Shown here: positions 1 through 64,000 of the stretch, piece after piece | Position numbering within the stretch: the stretch's first letter is position 1 | How the letters are laid out: every line of letters begins with the position of its first letter | Assembly: GCA_961205875.1 (NCBI GenBank) | Contig: OY540809.1 | Location: forward strand, 14,706,267-14,770,266 | Direction: 5' to 3' | From: Sialis fuliginosa | Lineage: Eukaryota; Arthropoda; Insecta; Megaloptera; Sialidae | DNA: 64,000 bases | Position numbers and translations under genes: made by a program | Notes under the pieces: model-generated | What the model saw: the letters and a program-made list of their open reading frames with translations, nothing else | Database searches by the model: none | Told to the model about the DNA's origin: nothing

Positions 1-149
1 GCTGGTTTCTTTCCTTTTTTGTGTTGTTCTGAATGTAAAAAATAATGCAAGAGTTTATTGTACATTAAGCTTATTATATAATATTTCGTCGAATTACTTT
101 TCTTGATGAAATTAATTTAATGGAAATAAATTATGATGTATTTTGTTAC

Positions 150-420
150 AATTCAGCTTTATATATTTTTTATGTATGTTCGGGCATAACTTCGACAAAC
201 ATGCACCGATTTGGACGATTTTTTTTGTTTCAAAGAGTATATAAGTACTCCTAAGGTGGTCGCATATAAATTTTATCAGAATCAGTCCATGGACTTCTTG
301 GATTCGCCACTCATAAGGGAAAAATTTAAAAAACTTGTAAAATAAAATCGTCTTTAAAATACTCTAAAAATACTGACAATGAAATTATTATTGAGTTTTT
401 TTGAAGTCAGTTTTTTATTC
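150..420 (+). repeat. Dispersed repeat, GTTCGGGCATAACT family, copy 1
   Basis: Carries the family hallmarks in order: TATGTATGTTCGGGCATAAC, a CACCGATTTGGACGA block, TTTCAAAGAGTATA, CATGGACTTC and a tail ending in TTTTTTGAAGTCAG. Copies recur at 6566, 23438, 29621, 36811 and, reversed, at 51630. The tail of better copies is itself palindromic (ACCGACTTC...GAAGTCGGT). No protein is encoded. The family is clear from recurrence within the window, but its transposon class is not known to me. Confidence 0.7.
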
Positions 421-1261
421 AAAATTGTTGAAATTATATTTGCATCTTTTTGAAAATCTTGAAAATATATGTTTTCACCATTATTTTGTGTGTGTGTGTG
501 TGTTACTGTTAAGCTTTGAAAGAAACTGTCGTATTTTGAAAGAAATCAGACAGCCGGAAACGGATGTTTGCTGTAGTCAATTTTTAAAGTATTTATTGGA
601 AAAAATGTTTTTAGCAAAAGTTTTTTAAGGATTATTTTTTTCTATAAGTTCCAGTGATTGAATAAAAAACAATTCAATGTAAATTAAAATGAATTTAGTT
701 TATTTCTAAAATTCTGTAGGGTCGTAAAAAATTTAAATATATTTTTTTCAAATATCAATTAAAGGAAACAATAAATTCGAAGTTTAAAAGGATATATAAA
801 ATATATTAAGAAGTAATAAAAATTCTTTTGTCGTTAAGGTGTGTGGGGTCTTTAACAATACTAAAGACGATCCATTTGAAAGATTTATTTGTAATTCAGA
901 AAGTGGTAATAAAAAGTACTCTTAGGAAAATTGCTTTTTTACTGTTTTTATTTATGTTATAGTATGTATATGTATTTTTCTATATTGTCAATAAGATTTT
1001 TCTGACACATGCCACATTTTTTGTATGTTTTAAAAAGTTTTTATAAAAAGAGAAAAAAAAAACTTTTTCAATTTGTTATTTTATAAAACTTATTGACATT
1101 TTATATAGAATTTGATTCCAATATGCACTTAGTTTCTTTATTTGGACTATTAATCCACCCTTTATATAAGTTATAGCAGTAAATAATGTAGAAAATTAAT
1201 TTTGTGGAAAAAATGAGGATAGCTGTTACAAATAATTAATCAAGAAATCTTTATACAAAAC
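421..1261. other. No recognisable feature; (GT)n microsatellite at 489-503
   Basis: AT-rich DNA with a short GT microsatellite. A 75-codon open frame at 401-628 starts at TTG and has no family resemblance. I see no exon, RNA gene or repeat boundary. Confidence 0.5.
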
Positions 1262-1424
1262 ATTACTCGACCGACTTTGACGAAACCTTCACCAATGTGT
1301 TCCTTGAAATCTCAGAAATGTTATAATCATACTATCACTCAAAATAGTTCAACACGCAGATAATTAGACCATATGTCTTCATAACTTTAATATTTAAGTC
1401 CTTGCGAAACCGCGAGGAACTGCT
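1262..1424 (+). repeat. Helitron-like repeat remnant ending in CTAG|T
   Basis: The segment contains GACTTTGACGAAACCTTCACC and CCTTGAAATCTCAGAAA blocks that recur (diverged) at 54000-54110 and 57715-57790. It closes with ACCGCGAGGAACTGCTAG followed by T, the CTAG|T terminus shared by Helitron-like copies in this window. The 5' end is not visible, so this is a decayed fragment. Confidence 0.4.
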
Positions 1425-2084
1425 AGTATTACATAATCAATAATATGTATAATATATTTCTTTAAGTACATCAACTGTAATAGCTTTAGTTGCAGCTATT
1501 ACGTTATATAGATTTCTAGATATAATTTTATTTAATCTTCAAACTCCGTCAACAATTTATTTTAATGAAATATTGAAGCACTCGTTGAAGTGTTTAGAAA
1601 CTTAAAAAAAGAGTAATTGCAAAAATTTACAATTCTCGTTTCTGTAAATCGCATCACTCTTAGTTATATTCTTATGCATCTCATGATTGAAAGAGTTTCA
1701 TTATAAATATTACGTTTTTGTCTCTCGTCTCTTATAAACTTCAGTCTTTTAAAATAATAATATATCATTCGTTTTTATTTAGTTCTTATTACACTTTTCT
1801 AGATTTTGTTCTTTTGTATGAACTTTGATGGTAATGTTGGTAGCAGTAATTGTTAAGTTTTATTTTAAAACTTATTTAAAAGATATTAAAATATTATTAT
1901 CATTATTATTATTAATATAAATTTCGAAATATTGGAAAAATATGAAATTAAAAATTTGTCATAATTATAATTTTTAAGCTGGATGCAACGAAATTATAGT
2001 TTTTACAATTCTTTTGTAACGAAAACTAATTTGCTGTTATAAATTAAAAATTTTAAAATTAGATTTGGGTAATGGAGCATCCGT
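1425..2084. other. No recognisable feature
   Basis: Very AT-rich sequence with ATT trinucleotide runs near 1885-1915. I see no exon, RNA gene or clear repeat boundary. Confidence 0.5.
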
Positions 2085-2285
2085 TAATTACGTAAAGCCT
2101 TGGGAGGAGGAAGGGGGTGACGTTAAACCTTACGAATCATTATGTGGGGAGGGGTAGTAGTAGTTTTTTAAAATAATTTAATGTTATAATAATTTTTTTT
2201 TAGTTAAAATATAAGGGGGGGTTAGGTTAGGTTAAGCTGAGGGAGGGAGGGTCGAAAGATAAAAAAAAAGATCCTTATGTTATTA
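2085..2285. repeat. G-rich MITE-like fragment with ATTACGTAA end
   Basis: GCATCCGTTAATTACGTAAAG at the left is followed by G-rich tracts (GGGAGGAGGAAGGGGG, GGGGAGGGG, GGGAGGGAGGG). The element at 30296-30580 has the same layout: an ATTACGTAAG end and GGGGAG tracts. No matching right terminus is visible, so this is probably a broken copy. The GGTTAGGTTAGGTTA at about 2220 is too short to be telomeric. Confidence 0.3.
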
Positions 2286-2878
2286 ATTGCCGCTCTGTAA
2301 TCGTCATTAATAAAAAGAATACAAATAATGTTAAATTTCAATTTAAATTTTATTCAAAATAAAATAATTCTAGAAGCTATAGAAATATTCATGATAAAAG
2401 AAAACGTAATATTGATACAAATTGATCAATAGTTACATCTGAAGAGTTGCAATAACATTTTATGTGCGGAATTTTTCACTGAAATATATAAAGAAATAAG
2501 AATTGAACGTAAGTATTGCCTTTGACAATGCAAGAGTTTGAATACCATTCATCTTGGGGATATATTACATAGAATTGGACGCGCTAACTCCCACAGTCAT
2601 ACAGACATAGATCTCTTTCTCTAGGTTTAGAGACGCTCTTTATGAATAGGAGAAAGAATTTATACTCGTTTAACTATTTACTTGATGTTATATAATTCAA
2701 AGTGAATTGTGGATTTTTATATAACTTTTTTATTTGTGTGGGAGGGAGGGAGGGCATTTGCTGTTTGTTATTAAATAAAAAGTTTAGATAAAGGCTTCAA
2801 ATTTATTTTATCAATATCGATATCGTTTGCGATACATTTAGGAAAGGTAGCAGCTGTCAGACATAAAAGAAAAAGATG
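2286..2878. other. No recognisable feature
   Basis: AT-rich DNA with one GGGAGGGAGGGAGGG run near 2740. No coding or structural signal was identified. Confidence 0.5.
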
Positions 2879-3101
2879 AAGAAGGTTAGGTAATACAGAT
2901 TTATGTTATGATAGTCGATAAAACAGGTCGCGCGTATAAAAATCACTTTACCTAAGATAATTGAATAATTAATCAATTTTTCGCGATATAAAGTAGCTAT
3001 CTCCCTGCCAAATTTCATCAAGATCGGTTCAGTGGTTTAACCGTAACAAACAGACAGATATACACAGAGACAGACATACGCATTTATAAAATGAGTATGG
3101 A
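2879..3101 (-). mobile_element. Helitron-like element, minus orientation, 3'-truncated
   Basis: On the minus strand it reads TCCATACTCAT..., AAATGCG, a (TCTG)-type tract, GTTACGGTTAAACCACTGAACC, GATCTTGATGAAATTTGGCAGG and GATAGCTACTTT. This order recurs in the copies at 8157, 12645, 14539 and 30582. The usual CTAG terminus and hairpin are absent at the left, so the 3' end is lost. It encodes no Rep/helicase and is non-autonomous. Confidence 0.65.
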
Positions 3102-3734
3102 TAAGTATGTACAGTTTACGACATTGAACTAGTGAACCGATTTTTATGGGATTTTGACTATTGGAAAACCTAATCTTGGGTATATGATATATTCAGACAG
3201 GTATGTATGAAGGAAAATTGAAATTTTTTAACTGACGTATTAAAAAAATTTTACAACTGATATAATATAAAATACCTTCATGTTTCCTCATATTATATTT
3301 TTATAATTAAACATTATCAAATACAACATGCAAAAAGGTATAGTTTCTATCAAAATTAATGAAATTAAACATGTTTATAAATAACATCACGATAACAAAA
3401 AATGATGAAAAACATACGATATATTTAACATAAATATGAAAAACAAACTACGCACCTATATGGATTAGGTACATAATAATTTTTTTTATAAAAACAGCTT
3501 TCAGAACACATCAAAAAGTTTTTTTTTTAACAACAAAAAGTATGTGATATAGATTTCGGTGTGCTTTTACATCTTATTTATTCTATAGAATATGTTAATC
3601 CTGAGTAATTTATGTTAACACATTCAGTGTGGTTTTGTTTTTTCGTTTTTTTTGATGTTCTATGAGTCAGGTATGAAATTTATAATACATCAAAAGTAAA
3701 AAGTGGAAAAACAGTCTAACAAGCGTCATATGTA
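3102..3734. other. No recognisable feature
   Basis: AT-rich sequence without identifiable repeats or exons. A CAG|GTATGA acceptor/donor-like juxtaposition at about 3666 has a weak context and is not called. Confidence 0.45.
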
Positions 3735-4122
3735 CAGTCACCTGCATTAATGGTCTTGCAGTTTGTATTCATTTTCGTTTATCACAAACTTAGTAGGCTC
3801 CTCCCATTTGTGCAATTATAATATTTAAATCATTTCTCCATGTATCAAACAAAGACATATATTTTGAAATTCATTTGCTAGATAAAGAACTACTCTTCGT
3901 TTACAGTACTCATATATATTTGTGAAATTAAATTATTATGTAATCTATTGAAAATTGTATACGTAAATTTTGTGGCAATAAATATTTGATATTCCGAATT
4001 TTAGTTTTTAAATATATTAAACTTGATAGAAAAAGATAACCGATGATGTTTGTCTTTAAATTTGGAATCTGTTGTAAGCGATTCTAGCCTTTAGGGTGCC
4101 AGACGAGTTCTACAGGCGACTG
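3735..4122. mobile_element. Tc1/mariner-type MITE, 388 bp
   Basis: The left end reads TA|CAGTCACCTGCA and the right end TACAGGCGACTG|TA. This gives inverted terminal repeats CAGTC(A/G)CCTG flanked by TA dinucleotides (3733-3734 and 4123-4124). TA duplication and CAGT-type ends are typical of the Tc1/mariner (IS630) superfamily. The interior has no transposase frame, so it is non-autonomous. Confidence 0.7.
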
Positions 4123-4487
4123 TACATACGTTGCTGTCGGAATTATTATTACCAGTGCACCATGTGATAAAGACAGTTTATTGGTTTTATCAGTGGCGTA
4201 TAGAAGAAAATTAATGTATTTAGTCCAATACAATCATTTTTAAAATTTAATTACGTTTAGAAGATTTTCAAAATTATTGACCTCCTCCTCTTGTAAGGAT
4301 CGTAAGAGTTAAATGACCATGTAAAATATGTATAAAATAAATTAATTTGCCTGGATCGAAATATTAGTTTTTGTTATTTGCTTACAATTTTTGATAGGAT
4401 AAATTTTCAAAAAAGATACCTAAAAATTCATAATCTATGGAAATTTTTTATAGGAGGTTTTAACTAACCAATACTCTGAATTGTATA
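4123..4487. other. Unassigned; solitary hAT-type end at 4191
   Basis: CAGTGGCGTA at 4191-4200 matches the terminal repeat of the hAT MITEs at 8864 and 33975. No partner TACGCCACTG lies within reach, so only one end is seen. The remainder is plain AT-rich DNA. Confidence 0.4.
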
Positions 4488-4640
4488 CTTTAGTATAAAA
4501 CTCTTACCCATGGTAAGAGTTTTGACAGCCCGAATCGATTTCTGATTGATTATACTCGTAGTAACCAAGTCTCACCTACAGTCATGTTAAGTCAAATAGC
4601 GACGCTGTTAAAAAACTCTTACTACGAATGTCTCTACTTT
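4488..4640. mobile_element. MITE, AGTAAGAGTT family, copy 1
   Basis: Contains GGTAAGAGTTTTGACAGCCC, an ATCGATTTCTGATTGATT block and GTAACCAAGTCTCACC, then a reversed terminal block GCGACGCTGTTAAAAAACTC and CTTACTACGAATGTCTCTAC. The same architecture recurs at 19098-19335 and 57158-57594. Its right end runs into a tandem array. Confidence 0.6.
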
Positions 4641-4935
4641 AGTATAGGCAATCCCCTCTTATCTCTCGGCCCTGAAAGACAATCCAGCAATAAAATAACT
4701 TAAATTTTTAAAAATGGCGATGATTGAAAGTTTTACTGTGAGTATATAGAATAGGGGACCCCCTCTTACCGCTCGCCTCTCAAAGACAATCTAGCAATAA
4801 AATAACTTACTTTTTTTTAAATGGCGGCGGTTGAAAGTCTTACTATTAGTATCTATACTTTAGTATCCCCCCTCTCACCGCTCGCCCCTTAAAGACAATC
4901 CAACATTAAAATGAGTTCAATTAAAAAAAATATCA
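4635..4935 (+). repeat. Tandem repeat, about 107-109 bp period, 2.7 units
   Basis: Three successive units contain CCCCTCTTA/CCCCCTCTCACCGCTCG, AAAGACAATC(C/T)AGCAATAAA, ATGGCG and TTGAAAGT(C/T)TTACT. The CCTCTT block ends at 4660, 4767 and 4876, giving steps of 107 and 109 bp. Each unit ends with TACT...AGTAT sequence resembling the end of the MITE at 4488-4640, so the array seems to have grown from the transposon end. Confidence 0.75.
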
Positions 4936-5449
4936 CATTAGTTATCTCAGTATAATTGCTTTTTAATGATTCCATTACATAATTTCTGCATTAAAGATAC
5001 TTATCAATAATGGTACTTGATACGTTTTGAAATCTACACAAGAGATCCGTCTCTTAACGAAGTACTTGTGATGTCAGACAACTTCTTTAAACCGGTTTTA
5101 TTTGACTTTTACTTTTGACGAATAGGAACTTGTATGACTCGTTTGTTCCTTCCACTTAATTTCCTTTTATTCCAAGCACCGACGATTATCATTCCCTTTT
5201 CTTCACACATGTCAAATGGCCCTCGAAATATATTTTACTTTTTCTTGCAGACTCTTTATGTTGGTATTTGAATCCAGAATGATTTAATTTTCTTAGGATT
5301 CAGATCAATTTAATGAGAAAATTTGGGCATTGTTGAAAATTACACTTTAATAACATGAAGAAATAATATATTATTTAATTGATACTATTTTGTTAAGTTA
5401 TTTTGTAGAACGTGTAGTTGTAGGAAGTAGGTATGTTGTTGAACACATA
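4936..5449. other. No recognisable feature
   Basis: Ordinary AT-rich sequence. No exon, repeat terminus or RNA gene was recognised. Confidence 0.45.
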
Positions 5450-5451
5450 TA

Positions 5452-5749
5452 CCGAGTGCGCAAAAAGTATGTTTTATTTGAGTCTGTAGTGCCCTTAAAA
5501 TGACCTTGAAAAAAAAATACATATTCTAACGTAAAATTTTCCGCTCTTTTCGAATCTGCAATAAAAAAAGGGGGTACTGTTTAAAAAATCGATTTTTGGT
5601 TCGCTGTAGCTTAGAGGTTATGTTCAAGGTCAAATTCAAGGTCACCATTGGATTTCCCGTCAAAAAATACGTCGGATATGGTATTTTCAATTTTGTTCCC
5701 GCTTATTCTGCGAAATTTTCAGGGGTTTCCATACTTTTGGCGCACCCGG
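5452..5749. mobile_element. Mariner-like MITE with TA flanks, 298 bp
   Basis: The left end TA|CCGAGTGCGCAAAAAGTATG mirrors the right end CATACTTTTGGCGCACCCGG|TA, with two or three differences over about 20 bp. TA dinucleotides flank both ends (5450-5451 and 5750-5751). A subterminal inverted AAGGTCA motif also occurs. Two overlapping open frames (5596-5829 and 5648-5851) run out of this element into the next one and are not genes. Confidence 0.7.
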
Positions 5750-5757
5750 TATGTATA

Positions 5758-6003
5758 TCCATACTATTTTTTAAAAGCGAAAGTAACTCTGTCTGTCTAT
5801 CGGTCTGTTTGTTACCATTTCACGGCTAAGCCGCTGAACCGCTCTTGGTGAAATTTGGTAGGGAAATAGCTTGCATCCGGAGGAAGAACAAAAATGTCAC
5901 GTATTATGCCGTTTTTACTGAAATATTATAATATCCGAAATAAAAAATTGATTAGATAAAAAAATACAAATTATACGCGGACGAAGTTGCGGGTAACGTC
6001 TAG
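5758..6003 (+). mobile_element. Helitron-like element, near-complete
   Basis: Begins TCCATACTATTTTT after A and ends GGGTAACGTCTAG before T. In order it has GCGAAAGTAACTCTGTCTG, CACGGCTAAGCCGCTGAACC, GGTGAAATTTGGTAGGG and AGCTTGCATCC. Just before the end, GCGGACGAAGTTGC can form the 3' hairpin that Helitrons carry a few bases upstream of CTRR. It lies 8 bp after the preceding MITE and is non-autonomous. Confidence 0.75.
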
Positions 6004-6565
6004 TTTCTAATAATTGTTTAATGCATTTTTTCTTGATTTATTCTGGAAGTAATGTTCTTGCATTATTGTGTTAGGGAATCAGTTACATTTAATACTAAAC
6101 TATATAAAAAATACATTCTAGCATATAAAATATAAAACTAAATGTATTTACTGAACCACGAGCACTGAAGGTGTCCAAGCGAGGGCCCGGTCTCACGCAT
6201 TATAATAAACACACACACCGGTGTAAATCCTTGGAGAAAGTGGGAGATTCTGGAGCATAACCACGTGTTTGTTCTCCATTAGCTGTGCCAACAAAGTTTT
6301 CTTTACGTCGTCGGCGGTCAATTATGTTGACCGGGGCTTAAGGAACAGTTGGCGGCCCCGAGATACGCTGTATCTGACAATACAGAGACGGCTTCAAACA
6401 CCTTACCGAATCTTATTTTATAGAATTCCAGATTTTGCTGAAATTATATAAAATAAGTCTTGAGTCTTAAGTTGTATAAATATGAAAGTCTCATGAAAAT
6501 CGGTTCAGTAGTTTAAATCATATGTCAAGTATTATTATGTATAATTTTGAAAATACAGAACTTAT
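6004..6565. other. Unassigned; GC-richer stretch 6160-6375
   Basis: AT-rich flanks surround a more balanced segment (AAGCGAGGGCCCGG, ACCGGTGTAAATCC, GTCGTCGGCGGTC, GGCGGCCCCGAG). A 60-codon open frame at 6269-6451 is not recognisable. The segment could be a regulatory or decayed transcribed sequence; nothing decides between these. Confidence 0.35.
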
Positions 6566-6990
6566 TTTTAACCGAATTCAAAAAAGGGAGGTTCTCAATT
6601 CGACTGTATATATTTTTTATGTATGTTCGCGCATAACTCCAGCAAATATGTACTGATTTGGACAATTTTTTATTTGTTTGAAAGAGTATACTGCCGAGGT
6701 CGTCCTACATAAATTTTATTAAAATCTGACCATGGACTTCAAAAAGAAAGGGGTTCTCAATTCGGATGTACATATATATGTTTTTTATGTATAACTTCGA
6801 CAGATATGCACCAATTTGGACGTCTTTTTTGTTTGAAAGAGAATACTCCCGAAGTGAACCCATATATTATATTTTATCAAAATCTGACCATGTACTTTGA
6901 AGATATACGTCACTCAAATGGGAACAATAAAAAACTTAAAAAAAAAAACACAAAAAACGATTTTTTCGGTTTTTTTATGTCGTTTTTTTT
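6566..6990 (+). repeat. GTTCGGGCATAACT-family repeat, head-to-tail dimer
   Basis: Two partial units follow each other in the same orientation. GTTCTCAATTCG begins at 6591 and again at 6753 (162 bp apart). Each is followed by ATGTAT, the CACC(A)ATTTGGAC block, TTGAAAGAGTATAC and AAATCTGACCATG. The second unit runs to an A/T-rich tail that stops at the TTAA where the next element starts. Confidence 0.75.
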
Positions 6991-6994
6991 TTAA

Positions 6995-7606
6995 CACTAG
7001 AAAGACGGGAAAATCTACCTACCTACAAAGACGGCGACCGGTCAAATGACTACAAATTTAGTAAATATCTTTTTTTATGAGTGGCGAAAAAAATTTAAAG
7101 TAAAGAAATAAAACAAGATCTAATGTATGATTAATTTTAATATTCACACACAATTTTTACATTTCATCTTCGGGTATATTTTGCAAAATATAAAGTATTT
7201 CGTTATCTCGAAGCCCTCGAGACATTTTTTCACAAATTACTCACAATAATATCGATCCACAATTACAGGCGGTCGAAACTTTACTGACCACTCCTTTGAC
7301 TGATAAAATAAAAGCAATTCATATACGTATTTATTGTTGTACCCTCTCAACAACAATTAAAAACATACAACAATTAAAAAAAATTATCAGATCATAACCG
7401 TCAAAAGACTGCCGCCGTCTTTGTCGGTATATCAATATTTTAAACAATAAAGAAAAGACATGTGAATTATTTTGATACATAGTATCATTTAACTACTAGT
7501 ATTAATAAAAGTCACAAAGTCTCAGTACGGTAAGTCAAATAGTTTTTAAATTATTCAATATTGAAATTGAAATTACCGTCAAATGACTGCTCCCGTCTTT
7601 CTAGTG
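6995..7606. mobile_element. piggyBac-like MITE, 612 bp, TTAA target
   Basis: Flanked on both sides by TTAA (6991-6994 and 7607-7610), the hallmark target duplication of piggyBac elements. The ends are perfect 16 bp inverted repeats starting CACTAGAAAGACGGGA, similar in form to piggyBac termini (C-C/A-C-TAGAAAGA). Subterminal GTCAAATGACT motifs appear near both ends (about 7034 and 7577), with a third, altered copy at about 7401. No transposase frame exists, so the element is non-autonomous. Confidence 0.85.
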
Positions 7607-7610
7607 TTAA

Positions 7611-8156
7611 ATCAGTAATTGACTAAAATCTGACCAAATGGCATACGTTCATATCAAAGAAAAAACTTCATGAAAATCGGTCTGACAGTTTTCAAGAAAG
7701 ACATTTAGACGTTACGTTGTATAAATATTAAGTATTGATGGAAAATAATAATGTTGGGTTCTCGATTTTCGAAGTCGGCCCTGTCCCATATCCTTCTCTG
7801 TTGGATGATATGGGATACAGATTATATCTGTTTAGTCTGCACACACAGTTTAGGCACACCGGCTGAATTATTGACACTTAGGTTCATTACTGGAAAAATG
7901 TTCGCACAGCTTTTTTTATGAAAAAGGGAAAAAATCGTGCGAATATTGGTTTCTATTTATAAATAATGTTTTATGCCCCGTGTCATTTTTAGTGTAATTG
8001 ACAGTTTTGAAACTTTACTGTGTTCGAGTTATTTATATCAACATGTGTAGCAAATATACTCATGTATATAGACATATAGTACAACATCGATGATGTGAAC
8101 CAAAATAAATTGATATTTTTGATTAATGTATCTTTTTTTCGATTTTATATTTATTA
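7611..8156. other. Unassigned; short repeat remnant at 7625-7735
   Basis: CTTCATGAAAATCGGTCTG with TTGTATAAATATT resembles 6458-6530 and looks like a decayed dispersed repeat. Nothing else is recognised. Confidence 0.4.
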
Positions 8157-8462
8157 TCCATACTGATATTATAAATGCGAAAGTAGCTTTGTCTGCCTGT
8201 CAGTTTGGTACCTGTTCACGGTTAAACCGCTGAACTGATCTTAATGAAATTTGGTAGGGAGATAACTTTCATCTTGAAGAAGGATATAGGCTACTTTGTA
8301 TCTCGTTAAATTGATTAGATTTAAAAAAAAGATTTTAAAAAGGTTATACTTTTTTGGCGTAATGACATCTAGCATGCAAATGCGAAACTAAAAACATGTT
8401 TTATCGACTATCTTAACAGAAATCTGTATTACTACACGGATGAAGTTGCGGGTAACAGCTAG
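8157..8462 (+). mobile_element. Helitron-like element, full length, 306 bp
   Basis: Inserted between A and T: it starts TCCATACTGATATTATAAAT and ends GCGGGTAACAGCTAG. Internal order is GCGAAAGTAGC, a TCTGCCTGTC tract, CACGGTTAAACCGCTGAAC, GATCTTAATGAAATTTGGT, ATAGGCTACTTTGTATC, CATCTAGCATGCAAATGCG and CAGAAATCTGTATTAC. The TC start, CTAG end and A|T insertion fit Helitrons. The 3' hairpin is eroded (ACGGATGAAGTTGCG). Confidence 0.8.
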
Positions 8463-8855
8463 TATTTATTTAAAAATGTTATTTTTCAATAAACTCTTCA
8501 GTTCAAATTTGATTTATTCTAACGTGCAGGGAATAAATTAAAAATCGAAAATAAAAACTGAAAACTAAATAAAAAAAATTGCCAAAATGTCATAGGTTCT
8601 GTCTGTAAGTTGCAAATATTTGTATTTGTTGACTATTTTTTATGCGTCAAATTTTTTTCTGCTGGTCTGATTTTTATTAATCTTTCACTGTAAGAAATTT
8701 TACGTCTCTAAAATTAGTTTTTTATTTGCTATTTGCAGGTCCGTATTAAATAAAAATAAAAATTAATGTTTTCTAATCATGAGGAAAGGATTTGATTTCA
8801 AAACATATCTAAGTAGTTTTGACAGTACAAATTATATTATTAGAATCTAGTAATC
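8463..8855. other. No recognisable feature
   Basis: AT-rich sequence between a Helitron-like element and a hAT MITE. Nothing was identified. Confidence 0.5.
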
Positions 8856-8863
8856 GTGCCTTA

Positions 8864-9266
8864 CAGTGGCGTAGGAACGGGGGGGGTTTTGGGGTCGAAA
8901 CCCCCCCCCCGAAATTTTAAAATATATGAAATTAGTATAACAATTTGGAATTTTTGTGATAATAACCCCCCCCCCCCCCGAAATATTTAATGCTGTTAAA
9001 ATATGCGAAATAAATATAAAAATTTTGAACCAAATGACCTTTTTTTTTTGATCATATAATTCATTGTATTTAATTAAATAACTAAAAAAAAAAAAGAAGG
9101 TCTTCATCATAATAATTATAATTTTCAATTGTGTGACCTTTTTTTTTTTTTTTAGTCAATAAAAGTCATAATTAACTAAAATTTTTGCTTTTTCAATCAA
9201 AAAAATTTCGCATATTTTTTGGAATATCAAAACCCCCCCCCGAAAATTTTTCTTACTACGCCACTG
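8864..9266. mobile_element. hAT MITE, 403 bp, perfect 8 bp target duplication
   Basis: Terminal inverted repeats CAGTGGCGTAG (8864-8874) and CTACGCCACTG (9256-9266) are identical over 11 bp. They are flanked by the perfect duplication GTGCCTTA (8856-8863 and 9267-9274). An 8 bp duplication with CAGTGG-type ends is diagnostic of hAT transposons. The interior holds three poly-C runs, each followed by GAAAT or GAAAA. A 93-codon open frame on the minus strand here is a by-product of this sequence. Confidence 0.92.
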
Positions 9267-9274
9267 GTGCCTTA

Positions 9275-10404
9275 CAATTAGGTTAACTGACAATAATTAT
9301 AAACGAATATAAAAATATATAAAATATGCATACCTTACGTACAAAAAATAAATGGTTTCATCAAAATAAAATTTTCTGTAGAATTGTAGAAGATAATGAT
9401 TTACTTCTGCTTGTTTATTTTCTTCTAAACATTTTCATTAAAAAATAATCAGCTTACATCTCTTTTTATACAAAAAATATATGTGTACACCGTAACGATC
9501 TTTATTATCATGTACAGCGAAATGAAAGAAGAAGAAAAACCCGAAACGTAGCGAGAAATAAATAAGGGAACATAAATTTTCATAAGATGGATGTTTGTGT
9601 ATGTTCGCAGATACCATCAACTTGTGCACTGATTGAAAAAATAAAATACAGTACATAAAGAAACTTGTATGCAGTGCACGTTAATTCCGTCGAGTCGATA
9701 AGAGCGGGTGCTGCTGCTATAGATGGGCGTGACCGATACGACACGGGGAGATATCTACCTCCATCCCAATACCCACCATTTCAAACCGACTGCCAAGCAA
9801 TTGCTACCGATACTTAGTGTTCTTCAATTAATTCCAATCACTGGCTAGGGATGGAAAAATCCCGTATAGTAATGATAACTAAGCAGTGAGATTTTTAGAA
9901 TTGCTTTACTTATTTTTTAAGTATCATACCTTAAGAAGAGGTTACTGATTTTTCTTTCTTCACAATATCGAAGACACGAGAAGCTTTGTGATCGTTTTAA
10001 AATAAGACAACAAAATTGTTCTCAGATTTCAAAATTTTAAATTTAACTTTCCCTTTCAGGTCAAGACAAACACTTACTTAACCGATATTAATGAAACTTG
10101 GTTGAATGATTGGGTCTAGCTTAAGGACGGTTCCATTTAAATATCATCAAAATCGTATGTAAGGGAAAGGGGTGACATTACAAAATATTATTTTTTTCAA
10201 GAAATCAATCAAATTCCCATAATACATCTCAATTTGCTTTAAATATTCAATGTCATTTTGACGTTTACACAAATTTAGATTTAGATTGAAATTGTCAAGA
10301 AATTAAAAATATATGAAATAATAATCAGGTTTGTCTTAAAAAAAAATTTCAAATTAATATTCATTAGTAAAATTATATAAAAATTAAATTCTTTACCAAG
10401 ATCT
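9275..10404. other. Unassigned; GC-richer island 9664-9835
   Basis: Most is AT-rich. The island contains CGTCGAGTCGATAAGAGCGG, GGGCGTGACCGATACGAC and ACCGACTGCCAAGCAATTGC, and lacks repeat signatures. A decayed repeat of the TTAATGAAACTTGG type lies at 10080-10160. No exon boundaries are convincing. Confidence 0.35.
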
Positions 10405-10790
10405 AAGTCTCACAGTCCTGTAAAAAATCAAGTTTCTAACTCAATGCAATAAAAAGATATGACCTTTCAAAGCTTATTTTGATACTCACTGACTGATCAT
10501 CAAATCCTAAAGGGTACTTTTCGTTGACCTGGAATCTTGAAATTTGGCACGAAGAAAAGTATCATAGCATAAGTAAAAGAAAAAATCCGAAAATCTTGAA
10601 TTTTTTATTCTATGTGGAATTATTACGAGACAAACGTTATTTTACGGATTCTTTGATATAACATCTACGTAAGGACGCCTTAGGAATCGGGTCCATTATC
10701 TACGTAACTAACTATTGTCAATAATTAAGTTGTATTAAATGGTACGAAACCTTCAGGACGTGAGTCCTACTCGTACTTGTCCGTCTTTTT
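10405..10790 (+). repeat. Dispersed repeat, TACGGAACC family, copy 1
   Basis: Shares TCAAGTTTCTAACTCAATGC, AATAAAAAGATA, GAAATTTGGCACGAAG, AAAAAATCC, ACGTAAGGACGC, CTATTGTCAATAATTAAGTT and ATGGTACG(A)AACC with the longer copy at 56204-56622. A reversed copy sits at 11625-11895. No coding capacity is visible; it could be a SINE or the 3' tail of a LINE. Confidence 0.65.
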
Positions 10791-11375
10791 TTGAGCTGCA
10801 CAAATTAAAAAAATCAGTTCGAGAATTACCATTAAAAAGAATTTATCCGAAAAGTTAAGTTGTCATCCCTTTAATTCGTTCTATCTACGCTCGCAATTCA
10901 CACCTAAATAAGGCACTTAAGAAAACAAAAGGGGGGAGGGGTACTGGCGACACAGTAACAGATGATCAGGATGCGTAAAAATACACCGGCCAACTTCAAT
11001 CGGCTGAATTTAAAACGTGATGAAATTTACAACCTATGGAAGGGTTGTGCGGATTAATGTCTGTTGTTTCTACATCGTGCTGTTCCGATACGGGCTGACG
11101 ATTGGCTTTTTATCTTTTAATGGATTAGTTGGAATTGTTTCCGGTTTTTTTATATAATGCTGTTAGCGGCTTATATGGAGATATGACAGGAACACTTGAT
11201 AGTTATTATTATTATATTTATCGTATGTACATCATGGGTTTTGTTTTCTGGGTATAAGTTGCATCGATTCGACAATTAATTACGTAGACAATGGACTCGA
11301 TTGTATGAAAGAAACCATAAAATTATGTTTATAACATATAAATTCCACATGAAATGATTTTCTTGAATTTTTTTT
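10791..11375. other. No recognisable feature
   Basis: Mixed AT-rich DNA with a GGGGGGAGGGG run near 10931. Nothing else was identified. Confidence 0.4.
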
Positions 11376-11610
11376 CGGAAAATAGTTGATAAATAGTTTT
11401 TTTAACTATTTAATAATAATTAGTGCAAACGAAGCAATAAAAAGTGTCGCAAATAGTTTTAAAATAGTTAGAAAGGTAGTTGCAAATAGTTGATTTCAAA
11501 TTGTGTTCAATCAAACCAGTTTTCTGAAAATGGTAAAGATATGTAATAAAAATTACAATAAATGCATTTTTACGCAATAGTTGAAAAACTATTTTTCCAA
11601 TCTCTAGTGA
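11376..11610. mobile_element. AATAGTT-rich palindromic MITE-like element
   Basis: GGAAAATAGTTGATAAATAG at the left mirrors AATAGTTGAAAAACTATTTT and TCC at the right (the right end continues AATCTCTAG). Between them are at least six more ATAGTT or AACTAT motifs, several preceded by GCAA. Subterminal repetition of one short motif with inverted ends is typical of MITEs. Exact termini and target duplication could not be fixed. Confidence 0.5.
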
Positions 11611-11624
11611 TGAGACTTTCCTTT

Positions 11625-11895
11625 GTGTCAAATTTCAAGATTCTAGCTGACTAGTTTTGATGGTCAGTCAGTGAGTCAATCTTTCTTCGAAAGGATGTAT
11701 CTTTTTATTACATTGAGTTAAAAACTTGAATTTTTCAAAAGAACTATGTGGCTATAGACCTTAGTATTTTATATTAATTTTAACTTGATACATCTAGCTG
11801 TTCTTGAAAAAAGGAGTCTTGAAGGACAAACAGACGGACAACAAAGTGATCCTATAAAGGTTCCGTTTTTTTTTATTTTGAGGTACGGAACTCTA
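11625..11895 (-). repeat. TACGGAACC-family repeat, reversed copy 2
   Basis: Minus strand: GTACCTCAAAATAAAAA, ACGGAACC, AGGATCACTTTGTTGTCC, GTCTGTTTGTCC, AAGTTTTTAACTCAATG and GAATCTTGAAATTTGACAC. These blocks appear in the same order at 56204-56622. The copy is partial at its 3' side. Confidence 0.6.
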
Positions 11896-12644
11896 AAAAA
11901 AATGAATGTTATTTATTAGTTAAAGATATGTAGTTGCGAAGGGAAAATAGCATGGTATGAATTATTTTTGATTTGGTGGAAAATTGGAAGGTAAAATTTA
12001 TTTTTTAGATAAACCATAAGAACAACGAATACATTTTGTTTGAATCATTTTTATCGAATTTATTTTTTTATGAAATTTTACCCGGAATCGGAAAAATTGG
12101 AATATACAAAAAAGTGTTTACTTGAGGTAAATTTTGATGATGTTTTATGTATAGGCAATACAAAATATGAAAGTTTGATAAAAATGTTCGAGCCAAAAGT
12201 TTATTTTCAATAATTGAATACGGTGATGGTACAATAAGAACGCAGGTTCTAAATTATGCTATTTTCCCCTTTAATATTGTTTATTTATTAATATATTTAA
12301 ATTAAATTCATTTTTAATGATTGTGCAGAATATTTTATAGAAGATTAAAATGTTATTCTTATCTATAATTTATTTTCATTTAATTAACCATACTATTAAT
12401 ATTCAATATAGAATGGGGGTGGCTATTTCGGTGTATCTTCTATATACCATACACACGCGATTAAATTAGTTTCAAGGTTATTGAGTTACAAAGTACGTTC
12501 ATCAATATTTAGTAAATTAGAAACTAATTAATGAGATTATATATATATATAATATATAAACTACAAACATGCTTAAATATCTAATTATAACCGATAGGTT
12601 TCTTTAAAAATATATAACAACACCACAAGTAAATATTTTTTAAA
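11896..12644. other. No recognisable feature; (TA)n at 12537-12556
   Basis: AT-rich sequence with a TA microsatellite. No exon or repeat end is seen. Confidence 0.5.
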
Positions 12645-12830
12645 TCCATACTAATATTATAAATGCTAAAGTAATTTTGTCTGTTTGTTACCTTTTCACG
12701 GGTAAATCGCTAAATCGATCTTGATGAAATTTGGCAGGGAGGTAGCTTGCATCCTGAGGAAGGACATAGGCTGCTATATATCCTGGTAAAGAATACAAAT
12801 TCCACGAGGAAAGTCGCAGGTAACAGCTAG
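12645..12830 (+). mobile_element. Helitron-like element, internally deleted, 186 bp
   Basis: Starts A|TCCATACTAATATTATAAA and ends CGCAGGTAACAGCTAG|T. The middle keeps TTTTCACGGGTAAATCG, GATCTTGATGAAATTTGGCA and GCATCCTGAGGAAGGACA. The block containing GTGTGACATTT and TAGCGTGCAAATG found in longer copies is missing, so it is a deletion derivative with both ends intact. Confidence 0.8.
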
Positions 12831-13479
12831 TATTTTATAAAATAATATTAAACAATATAAATAGCAACCGTAAAATACACTATGCAGTCATATTTTAGCG
12901 CATTGTTTAGAATTTCCTTTCCGACATGAATAATTTGATGTAATTGATTCGATATTAGCGAGACTGTGGTTTCGCACAATCGTCGGAAGGGGGCGGAAGG
13001 CGTTTTCCGCGAAGTTTTTGAGTCATTACGGACGCAAACGGACTATTTTACAATCTGATTACGCCGCTCCGGCTTGTTCGGCTTTCTCGTTGAACAGTGG
13101 CGTCATAATATTGAGAGGATGTGATATTTTAATCGGGCTAACTAAAATTACAAAGAATATTTGCTAGGAAAAAATGGTAAAGTACTGATTTTTTTATATT
13201 GAATTATATAGGGAGAGCGGGGTTCTTTCTTACGAGGGGGAGAAGGAGTCCAAAACGTATTTTTTCTATTTAATTATTTAAAAAAAACGTAAATTAGTGA
13301 GAGTCCGGTTGAGAGATTGTTTTCAAGATTTTCTTCCGAGGACGAAAATTAATCTTAAATATAAAATTTCACTATTTTACGATTTGTCTTGTTTGAGCGT
13401 CTACAGGACGATTGATAGATAGACCGATAGACCGACAAATAGCGAAAATAATCTGAATGACATTAGGAAGTTCACTATG
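12831..13479. other. Unassigned; GC-richer island 12955-13110
   Basis: The island reads ACAATCGTCGGAAGGGGGCG, TTTTCCGCGAAG, TACGCCGCTCCGGCTTGTTC. It has no repeat signature and stands out in an AT-rich setting. CAGTGGCGTCA at 13095 is a hAT-like end pairing with TGACGCCACTG at 13804, but no flanking duplication supports that pairing. Confidence 0.35.
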
Positions 13480-13722
13480 AAGAATTTCATAAAGATCGGC
13501 TTAACAATACTTAATTATACTGATTTCTTGATGAAATTTGGGAAGGGAGGTAACTAGCATCCTGAGTAAGGACATAGGCTACAATCTATTCCGATAAAAA
13601 AAATGGGTGTGTGACATTTATACGCGCGATAGGTTATGTTAGTTTAGTGGCATCTAGCGTGCAAATGCGAAACTAAAAACTTGAAATCTGTATTACCTAA
13701 CGAAGTTGCGTGTAACAGCGAA
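13480..13722 (+). mobile_element. Helitron-like remnant, 5'-truncated
   Basis: Starts inside the family at TTCTTGATGAAATTTGGGAA, continues GCATCCTGAGTAAGGACATA, GGTGTGTGACATTTATACGC, CATCTAGCGTGCAAATGCG and CGAAGTTGCGTGTAACAGC. The terminal CTAG is mutated to CGAA. The TC end is missing. Confidence 0.65.
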
Positions 13723-14538
13723 TATTAAATATAAATTATAGTTATAATGTGTATTTTGTTGGGAAGAAGCAATTATATATTTGGACCATAGAATCTATAT
13801 TAGTGACGCCACTGTATGATCGTTAGATTTGTTTTAATTTGTATAAAGATGACGCTTTTGCGGTAATTTCTGTGAAGATATCCAAGGGTATTTTGCATGA
13901 ATAGATTTTTTAATTTGGTCATTACGATCATTAAGAAGGACTGTAAGAAAGATATTAAAAAAGAAATTCCAACTGTGTAATAAGATGGACCGGCACAGAT
14001 TTTATATAAATAGGTATACGGCGAAATCGGCTGCTTTTTTAAAAGCTTAATTACAATTTCATTTTGGCCCTTTAGAGGATTAAAAGCCACGGTATTTTTT
14101 TTTAATATAATGTATTCGTTTTTAAGAACCCTCGATTTAAAAAATAATTTTAGCGCTGTTGTTTAAAAGATTTTCATTAAAGCCGAATTGTTTTTATTAA
14201 ACTGTTTTGGAAATAAGGGCGAGGATTAGATTCTGTTATTATTATGTGAAAACAGTAAACGGGTCTTTTAATTTAGTAAATTAAGATATATTTAATTCAT
14301 CTAACGATAACTATTTTTCAGTCGTAAGCACTTTATTTATTTAGAAGTTAGGGAATCTGATTCTCAGAATACAAACGTAATTATGAAAATTAATTACAGC
14401 TATTTCAGACAATGACATACGCTTTAGAGGTAAGATGAGAGAAGAAATCGGGAATACAGTGGTGTAGTAAACAAATTTATGTAGAATAATAATTAATATT
14501 TTTAATTATAATCTATTAAAGTATTTTCAATGCAATAT
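13723..14538. other. No recognisable feature
   Basis: AT-rich sequence. A 96-codon minus-strand open frame at 13800-14090 shows no family resemblance and includes a hAT-like end; it is not called as a gene. CAGTGGTGTAGTAA at 14459 is another weak hAT-like end. Confidence 0.4.
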
Positions 14539-14846
14539 TCATATGTACTAATATTATAAATGCGAAAGTAACTCTGTCTGTTTGAAACGTTTTCACGGCT
14601 AAGCCGCTGAACCTATCTTGATGAAATTTTGCAGAAAGATAGCTTGCATCCTGGGGAAAGACATGGGATACTTTGTATCCTGAAAAATTTATTAGATGAA
14701 AAAAATGGGTGTGTGACATTTGTACGCGCGAAGGTTATATTTTTTGGAGTAGATATCTAGCGTGCAAATGTGAAACTAAAAACACATTTTATCGGCTGTC
14801 ATAATAAAAATCTGTATTACCTAACAAAGTCGCGGGTAACAGCCAG
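14539..14846 (+). mobile_element. Helitron-like element, about 308 bp
   Basis: Starts TCATATGTACTAATATTA, then GCGAAAGTAACTCTGTCTG, TTTTCACGGCTAAGCCGCTG, TCTTGATGAAATTTTGCAG, TAGCTTGCATCCTGGGG and TAGCGTGCAAATGTG. It ends AGTCGCGGGTAACAGCCAG, one base off the CTAG terminus of its relatives. Confidence 0.75.
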
Positions 14847-15585
14847 TATATAATGTGTGTTGTGTATGTAGACATTTACAGTATAGAACGTCTACTTACT
14901 GCACCACACTCTATCTAGAATAAAAGAGTCCAATACGTGCGGTAGCTGCTACGTATGATTGACATAACGTTGGGGGGGCTGAAGAGAGGGAGAGGTATGA
15001 AGTATACACTACGATAGCTGAGCTGTCGGCAGTAATTAGGCGGCGCGCGATATCACAAGAGTTGAGTGATGTTTTACTGACATTTCGACACGCGCGCGTA
15101 CGTCACACACACACACACACATACACACAGATTTACATATGGCGTAGTAAGCAGAGATTCATTGAATTTATTGCGGGAGATAATTTTGTGTTGTTTTTGG
15201 TTCTTTTTTTTGTGATGAGTTGCAGCATTTGAGGTTTTTGACGGGATCGATATAATCTGTGGAAGGGGATAAAGGACACATTTTTGTGATGGAATTCGAT
15301 TTTAATTACTCTTAAATTAGGGTAGACCTATTTTTACAATACACTTAACACATTTTGCACGGTATTAATTATTTTTATATATATAAAAAAATCATTGAAT
15401 ATTAAAATTATTTGCCGATAAATTGTATTTATGTTAACGCATAATTGAATCGTTCAGATGTCAAAACGACTAATAAAGGGGTGCATACCATTTAGGTCTC
15501 CAGTATTTGACTGCAAAGGTGAACTGTACAAGCGAAGATCCGAGTTTGCTCAATATGCATAATTCTGAAATATGAAATTTTAATT
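14847..15585. other. Unassigned; GC-richer island 14935-15130 with (CA)n
   Basis: The island contains GTGCGGTAGCTGCTACGTA, GAGCTGTCGGCAGTAATTAG, GCGGCGCGCGATATCAC and CGACACGCGCGCGTACGTC. It ends in a CA microsatellite (about 15105-15128). Dense CpG in an AT-rich region could mark a regulatory element or promoter. No start codon context, TATA box or splice pair is convincing. Confidence 0.35.
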
Positions 15586-15991
15586 GTAAAGTCAATCTGT
15601 CTGTCTGTCTGTTACAGACTTCTAGCTACTGAACCGTTTGAATTAAAAAGCTGAAATTTTTATATACTTGTATTTATAGTAAATGGTAACCAATAACAGT
15701 GGTATTATTAGAGAGAAAAGGGTAACAAATAAGTTCCTTATTTTGTATTATTCAATCCCGGCAAGTGGAGTAACAAATAAAGTCTGGCAATTCAAGGAAT
15801 ATTTAGCAAATAAAAAAAATTGTAAAAATATTTTCTCCCCTGCCCATAGCAATAGTGAGAAAACTAGAATATAATAATATATAAGATAGATATAGAGTTC
15901 ATTTGGAGTCATTTGTTGTCTAAATGACGAACTATTAACAATAACTAGTGGTTCTTGACTTTATTAAAATTAAATTAACTTATTGTTAAGT
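15586..15991. repeat. Decayed repeat with (TCTG)n tract
   Basis: CAATCTGTCTGTCTGTCTG is followed by CTAGCTACTGAACCGTTTGA and AAGCTGAAATTTTTATA, the order seen in many insect dispersed repeats (a polymorphic TCTG tract, then a CTGAACCG block). Ends are not definable. A 63-codon open frame at 15683-15874 is not recognised. Confidence 0.35.
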
Positions 15992-16203
15992 CCGGTATTA
16001 TCAACCAATGTAATGCTCCTTTAAAATAGATTTGGTGTATTACCAACGTTATTTAAATATCAAAAAAATGTCTCATAGAAAATTGTGTGCTGAATATTAA
16101 AATTCCCTTTAGTTAAATGATAATACGGCACAAAATTTAAATGTAGATTTAAACTAAATGATATTTAGTTAAATGAGTGTTTAGTTAAATTTGGTAATAC
16201 CGG
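15992..16203. mobile_element. MITE with CCGGTATTA ends, 212 bp
   Basis: CCGGTATTATCAA at the left is mirrored by TTGGTAATACCGG at the right. The interior contains repeated TTAGTTAAAT motifs (four near the right end). A different element with TCCGGTATTACAG ends lies at 34784-35011. A flanking duplication is not evident. Confidence 0.5.
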
Positions 16204-16859
16204 GCGATAATCTAATAAGTTAGAACACAATACGTTGCGAGAGTCGGGACACTTAACAATTGTTTTAAATGCTGCAGTATAGAAAAACTTACTGTTTAGT
16301 AAAATATAAAGTGCACCACACAATATTAATAATTTAAAAGATTTAATTCAATAACGGCGACCCAAAATCGTCCGCCCCATTAATTTAATCCACAATAATT
16401 AAAACAAACAAATTATAAAACCAGTATCCGAGCAATAACAATCACACGCACAGACGGGGTATTATTTAGATTTAATTCGGAAATTAACTGAAGCTTTACA
16501 TATCCATTCGCAAACAATAATTTTATTCATAATGGATGCTGTGGGAGCAATCTTATTCATATTAATAGCTCAAACTTAGTGCGGCCCTCCCACGGGCGCT
16601 CTATCACTAAACACTGCACTAGATAAGGTGCCACTGAACTGATGTATCAACCCCCCGATGAACCCCCACACTCTGGCCGAAACTTTGTCTTTGGATAGAT
16701 ACGTATTTGTCATATCTAATGCTGTATGTATAGCGGTTAGCCGAGATTTCTAAATGTATGGTTTGGTATTAATATGTGAGCAATTTAGAATTTCACGTGA
16801 CACTTATCAGTTTTTATAAGGAACTAGCAGTTATCTGCGACTTCGATGAAAATTAGGAT
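16204..16859. other. No recognisable feature
   Basis: Moderately AT-rich. It contains GTGCGGCCCTCCCACGGGCG and ACCCCCCGATGAACCCCC stretches near 16580-16670 without any coding or repeat hallmark. Confidence 0.4.
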
Positions 16860-16868
16860 AGTGAAAAC

Positions 16869-17339
16869 CAAGATTAGTAAATGACCAGGTTGCCTCATAA
16901 GGAGTGGCATGAGAGGGGACACTGCGTCATCGTGAGAAATTCTTTGACATTATAAATGACTGTCAAACTATATTTACTCTTGGTATTTATCGTATTTACT
17001 TTTTCTTTTGGTTTAGCTGATTTATTGTAAGTTGTTTTTTTAAATATTTTCATTTGATATTGATAGTGTACTGAGTTTTAAATCTAAATTTTTATTATTT
17101 TATTATTATAAATTATAGTTTTAAACAAGTGGTTTTTTTTTAATGTGTAACCAACAAATGTATATTCTTTAAGCATTGATTTCTGACATCATTTTAAAAA
17201 TTTTATGAAGAAATATTATATGTAATAATTTGTGTTTCTGTAATAAACAAGTTTGAAAGATTTTTCAGGGTGACGTATTCCCGCGCGGCCGCTGATTGGT
17301 CAAACAGTTATGAGACAACCTGTTCATTTACTAATCCTG
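16869..17339. mobile_element. MITE with 9 bp target duplication, 471 bp
   Basis: Terminal inverted repeats CA(A/G)GATTAGTAAATGA(C/A)CAGG continue through GTTG(C/T)CTCATAA on each side, about 30 bp with three differences. The element is flanked by perfect AGTGAAAAC copies (16860-16868 and 17340-17348). A one-ended relative is at 44512-44590, which also shares AACCAATCAGC with the right arm here. Nine-base duplications suit Mutator-like or related elements; hAT (8 bp plus one chance match) is also possible. Confidence 0.8.
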
Positions 17340-17363
17340 AGTGAAAACAACACCATGAAATCA

Positions 17364-17642
17364 GGTTAGGTAAATAATACAGATTTCTGTTATGATATAG
17401 TCGATAAAACAGATGTTTAGTTTTGCATTTACACGCTAGATGTCTACGTCATAAAAGTAAAACTATATCGCGTATAAAAGTCACACATTCATTTTTTTAT
17501 CTAATAATCGGGATACAAAGTAGCCTATGTCCTTCCTCAGGATGCAAGCTTTTTCACTGTTAAATTTCATCAAGTGATTTAGCCGTGAAAAGTTAAAAAA
17601 CAGACAGACAGACGAACTTTCGCATTTATAATATAGTATGGA
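17364..17642 (-). mobile_element. Helitron-like element, minus orientation, 3' end lost
   Basis: Minus strand starts A|TCCATACTATATTATAAAT, then TCTGTCTGTCTG, TTTTCACGGCTAAATCACTT, GATGAAATTTAACAG, GCATCCTGAGGAAGGACATA, GGCTACTTTGTATCC, GTGTGACTTTTATACGCG and CATCTAGCGTGTAAATGC. It runs to ACAGAAATCTGTATTATTTA and then stops without the hairpin and CTAG. It begins 25 bp after the preceding MITE. Confidence 0.75.
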
Positions 17643-19090
17643 TTTTTATAAAATAGTCGTATTTGTGACTGAGATCGAATTTCGTTCATTTTTATAAAGT
17701 GCCAAGTGAAGACACAGTGATTCCTCGTGCTAAATTCACCAAAGGTGATACATTTTAATAAATACTGATAAAGTATTCAGATGAACTCCCATTTAATACA
17801 ATGTTATCAGAAAATATTTATTCAAACATTTTCTTAATACGTGCCTGGTTATAATTTGAGTAATTTTTTTAAGTTTTTAATAATTTCAATTTAAATCTAA
17901 ATTTTTCTGCTATACTTGTACATACATCAAACGAAGCAGCGGATGAAAAACAATTGATTATAAAAAATTGAATGCTCTACAAAAAAGATTGTACGTATGT
18001 ATAAAATTTTCACTTAATATGCGACGTTATTGAGATATTTTGAGAAAATAACAATTTTGGGACCATCTACTAATTAGAATCAACTAATAAACCAAATTTC
18101 TTCAAAATCACTTCAGTGGTTCATGAGTTATACACGTGACAAGGATTCAGGGAACAGACTCACATACAGACATTGTAGAACGAAAAGGGTGTCTTGACCT
18201 CAAACGGAAAGATCAAGTGAAAATGTTGAAATAAAAGAACAATTTATTTTCCTCTTTGAAAAATGATCACACCCCTTTTCTTCAGATATGGCGAGAAGGC
18301 AAAATTGAATATTTTTCATGAATCAATACTTAAATTATTTCTAACAGTTATTATTTAAATTTTTCAGTTTATCTGATAATCTGATCTAATCAAGAAGTCT
18401 GCTTTCAACAACCTCATCTAAAATTACACCACCAACCACCACACTTAAACGTGCATACAAAAATAAACAAGTGCATCATAAAGCGAGAAAAAACATTTAC
18501 AAAATATATCTTATATACAAAAAAAATTCATACAATGAAACTTAAATAAATTTCGAACCTCGTTCCAACAAAACTTCATTTATAACATACACACACACAC
18601 ACACACACACACCAGATATGAGAGATTCCCATTTACAACCCTATATAAAAATAAACTACCTACACATCATACACTTACACGCCCTCTCCAACACAATGCT
18701 ACACACAAAAGCTTGGGAAAAATTAATATCGCTTTACAACACATACACCCCATTCAGACAGTGAGGGGTATCACTTAAATAGAGGAAATTGAACTCCTCT
18801 GGTAAAGGATAAGTGAGTCCTTTAAGGCATGGACACGACAATAGAGAAAGTCCTTTCTTATTCGAGATACGCGGTTTTTAGTGACAGATATTCCTTCGCG
18901 TCATATTTATTCAACAACATGGCTATGCGATGCTATTCTTTCCAAATAGATATAATTTTTTATAACTGCTATTGAATAGTGTTAGTGTCTGATACGAGCT
19001 GCTATTTTTTGTTAAGTTCTTTTGTACTTATACGGGTAGAGTATCCTCTTTTTTAGTTGGTGGTATAGTGAAACACCGATATTATGATTT
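17643..19090. other. Unassigned; (AC)n microsatellite 18586-18612
   Basis: AT-rich DNA with a decayed dispersed repeat at 18085-18175 (TTTCTTCAAAATCACTTCAG, CATACAGACATT) and a CA microsatellite. No exon signal is convincing; TTTAAATTTTTCAG at 18354-18367 is an isolated acceptor-like match. Confidence 0.4.
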
Positions 19091-19097
19091 AAATATG

Positions 19098-19335
19098 AAT
19101 AGAGTTACTCATAGTAAGAGTTCTGACTGCCCGAATAGATTGTAGTAGCCAAGTCTCACCCATAATCGTATTTTCTCATTTTATCAATTAATGTCATTGA
19201 ATATACTTCACATTATTACATTGTGTTCATTTTAATTTTATTTTTTTATGCTTGCTAAAAATAATACATAAATGAATTTTTGAAATTATTGGCTAAAAAT
19301 GGTGATACTGACATTTCTTACTGAAGTATCTCTAG
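19098..19335. mobile_element. MITE, AGTAAGAGTT family, copy 2
   Basis: The left end GAGTTACTCATAGTAAGAGTT, with TCTGACTGCCCGAATAGATT and GTAGTAGCCAAGTCTCACCC, matches copies at 4488 and 57158. The right end GCTAAAAATGGTGATACTGA then CATTTCTTACTGAAGTATCTC is the diverged inverse of the left end. The interior is AT-rich filler. Confidence 0.6.
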
Positions 19336-20365
19336 AAATGATTAAGTTTCCATCGTCTTAGATTTCTAAATCTCACTGTCTCCTCTTGATCTGAGATCTT
19401 AAAACCAAAAGTTTATTAAGTTCCCTAGAAGAGTCTGGGTTTGTGCGAATTATCATATATATTTTTTACCTACATAAAAAATTCAATTTTGACTCATCTG
19501 TTCCCTCACAAAATTGACGTAATTGTCATTAGGTACACAAATTTTTTTAAAATTTTAAATGGAAAAAAATTTATCAAAACCCAACAAATTAATGGGTTTA
19601 AAGAGACAATTAAAAATAATAAAATATCAAAAAAGTTCACATATAAAATTTATTTACAATTTTAATACAATTTTGATCAAAATTATTTAAGGGATTTTTA
19701 CTGCACCCTGTATTTTAATAAACTTATTACTTGATAAATGAAATACCTTTCAATACGAATACATTTATGGAATTTTTGAATCCTTAAAAAACGTATATTT
19801 ATATGACCTATCTAAAAAATTATACATTAATATTAAAAATACGTTTATTGCTCTTACGATTACATTTTAAATAACCATAAATTTCCAAGTAAATAACAAC
19901 TACATCAACGTAATCAAATCAAGCCAACCGACATTATTTATGAATTGTACTGAATAAATTATATTAGTTTAATGCAAAACAAATCCCAGTAAAAACAACT
20001 TCATTTCTTACTATATTCAAAAAGGAGCAAGCGTAGAGAGAAAAAATAACAGTAACAAAAGACATTTCATTTATTTATTATTCAATAAATCTTTTTAGGA
20101 CGTGTATTTCACGATTAAATATAGGCCGCATATATAGAGCGTGTATAAGAACTAAATAAAAATCATAATAATTTATTTTTGTGTGCGGTTTGAATTTTCC
20201 AGGTCTTTTTTCGCTCGTGTTTATATGTGCCGGTTATTGCCAAGCCCTGCGTAAAAGATTTCGTTGCATCTCGCTGAGAATGACGTGACAAAGGGGTTCA
20301 AAGAGCCGAGTAATGATTTTTTAATGGGATCTGATTTTCGTGAATCTTATCAGAAAATATTTCTT
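19336..20365. other. No recognisable feature
   Basis: AT-rich. A 74-codon frame at 19441-19665 begins at TTG and is low complexity. GC rises slightly near 20200-20310 without a recognisable signal. Confidence 0.4.
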
Positions 20366-20556
20366 CTCTAGTTTTAGGTTATAATTAATTTTTTTTAATA
20401 ACTAATACGAAGTGGTTAAGATAACGAAAATTTACTTTTGGGGAGAGGGGGGAGGTAATATGACTAATTTGTACTTGTTTGATATAAAGCACTGACATTT
20501 AATTACCAAAGTCAGCAAATATAGTTTTTTTTTAATTATAGCCTTTTATTTTGTTT
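20366..20556 (+). repeat. Segment A, first copy (partial ACTGGCACCA-family element)
   Basis: Nearly identical to 21086-21277: I see one substitution (GAAGTGG versus GAAGTGT) and one extra G in the G-run. It ends abruptly at TTTTATTTTGTTT, where segment B starts. In the second copy the same point continues into AATTTTTTTCCCAGTGATGG, so this copy is a duplicated 5' part. Confidence 0.85.
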
Positions 20557-21086
20557 CAATATTCATATTTATTTAGAAACATTTTTACATTTTATTAAAT
20601 ATATACGACCATATAAATTTATACTACGAAAGAATTGCTAGTAAATTTATTTTTATTTTATACTTTTACAATTGTTTTTGATATTCGATATTTTAAAAGT
20701 CTTCTTTAGGCTAACTTTAAAAGAAAAATGCAATCTATTTGTTGAAAAATCAAGTTGGAATTCTATGCTTTCAAATGACAATTTAAGCTCATGAATCCTT
20801 ATAAAAACGTGTACTTTCTTATTGCTTTAAAACCAAAAAAAGATTTTCTTTTTTTAAATATTTTAGTACCTATTAACTTTATCAAAAAAATGTTAAACAT
20901 CTAAATTAAAATTAATAAAAATTACAAAAAATTTACAAAAAAAAAACGAAAAAAATGAAATATTAATTTTTTTTAAAGTTTTTAACGCTAAATCTCAAAG
21001 TTACAAGGATTTTTTTTGTATGATTCACTTTTACGCGGTTGACAAAGTTTAACCTGTTCACTAATCTACTAGACATCGGTTGTCAC
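20554..21086 (+). repeat. Segment B, first copy, 533 bp
   Basis: Matches 24284-24808 almost base for base, starting TTTCAATATTCATATTTAT and ending GACATCGGTTGTCAC. Differences are a 10 bp gap (GAATTCTATG present here, absent there), a few run-length changes and a few substitutions. No terminal inverted repeats or CTAG/TC termini are evident and no protein is encoded. It sits between two copies of segment A. Confidence 0.85.
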
Positions 21087-21496
21087 TCTAGTTTTAGGTT
21101 ATAATTAATTTTTTTTAATAACTAATACGAAGTGTTTAAGATAACGAAAATTTACTTTTGGGGAGAGGGGGGGAGGTAATATGACTAATTTGTACTTGTT
21201 TGATATAAAGCACTGACATTTAATTACCAAAGTCAGCAAATATAGTTTTTTTTTAATTATAGCCTTTTATTTTGTTTAATTTTTTTCCCAGTGATGGACA
21301 CTTGATAATTATTACAAAATGGTAAATCAGATGCTATGATACTATAATAATAATAAATAAGTTAGATTACACTAATAATTAGTTTTAATGTCTATCATTT
21401 TGACACCCATTGGCCGATAAATCAAATATTTCTAATTAAGTACATTTAATTAAACAACAGTCCAATACTGACGTATGATCTAAGACTGGTGCCAGT
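21086..21496 (+). mobile_element. ACTGGCACCA-family DNA element, 5'-truncated
   Basis: Runs from segment A through CAGTGATGGACACTTG, ATTTTGACACCCATTGGCC and TATTTCTAATT to AAGACTGGTGCCAGT. The last part aligns with 42806-43330 and, inverted, with 41768-42220, which retain both inverted ends (TGGCACCA / TGGTGCCA). The left terminus is missing here. Confidence 0.7.
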
Positions 21497-22139
21497 ACTT
21501 TATAACATTCATACTATTCTGATAAAAAATTTCTCCGGGATATTTCCAGTGCTTTTACATCTGTATTATCTTATCTATGGATTTTAACAATTTATTTGCT
21601 ACTGCCAAAATTTGTTTGCTTATGGCTGTAAATTCTTTTAATGTAAAAGAGTAGTTGAGTATTGTTCTTTCGTTGCAGATTGTGTTTAAGGCCGCCCCTG
21701 TGCTGTGCGCCGCCCGTGGCTGAACAACACGTACGCACTACTTATGACAGATGCGTCGAGCGTTAATAAGGAAATATTACGTCTCGGGAATACGGCCGGT
21801 GACGTTAAACCGCCACGTTTTTTTACATGTGTAATCTAACAACAGTCACTTTGGCAGGGCCGGTTTAATGCACTGAAATTGAATCTAAAAAAAAATTTGT
21901 TGTCGTAAAAAAATAGAGAAAAATAGAATTTTTTTTTGTAAAAAATTTTTTTGACCAAATCAGATTTTTCTTTTTTTGTATCGCTGTGTAATCATTTTTG
22001 ACCGAGTTAATTACGATAAAATGCTGTATTGTAACCTGAAAATAGAAAAGTTGAATTTATAGTTAAATTGAACGAAATTTATTAAAATTGACCAAATAAA
22101 CTTATTAAAAAATATTCAGTATATTGGAACAGATTTTAG
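21497..22139. other. Unassigned; GC-rich island 21679-21850 behind an acceptor-like site
   Basis: TTGTTCTTTCGTTGCAG (ends 21678) looks like a 3' splice acceptor. It is followed by GC-rich sequence (AAGGCCGCCCCTGTGCTGTG, CGCCGCCCGTGGCTG, CGTCTCGGGAATACGGCCGG). One frame is open for 28 codons from the site. No strong donor follows, so an exon cannot be called. Confidence 0.3.
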
Positions 22140-22320
22140 ATTTTTTAGGTTAGATAATACATATTTTTGTTATGAAAAGTTGCTTTTGTCTTTTCTCAGG
22201 ATGCAAGATATCTTCCTGTAAAATTTCATTAAGATCGGTTCAGCAATTTAGCCGTGAAAAGGTATCAAGCAGGCAGACTGACACACTTTCGCATATATAA
22301 TATTAGTATAGAAGTATGGA
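22140..22320 (-). mobile_element. Helitron-like element, minus orientation, deleted
   Basis: Minus strand: TCCATACTTCTATACTAATA, a duplicated start, then GCGAAAGTGTGTCAGTCTGC, TTTTCACGGCTAAATTGCTG, GATCTTAATGAAATTTTAC and TCTTGCATCCTGAG. It finishes CATAACAAAAATATGTATTA without the CTAG end. Confidence 0.65.
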
Positions 22321-22333
22321 TAAAGTATTATCT

Positions 22334-22795
22334 GTGTATGTTCCTGGCAAAGCCCGCGGGATGTGCAATATTGACACTGCCCGTGAAATGTCAGCATTGA
22401 TCATCGCTGCTGGGCAAAGTTCATAGAAATGGTTAATTAACGAACTTGTTCCGGTTTATAGCGGACATTGTTGACAATGCTAAATCGTCGTGGGCAGTAT
22501 GTACCTACTGTATTATGATGTTAAACTGATATTAACTATCAAATAAAATTACTTGATGCAAGTTTTAAAATATATTTATTACAATAAACCAATGAAAATT
22601 AATCATTACATTAGGTACAACCTAAATGTACAAAAAAAAACCATTTTAAAAATTTGATATATAGAATTTATACCGGACCGAGTCTGTTAATTAACCATTT
22701 CAACGAACTTTGCCCAGCAGCGATGTGTAATGCTGACATTGCCCGGTCAATGTCGACTCTGTACACCCCGTGGGCTTTGTCCGTAACATATACAC
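22334..22795. mobile_element. Foldback (long inverted repeat) element, 462 bp
   Basis: Left arm (about 22334-22456) and right arm (about 22672-22795) are imperfect reverse complements of about 120 bp. Shared blocks include GTGTAT(AT)GTT, CAAAGCCC(G/A)CGGG, AATGTCAGCATT, ATCGCTGCTGGGCAAAGTTC and AATGGTTAATTAAC. A 215 bp AT-rich loop separates them. No open frame matters here. The transposon class is not fixed because no clear target duplication is visible. Confidence 0.8.
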
Positions 22796-23437
22796 CAATT
22801 ACCTAAACTAGCATAGTAAATATTTTATGTAAATTTTAAATATCTAAAAGCTTCTTTGAGAAAAAAACGCAAAATTGAATATAGATCAAATGAAGCGAAC
22901 AAATAAATATGTTTATACAAAATACAAACTACCCAATTTAACAATACACGAAAAGTCAAGGCCTCTTATTTTGTTGTTCTTTACAAACAGGAAATTAAAT
23001 TTAATGATTATTTAGATCAATTACCTGGCTGGCCGATGATCAAAGCAGTATTGTTCAATCTGAAAGCAGTGACTGTACATTCTTTTGACAGTAATTAAAT
23101 GTTTCTGACGTTCACTTAATTATTGTTTTGTCATAGGTTCTACAACGTAATGATCTGGATATTGTATATCGTACCTTGAAGTAGACGTTGTAATGAGTTT
23201 TAAATCTTTCCTCTTTATCAAGCGCAATATTTACAGTTAAATGGAGTTTTAATAAAAGCATTTATGATATTGCAAAATATTAATTATTGTGCGAAAAAGC
23301 TCCCATTGCTACGACGAGACTCTTAGGGTGACCGTATACATCCGGTTTTGAATCAGTTTCCCAGACCGTACAAGTTCTTATTAAATTTGCGAATTATTTT
23401 TTCCCTTATTAGATTTTCTAATTAAAATTCAATAAAT
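22796..23437. other. No recognisable feature
   Basis: AT-rich sequence. Nothing was identified. Confidence 0.45.
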
Positions 23438-23665
23438 TTTTAACCGACTTCAAAAAATGTATTATTTATGTATATTCGGGTATAAAAAAAAAAAAACAAT
23501 TTGGGCGATTTCTGTTTGTTTGAAAGAGTATATTCCCGAGGTGGTCCGATGAACTTTTTTTGAAGCCTGTCAAGCCATTAAAATACTTTTTAAGAGAGAA
23601 AAAAAAGACCTTAAAAACTGTTAAATTTAATTACAATATATTATTCAGTATTTTTAGGTTCTTTT
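23438..23665 (+). repeat. GTTCGGGCATAACT-family repeat, decayed copy
   Basis: TTTTTAACCGACTTCAAAAA, TATTTATGTATATTCGGGTA, TTGTTTGAAAGAGTATATTC, CCGAGGTGGTCCGATG and the AAAACTGTTAAATTTAATTA tail are retained. The middle is shortened. Confidence 0.65.
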
Positions 23666-24283
23666 TTATATGTCAGTTTTGTTTTTTTCATAAAAATATT
23701 TTTTTTATTATAAGTGTTCAATGTATCTATGAGATTTGATTGATTTTGACAACGTTACTATTAATTCCGGATAAAATACGAATATATTGTCCATTTAACC
23801 AATCTTCTAGTTCCAATAATAACAAATGGGAGTGATAGGAATATCCAATTTTCTATTGCAAATAACTAAAAACCTGTACGTGTGCTGAGACAATAGCAAA
23901 AGCATGTTAACTTCGCCTTTAGGTTCCCTGTTTAGGTTTGTTAACCGGACAAGTCAACCCGATACATTGCGCCTGCATTTGGGTCGTACGTATGTATGGT
24001 TTAAAACTGTATCATATGTGTGCAAGACGCCAGAAATTCCTATGGTATTTCGACCTAATACGATAACCAATAAATAAAAAAAATTATAGAATCAGAAATA
24101 AGTCTGTATTATTGATAAATTTTTTACCGAATCCGGATCTGTGGTCGAATACATACGCGAAAATATACGCCTATCTGCCGGAGGATTCCAATTATGTAAA
24201 TTCTGTACAGCATCGTAGAGAAAAGACACTGTCAGTTTTATGTCGGTTCAGAAATAATTACGTTAAAATAAATCGTTTTATAT
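23666..24283. other. No recognisable feature
   Basis: AT-rich; a 64-codon frame at 24112-24306 starts at TTG and runs into segment B. Nothing is recognised. Confidence 0.4.
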
Positions 24284-24808
24284 TTTCAATATTCATATTT
24301 ATATAGAAACATTTTTACATTTTATTAAATATATACGACCATATAAATTTATACTACGAAAGAATTGCTTATAAATTTATTTTTATTTTATACTTTTACA
24401 ATTGTTTTTGATATTCGATATTTTAAAAGTCTTCTTTAGGCTAATTTTAAAAGAAAAATGCAATCTATTTGTTGAAAAATCAAGTTGCTTTCAAATGACA
24501 ATTTAAGCTCATGAATCCTTATAAAAACGTGTACTTTCTTATTGCTTTAAAACCAAAAAAAGATTTTATTTTTTAAAATATTTTAGTACCTATTAACATT
24601 ATCAAAAAATATGTTAAAACATCTAAATTAAAATTAATAAAAATTACAAAAAAATTTACAAAAAAAAAACGAAAAAAATGAAATATTAATTTTTTTTTAA
24701 CATTTTAACGCTAAATCTCAAAGTTACAAGGATTTTTTTTGTATGATTCACTTTTACGCGGTTGACAAAGTTTAACCTGTTGACTAATCTACTAGACATC
24801 GGTTGTCA
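24284..24808 (+). repeat. Segment B, second copy, 525 bp
   Basis: Near-identical to 20554-21086 in the same orientation, without a flanking segment A on either side. The boundaries are sharp: TATATTTTCAATATTC at the left and GTTGTCACAACG at the right. This shows B moves or duplicates as a unit. Confidence 0.85.
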
Positions 24809-24892
24809 CAACGTACATGTATTTTATTTACCAAAATTTGACTCTTCATAACGTGTTATGGAACACAAGACACCTATTTTTTTACATGACTT

Positions 24893-24963
24893 TCTATTGT
24901 TCCATTTACGCGCTGTTTTAATGGAACCAATTGACCGCGTAAATGGAGAGATTACTGTACATA
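24893..24963 (+). repeat. Short hairpin repeat, TGGAACCAATTGAC family
   Basis: CCATTTACGCG (24902-24912) and CGCGTAAATGG (24936-24946) form a perfect 11 bp stem around TTTAATGGAACCAATTGAC. A diverged relative at 58427-58470 keeps TGGAACCCATTAACC, ATAAATGGAGTGATTA and TTGTAT. A 98-codon open frame (24858-25154) runs across it and has no recognisable domain. Confidence 0.5.
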
Positions 24964-25334
24964 GACTTAAACTATGTATGTATGTGTTAGTTGTAATTCT
25001 TCTCAACTGCATCCGTTACTGGGATCTAACGCTTTTGTGTAGAAAACTTCATCTTACAGCTAGAACTGTTGGAGACATAGCACGTACGACAATATTATTT
25101 TCTTCATTAGCTACGTCAAGATGTCCGCGCGCTTCTAAACTTTCTGTATTCTGAACATTATTGATAGCTTAAATGACTTCTTTTATATCTTGTTTGGGTG
25201 GTAGTTTTTCTTAGATATATAAGTTTACTTATTAATCTTTCCTATTTACTTTATAACTATCGGTATACTTTTAAATCGGGATTATTTTGAATTAAGATTA
25301 TAAACTTTAATTGCTGATTCGATTAAAAAATATG
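24964..25334. other. No recognisable feature
   Basis: Mixed-composition sequence, less AT-rich near 25010-25150. One open frame continues here (see the hairpin repeat), but no domain, splice signal or repeat is identified. Confidence 0.35.
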
Positions 25335-25735
25335 TAATGTAATCTATACATTATAAAACAAAGTTCCTCGCCACTTACAATTTTCTGAGTAATTACTGAA
25401 CGGATTTTATTCCGGTTTTCACTAATGGATAACTGTTTCACGAGAAAGGTTTAAGTGTATAGTTTATGGATTTTTTGTGTAAATTAATCGTCGAAAAGGT
25501 ATCTCTTTTATGTAGATATAGACTTATGATATGTGTAGAAACAAAATTAAAATGAGCAATAAAGGTTTATTAACATGTTCTTGATAATTTGAATCTATAC
25601 ATAGTATAAAACAAAGTCCCTCGCCGCGTCTATTTGTCTATCTGTGCACAATTTTCTCAGGAACTACTAAATGGATTTAATTCCGATTTTCACTAATAGA
25701 TAGAGTGTTTCACGAAGAAGGTTTAGGTATGTACA
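25335..25735 (+). repeat. Two copies of the ATAAAACAAAGTCCCTCGCC repeat
   Basis: Units at about 25341-25505 and 25594-25735 share ATCTATACAT(AG)TATAAAA, CAAAGT(T/C)CCTCGCC, ACAATTTTCT, ACTGAACGGATTTTATTCCG, TTTTCACTAAT(G/A)GATA and the TTTCACGA(G)AA(A)GGTTTA block. Further copies are at 52503-52741 (+) and 63110-63172 (-). The first unit has lost its TCTG tract. Confidence 0.7.
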
Positions 25736-26221
25736 AAAAACAAACAAACAATTGTCGGGGAGGTATATTTACGTAAATAGTTAGAAATAAGTGAAAACAA
25801 TATTTAAATAGAAACTATACAGAAGATTTTCAATATTTTGCCAACTTAATCCTATTTGAAGTTCGCACAATTGGCCGATGCGTATAACAAGTGTTGTCTC
25901 GAATCTTCTAATTAGTTGATTCGGGCTAAGGTAAACACAAAATAAACAGACGAAATAAGAGAAAGAACATCTCCGTTGCTCGGGGCTGCAGGCCCTGCGA
26001 TGCTGACACGAACACCAAAGAAAAATGTTTACGGAAACCTAAGTAGAAGCAAGAAACTTATTGATTAAATTTTTATTTCAGCAAAATAACAACGCGAAGA
26101 ATTCTAAGAAAACTACCTTGTTTAACGTACATAATACTAATAAACGTACATTTGTTTTTGGGAGGAGGGGGTAAAACATAATATTTAAATTGCGATGTAA
26201 AATAAAATTTGACCCAGATCA
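25736..26221. other. Unassigned; possible acceptor at 26082
   Basis: TTAAATTTTTATTTCAG (ends 26082) is acceptor-like. It is followed by CAAAATAACAACGCGAAGAA and one frame open for about 30 codons. No donor is convincing. A GC-richer stretch (TCCGTTGCTCGGGGCTGCAG) lies at 25972-26010. Confidence 0.3.
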
Positions 26222-26860
26222 AACGACGGTTTTTCAAATATTTTCAGAAAAATGGCCATAACTTTTGAACGAGTGATCGGATTTGATTTTTGTCAATGGA
26301 TTTAGTTATGTGTATCAATTTTCGTTGATATAAGTGTTTTTTTTTTGTTGTTGTTGAAAAACTGTATTTTTATTGTATTATCAATGAAAAATTTGAAATT
26401 TGAACAATAAAATCTTTAAAAAATGTAATTTTAGATTTCATTAAAAGTACATAATAATATAGGGAAAATGGTGTGAAAAATTGAAATTTCCAAACCGTAT
26501 GGCCTCTCTAAATTGTTATTATTTTATTTAATTTAAAAAAGGCCGTAATAAAGGAGGGTAATCGGAATTGATTTTAGTTAACGGATTTAGAATCAGCGTG
26601 TCAAAATCTATATAATGACATGTTTAACATTTCAAAATTCGATAAAAAAAAATTTGCGAAAAACTAAAAAAATTTAAAGGGGTATTACCTTAAAAAATGT
26701 CGATTTTTGACCAAATTTTTTAATCAAATTTTGAAGTTCTATACAGCTATATGTAATGTAATTATATAGATTTAGACACGCTGATTTCAAATCCCTCGAC
26801 AAAAATCAAATCGGATTCAAAAGTTACAGCCTTTTTTCTCCAAAATTTTTTAAATGTACT
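26222..26860. repeat. Multi-arm palindromic repeat, AACTTTTGAACG family
   Basis: A module (ATGGCCATAACTTTTGAAC, GTGATCGGATTTGATTTT, TCAATGGATTT) occurs at 26252-26310. A second direct version at 26541-26615 has GGCCGTAAT, TAATCGGAATTGATTTTAGT and CGTGTCAAAATCTATATAAT. A reversed version lies at 26760-26835 (GACACGCTGATTTCAAATCC, TCAAATCGGATTCAAAAGTT, ACAGCC). The related palindrome at 59452-59846 has the same module on both arms. Not coding. Confidence 0.7.
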
Positions 26861-26863
26861 CTG

Positions 26864-27111
26864 ACCAGGTTATAGAATATACTTTGTTACATTTGGTAAC
26901 ATTAGGAATAAGCAGTGACGATAATAGTAAAGCAAGTCGGAAAAAATCGTAAATATCTCAGCTCTTTTGCGAAATAGGGGGTTGTTTTTCCCCTTAAACC
27001 CCCACCCCGTGATATTTTTCCTACCGGATTTAATGAAACTAATTACAACCATCCATACGTGACAGGGGGTGAAATATTAACTCTCGTGTGAAGCCGGGGC
27101 GAGTTCGATAG
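26864..27111 (+). mobile_element. Helitron-like element, AAGCCGGGGCGAGTTCG type, 5'-truncated
   Basis: Shares GGTTATAGAATATAC, AGGAATAAGCAGTGAC, AAAAAATCGTAAATATCTC, CATACGTGACAGGGGGT and GAAGCCGGGGCGAGTTCG with 37322-37573. The latter ends CTAG|T; here the terminus is ATAG|T. It directly follows the palindromic repeat. Confidence 0.65.
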
Positions 27112-28746
27112 TTTTTTTATATTTTGTAAAAGATTTATAGAAAATACGAAAACTTTAAATATTTGTCTGAAGTCGATATATCTTTTAAGTGAACTTAACT
27201 TAAAATTAATATTTACAAAATTAATTATACACTTTTCTACATATTATAATTACTTTGGCTGTATGTAAACAACATTGGGAGCAGAATGAGACGATTTGAA
27301 ATCACAGAACTATAAAAATAAGTTTCGCGGAATAATATCATTTTGGATATTAATGTTGGCATGTATTTTTATCAAAATCCAACTTTTCAGAGTAAATTGC
27401 ACTACATCATTTTTAGTATCGTATAAATTAATGTTGTGCGATAATATTTTTGATGAATTATACTAATTTAAATTTTTATGTTCGTTTTTTAGATTGTTAT
27501 GTAGTTATGCCATAAAAAGTATTTTTATTTTAGTTGTTAATGTTTTTAAAATTTGAAAACAAGATCATATTTTAAAATTAATAAAATTAGTTTATTTTTT
27601 ATTTTTGTTTTGTTGTTTTAATCGTACAGATTCGAATGAACAGTTTAAAAATATGAGGAATTTAATTAACAGATATGACCCTAGTTCAAAGTCTATTGGC
27701 ACATACAAAAAAATTTAGCACATCGTTTTCATTCTTCTTTACGACTGAAAATTTTTTTCATACAATTTTTTTACATATTATATATCTTTGGTATCATTGG
27801 AAATACACTGTCCTGAGTGACTGACTCATCAAAGCCTTTTGACCTACAAACGTGAAATTTAGGCGTGTCTTTTATAAAGTAAGCACCCATTAGAAAGAGT
27901 TAGGTGTTAATTTTTTTCCAGTCTAATCAAAATCAATTCAGTAGGTTTTTGTATCAAATCGTAAGACAGACAAAAATAAATTGCCTGTGATGTACATTAT
28001 TTTCGATAAAAACACAAGAATATAATAGTTGATAAATATAAAATATTCAACATACAGTTCATTATTTCAAAATAAAGCTTAAAAATCCTTAACTGAAATA
28101 AACTTTTGGACAGTGAATAGAATTTCTCAACATATTTTTGGTTTATTTGAAAAACATGTTCGTTATCATTCAAAATAATATATGAATGGTTTAATTAGAA
28201 TTTTAAATACTTCACTGAATATTTATGATTTCATTAACTTCACGAAAACCATAATAACAAAAAACAATAACTGATTTTGAATCGGCGGCGATGCCTAGCG
28301 TCGTTCGTTAGAGCTATTCTTGTTCATTTTTGAGCCGTTTGTTCAAAAACTGGCTTCAATGGGCTCGTTACATGTCATTGATCAAACAGGCGTACATTTA
28401 AGCTGCTTGGAATAACATTTCAACATATATCCCGTCATTGTTAACCCTACAGTAGACGCGTCAAGCATTCAACTCTCTGTTTTGACTTTCTTATCATATA
28501 TATGAAATATTTATTTTATTCCTCAACATATTGATACAATGGTAGAAACGTTGACTTGGGCTAAGAAATCCTTGTTTTATATATAACGAAAAAAATATTT
28601 CTTAATATAAAAATGTACTCTTATTGTTTTCGTCTGACAATATTGCTTTAAAGAGAAACAATACTTAATAGGTATTGTTATGGATTAAGGGTATATTAAT
28701 TCTTACATTTGTACATACATATATTAAGAAAATATTGTTTTCGTTA
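27112..28746. other. Unassigned; decayed repeat at 27780-27990
   Basis: Mostly AT-rich. The 27780-27990 part (GAGTGACTGACTCATCAAAG, GACCTACAAACGTGAAATTT, CAATTCAGTAGGTTTTTG, AGACAGAC) looks like an eroded dispersed repeat. GC is slightly higher at 28275-28450. No gene signal is found. Confidence 0.4.
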
Positions 28747-29045
28747 TCCATATTAATATTATAAATGCGAAAATGTATGTGACTCTCTGTACGTTTTCTG
28801 TTTGTTACCTTTTCGCGGCTAATAGCTGATCCGATCTTGATGAAATTTGACAGGGAGATAGCTTGCATCCTGAGGAAGTACATAAGCTACTTTGTATCCC
28901 GAAAAATTTATCAATTATACAATTTCTTTGAATAAAAATATAATGGATGTGTGACATTTTTACATGCGACCTGTTTTATCAACTATCATAACAGAAATCT
29001 AATTTACCTAACAGCTTCTGCCTAACCTAAATTTAACGCGAATTT
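28747..29045 (+). mobile_element. Helitron-like element, 3' end degenerate
   Basis: Starts A|TCCATATTAATATTATAAA. It keeps TTTTCGCGGCTAATAGCTGA, GATCTTGATGAAATTTGACA, AGCTTGCATCCTGAGGAAG, GGATGTGTGACATTTTTAC and CATAACAGAAATCTAATTTA, and ends CTAACCTAAATTTAACGCGA without CTAG. The similar tail CCTAAATTTCACGCGATCG occurs at 31531-31805. Confidence 0.7.
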
Positions 29046-29620
29046 CTTAGTCCAAGTCAATTTTTTACCTGTGTATATAAAGAAACATAATTTAAAATTT
29101 GCATCTCTCATTTACTATCTTTGTTCTAGCCTTGATCGCGCCAACTCCCGGGTTAACGTGCCTGGAATACCGTTTGAACCTATAACATAACCGTGGTTAT
29201 TACACGACTGTAGTAGTGATAGGGTATTAACACACTTCATGCATAAGCCCATCTCTTTCCAACGATGTTTATTAGTTTTCGGCGCGCACAGTATTCGCTA
29301 GGTATTTTGCATGATTTGAACATTTAAGTGGGAAATTATAGAGATATGTTGGATTACATTTTACATTCAATACTTTTGAGTTATCGTTAAAATCATTTAA
29401 CGTTTTGTGAATCGGGTTCACATAGCCAGGCGACCGCTCCGTCAAGTACCTAATTTAATTTTAATGTGAATTTATTGTACGTGAGCTAGTTTCTATTATA
29501 CCAGGGGTTCTTAACATTTAAAAAAAACAAAATTATCAATGTAAATACTTCGGTATACTTCTATTCTACTCCTTTTACTCCTGCATGTGAAGTTAATAAA
29601 ATTGTTTCAAATTGAGTTAT
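29046..29620. other. Unassigned; possible solitary hAT end at 29502
   Basis: CAGGGGTTCTTAAC at 29502 resembles a hAT terminal repeat with no partner found. The rest includes GC-richer DNA (GATCGCGCCAACTCCCGGG at about 29137-29155) without a recognised role. Confidence 0.35.
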
Positions 29621-29895
29621 TTTTAACTTCAAAAAAGGAGGAGGTTTTCATTATGACATTATATATTTTTTTGTATGTTCAGATTTAACTCCGATTTGTT
29701 TGTATGTTTGAAAGAAAATACTCCCGACATCGTCCCATACAAATTTTATTAGACTTCAAAGATACGTCACTCAAAAGGAAAAAAAATAAGTAAAAAATAA
29801 AACCGAATTCAATGACTGTTAAATTTAATTTGTATATGCTCTTCAGTATTTTCAAAAAAAAAAATTATCGGTTTTGTTTTTGTCTTAAAAAATTT
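29621..29895 (+). repeat. GTTCGGGCATAACT-family repeat
   Basis: TTTTAACTTCAAAAAAGGAG, GAGGTTTTCATTATGAC, TTGTATGTTCAGATTTAACT, TTTGAAAGAAAATACTCCCG, GACTTCAAAGATACGTCACT and CAAAAGGAAAAA follow the family order, with the AAACCGAATTCAATGACTGT tail. The CACCGATTTGGAC block is reduced to CCGATTTG. Confidence 0.75.
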
Positions 29896-30295
29896 TTTCG
29901 CATAGAAGGTAATTATGTTATCTATAAGTGTGCAAAACTTTAAAATAATCGGTCAAATAGTTTTTGAGTTATCTTGCACGAGGTTCACGAAAAAGTGGTT
30001 TTCAAAAAAACGCGTTTAAATTTTCAAGACTCAAATGGTAGAGTTGATATCTTAGTAACGTTTACAGGCTATAACTTTCGAAGGTCTTCAAATGCTCTAA
30101 AAATTTAGGACGATATTCTATGCAAGTTTGACTAACATTTTATGCAAAAAAATGAAATTTTTGAAGGTAATAATTGGGTCTCCCCCCATTAAAAAATATA
30201 ATTCCAATCACAGTGTTTTTGGTTCACAAGTAGTTTTATATTTATCTAATTGTAATGATTTTGAATTTTAATACTTAAAACTAGATTATATATTA
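29896..30295. other. Unassigned, possibly palindromic-repeat debris
   Basis: TGCACGAGGTTCACGAAAAA, ACGCGTTTAAATTTTCAAGA and GGCTATAACTTTCGAAGGTC have the style of the AACTTTTGAACG repeats but no clear counterpart within the window. No coding signal. Confidence 0.3.
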
Positions 30296-30580
30296 AGGGG
30301 CGTTCCAGTATTACGTAAGCAGGCTTATGGTGAGTAGTAGATTTTTACTTAATTTTGCTGACAAGGGGAGTGGGGGAGAGACCAAAAATCTAAAAGTAAA
30401 AATAATGAATATTTTAAAAATAATACTCATATTTAAAATTAATAAATTTATTTTTTAAGCATATGCATACTATCATTAGGGAGAGGGGAGAGTCTAAAAT
30501 TTCTTATTTTTTCGTACAGAGGAGATGTGGGGGTATGAAATAAAAGAAATTATACTTACGTAATGTTTGAACCTTCCCTT
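30296..30580. mobile_element. MITE with ATTACGTAAG inner ends, about 285 bp
   Basis: AAGGGGCGTTCCAGTATTAC (then GTAAG) at the left mirrors CTTACGTAATGTTTGAACC and TTCCCTT at the right. G-rich tracts lie inside each end (GGGGAGTGGGGGAGAG, GGGAGAGGGGAGAG). The flanks are TTA/TA, so PIF/Harbinger or mariner-type targeting is possible. A Helitron-like copy begins 2 bp beyond its right end. Confidence 0.65.
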
Positions 30581-30581
30581 A

Positions 30582-30781
30582 TCCATACTAATATTATAAA
30601 TGCGAAAGTCTCTCTGTCTATCTATCTGACAATGAGAAAGGGCATAGGCTACTTTGTACCTCTAAAAATTTATTAGATAAAAAATGGGTATGTGTTAGGT
30701 TAGTTTAGTGATATCTAGTGTGAAAATGCGAAACTAAAAACCTGTTTTATTAAACTACTTAACGTCGCGGGTAACAGCTAG
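30582..30781 (+). mobile_element. Helitron-like element, deleted, both ends intact
   Basis: Starts A|TCCATACTAATATTATAAA and ends ACGTCGCGGGTAACAGCTAG|T. The central CACGGCTAAACCGCTGAACC and GATGAAATTTGGC blocks are gone. It passes from TCTATCTATCTGAC straight to GAGAAAGGGCATAGGCTACT, indicating an internal deletion. Confidence 0.8.
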
Positions 30782-31530
30782 TAACAAATATTATAAGTCT
30801 GTTTAGAACTAATGTTTAATGAAAAAAATAAAAAATAGTTTTTTTATTTATCATTTAACTTTCGTTTTAATCGAAATAATTCCAGTATTTATAATTCAAC
30901 TAGAATTATTTATTGTCAGTTTTATAATTCTATTTTCACTTAAAAATACACCAGAGAATATTTTATAATTCACATTTTTTTTAAATAGGATAATCATATT
31001 ATTAAAATGCCATTGTGAAGCCTGTTATAATTTGAAAGTTAAAATAGGTACCGATGTTTCATTAAAGAAAAATAAACTTTTTTACTGACTCAAATTATGA
31101 AACTTTTAATGAAATGTTATTAAAACATTTCAGAAAGTAAGAAGGAGAAAAAAAGTTTCCTTTAACTATAAAAGGACGTGCATTTTTAAATGTGATGCTA
31201 ACACACAGAACCATATATTTTCTTTATGTTCGTGAATAAAGAAGCATCCAACTAAACGTTATAACTACCTTGAGTACAAAAGCTATTTTTCAAGTCAACA
31301 ATCTTTCCTAACAATCTTCTGCAAATTGAGTTCTATCACATACAGAGATGATAAAACTGGAATGGCCGAACCAAATCTCTTACACTGATAACTCTAGGGT
31401 TGAGAACTATATGGATTTTCTTTTGTTTGGAAAACACAAACTGCTAAAGAGATAACTTCTTTTCGGAAGCGGTTGGTAGACTAATTTCATAAGATAGGGT
31501 TGACATCTGTTTGATTTTTTTAATATAAAA
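30782..31530. other. No recognisable feature
   Basis: AT-rich sequence without identified signals. Confidence 0.45.
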
Positions 31531-31805
31531 CCCATACTAATATTACAAATGCTGTCTCTCTGTTTGTTATCTTTTCACGGTTAAACCGCTAAACCGATAT
31601 TGATGAAATTTGACAGGGAGATAGGACTACGAAAAATGTATTATATAAAAAATCGCTGTGCGGCATTTGTAAGTGCGATCTGTTTTATCGATTATCATAA
31701 CATAAGTCTATATTACATAACCTTTTTCTTCATCGGTTTTATGTCAAGTGGATTTTCTCCTTTTCGTTAACCTAAATTTCACGCGATCGAAGTCAGTATA
31801 GCTAG
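31531..31805 (+). mobile_element. Helitron-like element, about 275 bp
   Basis: CCCATACTAATATTACAAAT, TTTTCACGGTTAAACCGCTA, GATATTGATGAAATTTGACA and CATAACATAAGTCTATATTA are followed by CCTAAATTTCACGCGATCGA and AGTCAGTATAGCTAG|T. The first T of the TC start is mutated. The 3' CTAG is intact. Confidence 0.75.
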
Positions 31806-33974
31806 TACAAATATGTTAGTCCATTTATAAGAAATCAATTTGTTTCAGTAGCACTTGGCAGGCTAAAATACAAATAAATATGCTTATTTAATAGAGATTT
31901 AGTAGCAGTTGGTAAAATTATTTCATAGAATCACTTTAGTTAAAGATTAATTCCTTTCGAAAATTTGCCGTAGATAACTTCACAACAGTGAAGTTGTCTA
32001 CAGCAGAATCACAGAAATAAAGACATGGACAACGCTTTCTGAGTTATTGTAATGTGTAAAATTTGGTTCACATAAGTGAAGATAAAGATATAACCCAACC
32101 GTTTTAATAAAGACAAGCATTGACACAATACACGCTCTATCTTTTTTTTAGTGAAGACTCGATTTTCAAATCTATACTCAGAATAAAGTATACTGTGAGA
32201 GATTTAAACGAATCAGCATGTAGTTAATTTTGTTATAGAAATGCCACTGTGGTATTTTTTTTTATTTAAACGGTTGGCAGCCCTATTTTGAAATAGTAAA
32301 GTGAGGAACAAGCACATGTCGACTAGTCAATAAATCAACGTAGATGCAACCATATTTCATGATATATCGCGATCTCTACTTTTATTAAATAAGCATCCAT
32401 TGGAGAAAAGAACAAAATAAAACTAATAAAAATCCAATAAATAAACGTAATAAGATATTTCTTTGATACACAGCACGTAGAAACCGCTGCAGGCAAGACG
32501 TGTCGGGCCACAAGCCAATAAATACTTGTTCATCTTTATATGTCATAACAACCCCCCATTCTCCCCCTCGACCAAACACATTTACGAACTAGTATGCCTG
32601 GTTTACACGCAGACACTAATTTAGCCCTGTTGGACTATCGTCTTGAACATGTAATCTAGACCAAAAAATATATCATATATATTGCTGAATTCGTGCTTCA
32701 ATAAGCTTTGATTTGACACTACACGATGCTCTTGATAAAATTTGTTTCTCCATTTTCTATTTACCCCTTGAAATTAATCCCCAAAATCAAAATTCAACTT
32801 TTTATACTTCACGTCTGTAATTGGACCACCACACATCTCTGTGCTAAATTTCAAATTTTTACGTCGAATAGTTCCAGAGAAAATCATCTGTGACAGACGG
32901 ACGGACGGACAGACACCGAAGTGAAAAACGGGACAATAAAAATATCTAACTCGACAAATATAGCAGCGGTATCATTTAAATTTTCATCTAAATATTATTT
33001 ATAGCTATTATCTATAGTAGCCTATATATGTAGATTTTATGCTTTACCATCATGTTTCATTAAAATAAAATAAAATAGAAACTAGGGACACATTAGCAAC
33101 TGTGTCCTGCAACTAATAATGCACTTTTTCGCCATAAAAAATCGTAAATATCTCTATAGAAAGTAGGTTTTTCCCCTAAAACCCTTAGACCAATTACTGC
33201 CCTTCATCTGTGAAAGGAGGCGAAATATTGAAGGTCGATTATAATATGTACAAAATTATATGAAAATTTGCTCAACATTTTTTTTTGCTACTGTATTTAA
33301 ATATTGGGAGATAAGATTTTAAATGATGACTTATTTTTGGCTCTTTCTACCCTCGAGAATTTCCTCTAATACCGCTGGGGAAGATGTAGTTAAACAAATA
33401 TTACGTACGTGAACGTAGTTAAAAAAATATTAATTTTAAGCAAAGCTATTTGTAATTCTTTAAAAAATCTGCAAAAAATTGTTTATATTGAATTTTAATA
33501 AAATGCCATAGTTTTGAGTTGACTCGTTTTGACTCGTCTAAAGAACTCTCTATGTGTGAACGGGGCTTTATAGCGTATGTAATAAACACACCGAACCCGA
33601 TGAAATTGCTCCAAACTTTGACGCGAGCGATGACTTTTGTTTTATAACTTACTCAATTGTTAACTTGTTGATTTATTCACTTTCAATTATGATTTTATAT
33701 GTGTTTTTGTAAGGTTTGGGCGATTTTGTTTTTACAGAATAAAAAAAGTATTGAAATTATTATAATCTTGATATCATGAATATTATTAGTTCATATTTTA
33801 ATCGTAATAAATTACAAAAATATTGTAAATATGCCATTTATCATGTTTTAAATTATAACACGATGTATTGTTATTAAAAACGTAATAAATAAATGCATTT
33901 ATAATGTTACAGACGTGAATAGAATGCAGAAAGCTATTTAAATGCAATGCATTCGTACATTAAATGCATATAAA
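31806..33974. other. Unassigned; two decayed repeats
   Basis: A repeat-like piece at 32805-32945 has GTCTGTAATTGGACC, GTGCTAAATTTCAAATTTTT and GACAGACGGACGGACGGACAG. A remnant of the GTAAATATCTC repeat lies at 33120-33235 (AAAAAATCGTAAATATCTCT, CTTCATCTGTGAAAGGAGG). A 64-codon minus frame at 32385-32579 is unrecognised. The rest is AT-rich. Confidence 0.4.
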
Positions 33975-34276
33975 CAGTGGCGTTACTATAAAAATCATAA
34001 TGAATTAAATGATTTTGTAAGAAGTTATTATTTTCATTAAATCAATATTTCAATTTTTGAATTATTTTTGAAAGGGAACAAACTAGAAAAAAATGTTTCA
34101 GTTAAAAGTTGTAGAGAATTTCCATATCTATTATTTATGCCCTATTAATTTTGTTCTCAGTTAATTAGAAAAATAATTTCCAATATATTTATCTCGTCAA
34201 AATTTTAATAAAAAAAAAAACTAAATCAAAATTTTAATAAAAAAATATATTATTTAATATTTTTTCTACGCCACTG
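33975..34276. mobile_element. hAT MITE, 302 bp, diverged target duplication
   Basis: CAGTGGCGTTA at the left and CTACGCCACTG at the right are 9-10 bp inverted ends of the same type as the element at 8864. The flanking octamers CATATAAA and CATTTATA agree at 6 of 8 positions, as expected for an old 8 bp duplication. The interior is AT-rich and non-coding. Confidence 0.7.
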
Positions 34277-34783
34277 CATTTATACACATACACATAGAGT
34301 ATGTGTAAACATTTTATCATAAATTATATAACACGTTATCGCTGAGTTCACATCTATAATATCAGTTCGTTATGTATTATGTAAATACATTTATTTATGA
34401 TATTTCATATTTGCATGACTGCAACGGTAGGAAGGTGATGAAAGAATGCAATTACTTCCCGCAGAGTGGCGCATTGGTACTCTGGAATTGTATGGTCAGA
34501 CCGTCAGACGAAATTAAAACAATATATCCTATATTCAAATATATGTATTGCCACTTTTCTCTCAGCGTTAAGAAAATTCTGTTTACCCAATTAAACTAAA
34601 ACTCGGTCTAATTTTTGTTACATAGATACATATACATATGCTAGATAAAAGTTTCAAATGAGACTTAAAATATTTTATTGTAGTGGAAATACATCGTCAT
34701 ATATATAATTGTCTCATGAGTTAAAAATCTCACGTAATACTACATTTGTATATTTCTCAGCAATCCTATTGAATTCATATATG
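34277..34783. other. No recognisable feature
   Basis: AT-rich; a 75-codon frame at 34372-34599 is not recognised. No repeat termini are seen. Confidence 0.4.
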
Positions 34784-35011
34784 TCCGGTATTACAGCCCA
34801 GCAAATAAAATGTGCTGGATAGTTCTCTTGGAATTTTTGACAAATAATTGCATATGCAGTAAGTTGGTTTTTAACATTTTTACTTACTATGCAATACTAT
34901 GCATGCAACTATCTGTTCAAAATTCCAAGAAAACTGTCATATACGTTTGATACCACGTCTAAAAATGTTTTCAAGCTTGCAAATATTTGTTAGCTACACT
35001 GTAATACCGGA
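34784..35011. mobile_element. Palindromic MITE with TCCGGTATTACAG ends, 228 bp
   Basis: TCCGGTATTACAG at the left pairs with CTGTAATACCGGA at the right, extending through AGC(A/T)A. Internally CTTGGAATTTTTGA pairs with TCAAAATTCCAAG and GCATATGC-like stretches face each other, so most of the element can fold on itself. Confidence 0.7.
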
Positions 35012-35955
35012 AATTAATTTATTATCAGAATAGAACTTTATTTAAACTCATTGTCAGTTAAATTGAATAGGTAACTAGAATTAAAAAAAAATAGATGTAA
35101 AGTAATTATAAATGGATTGGTTGCATAATTTCTAAAATTCTCATCAATTAACATTGTCTAGACTTTTTTGCAATGTAGATAAAAATGTTTATCATAATTG
35201 TTTGTTATTTAATCAAGATAATACCTATTTGGTAGGTTTTCATTTTTAAACCATAAAATAATAATGTTTTATCTAACCTGATTTTATATTAACTTGCTGT
35301 ATATTAATTTGTAGGTACATTATTAATTTTTTTGTAATTATATTAATACATTTTTTTAAAGTTAAAGGGTGTGCATTTTATGGACAAGTCTTGTTATTAT
35401 TAAATTTTAGTGGCTAATTTTGTAGCTAGGTATTAACAGACTATAAAATATACGCGGGCGAAGTCACTGTGAATTTCTAGTACGTTATATAGATAGGTAC
35501 ATACATGTATAATTTTTGCTCATATCTAACGTCCGATTTAATTAGTTTACTAGCAGTGGGGAGTGATTTTACCCTTGATATTAACATGAATATTGATGAT
35601 CCATCTGACATTTACTACTACATATAATTGATGACCTACTGATATAGGCGTTACATTACTTTATGTATGGATTAGATTATTAAAAATTCATAAAATATTT
35701 ATTCAATCGATTTTATGGTTTTTAACATTCTTATGGGATGCTGGAAATTTTCAGAATCAAGATTTTGATGAAATATCAATTTTGACCATCCCTGACTATA
35801 TTTTCTTATGATATACATAAGAAGAGTTTTGTACAACAAAAATGAAAGATATAAAAAATAAAAAATAATAAATAAAAAAAAACCCTAAAAATAAAGAAAA
35901 GTATTATTAAATTAATTAAATGAAACAGTTTTTGAAGTTAGTTTTATTATTATTT
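35012..35955. other. Unassigned; Helitron-like 3' end at 35450-35481
   Basis: ATACGCGGGCGAAGTCACTG then TGAATTTCTAG|T is a solitary Helitron-like terminus with hairpin remnant. The rest is AT-rich with no signal. Confidence 0.4.
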
Positions 35956-35959
35956 TTAA

Positions 35960-36213
35960 CCCTTTGAACCCTGACCTTCTGAGCAACAGTTCGATATACC
36001 GGTCATTCGGGTATATGCAAGTACCGTGACCCGGATTATTATTAAATTGTAAGAAAAACAATGTTATTTTATTTTATAATATACCTAACACTTTATTACA
36101 AAAACCTGAATGTTATGAAAACATACATGATCCAAAAGTCTAGATCCAACCAGCAGAATGTTCTTGATCTCCTAAACAACAGGTGGATATACCGGCCACT
36201 CGGGTTCAAAGGG
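35960..36213. mobile_element. piggyBac-like MITE, 254 bp, TTAA target
   Basis: Flanked by TTAA on both sides (35956-35959 and 36214-36217). Perfect 12 bp inverted ends CCCTTTGAACCC / GGGTTCAAAGGG begin with CCC as in piggyBac elements. Near each end, in direct orientation, lies GATATACCGG(T/C)CA(T/C)TCGGGT, a candidate transposase-binding repeat. It differs in sequence from the element at 6995. Confidence 0.85.
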
Positions 36214-36217
36214 TTAA

Positions 36218-36810
36218 TATTTATATATAATTTATGCTTGGAACAACCCAAAATTTTATGAAATCCTCTAAATATTGACCAAAAAAATTTATTCTGATCG
36301 ATTTTTTTTTGCTTATGCCTATAACTTTTGAAAAAGACACTAAAACATTCGTTATATATAGAATAAGATCTTAATTGGAATCTCGCATTGTATACTCAAG
36401 TGTCTTGTATGCATTTTCAAATAAATTTAGTTTCATAACTCAGCCAATTTAACTTATTTTGTTAGAGTCCTATTTACGCTACAATGATTTTTAAAGTAAA
36501 TTAAAAAGAGAGGTACATTTTGAATTGGTGCTAGCACCAGACGTGGCCTTAGGATGTTTCTGTTAACCAACAAAGTATATTCTGATGTATATTCATAATA
36601 TCCTTTACCTTTCATCTCGGCGATATGAAAGAGAGCAAGTTATCTTCAAGGCAATAATTTAATATATTACAAGTGTAGTTGTATGCTTGTGTATAATTTT
36701 AGTACATATGGTGATATGAATAATATATATTTGTTAGATAATAGTTTATTATACAGGATGTTCAAAATAAAACAATACGTATGCTGTTTGCAGAAAAACA
36801 TTGAACTATT
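36218..36810. other. Unassigned; possible mariner-type end at 36752
   Basis: TATACAGGATGTTCAAAATA near 36752 resembles single ends of ACAGGGTGTTC-type MITEs found in insects. No mate is recognised. The rest is AT-rich. Confidence 0.35.
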
Positions 36811-37138
36811 TTTAATCGACTTAAAAAAAGGAAGATATTCTCAATTCGACAGTATATATTTTTTATGTATGTTCGGGCATAACTCTGACAAATATACACC
36901 GACTTGGACGTTTTTTCTTTTGTTTGAAAGAGTATTCTCCCGAGATGGTCCCATATAACTTTTATCAAAGGTAAGCCACTCAAAAGGGAAAAATAACAAA
37001 AAAATTAAATAAAAAATAAAACCGATTTAAGAAAGAAAATTCTTAAAATACTAATAATAATTAAATGTAACATTTTTTTAAGTCAGTGCCAATAAAAATC
37101 TTTTTGAAGTCGATTTTATTTTTTTCTTGAAAAGTTTT
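36811..37138 (+). repeat. GTTCGGGCATAACT-family repeat, best-preserved copy
   Basis: Contains TTTAATCGACTTAAAAAAAG, TCTCAATTCGACAGTATATA, TTATGTATGTTCGGGCATAA, CACCGACTTGGACG, TTGTTTGAAAGAGTATTCTC, CCGAGATGGTCCCATATAAC, CCACTCAAAAGGGAAAAAT and the palindromic tail AAAACCGATTTAAG...TTGAAGTCGATTTT. Open frames on both strands here are by-products. Confidence 0.8.
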
Positions 37139-37238
37139 TTATCTATAATGTAAACTTTATTTTAAATTTAACTCCGTGGGTTGATACATTAGTGCATAAC
37201 TGTGTCGAAATATCGTTAACTGAAGGAAAAATTATATG

Positions 37239-37573
37239 TCTATTTATTATAAAGCTCAACATCTATCTGTCCGTTAGTGTGCTTATAACTCGAGAACCAC
37301 TTATCAATTTTTTTTTCTCTTGTCAGGTTATAGGATATATTTTATTACGTTAGGTAACATAAGGAATAAGCAGTGACAATAATAGTAAATCAAGTAGAAA
37401 AAATCGTAAATATCTCGGCTCCTATATTTGCGAGATAAGGGGTTGTTTCCTCCCTCAAACTCCTATCCCCGTTGTATTTTTCCCGCTGGAGCTAATGATA
37501 CTAATTAAAACCCTCCATACGTGACAGGGGGTAAAATATTAACTCCTGTGCGAAGCCGGGGCGAGTTCGCTAG
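37239..37573 (+). mobile_element. Helitron-like element, AAGCCGGGGCGAGTTCG type
   Basis: Starts TCTATTTATTATAAAGCTCA and ends GGGGCGAGTTCGCTAG|T. Inside are AACATCTATCTGTCCG, AACTCGAGAACCACTTATC, AATAAGCAGTGACAATAATA and CATACGTGACAGGGGGTAAA. It represents a second Helitron-like subfamily besides the GGGTAACAGCTAG one. The copy at 26864 shares only the 3' two thirds. Confidence 0.7.
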
Positions 37574-37978
37574 TAATACATAATATAATAATTCAATCAA
37601 TATTTTCATAAAGAGTAAAATACGAAAATAAGAACGTGTATTGAACATAAGTAGTACATATATATGTTACATTCTCATAAATATAACTCAGGTATGAAAA
37701 AATGTATATAAATGTGGAAGAAACAAGGAAAAAAAGGATACGCGTAAGTTTTCGTCATATGTAAATAAGAAGGAGGGGGAGGTGTATCGTCTCGGGGCGA
37801 GAGTGCTTTCCGGGGACTTGTACATTACCGGAGCAGCAGCATTTTATCTGGCTCCGGGGAGAGGTCTGTCCCCTAAAAAGTGCCGCTTTATGACAAGGCT
37901 CAGATTTTCCAATATTTAGGTATTGAGGAAACTGGGTTTTTTGCTGTTTCCTTTGGCTTACATATGATTCTATTTCGC
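37574..37978. other. Unassigned; G-rich stretch 37768-37885
   Basis: AGAAGGAGGGGGAGGTGTAT, CGTCTCGGGGCGAGAGTGC, TACCGGAGCAGCAGC and TGGCTCCGGGGAGAGG form a GC-richer island lacking repeat hallmarks. Function unknown. Confidence 0.35.
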
Positions 37979-38737
37979 CAGTGGCGTCTAGACTATCTAC
38001 ACTGTCTAGTGTTGCGTTGAAAACTAGGAAATATGGTCTATGTAGTTTTTACAGCAATCTCCCACGTAGACTAATTATTTTTTATTTATTTATTTATTAT
38101 GAACATATACTGTACGAAGTTTAAAGGTCGAATAATTTCTATCCTTTTTCTCCCTCTTGTAAGTATTAGATGATCCTCTCCCCTTTCCTTAATCGGAATT
38201 TCTAGAATTGTGCGAAAAAGTGTTATTTAAAAAAATATTTTTCTATTTATTTAATTTAATTTAATTTTGTTTTAAAGATCCCTCCCAAAAAAAGAAACTA
38301 AAATTTTAAGCTTATTTATTTCAGGACTCTTTTTCATAAGATAATAAAATATAATTTTTAATATTTTTTTATTTGTATTTTATTATGCAAAAAAAATTCA
38401 GTAAATTTTGTTATACTTTATTTGTGTTTTTTGGAGTCAAAATTTTTTTTTAGATAACACGATAACTATTAGTGTGTAAAACAACGTGTTATGACCCAAT
38501 AGGTTGGTTAGAATTCCGTTTCTGCTTCCGACCAACCGAAAACACCAACATGGCGCGTTCTTTTCTACTATGTACATTGTACATGTACTATAACTTCGTA
38601 AATACTTTGAATTTCGGTCTACAATTTTCACAGTATACTCTCAATATATTTTAATTTCAAAATAAGCAAAAAATCGAAAATTTCCTAGAAAATATGCTTT
38701 TTTACGCCCACACAAATATACTGATCGCACGCCACTG
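37979..38737. mobile_element. Candidate hAT element, 759 bp
   Basis: CAGTGGCGT at the left and ACGCCACTG at the right form a perfect 9 bp inverted pair. The adjoining octamers TATTTCGC and CATTCCGG match at 5 of 8 positions. The ends match the hAT MITEs at 8864 and 33975, but length and weak duplication leave room for a chance pairing or an insertion inside. Confidence 0.4.
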
Positions 38738-39102
38738 CATTCCGGATATGAAGTTTTTCGGTAAGAAGTTATATCCTGGCGTATAAACAACGACTATAGC
38801 GCAGTATCATTCCGCTATCGCCATTATGCTACTCATATAAGAAATGTATTGAAGTATTTGTAACCATACTCAGTATCAATAAGGGAATATATGGCGAATA
38901 TTGTTTGTTTTTTTGTTGATCATGGAAATAAAAATATATGAAAAGGTACCTGTTTGTGAACGTAAAAAATTTTACAATTGATTTGATTTTTGTAAATTTC
39001 AACAATATATTACCTACGTATTTTTTATATTTAATATGTTCCTTATTTTTAATTCATCGTGTTTATTAAATAAATTATTTTATATCCATATTTTTAACAT
39101 TA
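38738..39102. other. No recognisable feature upstream of the splice-site pair
   Basis: AT-rich DNA. Pyrimidine content on the + strand rises towards 39120. No repeat is recognised. Confidence 0.4.
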
Positions 39103-39189
39103 ATTTTTATTTTGTTTCAGGTGAGTTACTATATTAACAATTGTCAAAATGATCATTTTGAAAATGTTTCATGGGAGTTATGAGTAAGT
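39103..39189 (+). promoter_or_regulatory. Candidate recursive splice site with 63 bp RS-exon
   Basis: A pyrimidine-rich run ending TTTATTTTGTTTCAG (39120) is followed at once by GTGAGT (39121-39126), so a 3' acceptor abuts a 5' donor. ATTAAT about 20 bases upstream could serve as branch point. A second donor GTAAGTA starts at 39184, which would define a 63 bp exon (39121-39183). Its only frame open at the start meets TGA at the last codon. Zero-length exons of this kind (ratchet points) subdivide long introns in insects. Whether it is used cannot be told from sequence alone. Confidence 0.45.
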
Positions 39190-41003
39190 AAAACAATATT
39201 TTATAATAGAATTTTCAGCACGTATTTTAATTAATTTAATAAATAATTACAGAGCTACACAAAAAGGTAACGTTTTTTCGGAAACCAGTGTATTTTTTAT
39301 GTATTTTGAGAAGTTAAGTCCGAATTTGAGGTCAAAATGAATCGAGTTTTTAACCTTAAATTCGGATTCAACGCCTCGAAATATGTAGAAATACAACAGT
39401 CTCCGAAAAAATTCTTTTTTTATGTTATTAATTACAAGAATTTTTCATTTTTAAAATCTAATTTATTTATTCGTTTAAAATAATATTCGAAATATAGTTC
39501 AAACTTATATTAATATTTTCTTTACAAAGATACATATCGTAACCAATTTGTTAAAATAATATACGTATTTTAGTATTTTAATCGTGAATGCTGGTACAAA
39601 ATGTTGAACGCAATTTAGAATAGACGGTGTAAAAAATTACAGTTATATTTTCTGTTCGGGCGATAAAAAGTAAGAACCCTTCATCAAAACAAAAAACAAA
39701 TTATTTTGTGAATCGTTCGTACAGCAGAAACCTTTTAGTTCCTATGAGTCTCTCTTACACACTCGCAAACACACACACACACCACCTCATACAGGGGCGC
39801 ACATTAGTAAATTGTTGAAAATTATTCTATATACACTCACATATATATAGTATGAATTTTAAATTGTTTCAATTTTTTATCTTGATAATTTCGATTAAAT
39901 TAATCAATCAAAATTAAATAAAACATCCAAGTGCATCTTGGGCATGAACGTGACAGGGTTCCTTAGCTATTCTCACTAACATTCTCTACTTAAAAATACA
40001 TATCAAGAGCTATTTCATATTAACGAAAAATTTAATTTCTAGAAAAAAGTTTACGTGTTCGTGTAACGATATATAAAAAAAGAGTTATTTCTATATTTTT
40101 CATATACTATTTTTACCACAGTGTTTGTCATAAATTTCATTGAAAGTACTAATTAAAATCTACATTCTGGATTTTTTTCAGAATTTTAGCATTCCTTGTT
40201 TAGAAGTTAGAGGGGGAACGCTCTATAACGACTTTGAAAACAAATATTTCGTGACTGAAGGGTTAAAATCATAAGGTTATAAACCATTTTATTGCATTTT
40301 AAAAGACCTATCTAAAGATATCTCACTCAATGGGGTAAGTGAACAAAAATAAGTAAAAACATATTTTTTCAAAATTCTCTTCATTCTGCTTTTTGGGTCG
40401 TCAATCTACGCATAGCAAATTTCATTTTAATAAGTATATAAATGAGAGAATGAGAGTGCTGTGACATACAGACAGATGGAAACCATAAGTGTTTAAAAAA
40501 ATCATCTATATATAAATAAATTCTATAATAAATAATTTAAGAACCCCGTAAAATCTGTTAAATTTCCGCCCTTGTTCACAACACACCGCTACAAAAGCAT
40601 CGCTTTTAGAATTTATGCAAAAACTGTTCAGTTAACATGTCGCTATAGAATCCCTCGAGTCTCCGTGGGATTTATTTATCCCACGTATCTTTGTAAGATT
40701 TATATATTTACAGTTAATACAAAAGTGTAGGAAAAACAGCGATATGTTTATTTGTATTGCGAAGAAACATTGCTCCGTATCGATGGCTATAATTTCCCCG
40801 ACCGCTCGCCGCTAGATGATTTATGTACCGTGTTTTTGCTTCGAGGTGTTTCTAGCAGACGACGCGGAATAACGCTGTCATTAATTATTTTATATATATT
40901 TATTTTATTTCATTCCTTGCGGTTTATGGATTTAAAGTATTTAAATCTTGTATGTCGGGTGATATAAAGAATAACAAAAGCTAAGCTTACGTTACCTGTG
41001 AGC
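39190..41003. other. Unassigned; (AC)n at 39767-39780, GC-richer 40655-40870
   Basis: Largely AT-rich. ACGTTTTTTCGGAAACCAGT (39270-39289) and CAACAGTCTCCGAAAAAATT (39394-39413) may be diverged inverted arms of a small repeat. The 40655-40870 segment is more balanced and holds frames of up to 71 codons without recognisable domains. A decayed repeat lies at 40400-40485 (AAATTTCATTTTAATAAGTA, ACATACAGACAGATGG). Confidence 0.35.
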
Positions 41004-41475
41004 TGTCAAATCGTTATGAATTTGCTCGGGATTTTAGAGCATATATGTGTATGTACAATACATAATAATTTAAAACTGCTATGCATTATATTATGTACAC
41101 CTGTCACCAATGCTTTTAGATCGCATGTATTTATTAGAATTGTTAGCGGGCTGTCATTTATATTTAATACTCCGCGGATTACTTTAGCTTAACTTTTGCT
41201 CTTAAGCAAATTCTTTATAAATTATACCGGAAATAAGAAAATGCAGTTTCTCCGTTTTCTAGTAATAGTTATAATAGTAATAAAGAGTTTGCTCTCGAGC
41301 AAAAACAAAGTACTAAATATAAATGACAGCTCACTGACAGTTCTAATGAATGGTATGGTTTATATAAAATATGAGTGATCTTTAGTAAAATCATCATACA
41401 ATTCATTGCAATTACATTATTATACATTAATTACCACTGATCTAAAATCCCGAGCAAATTCATAACGATTTGACA
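41004..41475. mobile_element. Palindromic MITE, 472 bp, perfect 35 bp ends
   Basis: The first 35 bases (41004-41038, TGTCAAATCG...) are an exact reverse complement of the last 35 (41441-41475). Further in, GCTGTCATTTATATTTAA pairs with AAATATAAATGACAGCTC, with ATTAGAA(T/C)TGT(T/C)AG mirrored beside it. The whole unit is an imperfect palindrome with little loop. Two 60-64 codon open frames inside are not genes. No target duplication is clear. Confidence 0.85.
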
Positions 41476-41767
41476 CGACCAAATTAATGCGGCTTGCATC
41501 CAAAAGCCAAGATCCTAAAACTATAGATTTTATTTTTTAATCGCAATATGAAGAACGTTGGTTCTAAAGAAAACTGACAATTTTAATAAAAATAAACATT
41601 CATTTAGGGGGGTATTATTAGGTAGGGGGTTGAAAAGAATGTGATGCAGCGTGGTAAAGGTGGAAGGAAGGAGTAAAAAATGTATGAATTTTATTTTTAT
41701 TACTTATTTTATGGATGACCCTTTAACAAACAAAATATTTTTATAGATACTAATTGCAAGTAAGGTA
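41476..41767. other. Unassigned; G-rich run near 41608
   Basis: Contains TTAGGGGGGTATTATTAGG and TAGGGGGTTGAAAAG, otherwise AT-rich. No feature is recognised. Confidence 0.4.
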
Positions 41768-42220
41768 CTGTGCATCAGTCTTGGATCATACTCCAGTTTT
41801 GGATTTTTAATTAAATATATTAAATTAGAAATATTTGTTGATATTTGATTACTACCATTACTGAATCATAATCTATAGACACTTCTCTGTAAAACAGCTT
41901 TATTTGATCAGCCAATGGGGTCAGAATGGTGGATATTTAAACTTATTATCAGTGTAATCTATTTATTAATTATTATATTATCATCGGTTTTATATTGTTT
42001 TAAAATTTACGATTCTTTATTTTATAACTTTTATGTCGTATTACTTATCATTTTGTAATCATTATAGTTTAAAAACAAACTATATTTGCGGACTTTGTTA
42101 ATCAAATTGATTTAATAAAAAGGTACTTGTTTTATTAGTAACACAAATTCACGAGAATTACAAAAGGCCCATCAAAAAACAGTATATCTTTATCTTAAAA
42201 GGGCCAATATTGGTGCCAGT
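41768..42220 (-). mobile_element. ACTGGCACCA-family DNA element, minus copy
   Basis: Reads, on the minus strand, ACTGGCACCAATATTGGCCC, TTTTTGATGGGCC, GTTACTAATAAAACAAGTAC, GCAAATATAG, ACCCCATTGGCTGATC, AAAGCTGTTTTACAG, TATAGATTATGATTCAGTAA and CCAAGACTGATGCAC. The same order is found on the + strand at 42806-43330. The terminal inverted repeat is ACTGGCACCA at one end and diverged at the other. Confidence 0.8.
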
Positions 42221-42805
42221 TCCTTATACAAATATCTCATGAAAAACAATTATTATAATTCATACTCTCCATTAAACATTCAACAACAAACTTCACATAT
42301 TGTAAGTAATTATCATGTAAAATAATTAATATTAAAACAAGCCAGAGACATTTGTTAACCGGGAACAGTCTATTAGCAAGTGTAATATAAATATTTATTA
42401 TATAATAGTGCGAGTATGAAGAACGAAATTCGTTAAATTTACACACAATATAGTTCATTAAACGTAGAAAGGTGTATTTAAGACGTAATTAAATTCAGAG
42501 ATACTTTACTTTGTACTAATTAACGTCCTTGATGCGAATAGCGTGCTCGCACCTCCTCCCTACCCCCACATTCGTTTCCCGTCTATTTACGCTATCTAAT
42601 TAAAATTTTTGTATAATATATCATAATTGTAAGGAGCAGGACTCATGAATATTTACAAATCGTAATGGGATTTTGTGGTTACTCGACTAAAATGTGCTCT
42701 CGTTATTTTTTCGAGTTTACTTTTATTATAAATGTACAGGATGCGAATTTTTTTCAAGACGAAATTTTTTTAAATATAAAAATAATATATATGCTTAAAT
42801 ATATA
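42221..42805. other. 585 bp spacer between inverted element copies
   Basis: AT-rich spacer with a 73-codon minus-strand frame (42237-42458) that is not recognised. It includes a GC-richer CTCGCACCTCCTCCCTACCC at about 42548. No gene signal is seen. Confidence 0.45.
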
Positions 42806-43330
42806 TTGGCACCAATTTTTACAATTTAAGAGTAATTGATGGGCTTTTTTTTATAATTCTCAAAAACTTTTGTTACTAATAAAATAAGTACCTCTTTATT
42901 ATATCAATTTAATTATCAAATTCCGCAAATATAGATTGTTTTTTAAATTATAGCTTTTCATTTTGTTTATCTTTTTTCTCCAGTAATGGACACCCAGTAA
43001 TGGACACTTGCTAATGATAACAAAATAATAAGTACTACGAATTTTATTTATACAGTAAAAAATCGTAAAGTTTGAAACTAGGTATATAAATCAAATGCTA
43101 TAATTATATAATAATTAGTATCTAAATAGATTACACTATGAATTAGTATTAATGTCCATAATTTTGATACCCATTGGCCAATTGTCATCTAATCAAGCTG
43201 TTTTACAGTTAAGTGTTTATAGATTATGATTTAGTAATGGAAGTAATTAAATATTAACAAATATTTCTAATTTAATACATTTAATCAAACATGAGTCCAA
43301 CATTAGGGTTAATCCAAGACTGGTGCCAGT
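42806..43330 (+). mobile_element. ACTGGCACCA-family DNA element, plus copy
   Basis: Starts TTGGCACCAATTTTTAC and ends AAGACTGGTGCCAGT. It shares GATGGGC, GTTACTAATAAAATAAGTAC, CGCAAATATAG, CAGTAATGGACACTTGC, TTGATACCCATTGGCC and AAACATGAGTCCAAC with the minus copy and with 21086-21496. It contains a short local duplication (CAGTAATGGACACCCAGTAA). Confidence 0.8.
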
Positions 43331-44511
43331 ATCGTACAGCTATGTATTTATCTTAATTCTGTATAGTAATTGAAATAAGAAGTATTTTTTTATAGATTCA
43401 AATACATTTTAATAGTCAAGATCAAAAAATATTGTATATTTATAAGGGTTTTGTTGAACATACTAATATTTTTTTTTATTTTACGTTTCTTTCCGTCTCA
43501 CCCCGTATTTTATATTTGAATTAAAGTTACCGCCTTACGCGTTTCTTTGTGTATATGTGTTTTCTTCTGATTCCAGCCGGCGGACATTTTATTGTTTATT
43601 TTTCAGATATAAATTAAGTTTAAGCAACAAGAAATGCTTCTGTTGTCTTGAAACTGCTTTTTTATTTGTTTTGTATAAAATGTTATAATATTTTGATAAG
43701 ATACTGTCACAAAGAGTTAGATATTACATTACTTCAGTGGATTTTTATGCTTACATAATTATTATTGATTCAATACGTATAATTTTGCGCAATATTAATC
43801 GAAAAATTATTTAAAAAAATAACCTGGATTCTTTGATTAAAAATAAAGAACCCATATCTATTACAATTTTTTTCTAAATTTAATAATTCTAGAGTTAAAA
43901 AATCGTGAAAATTTCTGCAAAAAATATTTAAAAAATGACCTTAAAGCCTCCAGTCAACTTAAAAACTTTTAATCAACATTAAATCCCCCGTTCCTTCCAA
44001 TTTTTGCCTAAAAGATTTTCCTCTTGCACAAAAAATTTAAATTTTTGACATTGTGTTGTCAATCTAATATTTTCGATAGATAGTATACAAAAACAAAGGA
44101 TAGAAAGACATTGATCATATCTAGAAAGCACGAATCGTTAATCCATATTTATTGAAGTAATAAAACGTATAAATAATCTGTATAAAATCCAAACTATAAC
44201 ATAGACAAATGATATTAATCAATGCAAAGTTTTGGAACGCTTTCTAAGTTGAAGTATCACGCTATAAACAATTCTATTATTTTCTCGAGGCATCTAAATG
44301 CAAATCAAGCAAATGTTTTTCTTTGTCTCGATACCGATTTTGTTTACTTTCATGAGATATCAGTGGAACTTGTTTCAAAGCAATTTTGTCAACTATGCAT
44401 TACAATTGTTATAAAAACAATCGCAGATCGATAATTCAAATTGGTAAAAAATAACTTCACTTTCTCATACAAAGTGAAACTATTGTAATTTAAAAAAAAT
44501 AGGTTACCCCA
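43331..44511. other. No recognisable feature
   Basis: AT-rich. TTGTTTATTTTTCAG at about 43604 is acceptor-like, but no exon follows clearly. A 70-codon frame at 44222-44434 is unrecognised. Confidence 0.4.
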
Positions 44512-44590
44512 AGGTTAGTAAATACACAGGTTGCCTTAGTAGCTGTAAACCAATCAGCTTGGGTACCTCAGATGACGTATTTTCCCCTTC
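44512..44590 (+). repeat. One-ended relative of the 16869 MITE
   Basis: CAAGGTTAGTAAATACACAG, GTTGCCTTAGTAGCTGTA, AACCAATCAGC and GATGACGTATT match the terminal block of 16869-17339. The matching opposite end was not found downstream. Confidence 0.55.
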
Positions 44591-45525
44591 TCGCGCCGAG
44601 ATAAAGGCTATATTCTATGATTCAGCACATCATTCCCCCTCTCAATATACTGAAGCTACCTTGTACTTTACATATCTTGAGGTTACTTGGCACTCGATCC
44701 TTGCAACCTTGAATTTTTTTGGCCAAAATTATTTAAAAAATACAATTAATAATCCGATTCATTCATTGCTTATTAATTTATTTGAAATCTGATGCAGCAA
44801 ATTGGAAGCCGTTGAATTCGAAACTGAAGTCAGAATTTAAAAAAAAATCAAAATGGTGGACTCAAAAAATTCTTGAAAATAAAAAAAATACCAAAAATCG
44901 TTTGTGGGTTCTGGTTATACATGGTAAATTTAGTTAAATTTTACATAGGTGGTGCAAATTATATACTTTAAACTGCTATCATAACAAACGTAAGAATAAA
45001 TCTGCAGAATTAAGCCCAAAATGTTTTTTTTTTAAATAAATTAAAAAAAAATCTAAAAACTTACATTTATTTTTTCAAAAAATATAATATGATCATTTAT
45101 TTCCACCTTATTTTAATTCCTAATTTAATATGAAGGGTTAATGAAATAAAAAAAGTATACGATTCTAGATATCGTTTTGAAAAATCATGTTGGGTTTAAT
45201 TCTCCAGATTTATTTTTGAGTTTTGTTGTAGCAGTAATTTAAACTATGCACCATCTATGTAAAATTTTGTTATTTTATACAGGTGTCCGTTAAAAAATTG
45301 TAAACTTTCATGTCAGATTATTTTCACTCTATATTTGTAAATTATTTTCAGTAAAAACAAAAATCAAGTATATTTTCTTTGTTAACAAGTTTATAAAACG
45401 ACAACTTCGACCTCCACTACCCCAAGAACTAGATGTACTTTACAACACTGCAACAAAAAGCAATATTAAATCTATAATTCATATCGACAAATTTAACTTT
45501 ATTTTTCTCTTAGTATTCCTTATAT
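44591..45525. other. Unassigned; solitary mariner-type end at 45277
   Basis: TATACAGGTGTCCGTTAAAA near 45277 resembles a MITE terminus without a partner. A 77-codon frame at 44559-44792 starts at TTG and is unrecognised. The rest is AT-rich. Confidence 0.35.
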
Positions 45526-45620
45526 AACTCAATGCGCCAAGCAATGGTTGTCCTGGAAACTTTAGTAATTTAACAAGTCGTGATAACTTATTTATCCGAT
45601 TCTCTTACTGCATTTTGATA

Positions 45621-45914
45621 ATGGGCTTTCTCGTGTTCAGGCATAAAGCCGGATTTGGCCTACCAAATCTCATGGCTTTCTCAGATTTAAATGACTCAAT
45701 TTATGATTCGGCTATGTAGCTAATTCATTCACTTTTGCTGAAGAGAGAACTGCACATTTTTCATGATAAATTCGCTTGGGATTCTTTGATATTACCTTTT
45801 GGGTACCAAGGAAGTAGGGTGATAACCAATTTTATAGATTTTAGTTTGGATAACAAAGGAGGTGGCCAGTATCTCGCCTATTACTCATGCGTTAAAACGA
45901 AGTTTCATGAATAA
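45621..45914 (+). pseudogene. Interrupted open frame, 98 codons with one stop; unrecognised
   Basis: From ATG at 45621 the frame is open for 32 codons, meets TAG (45717-45719), then stays open for 64 more codons to TAA (45912-45914). Upstream it is also open back to about 45527 without an ATG. The segment is less AT-rich than its surroundings and carries no repeat signature. Residues after the stop include KFAWDSLILPFGYQGSRV. I do not recognise a family. It may be a decayed coding fragment or chance. Confidence 0.2.
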
Positions 45915-47142
45915 AAATATTTTCAGTGTTATTGTATCATATTATTGAGGATATGTTCTTTATGAACATACAACATTTATGTTATTAAAAAAACAATATA
46001 TGATATAAATAGCACGTCAAAAAGAGCGCGTTTGCGGTTTGTACGCATTTTTTTTACATTTTTTAACTGTTTTGTATTATATTACATAGAAGGTAAAAAT
46101 GCATAAAAATTGTAAACACGTTCTTTTTCACGTGCTATTTATATCATTTATTATTTTATTAATACTCGTAACATACATTTTCTATGTATATATACTCACC
46201 TCATTCATATTATTATTAATATTTATTTTAAAATTCATAATTTCATTAATAGACACAGAAGGATATAGGACTAATGTTATCACTGCGCTCCGCAAAAATA
46301 TGCTCCGTAAAGTCAATGGAGTATCATTCTTATTTTAAATATTATAAATTTTAACAGATGTTTCTATATTGATATTTGCTCGTTTTTGTTAAAAGTTTCG
46401 TAAAATGGACTAGGTAGTATCATAAAAGATTAAAAATCAGTTAAAATGACTACTAGTCCAGCCAATAAAGCAGAGAAAACGGTCAAAATGGGAAATTTTC
46501 CGGAATAGCAATTTTATGGTTGATTCTTATAGATTTTGATCCACTGAAGAAAAAAATAACGCGCCCGTGTGATGATTGTTTCGAATTCAAAGCCAACTGC
46601 TGAATGCTTTCCCAGAAACTAAAAACAAAATACGATCTATACTTTAAAACATTCGTACCACACATACTTGATTTGTTAGATTAGAATACAAACTCCGCGC
46701 TATTGTGTGTGGGAGAGACAATGTGTTTACTGGACATGGTTTGAGAGGAACCCCTTGCCCGCTGCCGTGAGCAATTACTGCCAGAGAGGTTTACGTGTTC
46801 TATCTCAAGCAATTGTTCCGACGTGATTGTCATACGATTTGTGGCCAGTTAATACCGCTTCGACTGCACTTTAATTTATCCGTACGTTTCGCGTTGTCTT
46901 GTCACATATTTGTTGTGATTGAATTAAAAGTGACCCAGATTTTTTGACGAAGAACAGTTTTTGTCTAGAATGTTAGATTTTTCCTGTACTCGCAAAAGCT
47001 TGTAGTATATATTTTTTTACAATTTTTTTCAATTTAAATTTATTGATTCTTTTAAAAGCCGGAAAAAGGATATTTTATACTAAAATCGGAAAAAGAGAGA
47101 TTGTGTCTACCTGTCTGTCTGTTTTAGCATTATTATAGTAAA
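45915..47142. other. Unassigned; GC-richer stretch 46690-46900
   Basis: AT-rich with a 79-codon hydrophobic frame at 46099-46338, which is low complexity and not recognised. The 46690-46900 part (TTGCCCGCTGCCGTGAGC, GTTCCGACGTGATTGTC, CGTACGTTTCGCGTTG) is more balanced and repeat-free. Its role is unknown. Confidence 0.35.
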
Positions 47143-47402
47143 TTAGCTATTACCCGCGTATACGTTCGCGTGGAATATAGGTTAGGTAGGAGCTGTCAGA
47201 AAATCTACTTGACATAGTCGATAAAACAGGTCGCCCGTATAAATGTCACACAACTTTTTTTATTATCTAATAAATTTTACGATATACAAAGTATGTAGGC
47301 TATGTCCTTTCTCAAAATACTGGTTATTTCCCTGCCAAAATTCATCAAGATCGGTTCAGCCGTGAAAAGGTAACAAACAGACATGCAGACAAGAAGACAG
47401 AA
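47143..47402 (-). mobile_element. Helitron-like element, minus orientation
   Basis: Minus strand: TCTGTCTTCTTGTCTGCATG, TTTTCACGGCTGAACC, GATCTTGATGAATTTTGGCA, GGGCGACCTGTTTTATCGAC and a terminus ACGCGGGTAATAGCTAA, one base from CTAG. Its hairpin (CGCGAACGTATACGCG on the minus strand) is preserved. The TC start is lost or blurred. Confidence 0.7.
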
Positions 47403-49603
47403 TCAAATAAAAAGAACGTATTGAAAATAGATGTATACGTCTATAGATATGACTGTATATTATTATATTAATAAAATTCTTAATACTTACGTCTAAAATT
47501 AATTTAAAGAAAGAGACCATATTTGATTTATTATTTTCTATAAAAAAAATCATAACGCTAAGTTATAAATATATGAACGTCTAGATACATATTTCTTTGA
47601 AGAAAACAGTAATTTCTTGTGTATTATTACACTGATGCGGTAACAATGGTCACATACCACTATTATATAAATTCTCAAGTTTCCAGTTATAATAAAATTT
47701 GTTTCGTTCTATTTTTGGGAATGAATTTTGCATTTTGTTCTATCCTAGTTTCTGTTATACAAGTTTTACAGTAGTTCTATTTAAAAGCAAAGCGTTTATT
47801 TCTAAAAGTTTTTCGTCGAGAAAGATTCATATATAGTGAATTTTAGTAACAAACACTGACATAGTTTTTAAAATTTGTTTGTTTTGAATAAAAAAAGTAA
47901 AAAAGAACATTGCACAATCCCAAATAATTTAGGTTAACTGGCAGAAAAACTAGATACAGTTAGTGGGCTAAAGACCTTTATACATCACTCAATTTTACAT
48001 CCAATCTGCAGGCGTCGGAGCAATTATTATATAAAAAGCACTACAGTACCCAATTTACCCCCACTCTATCTCCCGACAAATCGGCCCTACAGACTGTGGT
48101 GTATAGAGGCCTTAAATCCAAGTCAGACCTGCATGTATTTATTTGATACCCCCCTCTATTACTCACTCACTATCATTTACCCCCCCCCCCTTCTCGAATG
48201 AGCGTCAAAAACATAAAACATTGTATTTTTATAACTATAAAAGGTACAATAGGCTGTGACAGTCAGACTGGCACATTTTTTTGATTTAGATACGAAACAC
48301 TAAAAAGAAAATTAAATGTGTCTATGAGATTTAACGCCATCACTGTAGGATTAAATTTTCCAGTTGATTAGTGAAGGACTTCTCTAAAAAAATATTTCAT
48401 CAGCGAAATATTCTGTTATCTACAAAAAATACTGACCATTTCAATGTAAACATCTATTTTACAAATTCAATTTCACGCAATTTGAAATTCTAGCACTACA
48501 AAAACTGATTAGATAGTGCAATTTGTTATAAACCAATACAAAAAAATGTACAGACATGTAGAAAAAATCAATGCAAAAACCTCTTATCTAGTATTACCAT
48601 GCGTAAAAACTATTTGGGAAAGGGTGTGATATTTTTTGTATCGATATGAAGCGATCTATTATAGAGTAGAAGACAGCTTACGATGATGACGGCAAAGGAT
48701 ATGTTACGTACAAGCACAACACATTTTACATAACATGTGGGGATCTGGGGTTCAAAGGGTGTACAAGGATTGCCAATTGTTTGAAAGAATTTAAATTTTA
48801 CCCACCTCCTGAATATTTTATCTTATATTATTTATCTTATTTTTCTTCTATAAATACATTGACTGACTGAGATAAATTCAAAAACTACTGAACCGATTTA
48901 AATGCGGTTTTTACAATATCAAAAAATTGTCAAGTGCGAGTCGAGTCTCACGTATTAGTGTCCCGTCCCGTACTTTAATTTTTTTAAAGAATTTTTACGA
49001 AAGGAAGTATTTAGATAGAACAATAGGTACAATTTTGTATACAAATTTGTATATCTTTATTAAACAAAATAAAAAATTTCCATATTATTTGAAACTGCAG
49101 AAGTAAGTAGTAAAGCAAAAAAAGTGATGTGTACCTCACTCACATAAGTGCACGGTTGAAGTGAAGCTTTTTTTGTTTTCATTAACCATGTGAATTAAAT
49201 AAATAAAGTAAACGATTATTGAATTAATAAAAAAACGTTTTATTTTAACTTAAAAATTACATACCAAAAACGTAGTTTGACACCAACATAAACTGGTTTA
49301 TACATTTTTCTCTTATACATTTACTAATTTCTCTTTCATGCATAACCGACGTAAAGTGATTTGTACGCATGCGTTATTCATCCATCTTTTTCGTATACAT
49401 TACTCGAATTTTAAAATCTGTTGAGGTCATTTAAATTCAAAAATGTTGACTAAAATAAAGGAAGAAGCAAATTTTAATTTCGGTATGGAACATTTAAAAC
49501 GATAAAAAAACACTGACAAGTAAAAAAATAAAAAGTATAACATGATATTGCCTCTTCTAAAATGTCTGCCATTTTTTTCTATACTTTTTGAAATAAAAGT
49601 TTG
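47403..49603. other. Unassigned; eroded repeats, poly-C at 48180-48191
   Basis: A repeat piece at 48845-48990 has TTGACTGACTGAGATAAATT, CTACTGAACCGATTTAAATG, CAAGTGCGAGTCGAGTCTCA and TCCCGTAC. A weak inverted pair lies at 47970-48120. AATTTCGGTATGGAACATTT at 49478 recurs diverged at 60918. No exon is supported. Confidence 0.4.
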
Positions 49604-49731
49604 TCACGTTTTATTTTGAACACACGGTATATAAAGGAGTGAGGGGGTGATCACCATGTGACGCGTAGTTGGCGATCGGTCAGTGCAGACAGATTAGCCG
49701 CGCCAGACACCATTGTGAACACGCGGTGAGT
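49604..49731 (+). promoter_or_regulatory. Possible promoter and non-coding first exon
   Basis: TATATAAAGG at 49628-49637 is a good TATA box, and GGTCAGTGCAG holds an arthropod initiator (TCAGT, 49680-49684). The spacing is about 50 bp rather than about 30, so start sites nearer 49655 are also possible. The stretch 49682-49725 is GC-rich and ends ACGCG|GTGAGTCC, a strong 5' splice donor. TTTTATTTTGAACACACGG just before the TATA resembles the end of an insect MITE. No ATG opens a meaningful frame, so the exon would be 5' UTR or non-coding. Confidence 0.25.
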
Positions 49732-49979
49732 CCAGACGACCTCCAGTTTTGTTTATCGGTGTTACGCGACCCCGGCCTAATGGCCCACTAAACGCACAAA
49801 TTAAGATATGGGTACTTATGTTACCAAACACGATCCTCTATGCTCTTATACTCTATACATGCTCGCCATTGTCACACTGTGTCACTTATATTGGGTTATA
49901 AGTTTTCATATTAATAATACTTAAATAAAAATAACCAATCTACATTTACATAAAATCCTCTAAAAACATAATATAATTA

Positions 49980-50511
49980 CAATGCCGGATTAGCCATGTA
50001 GCAGGAGCAGCAAATGCTACGGGCCCCGCGTCAGTGGGGGCCCCGCAGTTTAGCGAAAAATATCTCTTATTGGATTTACCACCTACTGTCCAATGGTTGA
50101 TATGGGGTGTCCAAATCTACAGTAATTAATAATTTAATTGTAGGGTTTCCGATCTCGATTCGATTTTATCAAAAAATCGATTTTTTAAGCTCCGCTGTTT
50201 GATTTTTTAATCGATTTTTCTAAATTTGCCCACATTAAATTGAGAAAAGTTTGTCTGTAAAAGTGGTGCTTTATTATACACTTTAATTAAGGGATAATTT
50301 AAAAAAAAAATCAAATTTTCAAATACATAGTTATATCTCCGCGAAAGATCCAAAGCTCATTCAAAAGTTTGCACTTTCGAATTTTGGGGGGAGAGGAGTG
50401 ACACTAACGATTTAAGCCCCGGGTGTCACCCCCCTCCCCTCCTAGTGACACCATTGCCAAGGGCCTCTGTAACATTTGCTACAGGCCCCACGCTGGCTTA
50501 ATCTGACACTG
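49980..50511. mobile_element. hAT element, 532 bp, 7/8 target duplication
   Basis: The left end CAATGCCGGATTAGCCATG and right end GGCTTAATCTGACACTG are diverged inverted repeats of CAGTG(C/T)C(G/A)GATTAAGCC. The flanking octamers TATAATTA and AATAATTA match at 7 of 8. Both subterminal parts carry CAAATG(C/T)TAC and GGGCC blocks in inverted order. The interior has ATCGATTTTTT repeats and a G/C-run pair. No transposase remains. Confidence 0.85.
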
Positions 50512-50917
50512 AATAATTATACTTTTTAAACTCAAATTACAGTCTTTAAGAGACAAGCAGTAAAGGGGGGTCGTCTATTATAAAGCATGCAATTCAGTGA
50601 TTATTATTAATTGTTCAGAAACAAATTTAGTAGTTATTGAAAAAAAATAGTATTGCCCAGTTAAAAAACATGTATAGAAATATTATAGATTTTTTTTCAT
50701 CATAAATAAAATTTGATAACACCATCTTACGGGTTCCAAAACATTTTGTTGAATTATAGTCAGTTAGTCATTACACACACACATATATGTATATCTTTTA
50801 TTTCGTATGTCTTCATATCTAAAACACTGATATTTAAGAAATAATGTTATCTAATTTAAACTGTATTTATTTGCAAAAAAATGAACCCAATTACACCTTA
50901 TTTCTTTACGAATTTAG
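50512..50917. other. No recognisable feature
   Basis: AT-rich DNA between a hAT element and the twin hairpins. Nothing was identified. Confidence 0.45.
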
Positions 50918-50957
50918 GGGTGTGGTGTAGCTTTAATCTAAAGTTACACCACACCTA
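50918..50957. repeat. Short hairpin, GTGTGGTGTAGCTTTA stem
   Basis: GTGTGGTGTAGCTTTA (50920-50935), a three-base loop, then TAAAGTTACACCACAC (50939-50954) form a 16 bp stem with one G-T pair. It directly abuts the next, larger hairpin. Confidence 0.8.
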
Positions 50958-51109
50958 ATTTTCCGGAAAACGGCAACTGTAATATATTTATTTCCGGTTG
51001 TAATAAATTGTAATAAATTTTTTTTTAATGTTGAAAAAGGTTTTACAAATTAGTTACAATTTATTACAACCGGAATTAAATATATTACAGTTGCCGTCTT
51101 CCGGAAAAT
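50958..51109. mobile_element. Foldback MITE with 56 bp arms
   Basis: The arm 50958-51013 (ATTTTCCGGAAAACGGCAAC...) and its reverse complement at 51054-51109 agree at 54 of 56 positions, with a 40 bp AT-rich loop. The ends read ATTTTCCGG / CCGGAAAAT. The arms are little diverged, so insertion or repair was recent relative to other repeats here. Confidence 0.85.
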
Positions 51110-51521
51110 GTTTATAATTTACTATAATAGTCCAAATATTTTATTTAATCAACGATATAATAACTCTATAAGAAAAGTAGGTTCATATATAAATATTAAA
51201 ATTAAATTATAATCTAATTGAATACGACTATCTAAAAATAGTCACGCAAACGGCCTCTTCATTATTGTTAAATATAATAATAACGGAATTATTAGCGAAA
51301 ATACTTAAAGCATAGTTTTAGCGGTGCTGAAACTCGATCACTGCAGAAATAAGCCCGGAGCAATCCGGGACGATCCCGTTGTGCAACCGCCGAATCTAGA
51401 AGTATTCTTGCGGGATTAAAACTGATTAAACTTTATTCTGCGTCTATTGTTCAGCTTGACACAAAATAACAATTCGCGTGGTATTTATCGGATACTAATT
51501 GTATTATATGATATCTTACAA
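51110..51521. other. Unassigned; GC-richer stretch 51320-51410
   Basis: Contains GCGGTGCTGAAACTCG, AAGCCCGGAGCAATCCGGGA and CCGTTGTGCAACCGCCGAAT in an otherwise AT-rich region. No function is recognised. Confidence 0.35.
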
Positions 51522-51570
51522 CAGTGGTTCCGAAACTGTGGTCCGCGGAACCGCGTGGTTGACAGATAAA
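51522..51570 (+). repeat. Solitary hAT-type terminus
   Basis: CAGTGGTTCCGAAACTGTGG then TCCGCGGAACC is a typical hAT left end (CAGTGGTTC...). No right end or duplicated octamer was found before the next repeat, so the element is truncated. Confidence 0.5.
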
Positions 51571-51629
51571 GGCTTTTATAAATATAACTACATCCGTGGG
51601 GGAAAGGTAGGATTTAGGAACTTATACAG

Positions 51630-51990
51630 AAGTTAAAAAAAAATTTAAGAAAAAAAGCAACTTAAAAACGTAAAAATACTAAAAACTATATACTTATAAT
51701 TAAATTTAGCAGTTCTTGAAGTCGGTTTTATTATTTTCTTTCTTAAAAAGATTTACTTCAAAAACTGTTAATTTTTACTTTTCAGTATTTTAAGGATTTT
51801 TTTAAGTATTTTATTTCTCCCTTTTGAGGGGCATATCTTTGAAGTCCATACAATTTATATTAAACTACCTCAAGAGTATACTCTTTCAAACAAAATTAAA
51901 AAAAAAGTTATCTAAATCGGTGCATATTTGTCCGAACATTATAAAAAAAACACACTTTCGAATTGAGAACCTCCTCTTTTTTTAAGTCAT
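51630..51990 (-). repeat. GTTCGGGCATAACT-family repeat, reversed copy
   Basis: Minus strand: GACTTAAAAAAAGAGGAGGT, TCTCAATTCG, TTCGGACAAATATGCACCG, TTTGAAAGAGTATACTCTTG, AGGTAGTTTAATATAAATTG, GACTTCAAAGATATGC and CTCAAAAGGGAG. The palindromic tail GAAGTCGG is near 51718. Confidence 0.75.
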
Positions 51991-52502
51991 TACAATTATA
52001 CCCTTCTATGTTTTACTTTTGTTTATCTTATACGTAGACAAATATTAAAATGGATTATTCCATTAAAACATCGATTTTTTAAAATTCATCATTACCTAAT
52101 ACAATTTTTTACATTTCTAACAAAGTACAGAGATATATATATATATAAACTCATTTTCAATGAAGTGCTTATTTACAAGTATATAATCAATACTCCCTTT
52201 GTTCTAAAATGATTGTTACCAAAATTAAAATTTTTAATTAGTTAAATTACACAACACCAGGTACAATTAATTGATTTCTGTAACTCCCAACGAGGGTATA
52301 ATTGTTTGAGAACATTCTACAATGATTGTGTAAATACATAAATTGGGTTATTACTGCTTAATTGACATAGAAGCGTTTTAATTTCTTCGATTTCTTTGAA
52401 GGTGTAGTAACTACATAGTTACATACTACGGACGTTTTTATCTTTTATTAAACCTAGTAACTAGTCATTTTTTAATTAGTTTATTTTATATACATTGTAT
52501 AA
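51991..52502. other. No recognisable feature; (TA)n at 52133-52148
   Basis: AT-rich sequence with a TA microsatellite. Nothing else was identified. Confidence 0.45.
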
Positions 52503-52741
52503 ATCTATACATAGTATAAAACAAAGTCCCTTGCTGCGTCTGCCTGTGTATGATTTTCTCAGTAACTGTTGAGCGGATTTTATTCCGGTTTTCACTAGTA
52601 GACAGAGAGTTCCACGAAAAAGGTTTATGTTTATAATTTGTGAATATTTTGTGTAAATTTGATGAAATTTGAATATCTTCGCGTGCGCTGCGTAAATAGT
52701 TATTGCAGACAAACGGACCTGCTTGCTGCTTCGCCCGCGTT
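52503..52741 (+). repeat. ATAAAACAAAGTCCCTCGCC repeat, most complete copy
   Basis: ATCTATACATAGTATAAAAC, AAAGTCCCTTGCTGCGTCTG, ATTTTCTCAGTAACTGTTG, CGGATTTTATTCCGGTTTTC, GAGTTCCACGAAAAAGGTTT, then CGTAAATAGTTATTGCAGAC and GCTGCTTCGCCCGCGTTTT. The tail resembles the ACGCGGGCGAAG 3' region of Helitron-like repeats but lacks CTAG. Confidence 0.7.
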
Positions 52742-54145
52742 TTATATTTTTTTTATAGCATAATAATATTTTATGTTAAGATCGAATGAAACTAATCACA
52801 ACCCTTCATACGTGACAGGGGATGAAATATAAATTTTTTATTGGTTTTATTTTTTATTCATTATCTATTCAAAATCGTAAATATCTCGGATCTTAGCTAA
52901 AATTGCAAAAACCCACCCTCTGTCTATCCCCACTATTAGGGGTTGAATGTCAAAATTTTTATTTTATTTGAATATTATTTTGTGCGAATTTTACCTTAAT
53001 ATCGTAAACAGTTATGTAGATAAATATATCAAAGTTTTAAAAATTTAACCCTCCTTTTCCCATTATTTAGGGATTGAATTTTCAAAAATGCTATTTGTCT
53101 CTAAGTGTATTTGTGCCAAGTTTCATTCGAGTTAATACACACAAACAAAAATTTCTCATAAAAACTTTTCTACCCCCTTGCAACCCCTCAGGAGTTGAAT
53201 TTTGAGAAATACTGAAATACATGTTACATTATTTGTATAAAAGTACTTTTACTATGCAATAAATTCATTTAGATCATACATTTATCTATCAATAAATCAA
53301 AACTAAATATAGTAACTCAGCAGAATCGCTATCGAACTTGACAAGTATAAGCAACAGGTTTTAAAACAGAGCATCGCGCGGCCCATGCGGTCGCATAGCT
53401 CCGCACCACATTACATACATTTCCGCAACCGCCGTTCGACCGATACTCGCGCAACTATCTCACTCATCCCCCCCCCTCCAACCCTCCGCCCGACGCGCGC
53501 GAGGAAAGGGTTAAAACCCACTGCCTAGGATTAAGAAACTCGTATGATCCCAATCAATTAATCGTACGATTGTTACAGTTTATTTGACTCAATTGATTTT
53601 ATTTAATTGTATATACATTATATATTTACTAACTGTTGTACTCGATGTCGGAATGTCACCAGGAATATTAAGATTGCTATACCAAATAATAAAGTACATA
53701 TTGTTGAATTATTTTTGCAACTTTTCTTTATGTAATTTTTTGCCCTTTTTTTACCCATATAGAATATGTTCACACCACGAAAAATCGAATTATAAGATTG
53801 ATAAATATGATTTAAATCAAAAATTAGTTATTTTGGTGTAATTAAATATTTATTTCAATCACAAGTTATTGTATTGTATTAAATTAAATTAATATTTTTT
53901 TTTAATACTAACTAGCTGATAGGCCTGAAGTTTAAAAATATAAATAGTCACTGCTCAGCGGTTTTGAGCAATAGCGAGATTATATATACCTTATAGCGCT
54001 TGTGAGATTTCAGTGAACACGTTGGTGCAGGTTTCATGAAAATCGGTCTAGTAGTTATCGAAATTACTTTGGTCAAACACATAGATACGCAAACTTTCTC
54101 TCTTTTTATACATATGTATTATGTAGTATATAGGTATGTATATTA
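52742..54145. other. Unassigned; repeat scraps and CpG-rich island 53365-53520
   Basis: CTTCATACGTGACAGGGGAT (52804) and AAATCGTAAATATCTCGGAT (52869) are shuffled pieces of the 37239 element. The island 53365-53520 has GCATCGCGCGGCCCATGCGG, TCGCATAGCTCCGC, AACCGCCGTTCGACCGATAC and CCGACGCGCGCGAGG with poly-C. It is the most CpG-dense part of the window and a candidate regulatory element. A GAGATTTCAGTGAACACG repeat lies at 54000-54110. Confidence 0.35.
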
Positions 54146-54733
54146 GAGTTGTTTTTTTATTTATTTTTTTATTTTTTGGTTTGTTAAAACAAGCTTTGGA
54201 TCAAAAGTTAACTGTCCCAAAATTTCAGACTCGAAGATCAAACCTGTGAACGGCGCTAACCGAGTCTTTTTCCCATTTTAAAATTACTTTTTTACTTATG
54301 CTTGAATAGTTCGCGTTGAAAAATTTATTTATTCTAATTTCTCACACCAGCATATTAAAAAGAACTACATTTCTTACCAAAGAGATCCCAAGTGCTCAAT
54401 TCATGGATCCAGTATTTTTAAAGATATGTTCGTTTAAACATTATCATAAAGAGTAAAATCCAATTTTTGATAGTCTTTAAACAAACATATCTTAAAAATT
54501 ACTAGATTTATGAATTGAGCACTTAATTCTCTACAAAATATTGCTTTGAGAAATTTAAAAAAAAAATTTTTTTCAACGAGCTATTCACGCTTAAGTATAA
54601 AAATAATTTTTCCCATGTTAATCAAATGGGAAAAATACTCGGTTTGCGCCGTTCACAGGTTTAATCTACGAATCTAAAATTTTAGACAGTTAACTTTTGA
54701 TCCAAAGCTAAAACATAATAATAAAAAACACCC
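54146..54733. mobile_element. Giant foldback element, 588 bp, TA flanks
   Basis: Almost the whole unit is an imperfect palindrome centred near 54455. Mirror blocks include GCTTTGGATCAAAAGTTAAC, AACCTGTGAACGGCGC, GAATAG(T/C)TCG, AAGTGCTCAATTCAT and AGATATGTT(C/T)GTTTAAA. The ends GAGTTGTTTTTT / AAAAAACACCC are flanked by TA on both sides (54144-54145 and 54734-54735), suggesting mariner-type insertion. No coding capacity. Confidence 0.8.
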
Positions 54734-54735
54734 TA

Positions 54736-55503
54736 AATGAGATAATTGCAGTGATGTGATGTACATACATAAGACAAACAGGACGAAACTATAAGTGTCC
54801 TTAGTTTTCTACGGTATCCTAAAAAGTACTTTTTATTAAATTTTGAATTAAAATATACATATTTACTTCTATAATCTTAAAAAGAAAAAAAAACTTAAAA
54901 AAAGAAAATTTAAAATCATCATTGATGAAGGATAAATAAACCAGTTCATTTATTTCTTAATCGATTTATCAACCTAGTGACTACTCAGTCAATCAGTTAT
55001 TCATAATACATTTATAATTATAAATTAGCAACGTTAGATGATTATTCTATCAAATTTAATGAAGTGTATACACTCTCGTCTTTAACCTTAATTAATGTTT
55101 ACTATTATTTTGTTACTATACGAATTGGGAAGTTTAGTTTTCTATTTAATAATAATTAATTAATATGTGTTATGTAACCATCTACATATATGTAATTATT
55201 ACGTAATATTGTAAACTGCAGACCACATCTTCTTCGAACGAATAAATATCCACTGATACGTTAACTTGCTGTTGAATATATCTACCCAACTGAAATAACT
55301 GGTAGTTTGGGATTTAGGTTATTGTTTTATTATCAAAAATATCAGGGTTTTGAGTGAGTGATTATTGTTTAATCACGTTTTATAGTGACTGATTGATGGT
55401 TCAATAATTCAGGGTTAGTTTTGATTCATCTTCTTACTTTACATTACATTTACATTAATTTTTTTGTATGTATTCATTTGGTTAAAAATATAGGGTCATT
55501 TTA
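54736..55503. other. No recognisable feature
   Basis: AT-rich sequence without identified signals. Confidence 0.45.
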
Positions 55504-55590
55504 TAAAAAACGAAGTGAAAAGTTAAATTTTTGAAACTACAGGTCTCTATCTTAAACCGTTGTCGAGTTTTGGCCTCTCAAGGTTTTTTT
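55504..55590 (+). repeat. Fragment of the AACTTTTGAACG palindromic family
   Basis: AAAAGTTAAATTTTTGAAAC, TACAGGTCTCTATCTTAAAC, CGTTGTCGAG and TGGCCTCTCAAGG correspond to the outer left arm of 59452-59846. The element stops there and no second arm follows. Confidence 0.6.
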
Positions 55591-56203
55591 TTAGTAAAAT
55601 TAATTTTTTTTATTTGTTGTAGAAATAACAAAACAATAAAAAGTAAAATCATAACTAACCTTTTATATATATATTTTCAACATTTTTTCTGCGCAAATGA
55701 TATTAATAATATAGGTAGGTACTACGCAATAAATAAAAATAATTATATTATTTTCTAAACTTCAAAATATACCCCACAGATTCAACAAAACTTCCCAATT
55801 TTATATTTTCAAGAAAACAACATCCCTGAGTTTATACGTCCTTATATCCGCCCATGTTTATTAGAAAACCGATACAAGGACATAATTAAATCACAAGCAA
55901 GCGAACAGAAGAGTCCTGGATGGCGAGGACAGAAGAAATGTTCGCTGAAACGTTAAACTACAACAGTTTCATCATACTTGTAACCTATTACCTACATCTT
56001 GCTGGGATTGTATGTTAAAATATCGAATTGGAAACATCGCCAAGAAAAACAATATTCTTACACAATAAAATGAAATCAGTTTTAATTTTTTTAGCTATTA
56101 TTGTTTAGTAGGGTTTTCATAGAATATTCATAAAATACTGAAATACGATTGCATTTTTATAAAACTTAACGAGCCTATACCGGATTAATAGTTTAAAGTT
56201 CTC
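55591..56203. other. No recognisable feature
   Basis: AT-rich; a slightly GC-richer part at 55890-55960 carries no known signal. Confidence 0.4.
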
Positions 56204-56622
56204 TACCACAAAATAAAAAACCGAAACTCTTTTAGGATCACTTTGTGCTGTCCATTTTCTCAGGAACGGCTAATGGTATCAAGTTGAAATTAACATCAAC
56301 TACTACAATCTACAGTTTCATAGTACTGTAAAAAATTCAAGTTTCTAACTCAATGCAATAAAAAGATACGTCCTTTCAATGCGTATTTTGATCTAGAATC
56401 ATGAAATTTGACACGAAGGATAGTCTCATAGCACAAATAATGGAAAAAATCCAATAATCATTAATTTCTAATATAGATTTATTACAGTTTCTTTCATATA
56501 GCGTTTTCGTAAAGACGCATGGAGAATCGCGAATCGGGTTCAATACGTAACTAGCTATTGTCAATAATTAAGTTTTATATAATGGTACGGAACCCTCAAG
56601 GCGTGAATTTTACTCGCATTTG
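56204..56622 (+). repeat. TACGGAACC-family repeat, full copy
   Basis: Runs from CTACCACAAAATAAAAAACC and GAAACTCTTTTAGGATCACT through TCAAGTTTCTAACTCAATGC, GAAATTTGACACGAAGG, CGTAAAGACGC and CTATTGTCAATAATTAAGTT to ATGGTACGGAACCCTCAAGG. The ends carry a faint inverted match (ACC...GGAACC / GGTACGGAACC). It is the reference for 10405 and 11625. Confidence 0.7.
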
Positions 56623-57157
56623 TTTATCTATTTGCTAACGTCATGAAAAATGAACAGTGAATGATGTGAATTTTTTTTTAAATATCTTTTTTGTAATTTT
56701 TTTTCCTGCGATATTTTGTCTTGCGATGTTTCCACCGGAGACCATATCCCGTGCACGGTTAGAACACGGAGTGACGCACGTTTGCATTCTTCCGTATCCG
56801 GTTGAGTTATTGGGTTAGGGTCATGTGTGTGAGGAGCGGTCCGACCGGTAATTATAATCGATTTAGTTTCGGTTCGAGTCCCCGTATAATAAATCGAGTT
56901 TGTTCGATTCAGCAGTAAAGCAGGCTCGTTGGGATCCCTATCATGAAAACAAATCGTCCTAAGTTCAACATAAGTCATTCCGATGAATATTTTCCTCCGT
57001 GTGTCTGATTTGTACAAGATGTACGCCCGCCGCAGCGCGAGCTATCTAATCGCTGAGAACGTTAGCTTTTTTATCCGCGATATAATATTATGTATGTACT
57101 CGTATATAGACTACATATGTAGGTCAAAATTATTTATGTAGGTATATATTAAAGCTA
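56623..57157. other. Unassigned, GC-richer region with a 129-codon open frame
   Basis: 56740-57050 is more balanced in composition (CACCGGAGACCATATCCCG, CGGTCCGACCGG, CCGCCGCAGCGCGAGC). The minus strand is open for 129 codons from a TTG at 57017, or about 116 from the first ATG. The product is polar and matches nothing I know. GGTTCGAGTCC at 56871 is a perfect tRNA-type B box without a foldable tRNA. A SINE or an old exon is possible. Confidence 0.3.
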
Positions 57158-57594
57158 GAGATACTCATAGTAAGAGTTCTGACAGCCCAAATCGATATTT
57201 GATTGATTGTAGTAGCCAAGTTTCGCAATCTCACTCACTACCGTATTTAATACAGATTTCTGTTTTGATAGTCGATAAAAATAGGTTTTTAGTTTCGCAT
57301 TTGCACGCTAGATGACACTAAGCTAACCTACCACGCGTACAAAAGTACACACAACCATTTTTTTATTTAATCAATTTTTCTGGATACAAAGTAGTCTATG
57401 TCCTTCCTCAGGATGTCCCTGCCAAATTTCATCAACATCGGTTTAGTGGTTTAGTTGTGAAAAGATAACAAACGGACAGACAGGCAGAGACATTAGTATG
57501 GATTATTTTATATTTATTAATTTTTGAATCAATCGTATCACCACCAGTTTGGCTAAAAATGACGACGCTGTCATAACTCTTAATAAAGTATCTT
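57158..57594. mobile_element. MITE, AGTAAGAGTT family, copy 3, split by a Helitron
   Basis: The left part has GAGATACTCATAGTAAGAGT, TCTGACAGCCCAAATCGAT, GATTGTAGTAGCCAAGTTTC. The right part has TTGGCTAAAAATGACGACGC and TGTCATAACTCTTAATAAAG then TATCTT. The outer ends are inverted repeats of about 29 bp (GACAGC...). A Helitron-like element occupies 57249-57502 between them. Confidence 0.75.
57249..57502 (-). mobile_element. Helitron-like element nested in a MITE
   Basis: Minus strand starts A|TCCATACTAATG, then TCTCTGCCTGTCTGTCC, TTTTCACAACTAAACCACTA, GATGTTGATGAAATTTGGCA, CATCCTGAGGAAGGACATAG and CATCTAGCGTGCAAATGCG. It finishes CAGAAATCTGTATT without the CTAG end. Because it interrupts the MITE it is the younger insertion. 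Confidence 0.75.
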
Positions 57595-57813
57595 TGGGTT
57601 GAGCCTGTATTAATTTACACTTGTCAATTTTCATGTGTATAATTTTTTTACGTCATGTAGGCCTAGAGCGAATTAGTTTCAAATCGGTTTTTATTAATTG
57701 AAAAAATATACTGGACAGATTTTTATGAAATCTACACCAAGATGTTCCTTGAAATCTCAAAGATACTTGATGTAGCTTAAAAGAGTTGAGCAGTGAATAA
57801 ATTGTCCAATTGT

Positions 57814-57925
57814 TCATATACTAATATTATATTAGTTTAGCTTTACATGGCTAAACTGCAGAACCGATCTTGATGAAACTTGGCAGGGAGATAACTTGCA
57901 TAAAAAATACGAATTTCACGTCCTG
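57814..57925 (+). mobile_element. Helitron-like 5' fragment
   Basis: TCATATACTAATATTATATT, TTACATGGCTAAACTGCAGA, ACCGATCTTGATGAAACTTG, GCAGGGAGATAACTTGCAT and AATACGAATTTCACG. The 3' third is missing. Confidence 0.6.
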
Positions 57926-59451
57926 AAGAATATATATCTAACTTAACTAGAGATTTAAATAGAATACAATATATGCAATGAAATCAAATCATAATAATAA
58001 TATCGATCAAAATTTACCTGTTTGAACTGTGGATATGTTAAACCGGCACTGGTAGAGTTTGTTGGAATAGGAGTGGGAGGGGTCTGAGGAGGGGGTATAC
58101 GGGTGACGCGCGCGGGGCCCAGAGAATAAACACGTTTATAAATAACGGTTTACGCCCGTCGCTATTAACGACAAAATAGGCTGTTGTTTTTGTTTTTTTT
58201 TCTTCGCGTTTTTGTGTCCCGTTTTGCGATATTTTCGTTGGTTTTAAATTATTTAGGTTTTATATCGATCAGTTATTTTGTGTTTTATAACTGTATTGGG
58301 TAGTGGCTACTATATTTCGATATACCGAAAAAATTAAAGGTAATAGTTATCCATTCATTGACGCGGTTGAAAAAGTTTGGAAAAAAGGGTAGAAAACATA
58401 AAAACACAGATTTTTACTCGCTTTTCATGGAACCCATTAACCATATAAATGGAGTGATTATTGTATATAATTTTCTTGAAACGTACAGACTAAAGATCCA
58501 TTTTTGATGTAGTGAAGATGTCTTGTAAGTTTCACTATAGATCATTTATTTATCGACGAAAATGTTGTAAAAAAGTTAATATTATTTAAGGCTATAACAC
58601 ACTGTCTTAAGTAATAGGTATACTTAGTCATACACACTATTAAAACAAAATACTAGCAGAGCAGAACGTTCGACAAAGCAAACACAGCAGTAATGTATAG
58701 TAGGAATGTTAAGATGGATGCATACATTAGAACTTCCGGTTACACGAACAACAGTTGCTATTAATATCGACAGTATAGTATATGGTATAAAAAAGAGAGA
58801 GTTTAAATTACATTTGAAGAAATTCAAAATCGTTATCGATACCCGAATATATCAATGTATTTAATTAGTACAAATTTTAAAATCAGCACAAATATCTAAA
58901 TCTAATCGATAACCAATTGATAACTCAAATTAATATTGTGTCAAGCATTATAGTACGCATTAAGAGCTGATTTAAGTGGACGTTAAATTTAATGACACAA
59001 TAAAGATATTATCTTATTGAAACAGGATATTGATAAAGCCACGGTATTATTTATATTAAGGTAGGAGGGGGGGTGTACGTGTATGGATTTTGTGACCTAC
59101 ATAAATGTTATCTGCTAGATTTTCTAGGTGTTTGTTGTGCATTTTATGAATAATAATAACGCAGTGTATTTTTAATTAAAAATATTTAATGTACATAAAC
59201 ATGTGAAGTTGCTTAAATGCAAAACGAAAAATAATGTCAACATGATTTTACTGTAGCTTAGAACTTTTAGTAGGTAATAAATAAGCTGTTTTAATATTAG
59301 AAATTAAATGAACTTAACATGTTTTTACAAGCTGCACTATTTCTTTAAGAATTGGGTGATTTTGCTTCTTATTTCCATATCTTTAATGACAAATTAAAAT
59401 GAATGCATGGAATTTTACTATAAATTTTTGTATAGTATATTTATTATATAG
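57926..59451. other. Unassigned; CpG/G-rich island 58050-58215
   Basis: AGGAGTGGGAGGGGTCTGAG, GTGACGCGCGCGGGGCCCAG and ACGCCCGTCGCTATTAACG mark an island in AT-rich DNA, a candidate regulatory element. A relative of the TGGAACCAATTGAC hairpin lies at 58427-58470. A 67-codon minus frame at 58624-58827 is unrecognised. Confidence 0.35.
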
Positions 59452-59846
59452 AAAATTACGTAAAAAGTTAAAATTTTCAAACTGCAGATTTGTATCTCAA
59501 ATCGTTCTCGAGATATGGCCTCTCAAAGTTTTGTTTTGTTTTTTCAAAATTTTGCAGAAAAATGGTCGTAACTTTTGAACGGGTGATCGGAATTGAGTTT
59601 TTCGCGAAAAATCGGAAGGAAAAAAATGTTTTGTCAGATTTTGAAGTATTATACGTGTTATTTTATATAGATTTTGACACGTTGATTTCAAATCCGTCAA
59701 CTAAAATCAATTCAGACCACTCGTTCAAAAGTTACGGCCATTTTTATCTAAAATTTAGAAAAATAAAAACTTTAAATATCTCGAGAACGGTTTGCGATAT
59801 AAATCTGCAATTTGAAAATTTTAACTTTTACGTCATTTTCTAAACA
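59452..59846. repeat. Palindromic repeat, AACTTTTGAACG family, 395 bp
   Basis: Mirror blocks around a centre near 59650: GAAAAT(T/G)ACGTAAAA, GTTAAAATTTTCAAA, TCTCGAGATAT, ATGG(T/C)CGTAACTTTTGAACG, and TGACACGTTGATTTCAAATC facing its own inverse. Because both strands are alike, overlapping sense and antisense open frames (117 and 67 codons) appear; they are artefacts. Related modules lie at 26222-26860 and 55504-55590. Confidence 0.8.
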
Positions 59847-61309
59847 TACTTTTAACTAAATCTAAAGTAAAAATGTTCAGTTTGTCACAGAAATATCAAC
59901 TTAAAAATAAGAAAATAAGGAAGAAAATCACAATTTGATAATTATCAACATTCATGAGATGCTGGATAATTATCTTTATAATTTCGCACCCTGGTACAAA
60001 CACACATCGAGTTTAAATTAACAAAATTTTAATAATAGGATCAAAAGCGATATACGTACTATAACTAAACTGGAAATTCCTCATTATTATATAATATCAA
60101 AAGATTACAAAGGATATTTTCTAAGAACCTATAATTTTATTACGACTAAAATACTTGGAATACTGCATAAACAAACAAAAATCAATAAACTTTATTTATT
60201 TTCTGTCCAAAAATTATTCTAAGATTCTGCATCAAAGTATGTATGAAATGTGTCCCCCCTCACCCCTGTACCCCCGGCGATCGTCTGTGCGATATTAAAA
60301 CTGCGGTATTTAATATTTTCAAAGAATGTGTTACAAAACGACCTGTGTTCAGATATTCGGACGTCAGTATTCGAATAGAATATGAGGGTCTAAAACAATA
60401 GGTATTTCTATAGCGACATGCGCGCATAAGCGAAGATTGCTTTACAACTAAGAATTTCATAAGAATTTTTACATAAATTTTTGATATCAATCGTACAGGG
60501 GTGTATTTGTAAGGGCTCGATCAGTATCAATAAAAAAATAAATAAAATTGAATTGCATTAACATTTTTACAGTTACTGTTTTTTTTATGTTTGATTAATA
60601 CTTTTTTTCAAAAAATAAAATTCCAACCTAGATTATATTATTTGATTAAAAAAGATTAAAAATAAGTAGGTAGGTACCCATAAAACTGTATAATTACAAA
60701 AAAAAATTTTTACTTCGGACATAATAAAACAATTGTCCATTGTGTATTATGTCCACTTCCGTATAGTTTCGGACAATATTTTTGAAAAATTTAAAATTAT
60801 GATTTTAATAATTAAAAATAAAACGTTTACATATTTAAATTTCCTCACTGAAATTGAATAAAAAAAATTAGTCCAATTACTTTTGTAGCTAGAAAGGTAT
60901 CACAGTTTTGAATCCAATTTCAGTACGGAACATTTAAAACGAAATATTATTTTGAAATAAACAACTTTTTTTCGAAATTGAAACTCTCGAGAAATGAGAA
61001 ATATAAAAGCTGTTTTTTCCGAATAAACATGTCTTTGAATCTACTTCAGCACCCATTATATATAGTATATATTAATAATGTTCTTTAGAGTAGGTACACA
61101 TCAATTGAAAAAAATATATATATATACCCACTACAAAAAAAAACTATATAGGTATATCTGTAACATTAAAGAAAAAATTAAAACTTCAAAAGTATGCACA
61201 GTACAATGATTTAAACTACAGATGTAAGAAAAAATTATCTGTCATTAAAACCGTTCAATCGTCCTATTGAAGTAATATGTATGTATTTTTATCAAACGGA
61301 CGTTTAGAA
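59847..61309. other. Unassigned; short hairpin near 60717
   Basis: CGGACATAATAAAACAATTG and GTATTATGTCC near 60717-60752 can pair. The rest is AT-rich with no exon. A 76-codon minus frame at 60260-60490 is not recognised. Confidence 0.4.
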
Positions 61310-62353
61310 CAGCGGTCTCCAAAGTGTGGTACACGTACCCCAGGAGGTACGCAAAGGGATACTCGGGGGTACGTCAAGTTTTCCTTCAAAATACTGTATG
61401 TATGTGTGCTAGGGATTGCCGCCAGGCATAGAGGAGGAGGTCAAAATGAATGAAAATAGTAGTGATATGTTGAGTAGTAAAAAATGTTTTTCCGTCGTGA
61501 TGAGATAGAGCTAAAAAAATTCAGTCAAGACATACACGGGTATGTCTTAAGGGTTTCGAAGTACGTACTACGTGGACTGTTTGGAACCACAGGTGCATTT
61601 TTGAGCTAGAAAAAAATATAAATATAAGGTCATATTTCACTAACTGAGATTTACATTTTGACACCCGACATGCCTAGATATGAAAATAAAAATAAAATAT
61701 TCTATGACCCCCCTCTTTAATTCTCTAAAATTTGAAATGATATTGTCGACTTTAGTATTTGTCGTTGGTAGTCTCACCAAAGCCTAATTACTTACCAATT
61801 TTTTTCAAATTTTTTGAGCCAGTAGTTATCGAGTTAGAGGGGAGGTGGAGAAAATAAAATACTGCTTTTAGCCCTTTTTAGGCGCTATTTTTGATTTAGA
61901 AAAAAGTAAGAGAAAGGGTCAAATTCAATTGGTTTGGTTATAGATACATTTTTATGTGCTACATGCTTTGGTATAAAAAAATATTTTTTGGTCTTACTTT
62001 ATCCTCCTCGCATCCGTTCTGAAAAATAATTTTTCAATAAATTTGTACATATTTTACTAGAGTATCATTTTACATGTTAAATACGAATTTCAAGTTTCTA
62101 GCTTATACATATAGTTTACGAGATATTTTGCTTTGACTGAAAAGGATTAACGACAAAGTGAGATTAATAGGGTTTCTTCGCAACTCTAAAAAGATTATCA
62201 AAAATAACAATCAAAAGTAAGTATTGCGCTACTGAATTTGAAAATTTGAGGTAGTAACGAAAAAAAGGGTCTTCATCAATTAGGAGGTACAATTACAATT
62301 TATAATTATTTCCGCCTTAGGGGTACGTGATCAAAAAAGGTTGGAGACCACTG
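61310..62353. mobile_element. hAT element (Charlie-like ends), 1044 bp, non-autonomous
   Basis: The left end CAGCGGTCTCCAAAGTGTGG and right end AAAAGGTTGGAGACCACTG are inverted repeats (CAG(C/T)GGTCTCCAA). The flanking octamers GTTTAGAA and CTTTAGAA match at 7 of 8. Both subterminal regions contain GGGGTACGT. Such CAGTGGT(T/C)C ends are typical of hAT. No long open frame survives inside, so any transposase is lost. Confidence 0.85.
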
Positions 62354-62361
62354 CTTTAGAA

Positions 62362-63109
62362 GAACTATACGATTCATAGTTCCATCTGAACAAACCAGGT
62401 ACATATGAATAGTTGCGTGATCAAAGGAAAAGCATTTTTCCAGTAAAAGAAAAATGATTTATTATATCATACAGCGAACCATTTGGAACAAAAAAAGCAT
62501 GCATTCGTGTTTGCATATGATAATTACTGTAAACTGCCGCGCGTTTTCAATTGTGTTTCCGCCTTTCGTCAGATAAAACGAAAAATTTTGTGAAAAATGT
62601 GAAAATAATTATTTTCGATAACAAACAAGCTTTTACTTTGGTAATCGTTGTTGTTTTTGTCATGTTCTAAAGGAAAATATTATTTATTCTTTCCAGTTTG
62701 TTTTGATGATAGAGATATTAAATGAAAGGAAGGTTTCTTTCTTGAATCGATTTGTCTTTTTTTGTGAGGTTATGTATATATGCCCTCTGGACATAGGCCA
62801 TGTTTTCTTGACTACATCGTGTTTACAAAACATTGTTTAAATTAATATCGTCGTTATTCAATTGAATGTTACAAACAATACCACAAATTATGTTTTATTT
62901 ATAATTGATAATTAAAATTCATATATTAAGGAAAGGGAGGGAGGGTAGAGCCACTTTAGATACATTTTTAAACGAATACTAGCGCATTGGACTTTGTGTT
63001 ATCCGGGGATATAAATTTTTGTTTTAATAATAAAATAATTGAAGTTTTCAAACCTCTCCGACGATTTTTTTTCGTCTTCATGTTTATTATGTTATATTTA
63101 TTATGTTAT
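62362..63109. other. No recognisable feature
   Basis: AT-rich; a 62-codon frame at 62987-63175 starts at TTG and runs into a repeat. Nothing else is recognised. Confidence 0.45.
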
Positions 63110-63172
63110 TATATTATTACTGAGAAAATCATGTACAGACAGACGCGGCGAGGGACTTTGTTTTATAGTTTG
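63110..63172 (-). repeat. ATAAAACAAAGTCCCTCGCC repeat, reversed end
   Basis: On the minus strand, ACTATAAAACAAAGTCCCTC and GCCGCGTCTGTCTGTACATG match the start of 52503-52741. Only the first part of the repeat is present. Confidence 0.65.
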
Positions 63173-63422
63173 TAATCTTTGTATTGATAACAGTTTAATG
63201 TAGAAATTGTCTTTTCATAGAATGTCACTGTCATTTAAACTAAATTTGAATAAAACTCTTAAAAATAAGCGACACTTACGCCGTTAAGTCAGTTGATTTT
63301 AAATCGAAATCTCCTGTTGTTTTTTTGACAGAATTTACCGACGGAACCGCGGGAAAAATCTAGTATTTTTACTCGTTATTTAATATTATCGACGTGTTTA
63401 TATCATACTATAGCCGATGTCA

Positions 63423-63488
63423 TTTCATCAAGATCGGTTCAGCGAAAAAGGTAACAAACAGACAGAGTTACTTTCACATTTATAATAT
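63423..63488 (-). mobile_element. Helitron-like 5' fragment, minus orientation
   Basis: Minus strand: TATAAATGTGAAAGTAACTC, TGTCTGTTTGTTACCTTTTT and CGCTGAACCGATCTTGATGA. It is cut at both sides and abuts another Helitron-like terminus. Confidence 0.6.
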
Positions 63489-64000
63489 ACTAGCTGGGCC
63501 CACGCGGCTTCGCTCGCGTAGACTACGGAATTATTGTTTAGGATTTTTGAAAAATATAGTTTAATTAATTAAGTACAAACACGATTAGTTATTATTGTAA
63601 TAATAATTTATCAATACCTAAATTACCTAACAAAAACGAATCAGAAGAAAAAAGTACAAATAATTTGTGTTCTGTTTAAATTTAAATGTTAATTATTGAA
63701 AACAAAATTAACTCAAACGTCAGCCGAGGGACTCCGAATATCTACCGAACGTAAGCGAATCCAGTCTGATGTACATCGCTTCGATGCGGCACGACACCAT
63801 ACATTTAAAATGTTACCTTTATAAATATATTTTAAGATATTTTCTAAACTATACGACCAAATTGGATGCTGTAAATGGCAAACTATATCTACATTAAGTA
63901 CTTATGACGATGAAATCATTTATTTCGATAAGGATTAATGTTTTGCAGGTCATAAGTCCATGTAAACAAAACCCAAATATTTTATGTTTTTTTTGTAACA
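63489..64000 (-). mobile_element. Helitron-like 3' terminus and following unassigned DNA
   Basis: A|CTAGCTGGGCCCACGCGGCT then TCGCTCGCGT is, on the minus strand, a hairpin (ACGCG...CGCGT) followed by GGGCCCAGCTAG|T. The body of this third Helitron-like subfamily would lie to the right, but a clear TC start is not visible before the window ends. TTAATGTTTTGCAG at 63936-63949 is an isolated acceptor-like match. Confidence 0.5.

Follow-up and report, generated by a model that had tools for sequence, protein, structure and literature searches.

The window analysed here is a stretch of 64,000 nucleotides, C1:14706267-14770266 in a genome of 392 Mb (20 contigs). On its + strand a strong 3' splice site motif is followed with zero gap by a strong 5' splice site motif, and a second 5' splice site motif lies downstream. 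The elements, in window coordinates, are the following.

39106..39120, + strand: 3' splice acceptor half of the candidate ratchet point, TTTATTTTGTTTCAG, identified from the sequence; TGTTTCAG is also present at three sibling sites
39121..39126, + strand: 5' splice donor half of the candidate ratchet point, GTGAGT, abutting the acceptor with zero gap; TGTTTCAG directly followed by GTRAGT is in excess genome-wide
39121..39183, + strand: candidate recursive-splicing (RS) exon of 63 nt, homologous to the RS exons of sibling sites 1 and 2
39138..39145, + strand: CAATTGTC, within a stretch common to the four RS exons of the series; the motif was picked post hoc
39184..39190, + strand: RS-exon donor GTAAGTA, identified from the sequence

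The initial annotation described an acceptor followed without a gap by GTGAGT, with GTAAGTA 63 bp further on, and its coordinates were reproduced exactly: TTTATTTTGTTTCAG with GTGAGT occupies 39106-39126, and GTAAGTA starts at 39184, enclosing the 63 nt of 39121-39183. YAG/GTRAGT occurs once on the + strand of the window and not at all on the - strand. An equal pair, with at least 12 pyrimidines among 14 tract positions, was absent from simulated windows of which one strand was scored (0/60 first-order and 0/60 third-order Markov), while slightly looser donor patterns gave a pair in 1 of 60. Judged from the donor density on the + strand, a GTRAGT would fall 20-200 nt away by chance in about 6% of cases. 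Two hallmarks of intronic ratchet points are found here, a strong acceptor and donor in juxtaposition and an RS exon of around 50 nt with a second donor, the RS exon measuring 63 nt in this case.

Inside the RS exon, positions 39145-39160 form, by eye, a perfect 16-bp palindrome (CAAAATGATCATTTTG). On the 3' side of the RS exon, imperfect inverted repeats extend over 39273-39411 (arms 39273-39295/39389-39411 and 39294-39337/39348-39391), and might represent a MITE-type element or a small hairpin.

TGA closes frame 0 of the 63-nt exon as its last codon, and both other frames contain stops too. The initial annotation had compared this ending with poison exons. The in-frame terminal TGA is indeed present, but 43% of the 63-mers sampled from the window are equally closed in all three frames; the stop is therefore no evidence of design, and the poison exon reading was set aside, since the stops are no better than chance would give. 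A terminal coding exon, with frame 0 open until the closing TGA, was likewise rejected: there was no protein match (0 matches in a PDB comparison of the 20-aa frame-0 peptide), and the sibling exons have no common frame.

A series of four sites on one strand

The site belongs to a series of four on the + strand at which TGTTTCAG is directly followed by GTRAGT, located at C1:14637827, 14702333, 14745387 (window 39121) and 14808584, with spacings of about 64, 43 and 63 kb and 171 kb between the first and the last ratchet point. No GTRAGT-type site at the same pyrimidine cut-off was found on the minus strand in the 264 kb scanned around the window. All four sites have a second donor GTAAGT, at +50, +46, +63 and +42 in the order of sites 1-4, and the candidate RS exons of the siblings thus measure 50, 46 and 42 nt. 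The genome contains two copies of the 21-mer that spans the junction; they are both in the series on C1, on the same strand and 107.6 kb apart. In 2000 random sets of 96 sites, the number found genome-wide, the largest one-strand cluster in 171 kb also contained four sites, and therefore the size of the series alone is not beyond chance. The strength of the case lies in the summed clustering and the homology, and not in the size of a single cluster.

The initial annotation had further proposed a giant intron of a + strand gene, given the lack of exons in 64 kb. This lack was borne out, as six-frame Pfam scans of the window (except for + 1-1000 and - 1-9000) returned 0 families, although exons that are short or unfamiliar may escape such long queries interrupted by X. 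A PDB comparison of one of the three frames of - 1-9000 gave 0 matches, as did scanning the window against Rfam with gathering thresholds. The + strand is backed by the series, and three same-strand siblings over 171 kb would fit a very long intron. However, the exons that should flank the intron were not found in C1:14.625-14.910 Mb, a stretch in which ORF, GC, splice-bounded and codon-score heuristics yielded no convincing + strand coding exon. A search for the RRM family gave 133 matches, none of them at C1:14.5-15.2 Mb. The host transcript could be non-coding, or its 5' exon could be far away and its further exons could lie past the stretch that was read.

Upstream of the series, at C1:14573-14624 kb, long ORFs on both strands resemble LRR proteins by eye; an ORF about 280 kb further on (L032:3379-4254) is likewise LRR-like and matches solved LRR proteins. 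Another ORF, at C1:14789360-14789716 (+), resembles a fragment of a PIF/Harbinger-type transposase.

Genome-wide occurrence

The pattern TGTTTCAGGTRAGT has 96 matches in the genome (43 on + and 53 on -). From Markov models of orders 1 to 5, trained on the locus, 5.4 to 7.1 would be expected, and reversing the pattern leaves 2 matches. A decoy that retains the acceptor and destroys the donor (TGTTTCAGGTYAGT, with GTYAGT) has 16, with zero pairs within 250 kb. The 96 sites cluster by strand: neighbouring sites lie on one strand in all 21 pairs within 100 kb and in 32 of the 33 within 250 kb, whereas random placement gave on average 2.8, and never more than 11, same-strand pairs within 250 kb (2000 sets). 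The median gap inside runs is 64 kb, as measured with a strict motif that may miss sites. The ratchet donor is GTGAGT at 78 sites and GTAAGT at 18, against model expectations of about 2 and 4, respectively.

I read 24 of these sites, namely the four of the series and, from the 92 others, the 20 that come first in the list (contigs C1-C4, 200 nt each); they are not independent, as several are copies of one another. Of the 24, 23 had a second donor GTRAG between +20 and +105, against 8.9% per 86 nt in a control from the locus, and 19 had the full GTRAGT there, against 3.5% of locus stretches of equal length. The one site read that has no second donor is C1:42107165. The pyrimidine tract continues beyond the motif that was searched for, with T at -10 and T or C at -9 in all 24 sites.

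The preference for GTGAGT at ratchet donors exists although the AT-rich background favours GTAAGT, and GTAAGT is the first second donor, that is, the RS-exon donor, in 17 of the 23 sites that have one. The predicted energy of the U1 duplex favours the ratchet donor over the RS-exon donor in all 23 of these sites, and at the window site it is -11.7 kcal/mol for the ratchet donor against -5.1 kcal/mol for the RS-exon donor; in this comparison the ratchet donor is given its own CAG, which the end of the upstream exon would replace after the first splicing step.

Similarity within runs

A run was defined as sites on the same strand with neighbours within 250 kb, and alignments were scored only on the sequence downstream of the motif, with 3000 shuffled pairs as reference (maximum 44, 99% level 30). 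Four of the seven multi-site runs read contain at least one pair above the shuffled maximum: 13.84/13.87 Mb (score 75), the series of the window (54, sites 1 and 3), 35.36-35.51 Mb (132 to 213) and 37.82/37.88 Mb (216). Pairs from different runs score at most 32. In the series of the window, the pair of sites 1 and 2 just reaches the shuffled maximum of 44, and sites 2 and 3 score 36, while site 4 is unremarkable by pair score and linked by a short motif only. The runs at 21.96/22.18, 45.36/45.44 and C2:5.65/5.89 Mb, and a fifth site at 35.55 Mb, are absent from the 30 best pairs, all of which score at least 25.

The short motif, CAATTRTCR at +14 to +18, was chosen post hoc and is present in all four sites of the series and in 0 of the 20 other sites read. 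The longer pattern TTTCAGGTGAGTN{6,14}CAATTRTC has three matches in the genome, all within this series. Among the siblings, the bodies of the RS exons vary by indels.

In the young pairs at 35.40/35.48 and 37.82/37.88 Mb, homology reaches back about 75 or 45 nt from the junction and extends past it by at least 580 nt, the end of the sequence read in one copy, or by about 230 nt. Four ratchet-type sites on one strand (C1:35364386, 35402567, 35476022 and 35511011), 35-73 kb apart, have near-identical RS exons of 46 nt.

Discussion

The initial annotation interpreted the site as a ratchet point, and this interpretation is strongly supported, because the site is one of a same-strand series of four, the class exceeds two controls genome-wide and clusters by strand, second donors follow in 23 of the 24 sites read, and the pyrimidine tract extends beyond the motif. 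Judging from sequence, the site is most probably (roughly 0.9) a functional ratchet point inside a giant intron of a transcript from the + strand.

The proposed mechanism, from the use of the site in splicing through the order of steps to the removal of the RS exon, would be as follows. The upstream exon would be joined to the acceptor at 39120/39121, aided by exon definition across the 63-nt RS exon, from the acceptor at 39120 to the donor at 39184. The junction would recreate a donor, consisting of the end of the upstream exon and GTGAGT at 39121. As the recreated donor would outcompete the RS-exon donor at 39184, the RS exon would be lost with the next intron segment, leaving nothing in the mRNA, and the sibling sites would repeat the identical step.

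The papers on recursive splicing considered here are mainly about Drosophila and mammals. A review on piRNA mentions recursive splicing for large locust introns (PMC9962485), and no study of recursive splicing in Lepidoptera (Bombyx, butterfly, silkworm) was found in the open-licence literature. In its sequence features, the whole-genome class described here carries the marks of ratchet-point splicing known from Drosophila. The sites resemble the ratchet points with cryptic RS exons in Ubx, kuz, Bx and Ten-m (PMC8605326, PMC6110457) in their strong, touching acceptor and donor, in an RS exon that is only about 50 nt long and has a donor of its own, and in the presence of several sites in what would be one very long intron. 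However, the segments here, found with a strict motif that may miss sites, are 43-65 kb long, against about 9-15 kb for recursive segments in the fly (PMC6110457). Unlike in Drosophila, the ratchet donor is mostly GTGAGT, and a run often contains sites that are copies of one another. In the fly, cryptic RS exons are as a rule out of frame (PMC8605326), whereas the 63 nt of the RS exon in the window are a multiple of three. That source describes for mammals only nine fully suppressed RS sites in long introns as opposed to many expressed RS exons. The RS exons here are similar to the mammalian ones in that they are proposed to be defined first and then dropped through donor competition, but different from what PMC8605326 describes in that dozens of strong same-strand sites share one motif.

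A 63-nt exon that starts with GTGAGT and is sometimes retained in the mRNA as a microexon would have two good splice sites and a length divisible by three, and it would have a precedent in Ubx m1 and m2 of the fly, short exons of 51 nt each that begin with a donor inside one giant intron and are expressed (PMC8605326). But m1 and m2 preserve the frame, whereas the exon in the window is stopped in each of the three frames, and its siblings of 50, 46 and 42 nt share no frame and carry indels in their bodies, which makes an expressed cassette exon improbable here. Still less can be said for a juxtaposition by chance in AT-rich DNA. Some of the 96 matches will be of that sort, 5 to 7 by the Markov models and up to 16 by the decoy, and random sets, too, produced four sites in 171 kb on one strand; for this particular site it is a very improbable explanation, as it lies in a same-strand series of four that all have second donors, and as two siblings have RS exons homologous to its own.

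A dispersed transposable element that happens to carry the AG/GT motif, without a role in splicing, is equally hard to credit. In its favour, both young pairs (35.40/35.48 and 37.82/37.88 Mb) are homologous past the RS exon into repeat-like DNA. However, a mobile repeat is expected on both strands, and nearly all close pairs are on the same one; TTTCAGGTGAGT followed by CAATTRTC is confined to this series, and the RS exons of different runs are unrelated among the 24 sites read. A 102-nt query from the window matched only itself and its internal palindrome, in a search too insensitive to find even the siblings; the palindrome at 39145-39160 would explain the minus-strand self-match. A further possibility is compatible with the ratchet reading, being a version of it. 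The ratchet series would be genuine but would belong to a long non-coding RNA, or to alternative first introns of a gene that has several promoters. This would fit the 0 convincing coding exons found on the + strand in 285 kb, and GC-rich patches near 14.629, 14.701, 14.803 and 14.865 Mb may be promoters. I consider this version unlikely, though by no means negligible. Against it stands that the stretch read stops at 14.91 Mb, and that recursive introns in the fly are enriched among first introns (PMC6110457). First introns often begin at a 5' UTR exon.

Returning to the site as a ratchet point, the similarities within runs suggest that ratchet points may multiply by local copying. I tentatively propose, with slightly more doubt than confidence, that the giant introns of this insect gain ratchet points when a small cassette (acceptor region, AG/GT, RS exon and its donor) is copied in the same orientation to a place tens of kb away, and that the copies would be kept by selection as the intron grows, giving one paralogous family per intron. 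As repeat-like DNA abuts the copies, the copying of a small cassette is not distinguishable from the duplication of a larger block with decayed flanks. No paper on duplication or paralogy of recursive splice sites was found in the open-licence literature.

One simple search pattern yields dozens of strong ratchet sites in same-strand runs that can be tested. The paralogy within runs, if true, bears on the origin of new ratchet points during intron expansion.
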